Shown here in pieces: positions 1-64,000 of a stretch of 64,000 nucleotides of DNA; the first letter of the stretch is position 1, and the number at the start of each line of letters is the position of its first letter. The stretch is from Paracyclopina nana (lineage: Eukaryota > Arthropoda > Copepoda > Cyclopoida > Cyclopettidae), in assembly GCA_019096065.1 (NCBI GenBank), contig JAGUCH010000007.1, positions 2,378,501 to 2,442,500 of the forward strand, written 5' to 3'. The notes beneath the pieces are model-generated. The model was not told the origin of the DNA. It did not search any database and saw nothing but the letters and a program-made list of their open reading frames with translations. A program made the translations under genes and the position numbers.

Positions 1-517
1 GAACCTATTTTCAGTAGAAAATCTCAAAATCCCATCTGATTTAGAGTATTTATGTAATAAGCTTCTGAAAATATTTTAGCAAAATTTCACAATTCAAGGT
101 TTGCTCAAAAAATCAACATTCATATATCTTTAAATTCAATTGAGCAACAATAACTTGCCTTAGAAAATATAGCACGGATTGACAGCTCGCGGCAAGGAGA
201 AACAGAAATAAATAACAGAAACACGCAGCTTTTTTACTGACTGGAAGTATTTCAGAAGACTACGCCAGTGAAATAGAAGGTAAGAAAATTTTTGTTCCAC
301 CAACAACCATTTATTGCTGCCGATTTCTTGTGAAAACTGTGAAAAAATTCTCCTCCCCCAATTTGACAGTGATCTTAATTCAACTTAAGTCAGCATATAG
401 TTTTAATATTCAAAGTAATTCTTCTTCATGATTCGTAAATTCTGTAGCTGCTGTTGGCTTTGATTCCTCTTGTCCGATTTAACCAGCCATGCGTACTGCA
501 GAGAATAATTATGATAA
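1..517. other. 3' flank of the peptide gene, no gene seen
   Basis: AT-rich sequence without a convincing ORF. On the minus strand an AATAAA (plus positions 310-315) lies about 200 nt downstream of the stop of the peptide precursor and probably marks its polyadenylation site. Confidence 0.5.
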
Positions 518-994
518 TTAATGGAGTACTTCATGAATAGGTACCTTTTTCATGACCCTGATTCTGTCCAAAACGTCATTTCTGCCGTTAGGCGAGGCAG
601 TTGGGTTCGACTTCTTCATGATTCGAATGCCCAAGCCATCGTTAACCGCTTGATTCTCATCTACAGCGAGCCTTTTCATGATCCTCAAGCCGAGGCTGTC
701 CTCATTGTCACTGTCTTTCTTCATAATCCTCAGACCAAGTGTGTCCTCCTCGTCGTTGTCTTTCTTCATGATTCTGAGGCCGAGGCCGTTACTGTCCTTT
801 TTCATGATTCGAATGCCCAAGTCTGGAGTCTCTTTCTTCATGATCCGAATGCCCAATGCATCATTGGAGCTTCGCTGGAACCGAGAGAGGCTGTCATCAT
901 CAAGCAACTCTTTTAGATCCAAGTAGGAGGAGTGGTCGGCGTTGACAAGCACTAAAAGTGGTATCAGGGCCAAAATCAGCCCTCCTAGCTTCAT
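518..994 (-). CDS. neuropeptide-like precursor with repeated LG[IL]RIM peptides
   Basis: A single open frame of 158 residues. Residues 1-19 form a typical signal peptide (hydrophobic core LILALIPLLVLV, cleavage likely after NA), followed by an acidic spacer. Then come seven units each closed by a dibasic site: six carry LGIRIM or LGLRIM directly before KK or KR, and the seventh is a divergent DRIRVM-KK. The spacers are acidic (such as DNDEED and DSDNED). There is no Gly before the KK/KR, so the mature C-termini would be free Met rather than amide. The repeated core and variable spacers are what multi-copy secreted peptide precursors look like. I do not recognise the peptide family. A TATA box and an AATAAA bracket the gene, arguing for an intact transcription unit. 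The plus-strand frames across this interval are shadows. Confidence 0.8.
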   Translation of the reverse strand: MKLGGLILALIPLLVLVNADHSSYLDLKELLDDDSLSRFQRSSNDALGIRIMKKETPDLGIRIMKKDSNGLGLRIMKKDNDEEDTLGLRIMKKDSDNEDSLGLRIMKRLAVDENQAVNDGLGIRIMKKSNPTASPNGRNDVLDRIRVMKKVPIHEVLH

Positions 995-1137
995 GGCTCA
1001 CTTGTGGCTTGGTCAAGGCTCAAGGAAAGTGTGGAGGTCTGAGCTGTTCACCTCCTCAAGATATACACCCGTAGGCAGGAAATCCAGGATAATGAGGTTG
1101 ACAGGATGCTTGCGCGCGCGAGTCTCTTTTTGGCCTA

Positions 1138-1145
1138 TTTTTATA
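1138..1145 (-). promoter_or_regulatory. TATA box of the LG[IL]RIM precursor
   Basis: TATAAAAA on the minus strand, about 145 nt upstream of the start codon of the peptide precursor, leaving a 5' UTR of roughly 110 nt. Confidence 0.5.
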
Positions 1146-1234
1146 TTTCTATCACATGGTTAAAACTCATCAATTTAAAAAGCCAAAAAAGAAAAATCTC
1201 TCTTTCATATATGTGGGGTATGTATATGCCTCTT

Positions 1235-2636
1235 TTATGAAATGTTGTGCATGTCCATGTTGTCCATTAGCTTGAAGAAGAATTCTTGAGACAATCCAGC
1301 ATTGTCGAGCTTGGAAATGCCCTGGATTCGGCTCAAGATTTCGCTTCTCTTCTCATCAATGTGAGCTCTCAGGATCTTTTTCAAGTTGAGCTCTTCATAT
1401 ATCTATATAGAGTCATCTATGTGAGTGAACATTTGATTTTCATGCATGTCATTAGTACCTTTTTGACAAGTTCAGCCTTTCGTTGGTCCCCCCTGCATCC
1501 GTAGTTGGCTTCAAGGATCTGACGATGTTCCGGATTAGCTCTCTGCAAAGCCAACACAATTAGCCACGTCAATCTGCCTTCGTGAATGTCAGCATCCTCA
1601 TCCGTGTGGACGTAGCAGTTAGTGTAGTCCCTGGTGACCTCCACATAATAGCCCATCTCGTGGAGGATGTTGTGTGCCAACTCGTGGAGTTTCTCCTCGT
1701 GCATGCCAGCCAAGTGCAGGGCTAGGCTGATGGGCAGGCAAAAGTTCGTCTCGGACACGTGGCTCCTCAGCAAGGCCTTGTAGTTGCTGATGTTGTACTC
1801 ATCCAGCCTGTTCTCCTTCTGCAAACCGTACTAGTTTAATTCAAATTCATAGCGGTATTCGTATAGACTCACGGCCTCGAAGTTGACCAGTTTGTGGCCA
1901 AGGGTTCGGCCGAGGCAACGCAGCCTTTGAGCCTTGACCACGGCGTCGTAGAAGACGTGAGCGTTCGCACCGAAGTGGTGCTTGAGCAGGACGTAAATGC
2001 CCCTCTCGATAAGCAGCGCGTCATTGAAAGCCTTGTTGCCCAAGCCATGCTTTTCAGCCCACGTGGTGTCTTTCCTGATGCCATATCTTGCGCTCGTCTC
2101 GTTGGCGATGGTGTCAGTGGTCACGATGGCAGCCGCCCTCACCATCTCCACGCACCAGCCGAGCACGTGTGCCAAGTTCATGTCCTCCTTGGAGGCCTGA
2201 GGGCATAGTTGCCGATATGTGATTGGCACCAGGATGCCATAGCGTTGGCTGATCATTGTGTTGCTCAAGTTGTGCGTAAGAACCTGTATGTTGTAAATAT
2301 AGATATGTTTGCCCTTGGAAAACAGGATTTCTCTGAGCATCTTCTCACCTTGAGGTACCAGAGGGAGGTCTCTGGAATCTCTCTGGTGGCATGGTCCGTG
2401 AGGACATGGATGCAATCTGGGTAGGCAGCCAGGAATCCCCTCTCTGCACCACCCCTCCACCCCACGACATTTTTCACGTTGCCACTCACAGTCTTGGGCA
2501 AGTGGGAGAGCAAGTCTGCATTGCCCTCTCGGAGCTGGTCGTAGTTGATCTGGTAGCTTCGGCTGCCCCTGTGGGTGGTGAAGTGCCTGGAGGCCTGCAG
2601 GACAGGCCTGTATCTCAGCAGTAGGATTTTGTCCAT
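1235..2636 (-). CDS. farnesyl-diphosphate-synthase-like protein with degenerate catalytic motifs
   Basis: Four exons on the minus strand: 2636-2349, 2283-1873, 1818-1459 and 1402-1235, all GT-AG and all phase 0; 408 residues. Family hallmarks: the block LGWCVEM before the first Asp-rich region, NDALLIERGIYVLLK after it, the C-terminal run WLIVLALQRANPEHRQILE with NYGC, and YEEL in the last exon. The two Asp-rich motifs that bind Mg-diphosphate in this family are damaged: DDxxD is TDTIA (one Asp left) and the second DDYLD is RDYTN; the usual RRG after the first motif is RYG. A normal prenyl-transfer reaction is therefore unlikely. It could be a neofunctionalised synthase (as in IDS-derived terpene synthases), a non-catalytic subunit, or a decaying paralogue, although the frame and splice sites are intact. 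The start is the first ATG of the long first exon; a further 5' exon is possible. Confidence 0.85.
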
Positions 2637-3478
2637 GTCTCCGCTAGCCCATCCTCTGGTGTGTCAACAAGTGCAGTATTCGAATAAATCTGGAGTCTGT
2701 TAGCAACTGCGCACCGCACCGTATAGCATACACGCGCTGTCTTAGTTTTGAATCAGGTTTTTCCGAGGACTCGCGTCGATTTGTGTGAGCGTCGTCTCTC
2801 CACAATCCAGCTGCAACACAGCAAATAACGCACTCCCTGAGCTGTTTTAGAGTTCACCGAACTGCTGTCCACTCACCAGACGACAATGGAAGTTGCCCAC
2901 CAACTCTGGAAATAGTTTAGTATGTATGGTAGTCTTTGGAGGTACAACAGCAGATAGTTTGGAGAAAGCTCGATTACTTCCACGGAGAAGTAACACTGCA
3001 TGCGTGCGCGGAGTTGCTGACTACATACAAACTGCCAAATCACGAGATTATTTTGCGACTCAGCTTTTTTGTCCCACGTCCACGTACATTTTTTATTCTG
3101 AATTCGAAAAAACCCGATCACGTTATCTTTAGCTCTCTCGATGCGTGTAACCTTATCACAGATCCATAATTAATCCGATTTCTGCGTATTTGCCTGGTGT
3201 TGTGAACTCGATACTGATTTACGTGGTCGCAGGACGCTCCACCTCTTCTCTTTTTCCTCTTAGCATTTTGACGTTGTCCTTCAAATGGTCTGGCCGAACT
3301 AAGTGCGTACTTTTCAAAGTGTCAATAGAAAATGTCGATTTTATAGAGGCATAAAAAGCTGCTTAAAGTAAAGGCAAAAGCGGAAAAAATATATTCTTAG
3401 CAATTGGCAACAAATATGAGGAAAACGTCGCACTTTGCAGGCATTATAAGTTTTCTCACTTGCCTCAACTACAGCATG
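2637..3478. other. intergenic, divergent promoters
   Basis: Space between the divergent FPPS-like and AKR genes. Only short unconvincing ORFs; no repeat recognised. A 3' splice-site-like ttcttag occurs at 3394-3400. Confidence 0.4.
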
Positions 3479-3494
3479 CATTTTCCCTTTTCAG
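3479..3494 (+). promoter_or_regulatory. 3' splice-site-like sequence just before the AKR start
   Basis: A pyrimidine-rich run ending in CAG (cattttcccttttcag, ending 3494) lies 8 nt before the preferred AKR start codon. It is either the acceptor of a 5' UTR intron or a trans-splice acceptor. It could also make the upstream in-frame ATG at 3416 non-coding. Confidence 0.5.
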
Positions 3495-3502
3495 CTGATT
3501 TG

Positions 3503-4378
3503 ATGTGGCCCGAAAAGGCATTCACCTTGTCTAATGGGGTAAAAATACCGAGCATTGGCCTAGGGACCTTCCGCATTAAAGGCCAAGAGTGTGTGGAGGC
3601 TGCTGTCACTTGTGCATTAGCCGAAGGTTATGGCCTTATCGACACGGCTTCAGTGTACAGAAATGAGGCCTATATCGCAAGCGCCCTAGAGAAATCGACT
3701 GCTCCTGCAAGAAGCCAATTGTTTCTTACATCCAAGCTTGCGCCACGGGACCACGGGACATTAAAGGCCTTGGAAGCCTTCGAGAAAAGCCTTGCCAATT
3801 TACAGACAGACTATCTGGACTTGTACCTCATTCATTGGCCAGGTGTGCACGGGCTCAAGGTGGACGACCCAAATAACCGCATTCTGCGCCAAGAAAGCTG
3901 GGCTGTCCTGGAAAGCCTCTATGAGCAAGGCCGCGTGAAGGCCATTGGTGTGTCCAATTATGGCATTGGACACCTGTCGGAGTTGCTGACTTATTGCAGA
4001 ATTGTGCCTCATGTGAACCAAGTCGAGGTGCATCCTCATTTTCAACAAAAAACCCTTGTTGACTTTTGCCAAAAGGCCGATATCCATATCACGGCCTATA
4101 GCTCCCTCGGGACCACGGTGAAAGCCGAGGAGAATCCTCTATTGAACGACTCACTCGTTAAGTCCATAAGTGAGAAAAATCAGCTAAGCCCTGCCCAAGT
4201 CTTGCTCTTGTGGGCCTTGCAAAAAGGTTACAGTGTTGTGCCCAAAAGTACCAATCCCCTACACATCAAGGAAAACATCTCGGTCTTTGACCATAAATTG
4301 AGTGCAGCCAGCATTGAAGCTCTTGATGCTCTTGACAAGGACTCAAAATACGCTTGGAATCCCGCGAGCGTTATTTAG
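3503..4378 (+). CDS. aldo-keto reductase (AKR superfamily)
   Basis: NADPH-dependent carbonyl reductase of about 291 residues, a normal length for the family. The sequence opens LSNGVKIPSIGLGTFR, followed by the catalytic tetrad: Asp and Tyr in LIDTASVYRNE, Lys in LTSKLAP and His in LIHWPG. Later come GVSNYGIGHL, VNQVEVHPHFQQ, and the coenzyme-binding SVVPKSTNP. Start 3503 was chosen because the downstream sequence matches the usual AKR N-terminus and a strong acceptor-like site lies just upstream; an in-frame ATG at 3416 would add 29 residues. The stop is only 10 nt before the ADAT1 start codon, so the two are probably co-transcribed. The substrate cannot be told from sequence. Confidence 0.92.
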   Translation: MWPEKAFTLSNGVKIPSIGLGTFRIKGQECVEAAVTCALAEGYGLIDTASVYRNEAYIASALEKSTAPARSQLFLTSKLAPRDHGTLKALEAFEKSLANLQTDYLDLYLIHWPGVHGLKVDDPNNRILRQESWAVLESLYEQGRVKAIGVSNYGIGHLSELLTYCRIVPHVNQVEVHPHFQQKTLVDFCQKADIHITAYSSLGTTVKAEENPLLNDSLVKSISEKNQLSPAQVLLLWALQKGYSVVPKSTNPLHIKENISVFDHKLSAASIEALDALDKDSKYAWNPASVI

Positions 4379-4388
4379 TGTACCTAAA

Positions 4389-5498
4389 ATGGACCTTGCA
4401 GATCGCATAGCTCAAGCTGTCATTGACGCCTATGACAAATCATTGCCAAGTAATAGGGGGAAACCGAGCAAAGAGAAAAACGAGTGGACAGTCCTTTCGG
4501 CCTTTCTCCTTGGCCAAAGCGAAGGCCGATTGGAGGTCGTTGCTCTTGGTACTGGTACCAAATGTTTGGGACGCAATGAGACCAGTCCCAAGGGGGACCT
4601 CGTGCACGATAGCCACGCAGAAGTTGTTGCCAAACGGGCTCTAGTTTTGTACTTGATCCACCAGGTTGATGCGTACTTTAAAGGCCAACCTTCAATCATC
4701 GTTAAGGAGGGCGAAGGCGGCCTCGTAAGGCTTTCCCCAGATTGCAACCTTTATTTTTACTCGAGTTTTCCTCCCTGTGGAGATGCCACCATTGCTCCCA
4801 AACAAGAACCAGATAGCAAAAGGCCTCGGCTCGACCTTCACAGAACTGGGGCCAAAACCGACCTTGATACCAAGGAGGAAGGCCAAAAGTACCACGTTGT
4901 GGGTGCAGTGAGGACCAAGCCAGGACGTGGTGATCCCACCAGTTCGTTGTCATGCAGTGACAAGATCGCAAAATGGCTTCAAGTTGGTGTACAAGGCTCG
5001 CTCCTTTCGGCCTTTTTTGCTCGGCCTTTGCTACCGGAAGCCATCGTCGTGGGCAGCTCACAGGCTTCAATTGATTCTCTTCAAAGAGCCTTCTTCGAAA
5101 GATTTGATTTGACCAACATCAAGAATATTAAGATTTGGCTGACCAAAGTCAACTTTCTCAGCAAAGGCCAAGAAGGTCAAATCAGCTGCGATGCAAGTAT
5201 ATTTTGGAACGCGACTGGCAGCCATGGCGTGGTCGTCCTAGGCCGAAAGCAAGGTTGCATTAAGAAACATTTCGGCTCTGACAAAGCCTCCAGTCCAGTG
5301 TGTCGATTGAAAATTGCACGAGTCTTCCTTGTGGCCTTTCAAGGCCAGATTAAAGGCTTGGAAGACCCTCCGCAATACAGTGGCCTTAAGAGTGCTTGCA
5401 TCAAACAATCTCCCTTTTATCTTGATGTCAAGGCAAAAATAGACGCAAAGCTGCGGCAGCCTACCACAAAAATGAAAGATGAATTTTTGGTGTTTTAA
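4389..5498 (+). CDS. ADAT1: tRNA-specific adenosine deaminase 1
   Basis: Deaminates A37 of tRNA-Ala to inosine. Single exon of 369 residues. The deaminase zinc and proton-shuttle motifs are all visible: HAE in DLVHDSHAEVVAKRAL, PCGD in SSFPPCGDATI, and the second zinc Cys in SLSCSDKIAKW. GTGTKCLG in the N-terminal part is also typical of the ADAR/ADAT1 fold. The start ATG lies 10 nt after the AKR stop, and the AG of a splice-acceptor-like TTATTTAG is the AKR stop codon itself. The stop codon is followed after 25 nt by the start of the selenocysteine lyase gene. No promoter-sized space exists on either side, so expression must depend on the upstream gene or on dispersed signals. Confidence 0.95.
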   Translation: MDLADRIAQAVIDAYDKSLPSNRGKPSKEKNEWTVLSAFLLGQSEGRLEVVALGTGTKCLGRNETSPKGDLVHDSHAEVVAKRALVLYLIHQVDAYFKGQPSIIVKEGEGGLVRLSPDCNLYFYSSFPPCGDATIAPKQEPDSKRPRLDLHRTGAKTDLDTKEEGQKYHVVGAVRTKPGRGDPTSSLSCSDKIAKWLQVGVQGSLLSAFFARPLLPEAIVVGSSQASIDSLQRAFFERFDLTNIKNIKIWLTKVNFLSKGQEGQISCDASIFWNATGSHGVVVLGRKQGCIKKHFGSDKASSPVCRLKIARVFLVAFQGQIKGLEDPPQYSGLKSACIKQSPFYLDVKAKIDAKLRQPTTKMKDEFLVF

Positions 5499-5523
5499 CT
5501 CTGCGACATTGCTTTGCAGGAAA
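5499..5523 (+). promoter_or_regulatory. 25-nt intercistronic spacer with acceptor-like TTGCTTTGCAG
   Basis: The whole gap between the ADAT1 stop and the next ATG. It contains a near-consensus 3' splice site ending 4 nt before the ATG. No donor in a suitable position was identified for cis-splicing from an untranslated exon between the genes. Confidence 0.55.
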
Positions 5524-6887
5524 ATGATATTTTTGGATAACAATGCCACGACACAAATGGCTCCAGAGGTCGTGAGCGCAATTCATAATGCATGCGTGAC
5601 TTGTTGGGCCAATCCAAGCTCGAAATACGGACGAGGTCAGGCAGCAAAATTAGAATTGGAGGCTGCGAGGCTCAAAATAGCTCGACTCGTTGATGCTGTT
5701 GGCACAGGAGCAATTGAGGAGCTTATCACTTTTACATCTGGAGGCACCGAAGTATATACGTGCAACTTAGTATAATGCCCAAATAAGATACCAATATGGC
5801 GGTAATTCTTTACTAGGCTAATCACACCATTATGAGATGGGCAATCAAAGCATTTTTCGATCAGAATAAAGAAATCCCTCATGTGATCACATCCAATATC
5901 GAACATGTGGCTACTGAACTTCCCTTAAGAAAATGGGCTGAGCAGGGAAAAATTGGTAACCATACGTCTAAAAACATCATGACTGTGTTTTAAATGTTTC
6001 TTGCTTAGATGTTACTTTTGTTGAGGTTGACAAATCAACTGGCATGACTGATGTCAAGCAAGTTAAGGATGCTATCAAGAGAAACACTTGTCTTGTAAGC
6101 ATAATGGCAGCCAATAATGAGACAGGTGTCATTCAGCCTATTAAGGAAATTGCAAAAATGCTAGAAGTTGTGAATGAGCAAAGATTGAAACAGGGCCTAC
6201 TTCGAATTCTATTGCACACTGATGCTGCTCAAGTCTTTGGGAAAATTCCCTTTTCCATCAAGGAGATCCCCGTGGACTACATCACCATCGTTGGACACAA
6301 GGTGAAGAAATCATAATTGATGCATCTGTGACCAATTTTAATCTTGGAATCATACCTAGTTTTATGGGCCTCGCATAGGTGCGATCTATCACAAAATTGG
6401 CGCTCCCACTCAAGCGCCCCTTTTTTATGGTGGTGGTCAAGAGTACGGTAGAAGGTCTGGAACTGAAAATGTCCCTATGGCTGTTGGCCTTGGGGTGGCT
6501 GCTGACCTTGTGACCTCAGGTCAGCATGAGTCATTCGAAAAGCTCGGTTATCTTCGCGACCTTTTGATTGATAGCTTAAAAAACCTAATCGGCGGCGAAA
6601 ATGTCAAGGTCAATTTTGAGGCTAGTCCCAGGCTACCTAATACGGCCAGCCTCAGCTTTAGGGGAATCACCGATCCTGACAAGCTTCTGGTGGGAGTTGA
6701 GGCTAGCCGATCAGCAGCCTGTCACTCGGTATCCGGGCCAACTTGCTCTAGCATTTTGATCAAGAGTGGCCTCAACATTGAGGACGCCACTTCAACACTG
6801 AGGCTATCGATTGGCCGGTATAATAAAAAGGAGGAAATTTTGTCCGCAGCTGACTCTTTAGCAAAAGCATACAAAGCATCCGTTTAA
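5524..6887 (+). CDS. SCLY: selenocysteine lyase (class V aminotransferase, NifS-like)
   Basis: PLP enzyme that splits selenocysteine to alanine and selenide for selenium recycling; cysteine desulfurase is the alternative within the same fold. Four exons: 5524-5751, 5817-5955, 6009-6301, 6360-6887; phases fit; 395 residues. Recognisable blocks: FLDNNATTQMAPEV, SGGTE, MAANNETGVIQP, LHTDAAQVFGK, the PLP lysine in IVGHK, FYGPRIGAIY, the glycine-rich GGGQE with GTENVPM, and the catalytic Cys in SAACHS. The short tail after the Cys and the VNEQRL segment before LLHTDAAQ fit SCLY rather than the mitochondrial NFS1. It is the third member of the compact trio and converges on the TMED gene 105 nt downstream. 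Confidence 0.9.
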
Positions 6888-6992
6888 ATCACGCCTTCTT
6901 TGATATTATTGCATCAAATAATTCAGATCACTCCTGTTTGTACATTTGGGTGGACTAGTTGTAAAGCAAAGTTGTTATAAGTAGAGTCACGT

Positions 6993-7664
6993 TCAGTTGT
7001 TGACGAGGAATCTCCGCACAGAGGATTTCTCATCGAAGATGCTCCTGATCATGATGACTTGCGCGAGTCCTGCCATCACCATGACCACCACTTGCACTAC
7101 TGACCAAAAATTGACCCGCTCAAAGTTGTGCTCTGCTATGGATCGATCCCGGAACTCATGGGCACGTATTTGCTCCTGCAAATGTCTGGATTTGCTCATC
7201 TTCTCGCGGATCAGCTTAAGACTGGCAGACATGCCCTCAACTTGGTCCAAGTCTTGCTCATCTTCAGGCAGCAAATCCTCGGGCAAGTCGTCGTCGCCAT
7301 CATTGTCGAGGATCAGCTCGAAAAATACCAGCTTTGAGCCAGATCGGGATTTGCGGTTGTCAAAGCAGAGCTTGTAGTCGCCATCTTGATCAATTGCTAT
7401 TTGGTGCGAGCTATCGGTTTTGTCGTTCTCAATGAGGAGTGGTCTTCCGTCCGGTTTGGTGATGACAAAGTCAATGGCAAAGATTCCATCGGATCCGCCA
7501 TCCATGACCTGGTAGTCCACGTCCAGGATTTGCCCCACTAGAGCGGTCTCGAAGAAACACTCCTCCGTGCCGGCTTTGATGGGGAACGTCACATCGCGCT
7601 CAATCGAGAGGACTCCAAGCAAATGCAGCAGTGGAAAGAGCAGCCACACCGACACTTTGTGCAT
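6993..7664 (-). CDS. p24 family cargo receptor (TMED, emp24/GOLD)
   Basis: Type I membrane protein of COPI/COPII vesicles between ER and Golgi. Single exon, 223 residues: signal peptide 1-20, GOLD domain with the paired Cys in GTEECFFET and DYKLCFDN, an acidic stretch (DNDGDDDLPEDLLPEDEQDLD), a coiled-coil segment with EQIRAHEFRDRSIAEHN, one C-terminal membrane span (WSVVQVVVMVMAGLAQVIMI) and a short cytosolic tail. The last domain order and the ARDR-like region suggest the gamma subfamily (TMED1/3/5/7 type). The tail FDEKSSVRRFLVNN lacks an obvious KKxx signal. Confidence 0.92.
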   Translation of the reverse strand: MHKVSVWLLFPLLHLLGVLSIERDVTFPIKAGTEECFFETALVGQILDVDYQVMDGGSDGIFAIDFVITKPDGRPLLIENDKTDSSHQIAIDQDGDYKLCFDNRKSRSGSKLVFFELILDNDGDDDLPEDLLPEDEQDLDQVEGMSASLKLIREKMSKSRHLQEQIRAHEFRDRSIAEHNFERVNFWSVVQVVVMVMAGLAQVIMIRSIFDEKSSVRRFLVNN

Positions 7665-8045
7665 GGCAGCCGAAATGAGGTGATTATTGTGAACAACGCC
7701 CCTTGGTAAAGAAAATCGAAAACTATCGTATCGGGTAGCTTTCGAATTTTGCTAACGTTGCGTTGCTTCAAAGCATAAAAACAAGGCATGCGAGTTTACC
7801 TATTTAAGGCCAACTTCCTTACCTAAATTGGTACTTCTGCAACAACTACCTCGTCTAACTGCTCGTTTTTATCCTTTTTGGCCTCTTCAAAAAAGATCTA
7901 TTTGCTGAATTGGCAAAGAGCAGGGTATTTTAGGCTTTTTTTAAGATACCTAAATAGTTCAGTCAAGATCGAGCAAATTCGAATTCATTTTTCCAGAGCT
8001 TGGTGAGTTGTCCCTCACAATGTAAATAAACAAAATTGTCTGAAA
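7665..8045. other. divergent promoter region TMED / bL34m-like
   Basis: 380-nt space between two divergent genes; no TATA box identified with confidence. A ttttccag acceptor-like site lies about 50 nt before the plus-strand start. Confidence 0.35.
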
Positions 8046-8416
8046 ATGTATGCCGCATCGAGGGTGCTTTCGATTTTATCCGTGCCTGAGGTGAAAACCA
8101 CCGCGATCCGCCATTATGTGCGTGGATTCTGGGCCAAAAACAACGACTACAAAGGCATTCAAGGTCACGTGCGAAACCCGCCCAAAATGTATGGCTACAC
8201 CCTGGCTTCCCGAAATGTAAGGCTTACTATGTCTTTTGACCGTGCGCTTTAAAAGCATTGTTTTTGTCGTAGCTCGAGAAACGTATTCATCGACCAAGTG
8301 CTATTTTCGAATTGCGTCACTGCAGTTATGACGCCATGATGAAGACCCCAAGCGGACGTATCCGTATGATGAAGAAATACCTCGAAAAGAGCCCGTTTTT
8401 GGCTTGCCCTAACTAG
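8046..8416 (+). CDS. mitochondrial large-subunit protein bL34m-like
   Basis: Two exons, 8046-8216 and 8273-8416, joined in phase 0; 104 residues. The N-terminus is basic and Asp/Glu-poor, as in a mitochondrial presequence. The C-terminal half aligns with bL34m: RPS, then exactly 15 residues, then TPSGRIRMMKKYLEKSPFLA, matching the spacing of the PS and STP[AS]G landmarks in animal bL34m. The very basic stretch and HGW usually found between them is not conserved, so the call rests on the spacing and the end of the protein. The stop is 29 nt before the next start codon on the same strand. Confidence 0.55.
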
Positions 8417-8445
8417 ACATTTTTAATTTGAAAAAAGACAAGATC

Positions 8446-9177
8446 ATGGCGGTGCAGCAGCAACTGTCAGGAACCATAGTAGTCATCATTATAGCGATGG
8501 CAGTGCAAGTGTGCATCATGCTAGTGATTGTAGTGAAACGTCAAATAATGAGGTTTGCCCTGCGTAACCGACGAGGACCGCATACTCACACTGGGCAAGG
8601 TGCGCCCAAAATTCTGCGTCGTGACGCGGATCGACAACTTGAATACGTGGCCTACATCCGATACGAGCCCCAGCCAGGAGACCTTGCAAGTGATACGATG
8701 AACTGCAGAGTTCTTGCCCTGCTTGAGCTCCGATCTTTGGAGGAGGAATTGGCCAACTACAGCTCTTCCTATTTGAGGCCTCCATGCGGCAATATGCGAT
8801 CATTTTTGCTCAATTGCCTGAATGGACCTTTGCTCGGCTTCGACTCGCACAAAATTCACCTTTTGTGTGACAATTACGAGCATGCTCGGCATCACTACGA
8901 GATTTTCGACGAGGCCAAGCTAAAGGTAAAGATAGCTAATGACTTATCTATGTCTACTCAGAAATATGATTTTAAGGTGTTCAAGGCGCAAATTGAAGAG
9001 ATGCGAGTTGTGGTCCATAAAAACCGTCAAAGAAAGCCACCACCGCCTAGCCCCTCTGTGAACATTACTTCAAAAAAGACCAAGATTCGTCGGAAAAGTG
9101 AAACTTCAACTGCAGGAGCAGCCAAATCTGCCCTGCTTGTTAGTGGGTCCGATGTCGGAAGTAGCACTCCTGTCTAA
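8446..9177 (+). CDS. C1orf43: C1orf43 / NICE-3 homologue
   Basis: Membrane protein of poorly known function, reported in Golgi/endosomal integrity and phagocytosis. N-terminal single membrane span (IVVIIIAMAVQVCIMLVIVV), then the strongly conserved VKRQIMRFALRNRRGPH and the APKILRR...RLxxVxxIRYEPQ region (here QLEYVAYIRYEPQ), later NMRSFLLNCLNGP and NYEHARHHYEIF. Two exons are proposed: 8446-8925 and 8962-9177, with a 36-nt intron. Removing it restores the spacing between IF and the KY of the family; the unspliced frame also stays open (12 extra residues). The stop codon overlaps an AATAAA, so the 3' UTR is minimal. It starts 29 nt after the bL34m-like stop. Confidence 0.88.
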   Translation: MAVQQQLSGTIVVIIIAMAVQVCIMLVIVVKRQIMRFALRNRRGPHTHTGQGAPKILRRDADRQLEYVAYIRYEPQPGDLASDTMNCRVLALLELRSLEEELANYSSSYLRPPCGNMRSFLLNCLNGPLLGFDSHKIHLLCDNYEHARHHYEIFDEAKLKVKIANDLSMSTQKYDFKVFKAQIEEMRVVVHKNRQRKPPPPSPSVNITSKKTKIRRKSETSTAGAAKSALLVSGSDVGSSTPV

Positions 9178-9253
9178 TAAACAAATAAAGGTAGTATACC
9201 CCTCTGCAGTTTCATATTTCGCCGTTCCGTTTTTAAAAAGGAGACAGCTTGAT

Positions 9254-9669
9254 TCACTTTTTTGTTGGTTCGAAAATTCCCCCATCGATGCCGATTTCGT
9301 GTGGGGCCACATTCTTCATGATCAAGATGATTTGATCTTGAGCCACACCTGTCAGCTCAATCAAGGCCTTGAAAATTTCAGGAGCAAATCGAGCATTGTC
9401 ATCAGCATTTCCGAAGGCAAACGCCTCTAATCTCACAAAAACGTAGGGAACATCCTCGCTTCCAGGCTTCTAAAATGAGAACTTTTTAGTGGCCTAAGCG
9501 GTTTTTTCTTTGAGCTTACATGAGCCATGTCCTTTCCAGCTTCGAGAAACCAGTTAAAGTTGAAGAGTTCCACATCGAGTATTGCAGAGAGTCTTTCGCA
9601 GAAGACGTTCATAAAGTTGAGGGGTAGCTTGTCTTTGGCCAAAGATGTTTCCAAGTGTACAAACGGCAT
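9254..9669 (-). CDS. MIF / D-dopachrome tautomerase family protein
   Basis: Small trimeric tautomerase-fold protein, cytokine-like in vertebrates. Two exons, 9669-9520 and 9469-9254, phase 0; 121 residues (family usually 114-120). The start was chosen so that Pro2, the catalytic N-terminal proline, follows the initiator Met (MPFVHLETSL). Other landmarks: the conserved hydrophobic strand VPYVFVRLEAFAFG, an NxxFAPEIFKALIELTGV helix and the strand QDQIILIMKNV. It converges on the C1orf43 gene with 76 nt between stops. Confidence 0.88.
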
Positions 9670-9890
9670 CGTCAATGACTATAGTGAGATTAATGAGGTG
9701 CAATTCTCTTTATATAGCCTCGATGAGCAAATATTTTGCAATGATTGACTGCTTAGTGGCATCACTCTTTTTAAAAGAGCGATAACAGCTAGCCTTGCAA
9801 AGCTGTACATATACTTTATTCATATGATGACATCAAATATTTGTTAGGGCTTCGCATGGTGATGAAGTTTTTTAAAACGTGCAGTACGTA

Positions 9891-10697
9891 TCACTGTTGT
9901 AATTCTTTGCTGAATTTGAAAATGACTTCTTTGTAAGCTTTGACGAGCTGTTGAGCAGTGGGCCTTTTGTCAGGATCTTTGTGTCTGCACTTCTTGTGAA
10001 TGTCTGTCAGGTAGATTTTGGCCTGACGATCCTTGCTGAGCAAATAGGCATTGCACACCTCCGGCGCCATCCAAATGTCAATGCTGGCATTTGTGTGCGG
10101 CTCCATGAGTTGGACGTCATCCAGGATGAGCCTCCAATGAGGCTGTTGAGTGACAATCACAGACCAAGCAAGGAAGTCTTGCAGGTCGTCAAAATTCAAC
10201 TCCAGATCATGGTCATGAAGGACTGCGAGGATTTCTGCGTAGCTTGAGCAAAGCATGAGCCGGTCCTGAAGGCTCTCTGGATGAGGCTGGTGGTGATTAT
10301 GGTGATGACCATGAAAGTGGGTAATAAATGCCAAGTGTCCAGGATCGTCGCAGTAGCCAATGAGCTGGTCTTTGAGCACAGTTTTGAAAAGGGCCAAATC
10401 TTGCCGGAATTTGGCCTCCATGGCGAGGCTGTTGAGGCTGTGATGTTTGACTAGTTTCTTTTTATTCCACTTGGCTAACTTGATGATCCTCGATGGGGAA
10501 AACGAGAGGCTGACATCGTGATAGATTTGGATCTGTTCCACGAGATCATTGCAGCCTAGGAATGACTTGCTTTCGCCATTGACGATCACTTGATCCATGG
10601 TGACAACCTGATCAAGGAAGGTGAAGCAGGCCATTGCCAAAGCAGACATGAAGAGGGACACTAGGAAAGGGATCAATTTCTCCAAGTTCAAACTCAT
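9891..10697 (-). CDS. POMK-like protein (protein O-mannose kinase family), shortened
   Basis: 268 residues in one exon. An N-terminal signal anchor (IPFLVSLFMSALAMACF) predicts a type II secretory-pathway protein. POMK landmarks are LGCNDLVEQI, IGYCDD, SIDIWMAPEVCNAYLL and the C-terminal YLTDIHKKCRHKDPDKRPTA with QQLVKAYKEV. POMK phosphorylates O-mannose in alpha-dystroglycan glycans. Compared with vertebrate POMK (about 350 residues), the segment between the LxDD-type motif and the IDIW helix is about 40 residues shorter and a His-rich insert (HGHHHNHHQPH) appears, so the activation region is incomplete; activity is doubtful. A minus-strand AATAAA lies at 9815-9820. Confidence 0.8.
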   Translation of the reverse strand: MSLNLEKLIPFLVSLFMSALAMACFTFLDQVVTMDQVIVNGESKSFLGCNDLVEQIQIYHDVSLSFSPSRIIKLAKWNKKKLVKHHSLNSLAMEAKFRQDLALFKTVLKDQLIGYCDDPGHLAFITHFHGHHHNHHQPHPESLQDRLMLCSSYAEILAVLHDHDLELNFDDLQDFLAWSVIVTQQPHWRLILDDVQLMEPHTNASIDIWMAPEVCNAYLLSKDRQAKIYLTDIHKKCRHKDPDKRPTAQQLVKAYKEVIFKFSKELQQ

Positions 10698-11211
10698 CTT
10701 TTTAGATCACATTTTTCACGTCTTATGGTGATGATGCCAAGTCTTGAGAAAGCTGCAGCCGATTTCTTTCTCCCAGAAAAAGGCAATGATGGAAAGTTCA
10801 GCTATTTTATGCTTTTTGCTTCAAAAGCAGCCCAAGAAATTGGGCCGAACTTTGCCTTTGTCACATTTTGCGACTAATGATATGTAGTAACTATCCGATT
10901 TGGAGCGATTGCAACGCATATTTCGCTTTTAAGAGCGGTTAAAAAAACCAAGAAGACACAGCCGCAATTGTGTATGGTATAATGATTGGGTATATTTTGG
11001 TCACGCCGATTTGTTAATCAGTTAACAACAGATCTGATATGTCTTATACGATAGCAGTACTACTATGGCGAAAGGTGGGCTCAATATGGGGTTGAATATG
11101 AAAGCCTGCAATTTTTAGGTCGAGTGTAACTTAAACACGAATATGGGCCAAACCTCGCCTCCCCTGACGAGTTTTGACGTGGTTGCAATTCTTAAAAAAG
11201 GATTGTGTAAT
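10698..11211. other. intergenic
   Basis: No gene or repeat recognised. At the right end an AATAAA on the minus strand (11212-11217) serves the NPLP1-type gene. Confidence 0.4.
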
Positions 11212-11282
11212 TTTATTGAGCAGGGGTTCTTCTTTTTCTGGCGCTAATTGTTAAATTGAGGAGAGATTAATTTGTTTTTTGT

Positions 11283-14101
11283 TCAAGGCGACCCACGCAG
11301 CATTCCATTCCTGGCCAAAGAGGAGACTCCAGACCTGTGCAATATTAATGGTATGAAAAGGCAATTAATTTTGCTGCTCCTGCTCACCTTCCAGCTCGTG
11401 CAATCGAAGCAATATGGCGTTTCTCTTCATTGAGATCTTCATCCTCGTCATCTGAGAATGAATAGAAAAATAAAAGTTTCCTTATTAAAAATCCCGGCTG
11501 GTGTACCTTCAGTGAACCTCTTGCCGTAGGCGTAAAGTTTGTGGTCTGCGGGGTACAAATTGGATTTGGCCAGAGAGGCTAAATTTCTCTTTTCCACATC
11601 AGAGTCTTCTTCATCAGCCTCCAAGTCGAGCCAAGCTGGCCATTGAGCTCTGGGGAACGAAAATGTTGTAGCCGAAATTGCGCAAATATAGCGAGAGTTT
11701 TTACCGCTTCTTCCATCCCCAGTCCATGTCCGCCATGCTTGCGTATCCGTATTGGCGGTCTCCAAGCTTTCTCGTTTGAGGCCTGGCAATTGGTTCGAAT
11801 CGGGCGTATGCTTGGTAAGGCTACAATAAAGTGCACACAACGTCTTAAACTAGAAAGCTGCAGCGTCAACTCAATTTGAAAAGCTAGAGAGAACATGCTG
11901 CTTATAGTTATGGCAGTTTTAAAATGTACAATGAGCGTTTATATTAGTAAATTATATATGTTATAGGTGATATGTAGCTGTTTGATATATACTTGGTACA
12001 GTATCTGCCTGTTGTGACTGCCTCGTTTACCGGTGGTCTGTGTGAAAGAGTATAAACACGTGTATGGTGCTTGGTCATATCTTTCTTGGAAAATATCTTG
12101 CAGCTCGCGCGCGCGCGTCTGTTTTGCTTACCGCCGGCTGGTCATGGCCAGGCCTTGCTTGCATGTAGGGCTGCCTGCTCCGGAAGCTCTTGGGATAGGT
12201 TCGTTTCGGGTCATAAAACAGAGCCGAGGCCACAGGGTCGTAGCTGCAGAAAAAGGCCGTTTTTAGCTAATGATCACCACTGTTGTACTAGATGCAACTC
12301 GATTGGTTTCTGAGAGTGTCATACCTGTGATCGGTGCGTTTTTTCCAGCCCCAATCTGCATCGGCCATGGACGAATAGGCCCACACGCTGGGGCTGAGCC
12401 AACTGCGCGAAGGGCTGCAAAATCATGCAATTCTTTAACTAAAACTATTCCTATATAGCTCTCGTTCGTAGGTTATCAAGATATGATTACTCTGCTATTA
12501 TATTATGTACACGAGAGAAAAAATGGAGTGGTAAAAATGCGTTACCTTCGTTTCACCCAGTCAATGTCGCCCATGGCTGCATACGAGTCGGGGTTGGCCG
12601 AGCCTTGGAATTGGGATGCGAACGCGTAGGGATTGTAGCTTGCAACACCCTGCAAAGTGAGAGTTCATTCTCCCTTGGGAAATCTCTGGCTCCTTTCAAT
12701 GTTTCCATCAATGCCTTCGTTAAGGCTCATCGCCTACCTAGCTTTGATCTCTGCTCAAAATACCGAGCTTTCTCAATGCAATCAAAAGCTACGCGCCGCG
12801 CGACAATTGCATCACTTATGTCAGCATGCATAGATGTACACTATGCATATGTAATATTATCCGAGAGTAGAGCGTGGGATATTGAGAGCAAACATGCCTA
12901 GATTGCAAAGTCGATCATGGCCGTCGTCATAATATCCAGCTCACCAATCATCATCATTGATCTGTTCAATTGGTGCAAAGCATGAATGCATTATAACTGA
13001 ATGCAGCAGCTACGAGAAAGCTTTGAAAAGTACAGGTTTATTTTGGCCGTCTCTCCAAGCAGGAAATGAAGCCATAAATTGTTGCTAGATCAGCACAGGA
13101 CTTTCTCCATGCTACTTGATGCTTTAAGACCAACAGATCAATCACGGGGCCCAAAGAGAGACCTTGCCATCATAAAGAGGAATGTTTATAGCAATGTTTG
13201 CCTTTTATGACGGTGATAAGGAGAGAGCAGGAGGGGCAAGAAAAGTAAGTGCATAATTTCCCCATTATGAAGACAAAAGATGTGGAGTGGCTCGCTACTC
13301 CATAGTGTACCCATTAACAAATTGAGCCCTACCTACCTACTTTGCATAATTGAACTGTTGGGTTAAGAATCATGATTTTACTGGAGCAATTTTTATGCTT
13401 GGTGAGAAGCTTGGAGACTCGTCGTCACGCTTTGGTGGGCACTTTGGGTTTTCCAAGCACTACTGTATGTGTTGCTCTCTGATGACGACGATGATGATGT
13501 TGTGCACTGTGGGAATCAGGGTGCAAAAGGCTTACTTCTGGTGTTGGTTTTGCCAAGACCTCATTTCCCTCAACGCGCTAATAAGAAAACGACACCAAAC
13601 GCACAAATGTACAATATGCGTCCTAAATAAATGCTCAACTTGACTTGCAAGTGGGACTAAATTAAAATCGAGCTCAGACAGTTGCTCACAAAGAAGTTCT
13701 GAATAGAAAAGGAAGTAAATGGTGCGACTCAAACTACAGAGTGCCTCATAAATGCAATCTGAGACACACAAACTTATGAAAAGCCTTTTAGGTACGGTAG
13801 GTTGGCTCCACTATTGCAAAATGAGGCATTTTTTGCTGCTGTCTGTACCTAGGAGACGTTACAAGCTGCAAGAATATCAGTGGATTTGCTTGATTGTGAC
13901 ATAATAATCCACTCATGCTCATTTCTCATCACAAAAAGATCCAGAATTCCTGACTTAACGAAGCATAATCATATGCTTGAGCACTAATATCAAACGAAGA
14001 ATACTTGTTTTGGTTAGCGACCATGATGAACTTCGTTACATTAGGCTACTTACGTGAAGGTAGCAGAAAGCAACGAGGATGCAAGCAATGATCTTCACCA
14101 T
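11283..14101 (-). CDS. NPLP1-type neuropeptide precursor, eight exons
   Basis: Assembled by hand; every junction is GT-AG and the phases agree. Exons: 14101-14054, 12649-12546, 12414-12325, 12243-12132, 11820-11705, 11649-11507, 11451-11388, 11334-11283; 242 residues. The signal peptide (MVKIIACILVAFCYLH) continues over the first intron. Peptides are released at KR/KKR sites. NPLP1-type peptides are NLASLAKSNLYPADHKLYAYG (Gly gives a C-terminal amide), HIASIARAG and the final SGVSSLARNGMLRGSP. The N-terminal half carries a different repeat: SYAAMGDIDW, AYSSMADADWGW and GYASMADMDWGW, each before KR or KKR and not amidated. NPLP1 products are neuropeptides; one NPLP1 peptide signals through a receptor guanylate cyclase in Drosophila. 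Exon 6 also encodes SMASLARLGG in another frame (see findings). Confidence 0.85.
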
Positions 14102-14207
14102 GGTGTCGTTTGAAAGCCTTGGTTGCAATTGAGGAATATCCGGCGAAAGAGTGTGTTTACCCACACTGATCTTGGCTTGGAGTGCCAACTCCGAGCCTTT
14201 CAGCGAG

Positions 14208-14216
14208 CTTTTTATG
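14208..14216 (-). promoter_or_regulatory. TATA-like box of the NPLP1-type gene
   Basis: CATAAAAAG on the minus strand, about 107 nt before the start codon. Confidence 0.4.
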
Positions 14217-16088
14217 TAGCAGTGTGAGCTCGATCATCAAGAAGAAGAAGAGCTTTCTCTTCACTGCGTGTGCGGTAGTAGCATCCAGAAAGCGCTTTAT
14301 ACCATGTACTCGCGCGAGGACTTGACTCAGGCTTTACCAGATGCAAGCCTTGTGCTGAAAAGTCCCATGATTTGTATTTGCTCACTACCACATGTGTGTA
14401 GTAATTGCTTTTTCTGAATGATTGCAAGAAAGGGTCGTCCCTGCTGCTGCTGCTGCTACATTTTTGGCCAAGACTACCATTGATACTTCCACGCTTGCGT
14501 TTATTCACGATCGAGACAACAAAGCATGTGTCGATTTAAATCAAAATAGAATCATAATAGTAGATAGATGGCTTCAGATGAAAGGAGCCAACGCTAAGTT
14601 AGAAAGCTGCAGATAAAAATCTTATTCTTGATGGATTGGCACGTCAGCTTTTGTATCACACCCTTGGAATTTTTACACTGGGGAAAGGCTTTTTTTATCC
14701 GTTACCCTAAATTGATATCTTAGCATAGAGTCTGATTCAGTAAAAATGCAAAATGTTTATCATTCAAAAAAATACTTTTTTATTAGATTTGACTAGCTTC
14801 CAGGTTACCTATATAGCTACGCAAAAAGTGCCCCTTTTGATATGGCACCTGAATTGGCGATTGCATGCGTAAGCAGATTTAGCTTTTTAATTAAAATAGT
14901 TTTTGGACTTTGGCTAAAAATTACAATCTTAAAAATACAAAATGGAAACCTCCATTCCGCCATTACCCAAGAATCGGCCTTTAGTCAATTGTAATCAGTT
15001 CTCCCATATTTCACCGAAGCTACGGCAATCTTGTAAATCTCGTCGAAAATTAAGCAAAAAACCGCATGTCATAATCGCTTATGTTCAAAGTTTTGGGCGA
15101 TTATGTGAGGGCCATTTTCATGGAATCAGACGAACTTACCTATAAAGTACTATAAAATAGTACTACTGCGTAAAAGCGTCCTTCGTGCCGTAAGAAAATC
15201 CCTCTGGATCCTTTCGTTTGATTAAGGCCTCAATCCGAGCTTTTCCTGAGTGAGAGGAGAATTAGCGTTGGAGCAGCACTAAAGCAATTCATTTCCATGT
15301 CATGATATAGGGATAGGAAAACTGCAGGGCGTGACGTCGTCAAAGAAAAGGCAATGTACGTGGGCAGCCATTGAGGCCTGAAATCAAGATTTGGCCGCGT
15401 GTACCACAGAAATTTAGGAGTTCCCACATTTTTCTCTGTGCGATTCAAGCATTTCAAATTAAGCTGATTATGCGAGCACGACTAGAAAAATGGCACTAAT
15501 CCGATTTACTGTCTCAAATCTTTGATGAAGAAAGTTCTTGCCTACGCACATCTTTTGGGTTTCAAAAAGATGATAATGCATTATGTAGTGTATGCTCGTT
15601 GTAGATGGAGGACGTCATCGTCTCCGTTTTAAAACGAAGAGAAAGCAATTTCAGCTCGATCACACAAAAGATATCGCGTTCACGATTTTCCTCTCTGGTT
15701 GAAGATTGGATATTTGTTTGCCCAGGACAAATATTTTTTCCCAAGCTCTGCTCTATGATCGGTCTTCCATTGGGATAAATCTTGCAAAATGCAAAATAAA
15801 CCTCACAACTTATCCCTTGAAAATGTCCCCGAATCCTTATATATCGTGCGCAGAGCTTGTTTGGACTGCAGCCTTTTTGGCCTCGAGTGGGTTCTTTTTT
15901 GCTGCAGCAAACTGGCTCAACTTTTCTTTCCTCTATATATATATAGCTCGAGCCACAAGTGTAGGGTCCCCTTCTTAAATGAAATCAGTTTTCATCATCT
16001 TGCGGCCCAATCGCAAAATGCCAGCTTTCTCCAGTCGAGGAGAAGTTTTGGAATAAATATGCTATGTTTCATCTCTATTATAGCTGAT
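14217..16088. other. intergenic, no gene seen
   Basis: About 1.9 kb with only short ORFs lacking splice-site or family support. Confidence 0.4.
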
Positions 16089-16750
16089 CTACAGGGAATA
16101 TTTCTTCACGTTGTTGCTGTTGACGATGATGTGCAGCTTCGCCTTGTCCTTCTCCGCCTCGGTGACTTTGGCGAAATCCAGCGACTTGAGCTGGGGGAAC
16201 ATGCAGATGATGCTGGACCTGTAGTTAGGGTAGTTCTCGATGGGGTTGCCGTGCAGGGTGAGGCTGTAGAGGTTGGGCAGCTGCTGGAGCTTTTGCACAT
16301 CTGCGAACCGCCGGATCTTGTTGCCGTGCAGGTAGATCATTTTCAGCGCCGGAAACTCGAGGATGTCATCGCTGATGGATGTGATGTCGTTGAAGCTCAA
16401 ATCCAGCCAGGCAATGTCTTCTGGAAATTCGACCACGTCGAGCGCCATTCGGTACAAGCCCGTCGTATCGGCCAAGTTGTTGTTGGCCAATCGGATCACG
16501 TTGGAATTGTATCTTCCAGAGGGTGAACGGCGCTGTTGAAGAAAAACAGTGCAAAATTCGAAAAAAACCCGACCAAGACTAAATGTGGCACCTGCTTGCG
16601 AAGGCTCTGTCGCGGAGGTCGATTTCGCTCCAAGTTCTCGAGCGAAGAAATGTTCCTGAAGGAGTAGTCCAAAGGAGGTCCATACTGGGTGGATTGGGAC
16701 GCCATGGAGCTGCTGAAGGATCCATCCATGATGGAGCTGGCGTCCGCCAT
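16089..16750 (-). CDS. LRRC51: leucine-rich repeat protein 51 (LRRC51) homologue
   Basis: Exons 16750-16592 and 16532-16089, phase 0; 200 residues, close to the usual 190. Landmarks: PPLDYSFRNI near the N-terminus, LANNNL, then the repeats DIAWLDLSFNDITSI, LKMIYLHGNKIRRF and LYSLTLHGNPIENY, and LDFAKVT. LRRC51 is associated with ciliated cells and, as the LRTOMT fusion partner, with hearing in mammals; its biochemical role is unclear. Start: the MADASS Met at 16750 follows an acceptor-like ACTTACAG 28 nt upstream; an in-frame ATG at 16831 would add 27 residues and begin only 4 nt after the stop of the upstream gene. Confidence 0.88.
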
Positions 16751-16835
16751 GTTGGGCTGCTGCGCTAAGGCGGGCCTCCTGTAAGTCTTTTTGAAGCTAA
16801 ACACTGTCACTACGTAATGGTCTTTGCTCATGATA

Positions 16836-18407
16836 TTAGGTCTTGTCCTGGAGAAAGCGCTGCAGCACCTCTTCGCGATGGCAAGTCAAGGGGGAAGTCA
16901 GCTTTCGTGTTCGCATTTTTGCCTCCAGCCTGTCAATGTCCTGCAACGTAATTAGTGTCATGCCATATACCGCCATTGCTAATTATGAAGCTAGGCGCAG
17001 CTCAGCATTGTTTGGTAGCTCTATTATGTCTCTTTGTCTGAGACAATGCACGCGTTACTCACGGTTAGCAACTTTTCATTTCGGCACCTGGAGGCTGCTC
17101 TTCGCTTGTCAGCCCACGTCCCTGCCAATCCTTGCGAGGAGAACTCCAAATGCAAAATCTCCCTGTCAAGGTGTCTCCTCTGCTGCTCGCTGAAAGGAAA
17201 AGTTGACAATTGGCAAAAACCACAGCCCTTTTCCCACCTCGCGAAACCACTGGGTGAAATTAGAAAGCACCTTATTCGAAGGTACAAACTGACTAACTGA
17301 CATGTGCGTAGCATGTAGTACGACACAATGCATGCTCTGTGTATTGTCAGAGCACACTGGGCCACCACACTCATGAATAAAAGGCCGATCCCTTGAGCAA
17401 GGGCAGCATTTCGAGTAAATAAATGCACTATACAGCTAGTCAATAGCAAAAAAGCCAGGACTAATCATGATAAACTTATTCGTGCTTATTGATTGACTAT
17501 TCAAACATGTTCCCCAATTTAGTCTACTTTATTGATTTACCTTGTGACTCTCAAGAGGCTTTTTACCATAATATAGCGCAAATCTCTCCAATATGCTACT
17601 ACAGGGCATGACGTGCTGTCACTTTTTATTTGCTGCCATAATGAAATAATGAGTTTTCCTTTCATCGTGCAATACTGGAGCCTTTGTTTGATCATTCACT
17701 GCCCAACATAAAGCTATAGGGATGAAAACTAAGCTGTAGAGTGCGTATTGCAAGCTACCAAGTGAACTTGTTTGCTCGATACCTAAGCAGTTTGAGGAAA
17801 AAATAATTCAGGTCTTTTTTGCGGCAGCGTGAAAGTGAGACCTTGGCCATGAAAGATGAGAAATTGCGATAATAACTTTCCACCAAAGCTAAAAGGGGGA
17901 AAGTCTGAGGCTATGGTGGTAATTTCCTTTAAAGAATACATTTCATAAATCAAAGAGATTTACTATAATTTCGTACAAGAAGAAGCAATATAGCTTTCTT
18001 CTCGAGCGAGATTTTCTCCTGAATTTCCAATTTGGTATAAATTGCTAAATGTCACCTGCATGAGTGGGCCGCGATATTCTCATAGCTGACCTTCACACAA
18101 AATCAACTAGGATGTGCTACTTTTTATAATAAGTTCTTTGGTTTTCCTTTTTTGCAGTATATGCATACAAATGGATTTTATGACGCACTAAACTTGCAGC
18201 CAGTGTAATTCTGCTAAACTATGCACATGTTCAAGGCCATGATTTGCACACAAAAGACATAAAGTATGCTTAATCAATAGAGGAGCCGGCAATTTTTTGA
18301 ATCCCATTTTCAGCCCTTTAGTTCGAAAATTCTTACATCGTCCAAAGTCGTCTGTCAATGTCAAGCTCTTCCTTGGCAAGATCCTCTGGCGTTTTTGGCG
18401 TCACCAT
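16836..18407 (-). CDS. small charged helical protein, unknown family, upstream of LRRC51
   Basis: Proposed exons 18407-18337, 17189-17063 and 16940-16836; phases 2+1 and 0 agree and no stop interrupts; 100 residues. The protein is rich in Arg, Lys, Glu and Leu and looks like one or two long helices (EELDIDRRLW, EQQRRHLDREILHLEF, DIDRLEAKMRTRK). I do not recognise it. The ATG is preceded by an acceptor-like CAAACAG, so either a 5' UTR exon or a trans-splice site precedes it. The first intron is 1.15 kb. Its stop lies 85 nt before the preferred LRRC51 start, suggesting co-expression. An additional coding exon near 17235-17270 (frame reading FTQWFRE) was considered but breaks the phase. Confidence 0.5.
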
Positions 18408-19258
18408 GCTGTTTGACTTGGACCATTTCTATGTAAGATCTTTGACAGCACAAATCTAGCTTCTCCTTTCCCTTTTTTAAATGCTTGGCAAAACCAGGTA
18501 GGAAATGGCCTTTCCAAGCACTCGATAACAAAGGCTTTCTCGCACATCTAGAACATCTTAAGCCAACTAACAACTGTATAACCAAATGTCCGCTAAGAGT
18601 CTCAGCATTTCAATCCAGTTAATTCAAGTTGCTTCATTCGGATCAAGTGTTTTTAACCAAAATGGCGCGACGGCACAATGGCGTCTAAACTGGTTTCAAC
18701 TGGATAATGTTGTCAACTCATTAAAAAGTGCGTTGTAACCTTTTTTTGTGTGACTCGTGAAAAAAGAAAGCTCCTTTTGCCTACGAGGCAACATTTCCTT
18801 ACGCGCGTAACACAACCTTGCTCTCTTTCAGAAGTCAGCATAAAATTGTTCCGCGCAACATTTGCACAAGGAAATCACGCAACCTCTCTGGCGTTGCGAC
18901 GTCATTATGCGAACGTTCACGATGACGCAAGAATGCATGCGTGAGTCACGCGCGCGATATTCTTGGAATTCTTGAAAATTCGACCGCAGTTCTTCTATGC
19001 TCATTGGATAAACACTAAAAGTTGAATGAATGTGTTTTGCAGCAGATATTAGTATAGCATTATAATGGATCTTTATTTTCTTCTCATTGTCAGTAGATAG
19101 AAAAATAAATACAATTCCTGCATGGTGTTTTTAACATCAATAATTAAAGGGAGATGTTGTATGAATTCTAAAAGAGCTACAGCAATCACAGGACGAATTT
19201 CTGATATTGTTTGACAAATAAACGACGATAGTATTTTAGTAGTTGCAGATTCTGACAT
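18408..19258. other. intergenic
   Basis: No gene or repeat recognised in 850 nt between the small helical-protein gene and the kinase 3' end. Confidence 0.35.
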
Positions 19259-20769
19259 TTATGTGGAGGCCCCCGCGGCCGCGATGAAGTGGGCAAAGGA
19301 TGGGAGCGGCCTCGACGAGGCTGAAGACAAATCGCGGTCGTCGTAGGGGCTGATGGACATGGGGCTGGGCGACAGCGACATCATGGAGTGCGCGTTGATC
19401 TTGATGTCCATGGGCGAGCTGACGGTCCTCTTCAGCTCCGGCTTCTTCGTCTGAGGCTCCGCATTGAGCAGCCAGGGGTGGGAAGCGATGCCTTGGAGGT
19501 CGATCCGCTCCGAGGGCGGGACCGTCAAGCAGGCGAGGATGAGGTCCTTGACCTCCTCGCTCAGCCCCAGGCTGTTGCGGAAGACCACGTGGGCCCTGCG
19601 GATTTGGTTGTCCGTCTCGAAGGGGATGTCGCCGCAGACCATATCGTAGAGGAGGACGCCCAAGGACCAGACGGTCAGGCCCTCGGCCCGGTAGCGCCTG
19701 AACTTGATCCACTCCGGCGGGGCGTAGACCCGGGTGCCGTCAAAGTCCGTGTAGACGTCCTCGGTGAGCCTCGCGCCGGACCCGAAGTCGATGAGCTTCA
19801 CGTTGAGCGTGGAGGAGTCGATGAGGATGTTCTCGTCCTTGATGTCCCGGTGCACGACGCCGGCCTCGCCCACTTGGCGCACCGTGGCCACGATCTGGCG
19901 GAAGATCTTGCGCGCCACCTCCTCCTTGAGGGGCCCGTTGTCGCTGATGAAGTCGAACAGGTCCTTCACGTTCTTGCCGCCCATCCGCTCCAGGATGAGC
20001 ACGAAGCAGTCGGGGAGCTCGAAGTACTCGATGAGCTTGATGCTGCCCTCCACCTCCCTCGTCAGCTGCATCAGGGCCACCTCGATGGGGATCTTGGCGG
20101 TGCAGGGCGACAGCCGGTTCTTCCCGATCACTTTGATGGCCACGGGAAGGCCGTCCGCGAGCCGGGAGCCGGCGTACACCGTGCCGAAGCCGCCCTTGCC
20201 GAGCAGCGCGCCCTTCGCGTAAATCTTGTCCAGCGCTTGCTTGCTGATTTGCCGATCTGCAAAAAAATGTCATTTTAAAAACGCGCTCCGTTCCCCTTTT
20301 CCTTTGTTGGAAGCAACGCAAAAGCCACCCCGCCTGCTCCATATGCGCGGAAATGCGTAGCTCGTGACCTAATTCCCTTATGTTGGCTCGTGCGCGCGCG
20401 CGCACTGCAACAAAGTAGGAAAATGCACGCGCTGCAAGGATGGGAATTTTTCCATGAGGCATATGCTTGCCGTCGCGGTGAAATGGGAAAAAACCGGGAC
20501 CATAACTTTGTTACGTCAGAGAGCTGGCTCTGGAAGCGTCTGCGAAAGGAAAGTCGCGGAAAGCTTCCCAGGCGAGGCCACGACTTGCGTCACTCGGCCT
20601 GCCAAAAGAAGGCCTCTCCTGTCGTTGCGTCACCGTTGTCAAAGTATTTCAACTTACCCGTCGTTTTGATCTCTCCGCTTTTGGGCATGACGGGGGCCTC
20701 GAGAGGCTGCTGCTGCTGCTGAGTGTGCTGCAGCGGGCCGAGGCCGCCGAAGAAATGTCTGAATTTCAT
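19259..20769 (-). CDS. Pim-type serine/threonine kinase
   Basis: Exons 20769-20658 and 20256-19259 (phase 1; 369 residues). Gly loop LLGKGGFGTVYAG, VAIK lysine, Pim-type hinge ILERMGGKNVKDLFDFI, catalytic loop HRDIKDENIL, DFGSG, VYTDFDGTRVYAPPEW, WSLGVLLYDMVCGDIPFE. The TDFDGTRVY activation segment without a phosphorylatable loop is the Pim signature, so the kinase is probably constitutively active and controlled by abundance. The Ser-rich C-terminus (SLSPSPMSISP) is outside the kinase domain. The start is uncertain: MKFRHFFGG at 20769 is preferred, but the frame is open upstream with an ATG at 20868. Third codon positions are almost all G or C, unlike neighbouring genes, which creates long meaningless antisense ORFs. 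Confidence 0.9.
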
Positions 20770-22245
20770 TTTTTTCTGCTTTTTCTTGGTGATGGTCGTC
20801 TGGTTGAGCCTGATGGCCTTCGACTCGTGCTCTGTCACCGCGATGTGGTGCTCGCTGAAAAATGGCATATAACAAAGTGCGAGCGTGTCTCTTCGTTCGC
20901 TCGCGAGCTTCAACTGGTGTGCGCGAGGCGTTCGAGCCGCTATGTTATAAAGCTGGAAGAGTCGCGAAGCGCAGTTGCGCGCAATCCGCGTGACGTCTTT
21001 GTAGCCCACGTTGCTCCGAAGACGCCACTTCGCTGGAATTTCCCGGACTTCATCTTTTTCCCATGACTACGATCCATGCGCGTTCCACGATGGGGTGGAA
21101 AACCCAAGGAACGGCCGTAAAGCACGCTCGTGCAACATTGATCGGCTTAGTCTTTCGCACTTCTGCATCGTCATGGCATCTAAATGTACGATCATAAATG
21201 TGCGATTCAATCGCAAAAAGCGGTCTCATTTCGGCCACGTGGGTCTCGGTCGTCGCTCCAACTAATTCGATATCAAGTGGGCATTTTTTCGGCTAATAAC
21301 AATAAAGGCATCATTGCGCGAGGAAAGTAGTTCGGATCGACGGCCACGTGGCGGGCACGTGGTATAAGGAACGATGGCTTCTGTTACGTAGTACAGTCAG
21401 CGCACCCTAGTGTGAAAAGCCGTGTAGTATGCTCACTACAGAGGCAGCTACATAGCGATTCGTAATTTGCCAAAAAATTGGCCTTCCCTTCTGATTTATC
21501 AAAAATTCATAGAATAATAATGAATTCTTATGATATTTCATGCTACTATGTGAACAAAAAATCAGGCCAATCAGCTAAAAAAACCCGGGGAAATGCTGGT
21601 TCTTGAATTGCAATCTAATTTGAAAATTTCCGCCTTTTTTTAGACCAATCAGAGCAGAGTTAAAAAAATGTTGGCTTTTATGGTGCTACCAGATAAAAAC
21701 TTTTGTCAACACGTAATGAGTGATTCGGGCTGTTTTATGCAAAAACTGGCAATTTATAAAAGCTCTTAGCATGTAGTCCAAAAATGATTTTTTTCACTTT
21801 TCCGTCAAAGCGTCATGCGTAAACAGCTGTACTACCTTACTGTGGCGCCATCTACCATGATAAATTTCAAAATCAGCTCCTACTGCTTCTCGGACCGGTG
21901 ACGCGGGATTCTTTATCCGCTCTAATGCGGCGTTCATCTGCCTCTGGCGAATGACTTCGGAGCTGATGGCTGCAGCTAATAACTAAGACTCGGCGACGGT
22001 TCTCGAAAGTTTATATTTTTGGGTTTCCGCTAGTCTCAATGAGAAACAACGTTTCTAAGCACGGAGGCTTGCAATCATAAGCTTCCATAATATCTCCGCG
22101 ATTCTTTCGCAAATGCACGGCGAAATTTGCGGGAGGGTGCGAAATTCACGTTTCAGACGCTCGTTACGTAACACCCGTACTTCCAGAAAGTTAGCTTTCT
22201 TTCGTCAGCCTCGCGGCTTTAGATGCGGGCGTGCATTAATTCGGG
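20770..22245. other. intergenic, CpG-rich near the kinase promoter
   Basis: CpG-rich up to about 21.4 kb, consistent with the Pim promoter; then AT-rich with no recognisable gene. Confidence 0.35.
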
Positions 22246-22253
22246 GAAGCATC

Positions 22254-22696
22254 CAGGGTGACCAGATGTGGCTATTTATAGCCAAAGTGGCTATTTTTGA
22301 CCCGTGTGTGGCTACGGAAATTTAGTCCGAATAGCCATAGCCATTTGTGGCTATTTTTGAAAAGTCCGAAAATTGGATATTTTCACTTAATAAACGCTTG
22401 AAAATCATCAAAAAAGCAGGGAAAAAATGAAATTTGCAAAAATGGCTGACTTTTTTAGAAATCTTTTGCCACCATTATAAGAAGAAAATCATAATTAAAT
22501 ACTTGATTTCATCCACAACAATTCCCAAAAACGGTAAATTTTTTCATGATAACTAATATTATCTCGAAAATTCATAAAAATGTGGCTATTTTTTACCAAT
22601 TTGTGGCTATTTTGAGCAATTTTTCTGAGATAGCCAAACGTGGCTATTTTAGGGGAAAATCTGGCTACAACCCACTCAAATTTTCTGGTCACCCTG
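22254..22696. mobile_element. 443-bp non-autonomous hAT-type MITE
   Basis: Perfect terminal inverted repeat CAGGGTGACCAGA / TCTGGTCACCCTG and an identical 8-bp target duplication GAAGCATC at 22246-22253 and 22697-22704. CAGGG termini and 8-bp duplication are the hAT pattern. The interior has no ORF but repeats GTGGCTATTTTT several times in direct orientation. Confidence 0.88.
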
Positions 22697-22704
22697 GAAG
22701 CATC

Positions 22705-24198
22705 CGTTTTGAGGAAACCGCGTGGGTAGCTACGCTACCGCGTATCTAGGCATCTTTTTCTCCATGGCCGTCGATCGCTGGAAAAAAAGGCTCATCGTCG
22801 CTCATTGTTCGAGGCTGGAGCTTGCCATCGCGATTCGACAATGTTCCTAGACGGTCCTTGACCGAGGATTCGATCGCGCAACGTGCTGAATTTGCCCCTT
22901 GCGGGTCCGAAAAAAATTCAAGCGAGAAAGCTGCCTGGCCTGCCGCGCGCCGCTCGCGAGCTTTCCAAAAGCTTCCAGACATTTCAGCGGCGGCTTTTCT
23001 CTCGATGCAAAAATAATGACGTTCATCAATTACGTTTCGCCTCGCGATCAACGTTAAAACTCTCGCGCGCGCTGGACTTGGTTGGATCTTTTGCATCGTT
23101 TGCATGACGTCGGAAACGATCGCGTCGTGGTTTTTTTCGGGGGCCACTTGATTTTTCCATCTGATGGAACATGCGAGGATTTTCAAATCCGCGACGACGT
23201 TGACTCTCGTCCGTCGTCACGTCGGAAGAAACGACGCAAATGCTCGCCCCCATAAGGATGAAACTCGTTTTGCTTGAACCGGTGTCAACGGCCTCGATGG
23301 CAAAGTTCGGATCGAGCCCATGAGCCCTCGCGGCGCAATCCAACAAGAAGGCCTTTTACGCGCGCATGACCTTCGACCCGGATGGGAAACGCTGCGAAAT
23401 AGGCTGCGCGCAATCCTCGAATGCGTCGTTGTCGAGGCAAAAACGCAATGGGCGCGAGAGGATTTGGCCGGTTGGTTCCCGTGAACGAGTCAAAGCTTCG
23501 GAGCAATTTCGTCATCATGCTCCCGACAAAAGTGGGCTCAAAAAACGCCCTTGAAAGCTCATTTCGGCTCTTACGGAGACCGCGTGGATCGTATTCGAAA
23601 AACGAAGATCGGAAGCAGCATCTCGAGAAAAATGATCCAGCTGAAAGTTGAAAGGCGTCAAGTTCAAGGCAGTGCGCGCGGGGTGACCTTCAACCTTCGC
23701 TCCCCGCGCATCGCATTGCATTGCAGTGCCGGCGCAAAGCAACGCGATTCTCGGTTCCCAATTCACATAAGTATCATAACAATAACATTGATGTAGGGCG
23801 ATCCCAGCGGCCTTTATGGGCAACATTTGTGATTTTCAGCTGACACTGCTCGAGCAAAAAAACTGAGTTGGCGCGTTTTTGCGACTCCTAAAGTAGTTCG
23901 AAATAAAGACCCAAGCACATAAGAGTTATCAATTTTGGTAAAGGATTACTTTATGACGGTAAAATAAAATGATTTTAAATCTATTATACCCAAAAAAACA
24001 TAGAACATCAAGACGTTAAAGTCCTGAAGCTATGCATTAGTAAAAACAAAGTAACCATTTACAATAACTATTTGCCCTAAATAAAGTGGCTCAACTCATC
24101 AATACAAAATGTGATTTTGAACTCGGCTCACAAGTGTTTCTTCAAAAAACTCGGTAGATGGAGTGTCTTTGTTATGATACTGCTATCTATAAAGGCCC
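22705..24198. other. intergenic, CpG-rich
   Basis: Contains short overlapping ORFs on both strands typical of CpG-rich non-coding DNA; none shows family motifs or splice-site support. Confidence 0.3.
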
Positions 24199-24399
24199 GG
24201 TTCACCCGCGATATTATGATCAAAATATCGAGTGATATTTGCACATATCTGATACTTCCAAAAACATTTTTTAGATTTTTTTCTTCGGATTCGGTCTTTG
24301 GTACCAAAAGCCCTCCCACAACAACGTCAAAATTCTCAGTTTATCAGCATTTCGCTCCGATATTTTGACAAAACATCAGATATTATAAGCGGGTGAACC
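24199..24399. mobile_element. 201-bp MITE-like element
   Basis: Perfect 11-bp terminal inverted repeat GGTTCACCCGC / GCGGGTGAACC, followed inside by imperfectly matching GATATTATGAT / ATCAGATATTAT. No clear target duplication. Confidence 0.55.
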
Positions 24400-27118
24400 T
24401 TGCCAAAGCCAAGAACAACGTGTGTGGTGCAATCGCGTTTCCCCGCAACCCGTCGCATTGGAAAAGGGCTGCGGCTTTCGTAAGGCCAAAGCGAAAAACC
24501 GGGCTATTATGCGAGCGGAATCGGCAATTGCGCTAGCAAGGTGAGTTGACCTTGGCGAGCGCCAGTTTCCAAACGCAAAAGAGTCGCAAATTGTTCCCGC
24601 TTCAGGATCGATCAACTATCGAAAAGAGATGATAAAGGAAAACGTTTTCATATTTTGGAAAACAATTAGCATTTTACGCGTCGTTCGGGCAACTCGTGGA
24701 TTCCGAGAAAGATGCGCGCGCGGTATTTGCTTGCAAAGGCCACCCATCGAAAATCGTTGCCGCAAACTAAGCTCGGAGAGCTGGAGGAAAACGACGTTGC
24801 CCCGCCAATTCGCGTCGAGTCAGCTAGAAATTAGAAGCTTGACAATAACTGGGTCACGGTGCATCGTGCGCACTTGATTCCGAGAATTAATTTCACCGAT
24901 GGCTCGCTTCAACGCGATGTTGAACGACATTCAACGGAAATCAAAGGTTGACATCAAAGTTCGCTAGAACGAGCCGAAAAACGTACATTCTCGCCCCTTA
25001 AATAATCGAATACGCTTCCCAATTAAGGCCACCGAAAAAAGTTCCATTTTCCGAAGAACTCGATCGAATGTCATGCCAAGGAGCATCGCCTTCGCTCGAA
25101 ATCCAGCCGGTTCCAATTAATTCCAGTTTTGCGTCATCTTCTTTGCCTACTTTCGGCTAAAACCAGATAATAATTCTCAGCTTTTGTCCACATGACTGAA
25201 TTTGAAATCATGCGGTGGAGTTGACTGGCTTTCCAGATGGATTTCCCACCTCTGTTTACCAAGCGCCAATTTCTTAGCACTCGAGTAAGAGGACCCTGTT
25301 TAATCAGCTTCTCCAGATTTGGAAAGTTTACTTCCAAAATTGCATAAAAAAGGCGTTTTCTATCATCTGACAGCTTTTTCATTAAGCTGACGATTCGTGA
25401 AGTACGGCTGTGATGAGAGGGGTCACCTTACATCATCTTGTCATAGACCATACTTTGGAATAGTACGATTTTTTTAGAAAGCTCTACGCATATTTCTCAA
25501 ATGTCACTTGATCTTTGTGGTATATGAAGCTACTTACGCTTTTAGCTTTTTTAGAACGTATCAAATTACCCTTAAAATTCCTCGCGGATCCATGAAAAAC
25601 CTTCCATTTGACGTCAAGGAATGTACGTATCTAATGAGTTTGGCTTACTCGTTACGTTTGGAATCATAATTGTGCGATGAGAAAAGCACGATATCATATG
25701 GGTTAATGAGAAAGCAATTGATGATCTACTGACCTCAATACAATTTTGAGAGAAGTGGAAACTACGCAATTTCACGCGAGCGCCAGATGATTTATGCAAT
25801 GCTTCATTCGAACTCTCCAATTTTGACAAAATCAAACAAATGTTTCAACTAACACCACGTCTCGAAAACGATTAGGCAATCGATAGAAATAATCCCGAGT
25901 AATCATTTCTCCTAACAAATTGATTTTTCAATCGCGATTATAGCATTAGCAGAGTCAGTAGCTTTTAGTTTTGGCCGATGCAAGCAAATTCTTGCGAATA
26001 TCGTTTCAACCTTGGCCAAGGCTACGTTCAAAGCAGTGCGCGCTTTAAAGTGGAAGGTTTTTTGTGTAAGCTTTCCACTCACTAACTATACGTACAACTA
26101 CGTATTTGTAGAGCAATAGTAAATATGGTGGCATTAAAAACTTGTTGCGTCAATGCAATGCTACTAGAGCCTAGAAAGCCTCAAGCTATTTCTAGCTCAG
26201 CTTTATATTTATCACGTACAACGTACGACGGCATAATTGAGTCAATTTCAGCTAGCCCCCTACAAAAAATCGAGATACAACTGGCTCAAAGTGGATGTAA
26301 TGTCAGGCGAAAAAAGGACAAGATTTTCTTCTATTATGCTTGACTCGATCGTGCTTCGTTCAGGTAGATAATGTAAAAGTATCTTGTGTCAGTTGAAAGT
26401 CTCGCATGTCTGCGTTGTACTCTTAAGATGAAAGCCGGCAAGAGCCAAGTACAATATTCATATGCGAAAGTACGTACATGCATGGCTTTCCATCATCAAT
26501 GGTTACTACTACCATGCTCCCAAGAGACATGCTTCAGGATCTGCTTTACCACTCCTAGCCTATAAAATTCATAAATCATGCTCTGCTCTTCTTGCTATAC
26601 CCGATTCTATGAGTGATAAGGTGTACATAATTTCAATAATTTCATGGTGTAGTCAGAACAAAAAATGGGCTGCTTGATTGAATCCCCAATGCTCATCGAT
26701 TTGTATTTTATAAATATCTTTCTTGAATTGCATATGGCAATGTTCATATCAACTGAATAATCGAATAAGCAATGGAGGATCTTTGCCCCCTAAGTTTTGA
26801 GCAAAGAAGTACTGAGTAGACTTACTTATTGCTTTGTTAAACTATTCACAAAAGGAAATTAAGTCTCAATAACAGCAATTGAAAGATTATCAAAGCGTTC
26901 GATTTGCATCCACTTTTTGGATAGTCAATTGATTTAATGCAATATTTAATGTCGTGGGTGATGTTGCAGTTAGCTCAATAACCTGATGTCAGTTTCCCAT
27001 ATTGGAATTTCTCCCATCTCTCTTGTTCTTATAAACATGATCGAAGAGAAATTACGGGTTTTCAGCATAAATCGCTTGGAAAGTTCCTTGAAAAAAAAGC
27101 AAAACCATTAGGCCGGCA
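24400..27118. other. intergenic, no gene seen
   Basis: 2.7 kb without a convincing ORF, exon chain or RNA gene. Confidence 0.35.
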
Positions 27119-27439
27119 GTAAGCATCAAGGCACTTTGGAAGCTCGTAACTCAGTAAGTAAATAGCCGATTGGAACCAAATTTGGATGTATTCATTAGAG
27201 CATATTGAAGAATGTCCATGCAAAATTTCATCCGGATCGGAGCTCTCTAAGGAGGTGGCTGATTTTTCTCGCTTGCTTAGCTGATTTGCCTCACTTTCAG
27301 TAAGGCGGCCTTAGCGTCATTCAATCCGGATGAAAATCGGCATGAAGATTCTTCAATATGTCCTTATGAATTCCTCCCAATTTGGTTCCAATCGGACGAG
27401 TAGATGCTGAGATATAAACCCGCAAAGTGCCTTGCTTAC
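27119..27439. mobile_element. foldback-type imperfect inverted repeat, about 320 bp
   Basis: The left arm (starting GTAAGCATCAAGGCACTTT) and the right arm (ending AAAGTGCCTTGCTTAC) are imperfect reverse complements over about 120 bp each; shared blocks include GATTGGAACCAAATTTGG and TTTCATCCGGAT. No ORF. Confidence 0.6.
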
Positions 27440-27898
27440 CATATAGAAATGTTTATGAGAACAAGCTATTCACGAAAAATTAAGGTTGCGCATGAATCCT
27501 TCAAACGGTTCAATAAGGAAAATGAAGCCATAACCTGAATCTGTTTAGCTCATTTGTACTTAACCTTGACTTTTCCTCGACCAAAGGGGCCATGATCAAT
27601 GTGTAGCATCGGAAAAACTTATTTCTCATGAGGGAGGTTGAGCATTTCTTCTCTACTGATGTTGCGTTAGATAAGAATATATATGTACAGCCTGAGTCAC
27701 AGAAATGTGAACACTTTTGTAGTAACCTATTACCGAATTGATCACAATTCACTGAATCAGTCTAATAAATTATTGTCAAAATTGCAAATTTTATCGGTGA
27801 GTATTTGGCATAATCTTCCTGTCTGTCCCATTATAGAAGAATATTGGGTTGTAGTTCTTTTAAATTGCATTCAAAGATATGAAAAAATAAAAAAATAA

Positions 27899-27971
27899 CT
27901 ATCATGACAGGACTCAAACCTGCAATCCTGAGATCCGAAGTCTGATGCCATATCCATTAGGCCACATGACC
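27899..27971 (-). tRNA. tRNA-Arg(TCG)-like gene, possibly decayed
   Basis: 73 nt. D arm GGCCTAATGGATAT, anticodon loop CTTCGGA (anticodon TCG), T arm GCAGGTTTGAGTCCTGT, with A and B boxes close to animal tRNA-Arg(TCG). The acceptor stem has five pairs, one wobble and one mismatch, and the anticodon stem one C-C mismatch. A run of seven T follows within about 10 nt, fitting a Pol III terminator. The mismatches leave a pseudogene possible. Confidence 0.65.
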
Positions 27972-28265
27972 TCACTTGTAAAATAACTTCAGATAGTTCA
28001 ATAAATAATTTCTGGGAATTATTTGATATCTTAATCTCTGTCATCGACTTCATGGTGGTCAGGAAGTAGATTCAATTAGAAATATCCCTTAATTTAATGT
28101 CCAGAAACTCTTAGACAGTGCAGCAAATGCTGTAGCAGAAGTTTATTTGTAGAAAGAGGCTGTTATAATATCAAATTAAAACAATTGCTTGTGTAACATC
28201 ATATATCACACTGTCAACTAAGTAATAATACATATCTTAATTGCAAGAGTTTTCTTTGGTTCAAT

Positions 28266-29397
28266 TTACTTGACACTCTTTTCAAGTCTGAGTAACTTTG
28301 GATAATGCAAATTTTCATTGTACCTAGGATCGCTCTCGAGCTTTTGTGCTACTTCTGATATTTTCCTTGAATAGTGGTCCAATTGGGAAGTGACCACAAA
28401 TGACCGACTTTCCCTGACTTGGGTAACGAAATCCTGGAAGGTTCACAATTAGATTAAGCAGTTCGATGATACTTCATAATGTTTTGTAAATACCTCAAAA
28501 GTGCCTGATCTGGATGGGGCAAGAACAATGGCAATGCCGCCAGGTTTGAGGGCTTTCTTGAGGCATTCAAGCAGTTGCGCTCTTCCCTCGTCAAAAAAGA
28601 GGCAGTCCGCACAAATGACCACATCAAATTCTCGAGTGAGGTCTCCTACGCCATTTGCCCATTTCACAAGCTGCAATATAGATATTTTAACCAAAAGTGG
28701 ACATTTTTACGCAAAGGTTTTGCCTACTTGAACTGACACATTGCTGACTCGCTCTTCGTTGAGGTTTTGGCCAACTACAAACTCCAGGTTCTCGACACTG
28801 TTTTGATTCCCGTCAGAGATGACAACTTCAGTGGGTGAGCATGCTTGGGCTACCATCAAGCCTGCAAGGCCAGACATGCCAGCTCCCAATTCAAGCACTG
28901 ACTTTTTGCCAAAAAGGTGCAGATTCTCGAGGCAGTATGCACCCAAGACTTCTTCTGAAGGCCAAACGCAAATGTTGCCAGTATTGTTGAACCCAGTGAG
29001 ATCTTGGAGTTTCAAAGACTGAGGAGATCTGATGCAAATCTAGGTAGCAAAATCATTAAGATTACTAGAAGCATACTATTAAGCATTCCACTTACTTTGA
29101 GGTCAACTTGAGGGTGATCTGGTGCCTTGACGCGGAACCAGAGACGATTTAAAGCATTTGCAGGAGCAATTTCAGGCCTGATATCAATCACTTCAAAGGC
29201 TGGAAAGCGAAACGATTGCGGTTCACCTTCATTGCCACCACCTTTCTTGATGCGTTGAATGGTGGTGGCCAATGTCTTCCACCTGGATTTTGCAGCAGAC
29301 TCTTTGGCAATGGCTCCACCAATGGATCCCTTTCTGTGCATTAATCATATTAGAAAAGGCTTGGACTCAAAAAATTAGTCATTTACCTGCTATGCAT
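28266..29397 (-). CDS. CAMKMT: calmodulin-lysine N-methyltransferase
   Basis: Trimethylates calmodulin (Lys115 in animals). Five exons: 29397-29387, 29333-29096, 29039-28728, 28670-28494, 28433-28266; all phases agree; 301 residues (human 323). Landmarks: FNNTGNICVWPSEEVLGAYC, the SAM-binding VLELGAGMSGLAGLMVA, VVISDGN, FDVVICADCLFFDEGR, KALKPGGIAIVLAPSRSG, and the C-terminal YNENLHYPKLLRL, the ENLHYP box of the family. The first exon supplies only three codons and part of a fourth. The start was chosen as the first ATG in frame; the frame stays open a little further upstream. Confidence 0.93.
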
Positions 29398-30361
29398 TGC
29401 GTTGGCCGACTTATGGTGAGTCTTCACACATGGACTCCGTTCATAACTGACTGGACTTGTGCCCCTACTACCGCTGACCAATTGCAACATTTATCGACCA
29501 CTCATGAAACTCGTCGGCTCTGAAATCAATGCTCTTGATTGACTTAGCTTTCCCAATTAACAGCTAGCTTTGGTCGCCGACTCGCTTCATCTGGTGCAAT
29601 GACTAAGCAATGACAAGTATATAGTTGGACACGCCACGACATCAAAGCTGTTCTAGACCAAGGTCAAGGCAAAGATGAAAAAAGCAACTTTGCAAAGATC
29701 TATAGAAGCATTTTAGCTCTTTGCAAAAAGCTAGATTACATAACATTGATTGAAATTATTACATTTTTGCTATCACCCTGTAGCAGCATTACATGGCTAT
29801 TGCATGGATTATTTGGACCAACAGAAAGCTATAAAGAGACACCTTGCTTTTGTTTTATAGATCAAACGGAGCAATCCAATCCTTAACAAAAGGATAATTT
29901 TTTTATCGACAACTCTGTAGTTGCCATACGCAGGCTCTATAGGGCTATCCGAAAATGCTGATCAATTTTTTATAATTGAAAATCTTGCTTATCAGAATTG
30001 CTGCCAGCTAAAATTAAAAAACCTTGACCTGGACCAATTTTTTTAAGAGAAAATTTGTCCAGGTAAAGAGCGTTGTCAGAAAACATTGCTAAAATGAGTG
30101 TTGGTGAAAATAATGCAGCCAAAAAAGAAGCAATTTCACTGAAAGCATTTATGCTATGTAAATGCCAAAGTAATCAATATGATTAGAATGATTACCAAAA
30201 GTTCTTTTCCTTCCATTTTTCCATTTCAGCCTCCTAATTTGCAGTCCATGAGCAAGAAAAGTGGCTCTTGATTTCTGCTATGCCATTTATTGATCTTGTT
30301 TGTTTTGAAATGGCACCAAATGAAAAGGGCGGGAAATTCAAATTGCTTCCCCAGCTGGTAG
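29398..30361. other. intergenic
   Basis: AT-rich, no gene recognised. Confidence 0.35.
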
Positions 30362-31755
30362 TGTCTAAAAAGGGCAAACAAAGGCAAACAATGGCAAAAA
30401 GGGCAAATAAGGCAAACAGAGACAAACAAGGGCAAACAAAGGCAAATTTAATTATTTAGGCCTTTTTGGCCTTGAGTAATAAGGATGACATGACAGAAGA
30501 CCAATCAAGTCTTTTTTGGGCCAATGCAGCTTGCAGAAAGTTTGTTTGCCCCATAATAGACTTTTTGCTCTTACGTGTAAAACGCAAAAAGTGCCAAAAT
30601 GCTGCAATATTGAGCAAGTCAACTTTCTCTGGCGTTTTTGGCCTTCCACACCAAGGTAAGGCTAAAAGTAAGGCCTAGTAACATAAATCGCCTAATTTCA
30701 ATATCTTCAGAGTTTGTTTCCCATAAATAGGCAAAAGTGCAAAAAAAGTTGACTTGCTCAGTATTGCAAAACTGCTGCAATACTGAGCAAGTCAACTTTT
30801 CTGGCCTTTTTGGCCTTCCACATCAAGGTAAGGCTCAAAGTAAGGCCTAGTAACATGAATCAGCTTATTTTATCCCTTCATAGTTTGTTTGCCCCTGTTG
30901 AAATTTGTTTGCCCTATTTCCTTCACTGTTTAGTACTGTTAGGGGCAAACAAATTATTAGGGCCTTTATTTCAGCCTTTTTGGCCTTGCATAATGAGAAT
31001 GACATGACAGAAGACCAATCAAGCCACATTTGGCAGAAAGTTTGTTTGCCCCATGATTGAATTTTCTCTTTTACGCGTAAAAAAGCAAAAAGTGCAAACT
31101 TGTTGATATACTGAGCATGTCAATTATGATAGACTTTTCCTTTCTTTCAGCTATTTTTTACAAAAAGTCGCTCCAAAAAAAGGTCTTTGCATTTTTAGAA
31201 GCACAGTTGGGCCAAGGCTATCTCTAACGAGCAATCCTCAGGGAACATATTTAATCACGAAACAAAATTAAGCTTTTTCGTCCTCACCTAGTTGGCGCTG
31301 CAGTTGTGCTAGTACTTAAAAAATGCGGGAAATTCAAACTGCAAATCTTGTTTCACTTGTGCGCCAGCAAGCACTCCTTGCACATGCCTACAAGAGCTAC
31401 CTGACAAATCCAAAATAAAATTAGCCCATGGCAATTTCTGGCTTTTTAAAAGAGATTTTGGCATAAGAATAAAACGATTACTACTGCAAAAACAATAATG
31501 AAAATCCACAGATATGCCTTAAAATTTCGTCTTGAATAGAGCCCTAGATTTTGATGATAGTATCTCGTTCTCAACAACCATTGAACTTTTTTGTCACAAA
31601 ATTTACTAAGGTACAGCTCAAACTACAGTTCTGATCGGAAGGAATTTTGAGGTGTTCATGGTTTCTCGGTACAATTACCAAATTGTGAATAAAAAATTTC
31701 ATAACATAACATAATAAACGGTGAAACAAAATAGGCAGTTGTCATGCTACCGTAG

Positions 31756-32380
31756 CACAGTGGGCCACGGAGACCCTTATTTCTCCATTTCAGCCAAATT
31801 ATGAAATCCAGTTTCAGACACTTTTATATCTTAAAATTGTTTGAATGGGTTCTTGGTGATCAGAAATGACCATTTAAAAGGCTCTAAATTCAATTCGATT
31901 TATGAATTGGTGATCATTTTTGAGAAGCATCCCAAATTTGCCAAAAAAGTCAAATCAAAAAGAAATGTCAAAAAGTGGCTACAAGTGGCTACTGTTCCCT
32001 TAGAACTTCAATTTTTTTTTGTTGAAGCCTTAAATTAGAGTTAGTTTAAGTATTTTAGGCCTCAAGAGAACAGGATTTCATTAAAAATAAGGGTCAAAAT
32101 TGACCCTAAAAGATGACTCTTCTATTTGCATGTAAAACTAAACTAAATATTAGCAGAACTTTTAAAGTCCATGGTTGTCCAGCCCATAACACTGTCAAAT
32201 CAGAGGAAAAATAATATAAACAGGGTTGGATATCAAAAAAAGTGCGTGCATTTGCGTAAGACTTTCCTAGAAAGAGTCAAAAGTTCCAGTTTTACAGTAA
32301 TATTTGGAGCTTCGTTAATGCGCTGCCGATTTGACGAAAAATCATAAATGGAGGAAAATACTTCTACGGGACCCACTGTG
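31756..32380. mobile_element. 625-bp element with CACAGTGGG termini
   Basis: Ends CACAGTGGG / CCCACTGTG (similarity continues a few bases inwards) and are flanked by the direct repeat CGTAG (31751-31755 and 32381-32385). No ORF of interest. It lies inside the larger inverted-repeat element. Confidence 0.6.
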
Positions 32381-33384
32381 CGTAGGCCGGCCGGCCACTT
32401 ATAGTTTTTTTTGTGAACTGAGTTTTGAGAACGTTTTTCTCATTAAAATCTAGGGCTCTAGTCTTGAAGGCTACCACTGCGTAGTTATTAGATTAGTAAC
32501 AGTACAGCTGAGTTCACCTTACTAGTATAGATCATCTTGAGTTGGGCATTTTAGTCCTCCTTGTGGTGAGCTTTATCCCATTGAATTACGAACGGCTTCA
32601 TTTTCCGCTAAAAGTTACCCAAAATGCTAAATCAACCCTCGGGCAAACTCACGAGTCACGGCATCATTTTTGCGCAGACATTAGGAGGGCGGAGCTTAAC
32701 ATAGGATCCAGATGTGGTATTTTGAATTAGCTATCAAACTGGCACTTTTATGAATTAATCAACAGAATCATCTAGTAGCACTGATCAAATCGAGAACTTC
32801 CATACAAAAGTTTGGGCGATTTTAAGAGCAAGTTCGAGCTCAAAAGTTGTTCTTTAGTGCCAAATGGCGTTTTTTCAATGTTTTCTGACCCAGAAGCTTG
32901 AATCTTATGTGTTTTGTTTCATATAATTTTCAAATAGAGCAATGACTTCGACAGAATTTACCAAAATGTCTTTTAAGTGGGCTCCAAAAATCCCAGTTCG
33001 AGGTCATTTTCGATCCAACTATTCCACTTAGTGCAAGCTGCTGGGAAGAAACTGCCGCTTCAAAATGAGCGCGATGCTCAAGATCATCTCTGATATGAAG
33101 CATGTATGTGCCAATTGACCTTAATCCTCACCAATTCTTACGAAAATGGTACCAAAATTATCACCATTAAATAAGGATCTTAGATATCAGAATGAAAATC
33201 AGCGAAATCAGTGAATTCTCAAAAAAGATATCTAGCTTTTTGTTTATGTTTGATGACGTCACATCTGCAAATGCTTTTAGCGCCATCTGTTGCTGGCAAC
33301 TAAACTAAAATGTTGAGTTTGAAGTCGTTCCTTAATTGCATTTCTTGGTGAGATTTTGACCAGTGAAAAATAGTTATTTATTTC

Positions 33385-33559
33385 GAGCTGGGGCACGTAA
33401 AGTAGGGTCATTAAATAGCTGAGCGAGGATTTTAAAATGGGAAAACTCGAGTACAGCTTTACTAGCCCGAGCCTGCGAGGGCTGTAATTGTACGAGTGTT
33501 TTTCCATTTTAAAATCCGAGGTGAGCTATTTAATGACCCAATTTTACGTGCCCCAGCTC
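33385..33559. repeat. long hairpin (inverted repeat)
   Basis: Arms of about 75 bp beginning AGCTGGGGCACGTAAA and ending TTTTACGTGCCCCAGCT around a short spacer near 33.46-33.48 kb. Directly abuts the next element. Confidence 0.7.
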
Positions 33560-33573
33560 AAAATATACAATTT

Positions 33574-34162
33574 TATATACTGTAATACGATTTTCGAGTG
33601 TTTTAATGAAGTTACCGGGCTGCCCCGTGCCCTAGAAAATGCTGCTCGGTTTTTATGCTATGTATCACTGGCTCTCATCAGCTAGCATCCAGTGGTTTGA
33701 GAGCAATAAAATAGACTTTTAAATTGCATTTCATGTGAATTGCACCTATGGCATAGTGGTTAGAGGGCTTGGCTCTTGATTCCGCAGTCTAGGGTTCAAA
33801 CCCCAGTCATTCCTCATTTTTTTGGGTTTCTTTATCTGACTTAAATTATGTTTAAGTCCTATACATAGCATGCATTTTTCATGGTGTCACCATAGCTCAG
33901 TGGCAAGAGTATTGGAATGCTGATCCAACTGGCTGAGGTTCAAATCTTGGATGATTCTCTCTTTTTTCTAACTTCTTTGTACTGTTGATTAGTTTCATGG
34001 CATATCATGGGCATGAAACTACTTAAAATCCCTCAAATTTGATTCCAGGGCCGTTAAGTATTTAATATCCCCCAAATTGCTTAGAAAGAACTGTGATATA
34101 AAAGAGCTGAGTCGGATCGGTAAACTGAATTATAACACGAGGAAATCGTATTACAGTATATA
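33574..34162. mobile_element. 589-bp MITE carrying two tRNA-like modules
   Basis: A perfect 20-bp terminal inverted repeat TATATACTGTAATACGATTT / AAATCGTATTACAGTATATA bounds the element. Inside, about 33741-33814 and 33884-33958 each contain a Pol III A box (TGGCATAGTGG; TAGCTCAGTGG), a B box (GGTTCAAACC; GGTTCAAATC) and a following run of T. Neither folds into a full acceptor stem, so they are tRNA-derived rather than working tRNAs. Confidence 0.65.
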
Positions 34163-34419
34163 AAATATTTTCGTGTTAACAAAGGTTAGTGGCAAAGAGC
34201 CTGTTCACCAGCTTATTATGGCAAAATATTCGTGAGAAATGCTGAGGAACTGAGAATTTTTAAATAGGTGTAGGAGGCTTTTGGCACCAACAGACCAATT
34301 TCGAAGTCAAAATCAATTTTGATGATATTAATGCAGGTGATCAGGGCCAAAGTTTTTAATGGCAATTTGCATTTTTTAAAATCAGGTGCCATCAAGCTGT
34401 ATAGGTAAATAAATGTTTG

Positions 34420-34545
34420 TCACGCGTGACGCTTTTTTGAAGTGTCGGATATTTCACGTATTTCAGGTGTCACGTATGTCAAGCATTCAATTAGAAAGTC
34501 GCGTATGTCACGTGTGTCGCGTATGTCGCATATTTTGCGTATTTT
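34420..34545. repeat. GTCACGTATGTC-type minisatellite
   Basis: Irregular tandem copies of a roughly 10-12-bp unit (variants of GTCACGTATGTC, GTCGCGTATGTC, TTTCACGTATTT). Confidence 0.6.
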
Positions 34546-35397
34546 AGCATATCCCTAAGTTATGCCAACACAAAAAATATTTTTTCATTGGTCAAAATCT
34601 CACCAAGCAATGCAATGTGAAAAAGGGTTTTTTTAAAGCTAGTACATCACTTGCATGGGACAAAGCTCACCACCGAGAGGCCTAAAATGCCCAACTGTGC
34701 TCCTAAAAATGAAAAGAACTTTGATTGGCGCAACTTTTTGTACATCCTTAGAATTGGATTAATAGTTTTAGTTAAACTAGGCCTTTAAGGAAATTTTGCA
34801 TTTTTTAAAGGGTTGGCTTATTTTGATGCAAAAATACCTAATACATTGTGAAGGATTACAGGATTACAGCATAGCTAAAAAATTAAGTGAAGTAGAAGTG
34901 TCGCTGCTAGTCGCATATCACTTCCCTTGAGTCTTTCCTTATTCCTTGGTGTGGACGGCCAAAAAAAGCCAGAAAAGTTGACTTGCTCAATATTGCTGCA
35001 GTTTTGCACAATTTGTTCTTTACTTGTAATTTCAAAAGTAGATTATGGGACAAACAAACTTTCAAGTTGCTTTATTGGCCAAAAACTGACTTGATTGGTC
35101 TTCTGTCATGTCATTCTCATTATTCAAGGCAAAAAAGGCCCAAATAAAAGCCATAATAATTCTAACATTACTGCACAGTGAAGGAAATAGGGCAAACAAA
35201 CTCTGAATGGACAGAAATAAGCAGATTCATGTTACTTGGCCTTACTTTGAGTCTTACTTTGTTTGCCTATGTTTGTCCTTGTGTGCAATGAATTTTTTTG
35301 CCCTCGTTTCCAGTACATAATTATTTTGTTTGCCCCTGTTTGCCCTTGTTTGCCCTTTGTATGCACTTGTTTGCTGCTGTTTGCCCTTATTTAGACA

Positions 35398-36485
35398 CGC
35401 CCCTACAGTTAAAAAAAGTAGCAGCTAGTAATGAAATTCTACTAATTTTTGTCGTTCTTTGTCTTCAAAGCTCTAAGATTCATAGTTTCAATACTTTTAA
35501 ATTCGTTTAAAAAAGCAATTAAAAAAATTAAGTTGGAATACCTATTCAAAGCCAGTTAGTGATTGGAGCCAGTTGCTATTTTGGAAAAAGATTTTGCTTT
35601 GGGAGAGAACTTTGACCATCACCTTTATGAGAGTACACTGCTTGACTGTCAGTGTTTTATGTGTCTCAATCAGAAGAAGTACCATGTTCATGTAAGGTTT
35701 CACACCTCCAGGCTGTTGGGCTATATGACAGATAATCTCATATTTTCATGCATACAAAAAGGTTTTTCTTGCCCTTGTATCTTCTAGCCAAGTCCCAAAA
35801 ATGCTCAAGCAGCCTCCATGTCGTGAAGCACAGCATAGAAAGCAGGGGGAACATTTGCCCTTTTCAAAATCTCAAGGTGTTTATTCAAAGCTTTCTCCCA
35901 AATTCAAGCTCATGACCATATAAGGAGATGAAAATCTACTCCCCTGCGCATGACGCCATGCACATTGACTTATGAACTCTGGCAAATGTCATCTTGTTGC
36001 ACCAGATCTGCTATGACAAATTCACTTTATATTTTCAAACTCCAGCACTACATTTTTAAGCTTGTGCATTATTCAATATATTAATTTAGATGAAATTCCA
36101 AAGGGCTGTCATAAATACAAGCCAATTTTAACTGACACATAATGCGATTGAACAGCTTTCACAAATGCAAGGAAATATCCTGAAATCTATTGTAGGCAGC
36201 ACCATATATAACAGTAAAGGAATGCATTCATAAAGTATGCAAAATAAAAGTATCTGGGAGATGAAGTATGGCAATGTTGCTGGCAGGAGAAAGTACCTTT
36301 TTTAGCAAGAAATCAACATAGCCTTGTAAGGTAATGGGCACACTCTAGCAATCTGTTGAACTTTGCTTCTAAATTTGGGTATTTTCCCAAATTGCTGCTC
36401 CATACGCAAGCTAGATGATGCAGCCACTCCCGACTTTCACTCAGATTTGGTCATGATTTCATGTGAGAGCGCGCTGTCTGCTACC
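35398..36485. other. actin 5' flank
   Basis: No coding sequence recognised; holds the upstream regulatory region of actin. Confidence 0.35.
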
Positions 36486-36492
36486 TATAAAA
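36486..36492 (+). promoter_or_regulatory. TATA box of actin
   Basis: TATAAAA. A 5' UTR intron follows: donor ATAAG/GTAAAT (intron from 36563) and acceptor TCTATTCAG (to 36623), 21 nt before the start codon, a common actin arrangement. Confidence 0.7.
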
Positions 36493-36605
36493 TGTGCAGA
36501 GCTTACATCTTATGTTACTAGTACTCATTTGACTAGCCTAGTGTATTCTCCTAAGCAATAAGGTAAATGGAAATACTTTGGACCCTTCCCCAAAATCAAT
36601 CATAA

Positions 36606-37775
<1,170 letters not shown>

Positions 37776-37975
37776 ATCAATGCCCATACCCAGCTGCATC
37801 ATCATTTTTACTCTGCGTTACTGCCCAAAAAAAATGACACACTCCTTTTTTGCTACAACTTGTGCTACCCATGAGAAAATTTGTTGGCCCCAAAATTTGC
37901 TTAAATACATCCTTTTAACGGCAATAGAACCCACACTTCTTTTTGGATCAATTTTACTAAGTGACGCAAAATAAA

Positions 37976-38821
37976 CCTGGATTGATCAACTACTTTTTTG
38001 GTCTCGAGATGGCATAATCGTGGTCCAAAAGTAGCTTAATTAAAGTAACCTTCAGGAAACTATCTATGCTCGAACTCGTGTTCAGAAGAAGAAGCAATTT
38101 ATGCTACACATAATTTTGAGGGGAGATTTTCCAATTTATTCCTTGATGGATTAGGTGGCCACCCATAAATACTGCTTTCCTTTCAAGCAGGTTGACCCAG
38201 CTCCCGATTGACATATATTGAGCCTTAATGGCATTGTCGTGTTTTCAAACTGGTCGCCCTCTCTTGAGAATTTTGGAACACTGTGTACACACCAAATTAA
38301 TCTTTTTGAGATCGAGAACCAATTAATCAATTGAGCCTTGGAAGTGACACCGCCAAGCTTCCTGCAAGCTTTAAGGGCCTTTTGGTAAGATGATTTGCAT
38401 AATGTAAAGAGCTCGCGTGCACTTTTTGCAAATTGTAGATTTACGTTTGTTGGACAGTAAAATTGGTTGCAGACACATAAATTTGTTTGCTTGAACTATT
38501 TGCAATTCGAACGGAGGAATCGATAATCTTATAGTAGTACGTATGTACATATACATGCGTATATGCTTACAAAGCAGCAAATCGAGAGCATTGGGACGAT
38601 CATCCTTTGCATTTTAAGAATGCCAGCATAATGAGCCATTTGAACTTCATAAATGGACGCGCATAGTAATTGCCTTTGATGGGTTGACATGCTAAAAAGT
38701 GCTATGAAAAATTGTAATTACGATCGTGTCTTAATTTAAGTGAGCTGTGAGGAGCGATTCTGAGGCTTTGTAGAGGCGTGAGCTCATACATGTCCTCCTC
38801 CATGGAAGCGAGATAGAAAGC
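37976..38821. other. intergenic
   Basis: No gene or repeat recognised between the actin poly(A) signal and the TATA box of the next gene. Confidence 0.35.
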
Positions 38822-38829
38822 TATAAAAG
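38822..38829 (+). promoter_or_regulatory. TATA box of the WFTRL-amide precursor
   Basis: TATAAAAG, 67-74 nt before the start codon of the peptide gene. Confidence 0.65.
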
Positions 38830-38895
38830 GGCCTTCATTGGTGGTCGATGGGCCATCAGTCCCCCAAATTTGGTGCGAGCAAGAACAGGAACACA

Positions 38896-39365
38896 ATGGC
38901 GACCTCACTGGTCGCGCACATCTTCCTGGCCACCCTAATCGTATTTATCTCCTTCAACGAGGATGGCTCAGCCGTGAAAGGGCTCACCGTACCCAGAATG
39001 CGAAAGCGGGAGTTGCCCGTGCAGTGGCAGCAGCAATTCCTGGCCAGCCTACAGAACGACAAAAAGTACCAAATAGCTGTATAAATTAATGCAATAGAAA
39101 AATTCCTCACGTACTCCCTTAATGTATACAGGTCATTGTCAGATTCGTGGGATCAACTCATGAGCTCAGATAATGAAATCATCGACAGAGAAAATCCCTA
39201 CAGGTTCGCACTGTACAGACGGAAAAAGAGGTATGTTACTGTTTAATTGTGCATTCGTCGTCAAGCGTTGGCAAATTTCATTCAAGCGATCCCATGCCAT
39301 TGTACTCGAAGGGAGACGACTTCATGAAGAGATCGTCCAAAGAGTGGTTCACCAGGCTCGGCTAA
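38896..39365 (+). CDS. candidate amidated neuropeptide precursor ending EWFTRLG
   Basis: Three exons, 38896-39065, 39132-39230 and 39287-39365; phases agree (2/1 at both junctions); 115 residues. Signal peptide at residues 1-26 (hydrophobic FLATLIVFISF). Basic cleavage sites: RKR, KK, RRKK and KR. The last segment after KR is SSKEWFTRLG followed directly by the stop, so processing would give SSKEWFTRL-amide. Other possible products are SDPMPLYSKGDDFM and the 30-residue segment starting SLSDSWDQLM. No cysteines. I do not recognise the family; the TRL-amide end only faintly recalls PRL-amides. A TATA box upstream and an AATAAA at 39575-39580 support a real short transcript. Confidence 0.7.
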
Positions 39366-39710
39366 ACATTCAATTTTTCATGTCCCTGGTCCAGACAACT
39401 TAATTACTCTCTACTATATATTCTCACAATGTAAGCGCAAACTTGATACTTTGTAAAATTGGCCCTACATTTCCTCCTCCAAGGTCCAGATTCATTGCTA
39501 AATTTCACTTTTACCATGCCATTAACATTGACTATAATCTTAAACATCACACACACTTAGGAATTTGGTCCGTCAATAAACCGAAAAAATGTAGTACAAC
39601 GAGAGATGAAATTGCGGTGGTTAATTTATTGTTGTTATGCCTAATAAAATAAAGAAAGGGGGATAATTTTCAAGATGTCATCAATTTCGCTGGTTCGTTC
39701 ATCCTTGGGC

Positions 39711-41305
39711 TTATGCGGATGACGAACCGGAACCCGATCCTGAACCCGATCCTGAGCCAAATCCAAAAGCAGATCCAGATCCAGACGATAGGCTTTGTCC
39801 AAAACCAGATGCCGATCCTGATTCCGATTCAGACCCTGATCCAGACGATAGGCTCTGTTCAAAACCAGATGCTGATCCTGATTCAGATCCTGAACCTGAC
39901 GATAGCCCTTGTCCAAAAGCAGATGCTGAGCCAGATCCAGAAAAAGAAGAGTCTTCAGAGGAAGAAGAGGACGATAATGAGCCTTCAAATTGATCAGTAG
40001 CACTGCCAGAGTCCGAACCAGAACCTGAGCTGGACAATGAGCCAGAGCTAGATCCCAATGACCTTCCTGCAGCAGCTGAATAAGAAGAGGAAAGTGAGGA
40101 CTCTGCAAAAGAGCTATCGGATCCTTCAAATGTCTCTGTTGAGGAAGAGGCCGAGGAACCACCTTCATCTGATCGGTTCAAAACCTGAAAGTAAGAATAA
40201 GCAGTTTGAAATTCCCGCAATTGAAGAGCCCCGGGAGTGTTCGAAGAAAATTAATGCTAAAAAACTTCTTTTAAAGGGTTACATTGTAAAAAAGGTGAAA
40301 ACTTTCAGGACAAAGTGATATAAACCCTGATTCAAGCGGTAAAACTAATTCTTAATGCAAAATCAGTTTATTTATCTCTGGAATTTTTTGTGTTCATGCG
40401 CCCATTTAGAAATCAGCTGACCTGTTTCGTACAAAGAGGTCGGCGAATCAAGTATCAATTTTATTTTTGGTTAAATCGTGAAAAATCTCCCACATCTAAG
40501 CTTTTAGAGGCTAATTCAAGCTCGCGATGTCCGACTTAGAAGGAGATGAGCCCATGGAGGCTGCAGCTGCCGCCGCAATGGCCGTAGGTGGAGCATCTGA
40601 TGAGGTCGTTGGTCACATGGACCTCGAAACCGCTCTTAGGGAAGTCCTCAAGTCTGCTCTCATTCACGGAGGACTCTTACGAGGCCTTCATGAATCCACA
40701 AAAGCCTTGGACAAGCGACAGGTGAGTCATAGTGTCTACTTTCAGGGAAATGGTGTTTTGACACCTCTTTTATTATGGGATTCTCAAGAAATTATTTCTG
40801 ACTTATCTTATCTATGGCGTTTAGAAAGAAAACCCAACTGGGATCTTCCGAAAGTAAGGACCCAACGAGAATTGACATTTTCACTCGCGCCTAATTTATA
40901 TTTGCATAAAAAAAATTCTGCTTTCAAAACGAGTTTTAAAAGATGTCCCTTTCTTTCAGGCTTTGTTATGTGTCCTCGCTGAAAATTGCGACGAAGCTCT
41001 CTACACCAAGCTGATTCGCGGGCTCTGCGAGCAACATCAAATTCCTCTTTTGACAGTTCCTGACAATATGCAGTTGGGCAAGTACGCTGGTCTGTGCAAG
41101 CTAGATGCCGAAGGCAACGAAAGGAAGGTTGTGAGGTGCTCATCTGTCGTAGTCAGAGACTGGGGCAAGGAGGGGCCAGCTCATGACTTCCTCAAGGAGC
41201 ACATCAAGCAACAAAAATAAACCTTCTTCTTAGATGCTACATTATGTATTTTCTTACCTTTGCCAAGGCTGAAGTGGCCAAAAGAAGGACTAGGAATGCT
41301 CTCAT
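39711..41305 (-). CDS. secreted Ser/Gly-rich repeat protein with RPS12 inside its intron
   Basis: Two exons: 41305-41258 encodes a signal peptide ([16 protein letters not shown]) and ends at AAG/GTAAGA; 40184-39711 follows acceptor TTACTTTCAG. Both are phase 0, giving 173 residues. The mature part is almost only Ser, Gly, Ala, Glu, Phe and Gln, with repeats of the type [19 protein letters not shown]. Such proteins are typical of cuticle, silk, cement or mucus-like secretions; no specific family is recognised. Supporting signals: TATATAAA 47 nt before the ATG and an AATAAA (plus 39625-39630) after the stop. The 1,073-nt intron contains the entire RPS12 gene on the opposite strand. Linking the two exons is inference from phase, promoter and poly(A) placement. 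Confidence 0.65.
40527..41220 (+). CDS. RPS12: 40S ribosomal protein S12 (eS12)
   Basis: Exons 40527-40721 and 40960-41220, phase 0; 151 residues. Blocks: [90 protein letters not shown] and VVVRDWGKE. The N-terminus is slightly longer than in mammals, with an Ala run ([16 protein letters not shown]). The stop codon overlaps an AATAAA. The gene lies wholly within the intron of the antisense Ser/Gly-rich gene. Confidence 0.97.
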
Positions 41306-41351
41306 GGTGATGCGTGAGTTAGGAATGGGACTGACAGGGCGATTGGCCCAT

Positions 41352-41359
41352 TTTATATA
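41352..41359 (-). promoter_or_regulatory. TATA box of the Ser/Gly-rich gene
   Basis: TATATAAA on the minus strand, 47 nt from the signal-peptide ATG. Confidence 0.6.
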
Positions 41360-42021
41360 GCCAATTGACAAGTGTCTTGATGTTATCTCTGAAAGCCACC
41401 AAGGATAGTACAATACATTGCTTTGTTGAGCAAACATGGCACCTTATGTCGCGTTCTTATTCCACTTTTGAAAATAAGAAGTTGCCGAGAACTTGGTCAC
41501 AGCTGTTGCGTGGCGTTAAAAACAGCATTGATATAGTACAAGGCTGTTGACTGGTTGGCCAGTGCCATCAGGGCTCAGGAGAAACCATGATGATAAGTGT
41601 GAGCTTACGAGAGAAATAAGAATAAAGAGTTCATGCCTCGTAGGCAATAATTTATTGATTCCGAAGAAGATTGTTTCGTCATGACCTCTTCCAATAATAA
41701 AGTGTGGTAGCATTAAGCATTCGTATATTGGGATGTTATGATGATGATGAAACGGAGGTCAATGATGTTGCTTTGTTGACAGGGGCCAAAAATATTACTT
41801 TTGTAAGCTTTTTTTTTCGCAGTTGTTGTGTAGTTGTTGTTGATGGGATTAATAGAGAAAATATGTTTTACTACAACGACGCAACCACAAGACGACACAC
41901 ACCAGCCAGAATGAAGGCTGCTGCTTATGCTGCTGTAATGAAAAATTACATCAAAGAGAACACGCGCGTCCATCATCATGGTGGTGTATATAGTAAGATT
42001 GGATCTTCGTTCTTCATCAAT
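41360..42021. other. intergenic
   Basis: No gene seen between the Ser/Gly-rich gene promoter and the 3' end of eIF5A; the plus-strand ORF near 41.7-42.1 kb runs antisense into the last eIF5A exon and is a shadow. Confidence 0.4.
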
Positions 42022-42618
42022 TTATTTGTCAACGGCCGTGTTCACCTTGGTGGCGATGACGGCCTCCTCGCCACATGCGGATAACACAGTGCACTGCAAA
42101 GCATAGATCCATTGGAAGCGGGCTCAATTATTCAATTTTATAGAAGACTTACGAGGATGTCCTTTCCCTCATCGACAGCAGCCCTGATTTCGGTTCCGAC
42201 ATCTCCCTCGGGGAGCTTGAGGTCGTCACGGGTGTAGCCAGTGTCGTCCATCAAGGAGAGGAAGCCGTCGTCGGACACGTCCAAAAGTTGGAAATCCTTG
42301 CGAGACACGTTGGGCACGTCCATGTTGTGGGTAGAGGGGCAGATATCTTCGTATTTCTTGTTGGTGAATATGTCCAGACCGACCATATGGACCTTGGCGT
42401 GTCCGTGCTTTCCGGTCTTCGAGGTGGACATCTCCACAATTTTGCAGGGGCGGGACTGGAAAAAATGACATTGTTGACAATAAAGAAAGGCTCCAACTTA
42501 TCAAACTTGGGCTCACCTTGATCATAACAAATCCGTTCTTACGAAGAGCAGAACACTGCATGGGGAAAGTGGCGGACGCTCCAGCATCGCCTCCTTGGAA
42601 ATCATATTCATCTGCCAT
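42022..42618 (-). CDS. EIF5A: translation initiation factor 5A
   Basis: Promotes elongation and termination, especially at polyproline. Three exons: 42618-42517, 42455-42153, 42093-42022, phase 0; 158 residues. The hypusination site is intact ([20 protein letters not shown], the Lys between G and H), as is [21 protein letters not shown]. The last exon reads [20 protein letters not shown] and ends VDK. The stop codon overlaps an AATAAA. Confidence 0.97.
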
Positions 42619-43580
42619 GATTATTGAAGGATGATAGCAAACAAAAAGCTACAACGAAATGCGGTCCACGGCTCAGGAGAGAAAAAGTAGAACTGCAAGA
42701 GACGAAAGTTGAAAGTTAGACGATGCTCACGCAAGCCAATATGACAACTCTGCTTACACCCTTAAAAATCGGTGCAGGAGGAGTCCTCGGGATCCGGAGT
42801 TGGGGTCGCCAAGAAATGTGCCTTAGTCACGCTGCTTGAGCCACCGGGAATGGAAAGGGCGAGGGGAAATTTTCTCGCGCGTTAATTCTACTGTTGTCAC
42901 TTGTTACGGTCAAAAACTCGCCAAAAATGCCCTAATTTCGCATTTGGCGTCTCACAACGGTAGTTTTTGGGTAACGCTGCGATATGGACAACTTCAACTT
43001 TAAAAGTGGGAGGGAGAGGTGGGTACAAAACTGAAACACGTTTTTAGCATGATCGGATTTCAGCCCCAAACTCTCATAGCAACCAGATGTGGATTTCTTC
43101 ATAACTAGAAATCCTTCATGGAAAAACAGTTCTCCTCCATATTTCAAAAAGATTCAAAAGTATTTACTCTTACAAATTGATGAAGCTTCATAATTACTAA
43201 GGTTCAATGAATTATTGTTTGCTGTATTCAGCCTTAAAAATCTCAAGTCGGTTTGAGTCTTTTTTAGCTTTCGCGCTTTTCCGGCCAGGCCTTGTTGTAC
43301 CTTAAACTGCCCAAACAGCCAAATTTGCCCCTGCCACTGACTTCAGAGTGATCAACCGGAAGTAACAGGCGATCAAAAAATAACTGATTCTCCTACTAAA
43401 ATTGAAGTGACGGAATTTATTTATATATCTCTCCACCTAACTGTTATAATTCCATATAATTTCAATTGTGATTTGTTTCTATTCATTCACTTTTTTGAGT
43501 CGCCCTTTGTTTAGATATTTTTCGAAAACAAAAACATATGTGCAGCACTTCAATTGAGAATTTTCTGATTTGGAGCCTTC
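42619..43580. other. intergenic, divergent promoters of eIF5A and TBL3
   Basis: No gene recognised; contains the promoters of two divergent housekeeping genes. Confidence 0.35.
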
Positions 43581-45953
43581 ATGATGGCAGAGTTTTGGGA
43601 GAAGGCAAAATCTTTCGAATGCTTTTCCACCGAAGACAGAAATGCAGAGGCTCGGAACGGCTACATTTATTCGAGATGTCAAGGCGGAGCAAGGAGTGTC
43701 AACCGTGAAACAGGTCTTGTCACTGGTCGTGCCGATTGCGAAGAGGACCCAATTTTCTGCTCAAGACTTGACTCAGGTAATCCGCAATGCTTGAATAATC
43801 TCCTTTGATAATTTTGTTAATCAAACTTTTGTTTAGATAATGACTTACTTTTTACTGCCCATAAATCGAAGCTGATCAGAGCTTGGTCTTGTCCTGGGCT
43901 AGAACCATGGGCCGAATTTCCACCCATGAAAACTGACCACAAAGGCCCAATTGTGCTTGTTATTGTCAAAGGCTCAAGACTTGTCACTGCCTCAGCTGAC
44001 AGTGTCATCAAAGTTTGGCATCTTGGATTTCGCCATTGCTCTGGAGTTTTGCGCAATTGCTCTGGATTGCCACTTTGCCTTGATTACGCAGAATTCTCAA
44101 ACGTTAGTATTGTGGTTTGTGGTACAAATAATGGTTCTGTCCATGCTTGGAATGCAGACACCAATGAACTGATAGCGACTGGGAGCAAGCATTTCAGCCA
44201 AGTTTCTGCCCTCAAGGCTTTGCCCAACAGTAAATCTTTTGTGTCTGCTGGAAGAGACAAGACGCTGATATTTTGGTCGTGGAACCTGCAACCCACCAAA
44301 GTGATACCAGTGTTTGAAGAAATCGAAACGGTGCAACTAATATCCAAAGAATTGGCCTGTAAGATTGCCAAACTGGATTTGGAGACGGCTGGCGCAAACT
44401 TTTTGCTCAGTGGTGGAGAAAAGGGGAAGCTTCGACTTTGGAATGTTGACAAAATGGTTGAAATTCTGCCCGAGAAAAAGGAGTTTTCCATTACCACAAA
44501 AGGGGTTTTGTTGAAGGAGCAAAAAGTGAGTGAGCTGCTCATAGACGAAGTGGGTATCACTGTTCTCCAGGATGACTTGTTGAGCCATTGCCAATTTGTT
44601 GGAAAGAAGAGCAAAGTTGAGCAGTATGCTATTTGTGCCAATCAGCATGAAGCCCTGGAGCTGTGCATAGTCGGAGACAAGTACTTAGTGGTTGCAACTA
44701 TGTCTCCTGTCATCAAAGTTTACGACCTGAAGCAAGATTACAAGCTCATCATTGGATCTGGTGGTCACTCAGATTCAGTATTGGCAGTATCCCCTATGAA
44801 TGACGATCACTTTGTCTCTTGTGGAAAGGATCACTCAGTATGCATGTGGAGCCTCAGTGAGGACTCAGTGTCTTTAGTTGCCAAAGGCAGTGGGCACTCG
44901 TCTTTTGTTGGAGCCCTTGCAACGGCACACAAGTACATTTTTTCTGCCTCCAAAGATGGCATTCTCAAAGTCTGGAAGAAGCCAGAGGATGACAGCTCCA
45001 ACTTGCAGACTGTTCGCACCCTCCTCGCTCACGACTCCGAAATAAATTCAGTCAGTGTGTCTGCTGACGGCGAGTTCGTGGCCACCGCATCCCAAGACAA
45101 GACTTGCAAAATCTGGAGAGTCAAAGATATGGGCTTGGTGACGACTCTTTCCAGTCACAAAAGGGGAATCTGGAGAGTCAAGTTCACTGAAGATGCTCTC
45201 TGGACTACTTCTGCTGATTGCACCATCAAAAAGTGGAGTCCCAAGTCTTTCCAATGCCTGTCAACCTATGAAGGCCATCTAGCTTCTGTGCTAGGAATTT
45301 CATTGATTGATACCAAGAGGATTGCCACTGTAGCCTCAGATGGTTTGTTGAAAGTGTGGGATGTGAAGTCTGGCAATGCAGTTGGCACGTTCGATGCGCA
45401 TGATGATAAAATTTGGTCTGTGGTGTACTCAGAAGACGCCAAGGTTCTCATCACGGCTGGCAGAGATGGTAACATTCACTTTTGGGTGGACAAGACAGAC
45501 GAGCACAAAGCTCTTGAAAGGCAGAAAGCGAACGAAATCGTCAAAACTGAACAAACTCTGTCTAATTACATGTTAGCTGGAAGACTTGACAAGGCTCTAA
45601 GACTGTCGCTAAGGTTAGACCGGCCACGGCAAGCCAAGAAAATCCTTACCAAAATGAAGTCTGAGGAAATGCTTGAGAATGCTGTCAACAAGCTAGATTT
45701 GGAGCTGAAGAATATTTTGCTTCGATACGTGACTCAGTGGAACACTATCGGAGGCGCATCTTGCGAGCTAGCACAGCTCGTCCTCTCCATTTTGCTGAAA
45801 GAGTGCTTGTCTTTCGACAAGTCAGACCGACCGTACAAGGTTGATCCCCAACAAGTTGCGGGTCTCTTGGCATATACTGACAAACACTACAAGAGGCTGG
45901 ACAAGTTGCAATCTCGCGTAGCCGTCGTTGATCTCCTTTTGTCCAACATGTGA
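43581..45953 (+). CDS. TBL3: U3 snoRNP WD-repeat protein TBL3 / UTP13
   Basis: Subunit of the UTP-B part of the small-subunit processome in the nucleolus. Exons 43581-43776 and 43837-45953 (phase 1), 770 residues (human about 800). Two tandem beta-propellers: repeats end with blades such as VIKVWHL, TLIFWSW, KLRLWNV, SVCMWSL, ILKVWKK, TCKIWRV, LLKVWDV and NIHFW. After the propellers comes the Utp13 C-terminal domain (LDKALRLSLRLDRPRQAKKIL, LRYVTQWNTIG, LLAYTDKHYKRLDKLQSR). An AATAAA begins 4 nt after the stop, so the 3' UTR is tiny. It converges with RPL27. Confidence 0.95.
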
Positions 45954-46027
45954 ACAATAAAAAATGTAACGATGCCACAGTAAGGATTTTTAGCTTTTTA
46001 TTAGTTACAAAGAAGACAGCCAGCAGC

Positions 46028-46496
46028 TTAGAACCTCAGCTTGGCAAAGAACCATTTGTTCTTGCCTTCCTTGTAGCGCTCCTCGAACTTGGTGCGGACG
46101 AGATGACGGGCCTTCTTCTTCTTCATGGGGTCCTTCAACACCTCCTTGTTGAGGTTGGCCTTGTCAAAGCCAATGTCGACTGTGTAACGGGTGGGCATCA
46201 AGTGATTGTAGTTCACCACCTGAAATCACGAGTCGATGGCTACATTATTTTCAACAAAACGTTGACAATCAACTCACCTTGAGGAAGGGCTTAACCTTGG
46301 ACCTCAGCTTGATCTTCTTCTTGGACATACGCTTGGTCACCATGCGAGGGTATCTGTCGATGCCGGCGATGAGAGCGTGGCCAAAAGGCTTGTCAGAGGT
46401 GCCTTCGTCGTTGGGCTTGACAATGATGGCCTTGCGACCGGCGTAACGGCCACTCAGCACAAGCACCACCTTGCCTTGCTTCATAATCTTGCCCAT
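46028..46496 (-). CDS. RPL27: 60S ribosomal protein L27 (eL27)
   Basis: Exons 46496-46278 and 46219-46028, phase 0; 136 residues, the standard length. Blocks: [73 protein letters not shown] and a C-terminus ending WFFAKLRF. The poly(A) signal (plus 45997-46002) sits 44 nt from the TBL3 stop, so the two convergent 3' ends nearly overlap. Confidence 0.98.
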
Positions 46497-47436
46497 TTTT
46501 GCACTTGGATTATTTTCAGTCGTGCAACAAAACAGACGTTTAAGGGAAAAGGAAGTTACCTAGAGTTACTTATTTCAACGAGGCTTTTGGCTGCTTAATT
46601 TTTGAAAAACGCCAGATATCGGGCGTTTCATGGACTTAAGTCGCCAAACTGCAACGTTGATGATTTCAATATGGTCAGAATTTTACCCCGGGCAATTTAT
46701 AGTTTTCAATATAACTCCTTACAAGGCTGCAAGAATATCAAGGTATTCTATTTCAGTGTTTTTCCTACAGCAGTTTTTATTCAATTTCAGCAAATCCTGT
46801 TCTCAAATCGAGTGAACTTAAAGCTGAAAAGCTTTTCACGTTTTTGTTTTCGCCTTAGAAATCTTGTCAAATCGTCAGAGTCAAAATAAAGTGAAAAAAG
46901 TGTTGCTGATTGATTGTTTTTATACTTAAAATACCCGATTCTGGCATTTTTGCTCAGATAAGCTGGCTATTTTAATTACGATTTCCAAGATTGAGCTGAC
47001 ATTATATCTCTAAGTGCGTAGTGCAGCCATTTCTGAGTAGACCGGGCCGATAGCTTTGAGCTTTTTTAAATAGCAGAATTTTCAAATTTGCAGTTTTTTG
47101 ATAATAAAAGCTTGGTAATCTGTTTGAACGTACATTAAGATATTTAGACATAATTTTTGAAAGGACGTTGCGAGCAAAGAAAATTACCTTACAAAACTTC
47201 ATTACAATCTTATGAGGCTTGAGCTCATTTTAGAACAGCCACTTTAGTGTTTTTTAAAGTTGTCTCATCTGCCTATAACAAAGGCACTGGCAAATTAATG
47301 AGAAAAGTCACATCAATGTAGTAGAATAAAATAGTATTCAAATTTTGCCACTTGTGCCATGAAACCCTAACGAAATTAAGTCATACTCAACAGCAACCCT
47401 ACAAATTCATCAGCCTCTTTTGAATTGGTAAGAAAA
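46497..47436. other. intergenic
   Basis: Between divergent RPL27 and RNF13-like genes; no feature recognised. Confidence 0.35.
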
Positions 47437-49753
47437 ATGGCTTCCAGGACAATTTTGGCCTTGGCTGCCTTTTTCTTCAAGAGTGGGATGAGTGAAGTTC
47501 ATATCACCGATGTCAACTACTCCACAACGTTTCTGACATTTCATTCAATGGCGGCCTCATTTGGCCAGCCCATTTCCAGTGGAGGCATTCATGGAGTGGC
47601 CTTTGAGGCTGTGCCCAGCTATGCTTGTGGTCCAATTGAGCCTCCACCTCACCTAGATCTCATGAACACGTGAGTTTTTCAAGAACTATTTCATCACCCA
47701 AAAGAAGCGCGCGGATGCATTCCAATCAGTCAGCTGATTTTGATTGTCAGTGAAGCGCCATCTAGCGGAGCTTTTTTAACTGTTGTAATTCCAGGAGTTG
47801 GATTGCGGTGATTTCCCGTTATGGAGACTGCTCGTTTGAGGACAAAGTACGAAATGCGATGAAGGCCAACTTTAGTGCAGTCATTGTTTACAACGTTGAC
47901 TCCAACAAGGTGCAAGTAGGTCCAACTTATCAGTAGTGCATCACTTTGCTCATTTTGCTTGTTGCTAGGTGATTCCCATGGGAGGCCAAGATGACGACTT
48001 GATTCCATCGGTCTTTGTCGGCTACAGCAGCGGCATCGAGATTCTCAGGCACTTCACCTATGCGAAAAATCCGAATATCAGAGTGGTCCTCACTGACGAA
48101 GAACCCTTTGACATTAATGCATATCTGCTGCCTTTTGCCATCGTCGTCGGCATCTGCTTCCTGGTCATGCTGGCGATTGTGATATTCAAATGTATTCAAG
48201 ACTACAGGTGAAAAACTACTCTTGATTTGAGTTTCCGCTGAATTTGCAGTGTTTTCAGCCACTGGTGACTCATGCAGAATTCTCTTAAAATTAAAGGCGA
48301 AGAATGCGGCACAGATTGCCCAAGTCAGCCCTCAAGAAGCTGCCCATTCACAAGTTCAAGCCTGGGGACCCATTTGAAACTTGCTGCATCTGCCTGGATG
48401 ACTTTGAGGAGAATGACAAGCTGCGCATTCTGCCCTGTGACCACGGGTACCACGCAAAGTGCATCGATCCTTGGCTGGTGAAGAACAAGCGGATCTGCCC
48501 GCAGTGCAGGAAGCGCGTGTTTGACCGCGGCAGCGGCTACTCCGGAGACTCGGATTCAGATCATGAGCAGCATAATGAGCGGAGGCCGTTGCTGGCTGCT
48601 CAGCCGCGGTCTGGTGGAACGTTTGGCGACAGGCCGTCCAGCATGGCCGCCATTGACCGGCTGAGAAGCACAGCCTCGCAATTTGGCACCCCTTCCACCT
48701 CGCAATCAGATCATTTTGCGACCATGTCCGAGTCAGCAAGAGGGGTGCTGCCCTCCAATTTGTGCTCGAGGTCAAGAAGGCTGAGGAGAGTGTACGAAGT
48801 GCTCGATGATGATGATGAGAGCAGCTCTGACGACGAGCCTCAAATGCACCAGAATCAGCCAGAAGACCGATCGCATCAGCCGCCATTATTAACGGTAAGA
48901 CATGATTAAAACTGCGGCCCAACTGGTACGAGTTTGCTCAGCACTTATCGCATTCCCTGGAAAAACAAACAAACTTCTTTTCCCGACATTTTGCGCTCTC
49001 AACAGAACGAGTTCCTTTGTTGAGACGATCTGTGATGAGCATTTGGTGTAATTTCACGCAATTTAATGCTCACAAGAACAGGCGTTCCTATGGCATTGTT
49101 TTAGTAGACTTCCTGCCGATGCACACGTCCATAGCAAGTGCTCTACTTTATGGAAATGGCAGAATTCGGCAGCTTGCCTAAAAAGGATTGATTTTTAATA
49201 TTTGTATTCCAGGCTGCTGCTCAACCTGCAAGCCAGTGTGATTTCCAGCAGCATGTGGCCGCGGAGGTTCATGTTCACTCTGCTGGCAGCCAGCCTAATA
49301 AAACTGACGACAACGAAGAGGATGAAGAATCTCCAATTGAAGTATCAATTTATCGCGAGCATGGATCATCAACTTCAGAGGAGGAAGATGACGATGAAGA
49401 GCCAAAGGTTGTCGTGACTACTCCAAGCTCGAGCACATCTCCGCCGCATCAAGGTAACACACTCACGCCAAAAAAAGACAAACCTTGTGCAGCTCACAGG
49501 GTCCTGCTGATTTCAAGTCTACATAGTAGAATCGCATTCATTTATCTTGTCTTAAGTCGATTTTCAAAAGCTATTTGAAATGGGCATTTTTCAATTTTTT
49601 AAATTTTGTATATTGCTCAAGCTGTGGAATTGCAGGACCCTGTGCTGTAGTTGAGGGCGCTCAGAGTCACACAAAATTGCTGTTAATAATTACAGAATTG
49701 CGTCTGTCCTTGAAGGAAGAATTTTTGATCTTTTTGTTTCAGAAAACGCGTGA
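47437..49753 (+). CDS. PA-TM-RING E3 ubiquitin ligase, RNF13/RNF167 type
   Basis: Endosomal/lysosomal membrane ligase. Exons 47437-47669, 47795-47909, 47969-48207, 48297-48894, 49213-49453 and a short last exon. Order: signal peptide, PA domain (YACGPIEPPP, WIAVISRYGDCSFEDKVRNA, AVIVYNVDSN, IPSVFVGYSSG), membrane span (LLPFAIVVGICFLVMLAIVIF), the basic linker KSALKKLPIHKFKPGD, RING-H2 (CCICLDDF, LRILPCDHGYHAKCIDPWL, ICPQC) and an acidic Ser-rich tail. The third acceptor (ATTAAAG) is weak but needed for phase. The 3' end is uncertain: an exon from 49743 would end the protein QENA at 49753, while an alternative acceptor at 49635 would run to 49784. About 478 residues. Confidence 0.85.
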
Positions 49754-49924
49754 AAGGAAGATGGAGGAGCTTGGAAGTCGATAGACATCATGGAAATTAT
49801 TAGACCTCGATTTTGTCAGATATCATTTGCAATGATTAGAAATGATCACGTGTATACAGCAACAACAACACAAAAGCTATCGTCGATTGATGTTTTTGAT
49901 AGAATATATGACATGACAATTATA

Positions 49925-50358
49925 TCCCGTTCATCTGCCCGCAAATTCCTTACGATAATGCACGCCGAACGCCTTACGGAAAGGAGAAAAATTGTCTTAT
50001 GACAAACACAAAAGTAAACTTCTGCTGATGCTAATACTTTGGAAAAAAACGGGTCAATTTTAAGACTATTGAAAAGTAAACACTCAAAATTACATTTAAA
50101 TTTCATTGCCAAACTGGTTACTTCTGAATCCATATTCATCACACAAATTCATATGAACCAACTCAAAAATTGCAGAGTTATTAGGTATAAGATACAGCAG
50201 AAATAATCAAAGTTTTTTCTGAATTTTGCCCTAAATTTGTTAACTCGATTCCTGGTTCAACTAGTTGAGAAGCCCTTCTTAAGTGGTTTGATAGCTAAAC
50301 TCCTTTGCCTTATGACAATTTTTTACTTTCCGAAAAGCAACTTTGCACATGAACGGGA
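49925..50358. mobile_element. MITE with TCCCGTTCAT termini, copy 1
   Basis: 434 bp flanked by TA on both sides; ends TCCCGTTCATCTGC and its near reverse complement GCACATGAACGGGA. A second, inverted copy lies at 55344-55776. TA target duplication suggests a Tc1/mariner-type non-autonomous element. Confidence 0.75.
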
Positions 50359-50920
50359 TATTAGCGTACCAGCGAGTTAGATTGGTCGATTAACGAGGGG
50401 TTAAAAGTTCGCACAGAGCCACGCACGTAATTTGATACGAAAAAGCAACGGTTCATGCATTGTGCTGCACACTCTAAAACAACTCTTCTTTCCATAATCT
50501 ATATTTTCGTCAGCTGACCCAGTTATACTTATAAAGTTGCCATGCATAAGCAGTGCGCTGTAAAAGTGGTTCAACTTTTTCGGTTGAAATTAATGGCAGG
50601 GAAAGACATGACAGTGTCTAATTTTGGAAACTCCCCTAAGTTTTGCCCTGAAAGCTGTAAACTCGATTTAATGGCACCACGTTCTATATACTATGCTGCA
50701 GTGGAAGAGGACCAAATTGGAATATTTGAAATGCGAGGCAAATTCCGTGTTTACAGGCCTCAATTTCGGCTGCGGTCAATGCATAATCCGCGTATTGCTG
50801 GCAACCTTGAAGAAATATATTGGGAGTTTTATTGAGTTTCAAAGACGTCAAATAGCTACTAATCTGATTAGGTTTAAAGTGCGGCCTTTGGATTCTGTTC
50901 GGCTGCTGCAACTGCCATTT

Positions 50921-51003
50921 CTCTTTCTTTTTCTCTTCTCTCGCTCGCTCTCTCTCTCTCTCTCTCTTGTTAAGTTCTGCAGTTTTCACCGTGTGTGTGT
51001 GTG
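50921..51003. repeat. (CT)n and (GT)n microsatellites
   Basis: A CT-rich run with about 13 uninterrupted CT units and, 20 nt later, a (GT)n run near 50991-51003. Confidence 0.85.
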
Positions 51004-52578
51004 CATGACATGCACTTCGGTGCAATTTGCGCCTACGTGACTCGACTGGCTTTTCAAAAAAGGCTCATTTTCCAAATAAAAGGCCCAACTAAAAAAGGTA
51101 CTTTCATGGCGGGCCGAACCTTTTTAATGCATTTGTTGAAAATTGTCAGTAGCTCACAAAGTCGAGCTTGAAGCTGATGAATCTGCGGTTTGTTCTTAGT
51201 TGCTTTGTCCAGAAGAGTTTTGACCAAAAAGTCAAGATTGATTGAACGGCGTTTCCACGCGCGTCATTCGTTGACCGAGGCGCTTAAGCCTCGCCTACGC
51301 CTGTGGATTCTGTTCGACTCTCCCCAAAGTAGAACGGCCGTAGAGCAAATTGCTTTGTTTCAAACAACAAGAGAACTTAAATCAATTTCGAGAGGAGATC
51401 CAAGGGCTAATTGCTCGATTAGTAGACCAGAAACTTCTGTTATCCCGATTGTGCGTGTCAGACGGGAAGCAATTCAGTTGTCATATTGATAATTCATCAG
51501 AAGAAGCAAGAAAAAATGAATGACGGATTTGTCATCGATAATCCGAGTAAATATGGCATTTACAGGTAGAAATAAGCGTTGCGGAGGAACTGAGAGACGT
51601 CTGATTTTGGTGCCAAAAGAAACCGGAAAAATAAAAGCACTACAGTGAACCGATGAATTAGAAAAATATTCTTTTTGCGTTTGCGCTTCATCATTTAGCG
51701 CCTGATACTGGGCGTTCTGAACAGATGTGCATTAAAGTTTCACAAATGTGTTTGCTGCTCTTTGAATCAGGCTGAATGGGCCATTTTTCAACATTTCTTG
51801 CGAGGGGGAATTCGGCCAGGTTTTTACGGTGCAGCTTGAGCTTTTCCCGAGAGGAAAAGGGACGAGAACAAAGCGTTATTTCACGCAAAACGGCCATCAT
51901 GAAGGTGCGGGGTGAAAACAGGTTTTGTGCCTTTCTTATCTCGCGTTTAGCTGGTGCGGTCATTCGGTAGATGACGACAAGAGCCTTCTCACCAAACGAG
52001 GCATTATCGAGAAATCATCGCTGCTGATCATCATTTGGGCCGGCCATCTCGGACATTTCTGTGGCTTTTTTTCGATTTCATCTCGAATCCCAAAAGTGCA
52101 GCCGTCGTCCGCACCTTTTCCAAATCAGAAACATTCGGCCATCCGCTGTGCAGGAATTGCGTGGCCAATATCTCTCCCGTCGAGATGCGCTCTTAATTAA
52201 ACAAATATGGATATAAGTATGCCTGATGGAGTTGACAATAGCAAAAACTGGAGAAGAAACAAGGCGACTTAAAAGTAAACATTTCAAGCTACCACCAATT
52301 TCAGCACCAAACTTGTAACTTTAACCAACTAGAAGGATTTCAGCTTGATTAGGGCCAACTTTTCCGCTGAAATGTTCAATATGCATGCGAACTTTGCCCT
52401 AAACTTGTCAACTGGGTTTATTTGGTTGAGAGGCATATTCCTTTAAAATGCGTCGTCCTCTCAGTACTATTAATGCAGTGTTCATCTATAAAGGAAATTT
52501 TTTTCCTTCCGATAAATTGCGTTTTACTCAAGCCTCCTATTTTAGTGCTGATCATTTTTACTCGCTTTTGATAGCTTT
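51004..52578. other. intergenic, no gene seen
   Basis: Only short unsupported ORFs. Confidence 0.35.
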
Positions 52579-52967
52579 ATGCTCTGTTCATCTACAAACT
52601 CCTTAAGGAATCGGAACGCGAAATTCCTTTGCGCAAATGAGTTCTCAGTACATAAACTAGCTGCGTAGAGTTGTCATTATGCATGGATTTGTCATAATGC
52701 ATTCCTTAAGGAACGGTAGATGAACAGTATATAAGTAAACCACTTTTCCCATCTCTTTTGGTCATATGAGTTTGAAGTGTTTTGATTAATCAGAAAACTT
52801 AGGCATTTCATTTATATACTGTTCATCTACCGTTCCTTAAGGAATGCATTATGACAAATCCATGCATAATGACAACTCTACGCAGCTAGTTTATATACTG
52901 AGAACTCCTTTGCGCAAAGGAATTTCGCGTTCCGATTCCTTAAGGAGTTTGTAGATGAACAGAGCAT
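52579..52967. repeat. large palindrome made of two inverted MITE copies
   Basis: Two 156-bp arms, almost perfect reverse complements, around a spacer of about 77 bp. Each arm begins with the ATGCTCTGTTCATCTAC end and closes with GGTAGATGAACAG and TATATAA. Internal small palindromes CCTTAAGG and CCTTTGCGCAAAGG recur. The spacer itself is repeated inverted at about 53.03-53.09 kb. Confidence 0.85.
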
Positions 52968-54941
52968 TAAGGCTGTCGTAAGATTTTAAGGAAACGAGGC
53001 ATAGATGAACACCCCATAAATGAAGTGCTCAAGTTTTCGTACTTCTGATTAATCATAACGCTTCAAACTCATGTGGCCCAAGGAGGTGATAAAAATGGTC
53101 TAATCGAAGCTGTCAAGAGTAGCCGTATAGGAAAACGCAATTTAAAGCAAGGAAATGAAATTTCCTTTTTGGGCGAACACCGCAGAAATCATAACATTGA
53201 CACGAGTCTTTCACGCGATTTTTATGGGCAAAATTGGCGTGAAGACGGAGAAGAAGACATCCAATGCTGCTTGGAGCATTCTTTAGTAAACTTTGATGTA
53301 AGATTGATTGAACGAGAATTATTTCTGCTATTTTAACAATTGTGCGCATGAAAAAATATGCACCGTTTTGCCACCAAAAAAGTATTTCCCATATTTTTTC
53401 ACTCGATAGCGACAAAATGTAATGAACTTTTCATCCCGATTCTCCGGCATGTTTAGAGCTTTCGTCTCTGGAATGGTCCACTTGCTAAAAATGAATCTTC
53501 GGTTGATGATGAAGAATGGCCCACAGTTGGCTATCGTGAGATGCGACTTTTTTGCCCGTCATTTGCGAAAATTGTCCGTTTCACCCGTGAGCCATCATCG
53601 TTTCGACGCGACCATTTCTTCCGCTTTGACCGGAAACTCCTTGGGGAATAGGATCGCGATCTGGGCTTCTGGATGCGCATAACGGTCATTTTTTTGCTCT
53701 TTGACTGAGTACGCCGTAATGCTGCATCAAGGAAAACGATGACGCGAAGCCGGGCCGAAGCTTCCGCTTTCCAATGGATAGCTGATATTGGCAAAACGCT
53801 AAAAAATATCCATAGCGCTTAATTGGAAGCGTTGATCCAAATTGGGATCGGGATGCTAATTTTGCATTAGTTCCGTTTTTGCCCAGGACCCGCGTCAATT
53901 CCTCATCTCGCACTTTAGCGGCCATCCATGCGATCGCGCGTTGACGATCTTAGAAGTGCATTTAGAAAAAAAGATGCCGTCGTCCATCGGTGGCATGGAA
54001 ATCGTCTGAAAATCGAGGATGCATTGAAGAGGCCTTTTTGCTAGGCCAAGGTTTCATTTTGGGGTGTGATGACGAGCATTGTTGTTCAGCTGCGCGTTGA
54101 GCAGTGGAAGCAAGCTGGCTTCCTTGCCCTACCTTGCTTCGCCACGATGCAGCCCCGCGCAGCCCAACGCGGCCTTCGCGGGGCGGAAAACGGCCATGCT
54201 CGCCATTGGCAACGCCAGCTACGACGCAATTCAGCCTGCAGGACTTTCTGCTTTTTGGACAACAGCCATTATATATTTCAATTCGTTTCTTTCAACCGAC
54301 ATTTTCGAGGAACGCGCGGCAATCCTTCCATTTTGGGCCGACGATGACTTTTTCTTCACCATTTCACGTCGTTCTCGAGCGGCAGCGGCATCGATTTTTC
54401 ATCGACGTGGGATGGTACCGTTCGTTACACTATCCGACACATCTGGGGACGCATCCTGACTCACTTGGCTTTCACCTCCAAGGGGCTTCTTTGCCGATCC
54501 GCTGGTTAGCCCCCCTTGCGAGACGGAGAGCATTTGGCCGTCAATTTTTCCAATTTTTCAAAACTAAACGCGAAAAGGCTAATGATGGACGAAGCTGACA
54601 AAAAAACCGACCTCCTTGAACGTACGTAAGAAAGGAGGTTTTTCGGCCTCGGGGTGGGACTAATGGCTCCCCTCTCGGTATTCCCTCAAGAAAGACATCA
54701 CGGCTCGCGTCTCGATGATGCCAAAAGTGCAAGTCTCCTCCGCGCTCACGAGTCTCAGGCGTGTTTGGCCAAAATGATCGCGCCAAGTCATCAGTTTTGG
54801 GAACGGCTTGCAACGAGATCGGGGAAACGGTGCTAAGATCGAATTGTGACGGCCGAATGACGCCGAATTAAAATTGGCAAAGGGATCCAAGACCAAATCC
54901 ATGCATTCTGCTCTCCATAATGCACGAACTTCAAGCGGTTC
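52968..54941. other. intergenic with MITE fragments, CpG-rich
   Basis: 52.97-53.09 kb contains a fragment ending AGATGAACACC and an inverted copy of the neighbouring palindrome spacer; the rest is CpG-rich DNA without a supported gene. Confidence 0.35.
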
Positions 54942-55098
54942 ATGCTCTGTTCATTTACAAACTCCTCAAGGAATCGGAACGCGAAATTCCTCCGCGCAAA
55001 GGAGTTCTCAGTACATTAACGATCTGCGTAGAGTTGTCATTACGCATGGATGTGTCATAATGCATTTCTTAAGGAACGGTAGATGAACAGTATATAAG
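54942..55098. repeat. third copy of the GTTCATCTAC MITE
   Basis: 157 bp, same orientation as the left arm of the 52.6-kb palindrome, with scattered substitutions (for example CTCAAGG for CTTAAGG). Confidence 0.8.
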
Positions 55099-55343
55099 AA
55101 GGTTGGAAATTGGTTTAACCTGAATTCACAATTCGATCTCATTACCGACACCCGCTTGTTTGCGCACTGAGAAGGCAGTGAACGATGTAGCGTTCCTATT
55201 CCCCAAGAAGTTTTCTAAAGCAATTCTGCGTTTTCAAGGGCTGCTTCCTTTCTGATCATTAAGCTATGATGTTGCAAAAATATATGAACGACGCAAAACC
55301 CACTTGAAAGCAAAAATACATAATTTTGTTAGTTAGCCTTCTA

Positions 55344-55776
55344 TCCCGTTCATGTGCAAAGTTGCTTTTCGGAAAGTAAAAAATTGTCATAAGGCAAAGG
55401 AGTTTTGGTATCAAACCACTTAAGAAGGGCTTCTCAACTAGTTGAACCAGGAAACGAGTTAACAAATTTAGGGCAAAGTTCAGAAAAACTTTGATTATTT
55501 CAGCTGTATCTTAGATGTAACAGCTCTGCAATTTTTTAGTTGATTCATATGAATTTGTGTGAAACATATTGATTCAAAAGTAACCAGTTTGGCACTGAAA
55601 TTGAAATAAGCTTTGTGAGTGTTTACTTTTCAATAGTCTTAAAATTGACCCGTTTTTTCCAAAGTGTTAGCATCAGCAGAAGTTTACTTTTGTGTTTGTC
55701 ATAAGACAATTTTTCTCCTTTCGGTAAGGCGTTCGGCGTGCATTATCGTAAGGAATTTGGGGGCACATGAACGGGA
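55344..55776. mobile_element. MITE with TCCCGTTCAT termini, copy 2 (inverted)
   Basis: 433 bp, TA-flanked, reverse complement of the copy at 49925-50358 with few differences. Confidence 0.75.
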
Positions 55777-58700
55777 TATTCATGTTCTGCGGTAAAAATA
55801 TTTTCGGCTTGATGACATATTTTAACATACCAGCATGAAAGAAATTAATTTTGCATAGAATAAAGTTAGCGCGGATGGGATGAAACAGTACCCATGAAAA
55901 CGCTGCTCGGTCCCAAGCTCAGCTCGTCCTCCGGAGGAAAACAAGTTGTCTCAGTTTTCTCCTTTTGTCTGCTGAAGGGTAGCATTCACACATAATAGGG
56001 TGTTCACCTATGCCTCGTTTCCTTAAAATCGTACGGTATCATTAAATGAACAGCTAAAGTTTTCGTACTTCTTACATTAAATCACTTCAAACTCCTAAGA
56101 CCTAAAGAGGTGCCAAAGATAATTGAAGCTATCAGAAGTGATGAGAACTGAAATAGGGGGCAAATTCATTTAACGTTGGAAAGATTCTCCTTTGTAGGTG
56201 AACGCCACATTATTTTTCATTGGAGAAAAACATGACCTGAGAATGTGGCCGAAGCATGACCATAAGGATATGTTGAGCTCGTCTGGTGTCTTGATTAAAG
56301 TTCGCAATCCTCTACTATTACCATAAAAAAGAATAAGCTTGAGATAATTCTCTAGAGAATAAAAATGTTGAAGCTTTGGCTAAACTGAGGCCATTTATCA
56401 ATGAATTGGTAAAGTTTAGGAAATGCTCGCATCATGGTATTTTTGAATTATGGCTGCCTCAGTTGAAGAATTTTTTCGTCCAGAATTTGTTTCTTTCCAC
56501 TCTAACTACTCTAATTTGCTACTAATATCGGAATTTTGATCAAAGTCTGCCTTAACTTTGAAGGTGAGCCTTTTACATTAGTTTTACTTTATCATAGGAC
56601 CTCATAGATTGAATTTCTCAGGGTTGTTCCATTGTGCTGCTTACGTCTCCAGCTTGATTGTTGCAAGTTTCACCTTAAATAGCTCTCAAAAGCGACGAAG
56701 TAAAGCATTTCCCCCCTCGATTCTTAAAGCTGACCAGAGTGAATGTGAGACACTTTGCCGAAAAGTGTCCGTAGATTGGCTAAAATGGCACAAAAATTGG
56801 CACAAAGGTTGAGTGCGCGCGGCAATAGCGTGACGCCTTCGGATTCTGTGCGTACCGTTGTTGCATAGCATAGCAGATAAGATGGCGACTCCCCAATTCA
56901 TGCCAGCTGCTGCTCCAAACTAAACAACGAGGGAAAAATGACGCCGTTTTTTTCACTTCTCCATATCGAGCAAATGGCTTGGATTTGCAGCTACCAGGCT
57001 CATCATCAAATGTCTGAAAATGAGCCCGCAATTGGCAAGTATTGATTGCTGAACATTCAGGTAGACATATCGGCTGGTCAAGACCACGCAAGTTTGCTCA
57101 AGCTCAGCTGTTGTTCGTACATGAACAAGACATGTGTGCATTTTCTCACACTTTTGATAATGCGACAACTGCATATACAGACGAGGAGAGACAGGCTCGA
57201 TCATCTCGCCCACATCTGGATTTCGGCACACGCTGAGGCAAATTTGTCTTGAATCTAAGCTGAAAGCTCTAATGGTAGTGGGGAAAAGCCCATTGACCAC
57301 CGTCAGGCCTTACCTAAAAACCCACGCCAATCTTAAAGCATTATATTCAGACATCGCAAAAGATTGAATGGCAAATAGCATTCCTCAGAAAGGACCAAGT
57401 ACATGTTTTTCAAATATGCTTTTTTGGCTTGCTTTAGTCGTATGCATAGTTGCAAAGTTGATTTTATATGATGTAATGAAGGTCCTCTGTGCAATTAAAG
57501 AGCGCCGTTACAAATGAGTTGATGGGTAGCCCGGCAACGCCCTCGAGAAGGTGATTTAGAATGTTTTCATCTCTGCGCTTCTTTGATTTGAGACCGTCCA
57601 TAAAAGGCTTGCTTGGAATCCCCACAGTGAGACAATGGTGGCAGCTTGCGTTTAATTCTGAACCCGCTTTTTATCTGTGCATTCATCAATGATGGTAGCA
57701 GTCTCAATGCGTGTGACAGACAAAGCAAAGAGCCACAGCGGACCTCCGTTTTGTTTACTTTTATTACATTGTATAGCTCTTTTACCCCAAAATGGCATGG
57801 ATGAACGGGTGCGCGTTCACTCAAAAGGGAACGGTGATAACTGCGCCGTTTCTATTTGGACAGGGCAATAATAGAAAAGGGCTACCAGATCGATCAATAA
57901 TGCCCCAAAATTGACTTCCTGGCTGCCGGAATGTTGGCGGCCATATTTTGTGCCCACATCCATCTCATTTGACAGGCAATGAAGCCAAATTCCGATGAAG
58001 ATCTGGGTGAAATTATAAATGGCTTCTGAAATGAGGGGCAGCTATAGGCTGCATTCTTTGCTGCTAGCTGTTGATCATTTCGACTATGGAAATTCTTGAA
58101 GAAGGCTCGATCACATGAGCTGAGAGGAGTGCATGCAGTCATGCAGCAGAGCTGTTTGTTTAGCTGCAAAGTCTACCTGGACACAGTGGGCACCTCGAGG
58201 CCGTAAAAACGCAATTTCTCACCACGTTCTCCGCCGGTCATGTCCAATCGTTTCGTCCATGAATGCTATGAAAGCAAAGACACTTTTTCCACACTCCACC
58301 CCCGCTGTGGTGCTAACGGCCTCAGGCTCAAAAATTCACTTTGGGCTCTGAGCTCGCACTTGGCGTCGTTGTTTCCCATCACGAATTGTTCAGCTTCATA
58401 AAAGTAGTCTGCGTTATGCTTGAGAACACACGCATTTACCATTGATGTCCCTATGAAATCATTTCCTTGCTCACTCGCCTCGATGTTTTTGATCATCTCG
58501 ACGTGCATAAGCCAGCTGACCTCACCGAGTTACCCTTCAAATTTGGATGGCCATAAAACTCAAGCGTAATGGCTCTAGGGACTAATCAAAAGCTAGATAG
58601 CTTCATTTTCAAACAGAAGCAGCCTGCAGTTTGATTGCAGAGGCTAAACTTCGTCATCGCGTACGTTCCGGCGGGATGTTTTCTCACTTTTTTGGCTTCA

Positions 58701-59856
58701 TGCGAGAGAGATTTGACTTCATCATGAAAGCTTTTTAGTTAGTCTGCGGCTCACCATGTAAGCCATGCTCACCCCTCGAGAACGCCAACTAGCGGGGAAA
58801 GTTAATTTAAGCTTTCCGAGCAGACGAACTTTCGAAACAAGCCCAGATAAACTTACTGAGTATGGTCGCAATGCGTGAGTGCCACTTTTCACGCAACCTC
58901 TCAGCATTTAAATATTAGACGTGGTGGGAAAATGCTTTGCTCGGCTAGAGTGTATTTCTAAAACAACGCGTCTAGATCATTGGCTTAATTGCCGGAATCA
59001 GCTCCTTCTTTGAAATCCACTGCCATCATTTCAACGACGTGCACTCAAAGTTTCGCGTAATCTTCGTGTCACGGCTTTCACGGGGGGACACGTGACCTTT
59101 TTATCTGGTGATGGATCGACCGTGATGATGATGGCGATGGAGATTTGATGCTCATTATTTACTCTGTTGCGGTTTATGAGCTGCACCATCAACCAATCGA
59201 TGAAACGTGTGTTCACGAGCGGATTGGGCTGAATGTGCACTCGTTCGAACAACGGCAAAAATCGAAATGCTCCAGTTTTCGTGATTCTGATGCGAGTGTG
59301 ATTTCACGCAGGGGAATCTCTTTTAGGTGAACGGAGCATCAAAATACGCGGCAAGCCAAAGGTATGCGGCAAAACTGAGGACTGAATTGTAATGCTCATG
59401 TTATGCTTGGAATCGATATTTGGGGTCAATTAAAAAAAATCCGGAAAAAGCCCAATATTAAGATAGCCATCTGGCCGCGACATGCAATGCACTTTGATTG
59501 CGATCTCCGTACGTAGGAAAAGCTAGGGTTCTATAAATTCCTCCGCGACTTCGTAGCACTACCTTACAGGATAACCCATAGAGAAAATCAGCTGCACCCG
59601 TTCGGAACAATTTTCCTAGTCCCCCATGAACTGTTCCAAATGGGGTCAGCTGTTGCCTCTGCATGTTACCCTATGGCGCGGTAAAACGAAGTCGCGGAGG
59701 AACATCTAGAGCCCCGGGAAAGGCGACCTGCGCTTGCCATCAGCTCGATGACGGGTCAACCCACGAGCTGCAAATGACGACCGTAAAAATCGCCCGGGTT
59801 GCAGCGAGCAACCGGGGCGAAGATGACCTCTGCAACGGAAGTAAGAAATAGGCGCC
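55777..59856. other. intergenic, no gene seen
   Basis: 4 kb. Near 56.0-56.1 kb a fragment shares GTTCACCTATGCCTCGTTTCC and AAGTTTTCGTACTTCT with the 53.0-kb region. No supported exon chain found; a small peptide gene could be missed. Confidence 0.3.
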
Positions 59857-59899
59857 TTTATTTTTAAATAGCCGCGTCCTGTAAGCAATGAGGGATCGT

Positions 59900-60241
59900 T
59901 TAGAGCTGGCCATTCTGCTCGAGCTGGCGGCGAGCGATCTTGATTTGGTGCAGCAAGTAGAGTCGCATCACGTAATCCGACCACTTTTGCGCCAAATTCT
60001 TCCCGGTGGGCTGCGGTGCGGCCGGCCATTTGCGGGAGACGAAGTTGGCCGTGGGCGGCAGGATCACTTTTCCCATGAGGAAGTGCCTGAAAGGGGCATG
60101 GATGGATTAATTAGCGCAGGGATCGGACGAAAAAGTCGCTCACCTTTTGCTCCTCGCCAGCTTTGGCGGCTCGGAGGCGACGAGAGGTGCCAGAAGGCCC
60201 AAAAGAAGGCAAGCGAAGGAGAGGCGAAGGACCAGTCGCAT
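59900..60241 (-). CDS. small secreted protein, candidate peptide hormone
   Basis: Exons 60241-60144 and 60086-59900, phase 2; 94 residues. Signal peptide MRLVLRLSFACLLLGLLAPL (cleavage after VAS), a short propeptide ending SKR, then a cysteine-free mature part of 61 residues beginning HFLMGKVILPPTANF and ending with an amphipathic basic helix (SDYVMRLYLLHQIKIARRQL). IARRQLEQN near the C-terminus resembles the core of CRF-like diuretic hormone DH44 (IARRQ), but the rest does not and there is no amidation Gly, so the family is left open. CATAAAAG 48 nt upstream and an AATAAA (plus 59857-59862) frame a compact transcript. Confidence 0.65.
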
Positions 60242-60288
60242 GGTCAAGCTTTGGAGGTCTTGTGAGGCCTCCCATCGATATTGGAGGG

Positions 60289-60296
60289 CTTTTATG
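60289..60296 (-). promoter_or_regulatory. TATA-like box of the secreted-peptide gene
   Basis: CATAAAAG on the minus strand at a normal distance for a 5' UTR of under 25 nt. Confidence 0.45.
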
Positions 60297-61673
60297 CCGA
60301 TTCTCCGCCTGAATCCGCGAGGAGAAACCGCGGAGAGCAACTCGCGGATCAATTTTCTTACTTAAATTCATAATTGTAAGATTTCTTAAATTAGCTCTGC
60401 TGGTTCGGATCGTTTATCGGAAACGAAAGCCAAGTACGTACTTAATGCTCAAGATCAAAGTTGAGTCAGTAGATGAATTAGGCTTACGCATGGGCAACCG
60501 ACGAAACGCATCCATTTTCTTCGCATTTTTACCGAGGCAACGCGAGCATGCGAGCCGGGCGATTCGCCCAAAAAAGCCGCCTGCCATGCGCTGTAATTTG
60601 CGTGCGAAGAAAAGTTTGGCTAAATTTCACGGTGTCCGAGGAAATGCGATCCTTGAGCGAGGGATGAGTTCCGTCGCTTACAGGCACGTGACCAGAACGC
60701 GATGAGTGCAAAACAAAAACGCATTCGAAACGGGAGCATTGCAATCCAAAGATCCGATTTGAAAAGAGGGAAAAATGTGGCGATACAGCCAGACTTCATC
60801 TTGGTCCGCTCTCCTTTGCAACTTCTAGGCTTGGGCGAAGAAGCAGCAGCAGCAGCAGCAGCGATGATGGGAGCAGCGAGAGCTTTCTTTTCGCCTCCGT
60901 GGTCTCCGCCGAAAAGATCGATCATCGTTGCCAGCTGACTGACTTTGCGGGAACAGGGAAAGCCTCGAGTCTTCTTAGTCACCGAAAAACGCATCCTTTT
61001 TTCTTTTTCTTTTTTGCCCCGAACGACGAGGATGACGGTGGTGCAAAGCCAGCTTCAACAATCATCGTTCCACGTGAATCGAATATTGCGAGAGCACCTC
61101 CACACTCAGGCCATTCACACACACACACGCACATTAGAGCGCATGAAACGAAAAGCACCATCAACAGCGGAACGCGACAAGACCGAATCAACCATTCCAG
61201 TTATTTTCCATTTCCTCCATTGGCTTCATCATTAAAAAAAAGGCTGGAAAGGCCTAATTTTGGCAATTTTTACATAAAAAAAGGCATTTTGGCACAAACC
61301 GCAACAACAAACTAGACGGAAGTCGTAGACCCGCGTCGCATCGCCGCTACACCTCGTTGTTGGCATTGAGCCGGCGCGCCGGTTGGCCGAGCTCTCGCAC
61401 TTTTCACGTCCATCCAAGCTTTGGCGAGCGGCGAGCGGGGCAGACGAGGTCGGGCCGAGCCGGCCGACGAGCGCTCCTGGCGGGCTGAGAAAAAGGCGAG
61501 CGCGCGCCTTTTCCTCTCCGATCTCAGTAGCTGCTGAGAAGGCCGCAGCTGAGCACGACAGCTGCTTCTCCCTCTGCATGCCCCGCATCCAATTTGGGCC
61601 TTTTTTCGCGGCGGAAGAAAACGAGAACGAGGTGTGCAAAGCCGACTGACATCGTCATCGACAAAACAGCAAC
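60297..61673. other. CpG-rich 5' flank of the Polycomb gene
   Basis: No coding exon recognised; strongly CpG-rich from about 61.3 kb, with a CAG run near 60845-60862 and a (CA)n run near 61117-61130. Confidence 0.35.
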
Positions 61674-64000
61674 ATGGCCGCCAAATCATCCGTCATCGCC
61701 GTAAGCATTCGCCGTATTCTTCGTCCCATTTGAAGGACACGCGCGCGTTCACTTTCGAGCCGGGTTCCCGCTAATGAGCGAAAACGGGGTAGTCTTTGGG
61801 GCAGGGGGATGGCAGTGGCAACTCGGGGTAGCCCCCAAATGCCGGGCTCGGGGCTGTCAAGCCGCCCTCGTGGGTGGTTGCCTGGAAAAAGCGAGAAAAC
61901 CGCGTTGTTGTTTTGACGTCTCTCAGTGCCCGAGAGGTGAACGGGGCGTCGCGGCGCCACGCGCCGTTCGCCGCCGTTGGAGCGCGCGCGCTTTCGGAAC
62001 GGAATCCGACTCCTTGATCGCACAGCGCGAGGATTCATTTCGCGCAACTCCTTTTTCGCGCCCAATTTTGAGTAACGCTTCTTCTCTTTTTGATCAGGAG
62101 GCCAAAGGGTCGACGGACATGATCAAGAAGATCATGCTCAAGGACTTGAACCCGCATGTCATCTGCCCGCTGTGCAGAGGTTACTTCATCGATCCGGTCA
62201 CCATCATGGAATGCCTGCATTCTTGTAAGTCCACCATATCTTTTTATGATTTACCAAGTCAATCAAGCGGGAAAATGCACACCCGAGGGGCTGTCGAGCA
62301 ACATCGAAGGGGGCAGCAGAAATCAAGTGAAAAATACTATGCTGCTGTTGGGAAAAATGCATTGTGTGCGCACGTTTACTGCAAAACTCGTTTTCAGCGA
62401 AAAAACGAAGCTTCTCACGATGGCAGCGAGCTGTAAATGATAATATCAAATAAACTTCCATGGACAGGGTGTGCATGGCATTTGTCAGGACTTGACTCCC
62501 GCAGACTGAGCCACCCGGTAGAGTTCACATGCACACGGAGAGTTAGCCAGCAAACTGTTTGCTCAATTAATGAGGGTGGCAATAATCAATATGCTCCTGT
62601 TTTGCATTGCGCCGCAGCATTTGGGGGTTAACTTTAACTGGTTTTTTTTTGCAGTCTGCAAAACCTGCATTCTGAAGCATATCCAAATCAACAACCGGCA
62701 ATGCCCCACCTGCGACAAGGAGATCCACAAAACCAAGCCGACGCTGGGCATGAAAGCGGACAAGGCTCTGCAAAATATCGTCTACAAACTCGTGCCGGGC
62801 TTGTACCAAGAGGAAATGCAGAAGAGGAAGATCTTCACCCAGGAGCACGAGCCCACCAAAGTGCCGAAAGCGGAGCTGGAGAAGCACTTCTTCTTCTGCC
62901 ACGACAACATCTCCATGAGCCTCGAATACTATGACAACGAGTCGAAGAGCATCGAAAACAACCCCAACAAGAGGTACTTGGCGTGCCCAGGCACCGTCAA
63001 GATCCAGCACTTGATGAAGTTCATCGTCATGAAGTACGGCCTGAACGAGGAGCAATTCGTGGTGGACGTCATCTACAACGGCGACATCATCCCGGAAGAC
63101 TACACGCTCATCGATGTGGCCTACTACTACAAGTGGGCCAAAGACAGCCCCATGAAGTTCTTCTACAGGATCTTCAAGAAGAACAAAGTCCTGCTCAAGC
63201 GCAGGAAAAGAAAGTCAAGGACAGAGGATAAAATTCCGGATCCGAAAAAGTCAAGGCCAGTGGAGGTGCCAAACAACAACAACAACAACACAAAGACGGA
63301 CAACAGTGGGAGCAAGGAGAACATCATCAAGGAGAACGGAGCGGCCAAAGATGCCTCCAAGTCTGGCAGCAAGGAAATCGTCAACGGATGCAGAGCCGTG
63401 CATGCCACAAATCCACCAAGCTTGCAGGATGAAACTGCCAAAAAAGTGGAGCTCTCATCCACGGAGACCGCCAAGGACGAGCGGCCTCCGCCAGTGCTGA
63501 AGAAGGCTGAGGAGCCTTCCAAGATGGAAATTGACGACTCCAGCAGCAGTGATGAGGAGCTGAAAATTGACTTGTCCGAGGGGGCTCCGTCAACCATGAA
63601 AAGCGAGGGAGTGAAAAAGGAGGAGAAGGAGCAGGAGAAGAAGAAAGAGGCCCCGCCGACGCTGCCTCTGCTCACCAAGGAAGAGCCCAAGTCCTCCGAG
63701 GCCAAGCCGGTCACGGACAAGGCAGTCATCAAGCCCAAGCTGACAGTTGGCAGCAACGGTCAGCCGGTGACGACAAGCAATGCAAACAAGCCAAGGAGCA
63801 ACCACAACATGCTCACCGACATTGTCAACAACCTCGCCAAGAAACAGGCGAGTACGCTGAGCAACAAAACCAAGTCGGAGACAACGAAGCCCGTGTCGAC
63901 CTTGCTCGGGGGTCAAACGACCATAACTAAGAAAGAGCCAAGCCTCAATAAAGAGCCATCGGGCGTCAAAGAGGCGGAAAAGAAGAAGAGAGAAAATCCC
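61674..64000 (+). CDS. Polycomb RING protein (Psc / Bmi1 / PCGF family), 3' truncated by the window
   Basis: PRC1 subunit that pairs with RING1 in H2A ubiquitination and chromatin compaction. Exons 61674-61700, 62098-62224 and 62655 to beyond 64000. RING finger split by the second intron: [28 protein letters not shown], then [20 protein letters not shown]; next [20 protein letters not shown] and LVPGLYQ, and a RAWUL domain ([36 protein letters not shown]). After it a basic nuclear signal (KRRKRKSR) and a long low-complexity Lys/Glu/Ser-rich tail, still open at the edge. The long tail suggests the Psc/Su(z)2 type rather than short vertebrate PCGF4. Codon use is strongly GC3-biased. Confidence 0.95.

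Follow-up and report, generated by a model that had tools for sequence, protein, structure and literature searches.

Three unrelated enzyme genes, encoding an aldo-keto reductase (AKR), an adenosine deaminase (ADAT1), and a selenocysteine lyase (SCLY), are tightly clustered in an arthropod-like genome, within the 64,000-nucleotide stretch of DNA analysed here (the window). They may be expressed from a polycistronic mRNA of the kind known from Drosophila, a reading to which a probability of about 50% is given. The locus looks more like one encoding a shared mRNA that is read several times than an operon resolved by spliced-leader (SL) trans-splicing. One promoter upstream of AKR would give rise to an RNA spanning all three genes, with cis-splicing in SCLY and perhaps also in the 5'UTR. 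At least part of this RNA would leave the nucleus intact, its cistrons being translated one after another, with ribosomes that pass or finish one cistron reaching the next start. The near-complete loss of in-frame AUGs from the upstream cistrons would be what makes this last step possible. Co-transcription, an RNA left uncut, and the way in which ribosomes re-enter are inferred; further messages for SCLY or ADAT1, begun at internal promoters or made by alternative cis-splicing to position 5519, would be compatible with this reading.

Organisation of the locus

AKR (3503–4378, 291 aa), the ADAT1-like deaminase gene (4389–5498, 369 aa), and SCLY (5524–6887, 395 aa) lie on the plus strand, near end to end. 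The TAG stop of AKR (4376–4378) is followed by a gap of 10 nt (4379–4388) before the ADAT1 start at 4389, and 25 nt (5499–5523) lie between the end of ADAT1 at 5498 and the SCLY start at 5524, in agreement with the gaps and coordinates given in the preliminary description. Tandem same-strand genes with short gaps, a feature of SL operons, are therefore present. The first gene, AKR, is ~0.87 kb from a divergent neighbour with a probable start at 2636. SCLY has introns at 5752–5816, 5956–6008, and 6302–6359, while AKR and ADAT1 have none. The latter two also have an excess of GGCC in common, as if they shared a common history.

The AKR frame continues upstream of its start through 3416–3502 on the plus strand, with ATGs at 3416 and 3476, and this segment is a candidate 5'UTR or N-terminal extension. 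Numbered from the start at 3503, the best PDB alignment of AKR begins at residue 8. The start contexts are gatttgATGT for AKR, cctaaaATGG for ADAT1, and aggaaaATGA for SCLY; that at 3503 is weak, that at 4389 strong, and that at 3416 good.

AKR matches Pfam PF00248 (Aldo_ket_red) at 4e-47 and 161 bits, against a gathering score of 24. ADAT1 matches PF02137 (A_deamin) at 7.9e-58 and 196.9 bits, with no second Pfam family reported. It is termed ADAT1-like for its architecture, an A_deamin domain without dsRNA-binding domains. The nine PDB sequences that match it are all ADAR-type deaminases or fusions of these. The best solved relatives of the predicted SCLY protein are the selenocysteine lyases 3gzc (271 bits) and 3a9x (269 bits), whereas cysteine desulfurase structures reach at best 186 bits and the mitochondrial ones 160–169 bits. 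Judged by these scores it is nearer to selenocysteine lyases than to NFS1/IscS among solved structures. Among the bacterial models of NCBIfam, NifS scores highest (283.5 bits), with no cut-off reached.

Other matches in the same genome are fragments, three for ADAT1 (33–40% identical) and 11 for AKR (31–49% identical). As there is no close second copy of either gene, AKR or ADAT1 as a simple retro-copy of an intron-bearing parent was rejected; joint intron loss from the two is possible. The closest of six bacterial AKR relatives is only 41% identical, and there is accordingly no sign of a recent bacterial transfer. Codon-based gene finding gave no introns in one run and five in another and was dropped, the bias in codon usage being insufficient for it.

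Shortage of in-frame AUGs in the upstream cistrons

Internal in-frame AUGs number 0 in 290 codons of AKR, 1 in 368 of ADAT1 (at 5472), and 6 in 394 of SCLY, the last cistron. The AKR count is valid only with the start at 3503, as a start at 3416 would add two in-frame AUGs. If AUGs were as frequent as in 13 other proteins or fragments (93/4064), 15.1 would be expected in AKR and ADAT1 together, giving P(≤1) = 5e-6 in a Poisson test that is post hoc, having been conceived after viewing the sequence. With the frequency in 12 AKR relatives (35/2142), the same test gives an expectation of 10.8 and P(≤1) = 2.5e-4; these relatives comprise seven fragments from the same genome, one of them with a stop, and five bacterial loci, the sixth (L063) being omitted. 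At the lowest rate in any fragment of >200 aa (3/267), 7.4 are expected, with a joint p of 0.005. In the four other proteins of at least 290 aa that were checked, Utp13, actin, RAWUL, and UTP20, every 290-residue stretch has at least three methionines. There are counter-examples, namely the AKR relative L059 with one methionine in 263 residues and a 123-aa exon of a polyprenyl-synthetase-like gene with none. A 104-aa gene that precedes NICE-3 has five internal AUGs as the first cistron of a tight pair.

Out-of-frame AUGs are not depleted, with seven in AKR against 7.9 ± 1.7 in synonymous permutations and 11 in ADAT1 against 9.6 ± 2.0. Plain leaky scanning would consequently have to pass seven more AUGs before ADAT1, some of them in good context.

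The closest parallel in this respect is the stoned and snapin loci of Drosophila. A paper by Wall et al. from 2005 reportedly bears, by its title, on the attenuation of the second cistron of stoned/snapin by in-frame AUGs in the first. In both loci the absence of in-frame AUGs is described as allowing the second cistron to be translated, while in-frame AUGs in the first attenuate the second (PMC3372440). The likeness is that in-frame AUGs of the first cistron matter there and the upstream cistrons here are nearly without them; AKR has none and ADAT1 nearly none. The difference is that here there are three cistrons, two of them AUG-poor, in a locus known from genome sequence alone. It is suggested tentatively that this is a tricistronic animal mRNA whose two upstream cistrons have been cleared of in-frame AUGs, allowing the third to be translated.

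Arrangements of more than two genes are known as well. In Drosophila, dicistronic pairs number 159 and there are nine sets with more genes, and gaps at loci with polycistronic transcripts only range from −34 to 319 nt, a range that includes the gaps of 10 and 25 nt found here (PMC4528330). The nine tricistronic or tetracistronic sets in FlyBase likewise hold at least three closely spaced genes on the same strand, but they are annotated with transcript evidence (PMC4528330), whereas AKR-ADAT1-SCLY is read from genomic DNA. SL trans-splicing is listed as absent from insects (PMC7986045), and since Drosophila nevertheless has polycistronic loci, tight gaps do not require trans-splicing. In green-algal bicistronic mRNAs, a weak context at the first start and a stronger second start are associated with leaky scanning (PMC11892635). 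The locus resembles these in its weak first start, stronger second start, and few internal AUGs (PMC11892635), but it is from an animal rather than an alga and out-of-frame AUGs are not depleted in AKR and ADAT1.

Crowded but separate transcription units

It is possible, though unlikely, that the three genes are crowded but separate units, with the promoters of ADAT1 and SCLY within the upstream coding sequences and upstream messages terminating within the gene that follows, in which case there would be no need for polycistronic translation. Such an arrangement has a precedent in Drosophila polycistronic loci, where alternative single-gene messages for the 3' gene are mostly driven by a promoter located downstream (PMC4528330). 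It also suits the compact surroundings, in which the SCLY and EMP24 stops are 105 nt apart and the 104-aa gene and NICE-3, a second tight pair, are separated by 29 nt. However, separate units give no reason to expect that the first two cistrons are short of in-frame AUGs.

Poly(A) signals bear on these units in both directions. The variant signal ATTAAA is present within AKR and ADAT1, at 3575, 3760, and 5349, and the copy at 5349 is in favour of such units. Against this, the only AATAAA motifs on the plus strand from 3300 to 7000 are at 5865 and 6822, both within SCLY, so that the first one after AKR or ADAT1 is at 5865. The absence of AATAAA is weak evidence, because none was found in the ~110 nt scanned after the stops of SCLY and EMP24 either.

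Tight pairs of frames account for 13 entries in 104 kb and five in 60 kb elsewhere, though some of these pairs represent separate exons of a single gene or frames that are not real. Among the pair frames tested against Pfam, two distinct supported genes are found only in AKR-ADAT1 and ADAT1-SCLY. The genome also has 80 matches to Chitin_bind_4, a family typical of arthropod cuticle, which points to an arthropod. Odorant-binding proteins gave no match, a weak negative given that the controls gave none either.

Acceptor sites and spliced-leader signals

The preliminary description proposed that one pre-mRNA is split into three messages by SL trans-splicing, and the acceptor-like strings on which it drew do end at 3494, 4378, and 5519, respectively 8, 10, and 4 nt ahead of the three starts. 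Acceptors were scored as YAG plus pyrimidines at −14 to −5, ending ≤12 nt before an ATG, with 4007 ATGs from both strands of 104 kb as background. The AKR site has 10 of 10 pyrimidines and is outstanding, as equal or better sites precede only 0.17% of the ATGs. The proposed ADAT1 acceptor, TTATTTAG (4371–4378, plus strand), has 5 of 10 and is equalled or bettered before 17.5%, while TTGCTTTGCAG (5509–5519, plus strand), ahead of SCLY, has 7 of 10 and is equalled or bettered before 5.8%. By this score the ADAT1 and SCLY sites are unremarkable. The AKR site, ahead of the first gene, would look the same if it ended an ordinary 5'UTR intron, for which AAA/GTAAAG ... TTTTCCCTTTTCAG (3368–3494, plus strand) is a candidate. 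Four donor candidates lie upstream of AKR, all weak, with AAA/GTAAAG at 3368 the nearest.

Resolution by a spliced leader is improbable, although the strong AKR acceptor and the fair SCLY one are what it would predict and SL trans-splicing is reported from calanoid copepods (PMC4664967), with amphipods as well as copepods cited as using it (PMC7986045). As a spliced leader can have any sequence, an unfamiliar one could have escaped the tests made here. Acceptor-like AGs near the starts recall SL use in nematodes and copepods, as do the tandem genes nematode operons. In contrast to those systems, limited searches found no SL RNA here, ATG is not in excess after TTTTCAG, and one acceptor is a stop codon. 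The ADAT1 site is formed by the final nucleotides of AKR, TAG stop included, so that cutting at this point would leave the AKR message without a 3'UTR. NICE-3 follows its neighbour after 29 nt, and no YAG lies in the 20 nt ahead of its start; the same holds for three of five further gene starts inspected.

Were SL use widespread with short 5'UTRs, an excess of ATG after acceptors would be expected. Genome-wide, the ratio of ATG to GTA ≤12 nt after TTTTCAG is 1.89 (10794/5724), against 2.00 in reversed controls and 1.98 in sampled DNA, and that of ATG to AGT is 1.29 against 1.42 in sampled DNA. There is hence no ATG excess after this one acceptor word, which was counted without a positive-control genome.

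Limited searches for an SL RNA gave no candidate. Rfam SL1 had no match at E ≤ 10 in the whole genome, with 50 of 27226 first-look candidates scored, and the CopepodSL core at ≤2 mismatches was found in one place, with two mismatches, as in the reversed control, which also gave one. A pattern of a donor plus an Sm site occurs at 166 places against 104 in the reversed control, which is in favour of a spliced leader; among the ~100 of the 166 that were listed, those that recur are scattered and form no tandem cluster. Such dispersed repeats may account for part of the excess. The four 5S loci scanned with Rfam for linked SL genes yielded 5S only. Sm-like sites were absent from the 5S arrays among 30 of 47 5S loci, with two in the lone copy L009. 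A 325-bp tandem array examined as a source of SL genes gave no candidate.

Equally doubtful is alternative cis-splicing, in which one capped 5'UTR exon upstream of AKR would be joined to 3494 or 5519, perhaps also 4378, yielding separate messages from a single promoter without a spliced leader; it would use the same acceptors and the upstream donor candidates, the nearest at 3368, but these donors are mediocre, the ADAT1 acceptor is poor, and the shortage of in-frame AUGs is not predicted.

The two halves of the original proposal have fared differently. Gaps as short as 10 and 25 nt are read most simply as a single transcription unit, and the AUG shortage in the first and second cistrons, which does not extend to the third, speaks for it too. 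Trans-splicing is not upheld, given the two unremarkable acceptors, the missing ATG excess after TTTTCAG, NICE-3 without an acceptor, and the lack of an SL RNA candidate in limited searches.

Implications

An SL operon at this locus would be notable, as a 2021 paper describes operons as unreported in copepods and amphipods (PMC7986045); the evidence leans against it. A polycistronic AKR-ADAT1-SCLY mRNA would instead extend the reading of several proteins from one mRNA, as described in Drosophila, to a further animal. As a tricistron, with ~2 kb of coding sequence and two conserved enzymes upstream, it would extend the stoned/snapin rule by two steps, in a further arthropod. If it is translated in this way, closely packed tandem genes with upstream cistrons free of in-frame AUGs would provide a testable rule by which such loci could be sought from genomes alone.

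The AKR-ADAT1-SCLY cluster

Three genes lie on the forward strand, spaced 10 and 25 nt apart, and the positions and geometry given in the preliminary description are confirmed. Pfam identifies an aldo-keto reductase (AKR, 3416/3503-4378), a single A_deamin domain in an ADAT1-like adenosine deaminase (ADAT1, 4389-5498), and class-V aminotransferase pieces at both ends of the third gene (SCLY, 5524-6887). Removal of the three SCLY introns (65, 53, and 58 nt) leaves 395 stop-free aa, and the best solved relatives of the product are selenocysteine lyases. Each gene occupies a different reading frame. Upstream lies a divergent polyprenyl-synthetase-like gene with a probable start at 2636 (E 0.0005, under the family cut-off), while downstream EMP24 converges on the cluster, its stop 105 nt from that of SCLY.

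A second tight pair consists of a 104-aa gene (8046-8416, +, intron 8217-8272) and NICE-3 (8446 on, +), which follows on the same strand after 29 nt. The former has five internal in-frame AUGs and matches neither a Pfam family at 0.001 nor a PDB entry at 0.01. Elsewhere in the window, a 158-aa frame (518-994, -) looks, by eye, like a neuropeptide precursor: its start is signal-like, and LG(I/L)RIMK(K/R) units recur in it between acidic spacers. An actin gene (36645-37775, +) carries its entire domain in a single open frame without introns.

In-frame AUG shortage and proposed polycistronic translation

Across the 658 codons of AKR and ADAT1 there is a single internal in-frame AUG, against six in the 394 of SCLY. 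The expected number for AKR and ADAT1 is 15.1 at the rate of other readable proteins and fragments (93/4064 residues; Poisson P(≤1) 5e-6), 10.8 at that of 12 AKR relatives, five bacterial and seven own-genome fragments (35/2142; 2.5e-4), and 7.4 at the lowest rate, from a protein fragment of >200 aa (3/267; 0.005), the test being post hoc and on two proteins. In six columns where at least two AKR relatives have methionine, AKR carries I, S or L, and TMSCSDK of human-type ADAR2 entries aligns with SLSCSDK in ADAT1. Counter-examples are a bacterial AKR relative with a single methionine in 263 residues and a 123-aa exon in the window with none. Also on the opposing side, out-of-frame AUGs are not depleted in AKR or ADAT1. 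Start contexts are weak at 3503 (AKR) and strong at 4389 (ADAT1), with A at -3 at 5524 (SCLY), which fits polycistronic translation unless AKR starts at 3416.

The best explanation, at a probability of about 0.5, is a translated polycistronic RNA: one transcript would carry AKR, ADAT1, and SCLY, and all cistrons would be translated. Separate overlapping transcription units for the three genes rank second and are rather doubtful.

GGCC is strongly over-represented in 3503-5498 (+), with 12 in AKR and 15 in ADAT1 (codon-shuffle means 4.7 and 6.5), as is AAGGCC (5 and 6; means 0.5 and 0.9). These counts were reached in 0/2000 shuffles. SCLY has eight GGCC and zero AAGGCC.

Proposed spliced-leader trans-splicing

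The cluster had been proposed as an operon resolved by spliced-leader (SL) trans-splicing, with an acceptor-like site before each start. For 4007 ATGs in a 104-kb region surrounding the locus, the best YAG ending no more than 12 nt ahead of the ATG was scored. The AKR site is rare, with 0.17% of ATGs having one as good. AKR is the first gene, and a cis-spliced 5'UTR would look identical. The SCLY and ADAT1 sites are not rare (5.8% and 17.5% as good), and the latter is the AKR 3' end including its stop codon. The 75 first ATGs of frames ≥100 aa show no clear acceptor enrichment, as scores ≥7 occur at 13% within 20 nt (9.5% of all ATGs) and 1.3% within 12 nt (5.8%). NICE-3, the second gene of the other tight pair, has no YAG within 20 nt of its start and lacks an acceptor-like site.

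Genome-wide, TTTTCAG-N(0-12)-ATG occurs at 10794 places, against 5724 with GTA and 8369 with AGT, the last slightly inflated by a tandem array. The resulting ratios (ATG/GTA 1.89, ATG/AGT 1.29) show no ATG excess over sampled DNA (1.98 and 1.42; 282 kb, both strands) or reversed controls (ATG/GTA 2.00). These ratios count against SL use being widespread with TTTTCAG acceptors and short 5'UTRs; a rare SL system, or one of a different type, may be compatible with the counts. An Rfam search of the genome gave no SL RNA among 50 scored of 27226 candidates. A donor plus Sm-site pattern occurred at 166 places, more than the 104 of its reversed control, with no candidate among the ~100 listed. With two of three acceptors ordinary and no ATG excess after TTTTCAG, an SL-resolved operon is unlikely.

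Repeats met elsewhere in the genome include a tandem array of 325-bp units (contig G000:C1, about 1141551-1150966; locus L070), in which the 2.5 kb scanned against Rfam gave no hit at E ≤1. 5S rRNA arrays (loci L020, L017, and L010) are of two kinds, one built from ~470-bp units that each contain a pair of diverged 5S copies, the other from ~347-bp units with one copy.

Comparison with Drosophila

Dicistronic genes are documented in Drosophila, where FlyBase lists 159 pairs and nine larger sets (PMC4528330). For stoned and snapin, second-cistron translation is reported to be attenuated by in-frame AUGs in the first cistron, as summarised in PMC3372440. The shortage in AKR and ADAT1, being confined to in-frame AUGs, fits this rule.
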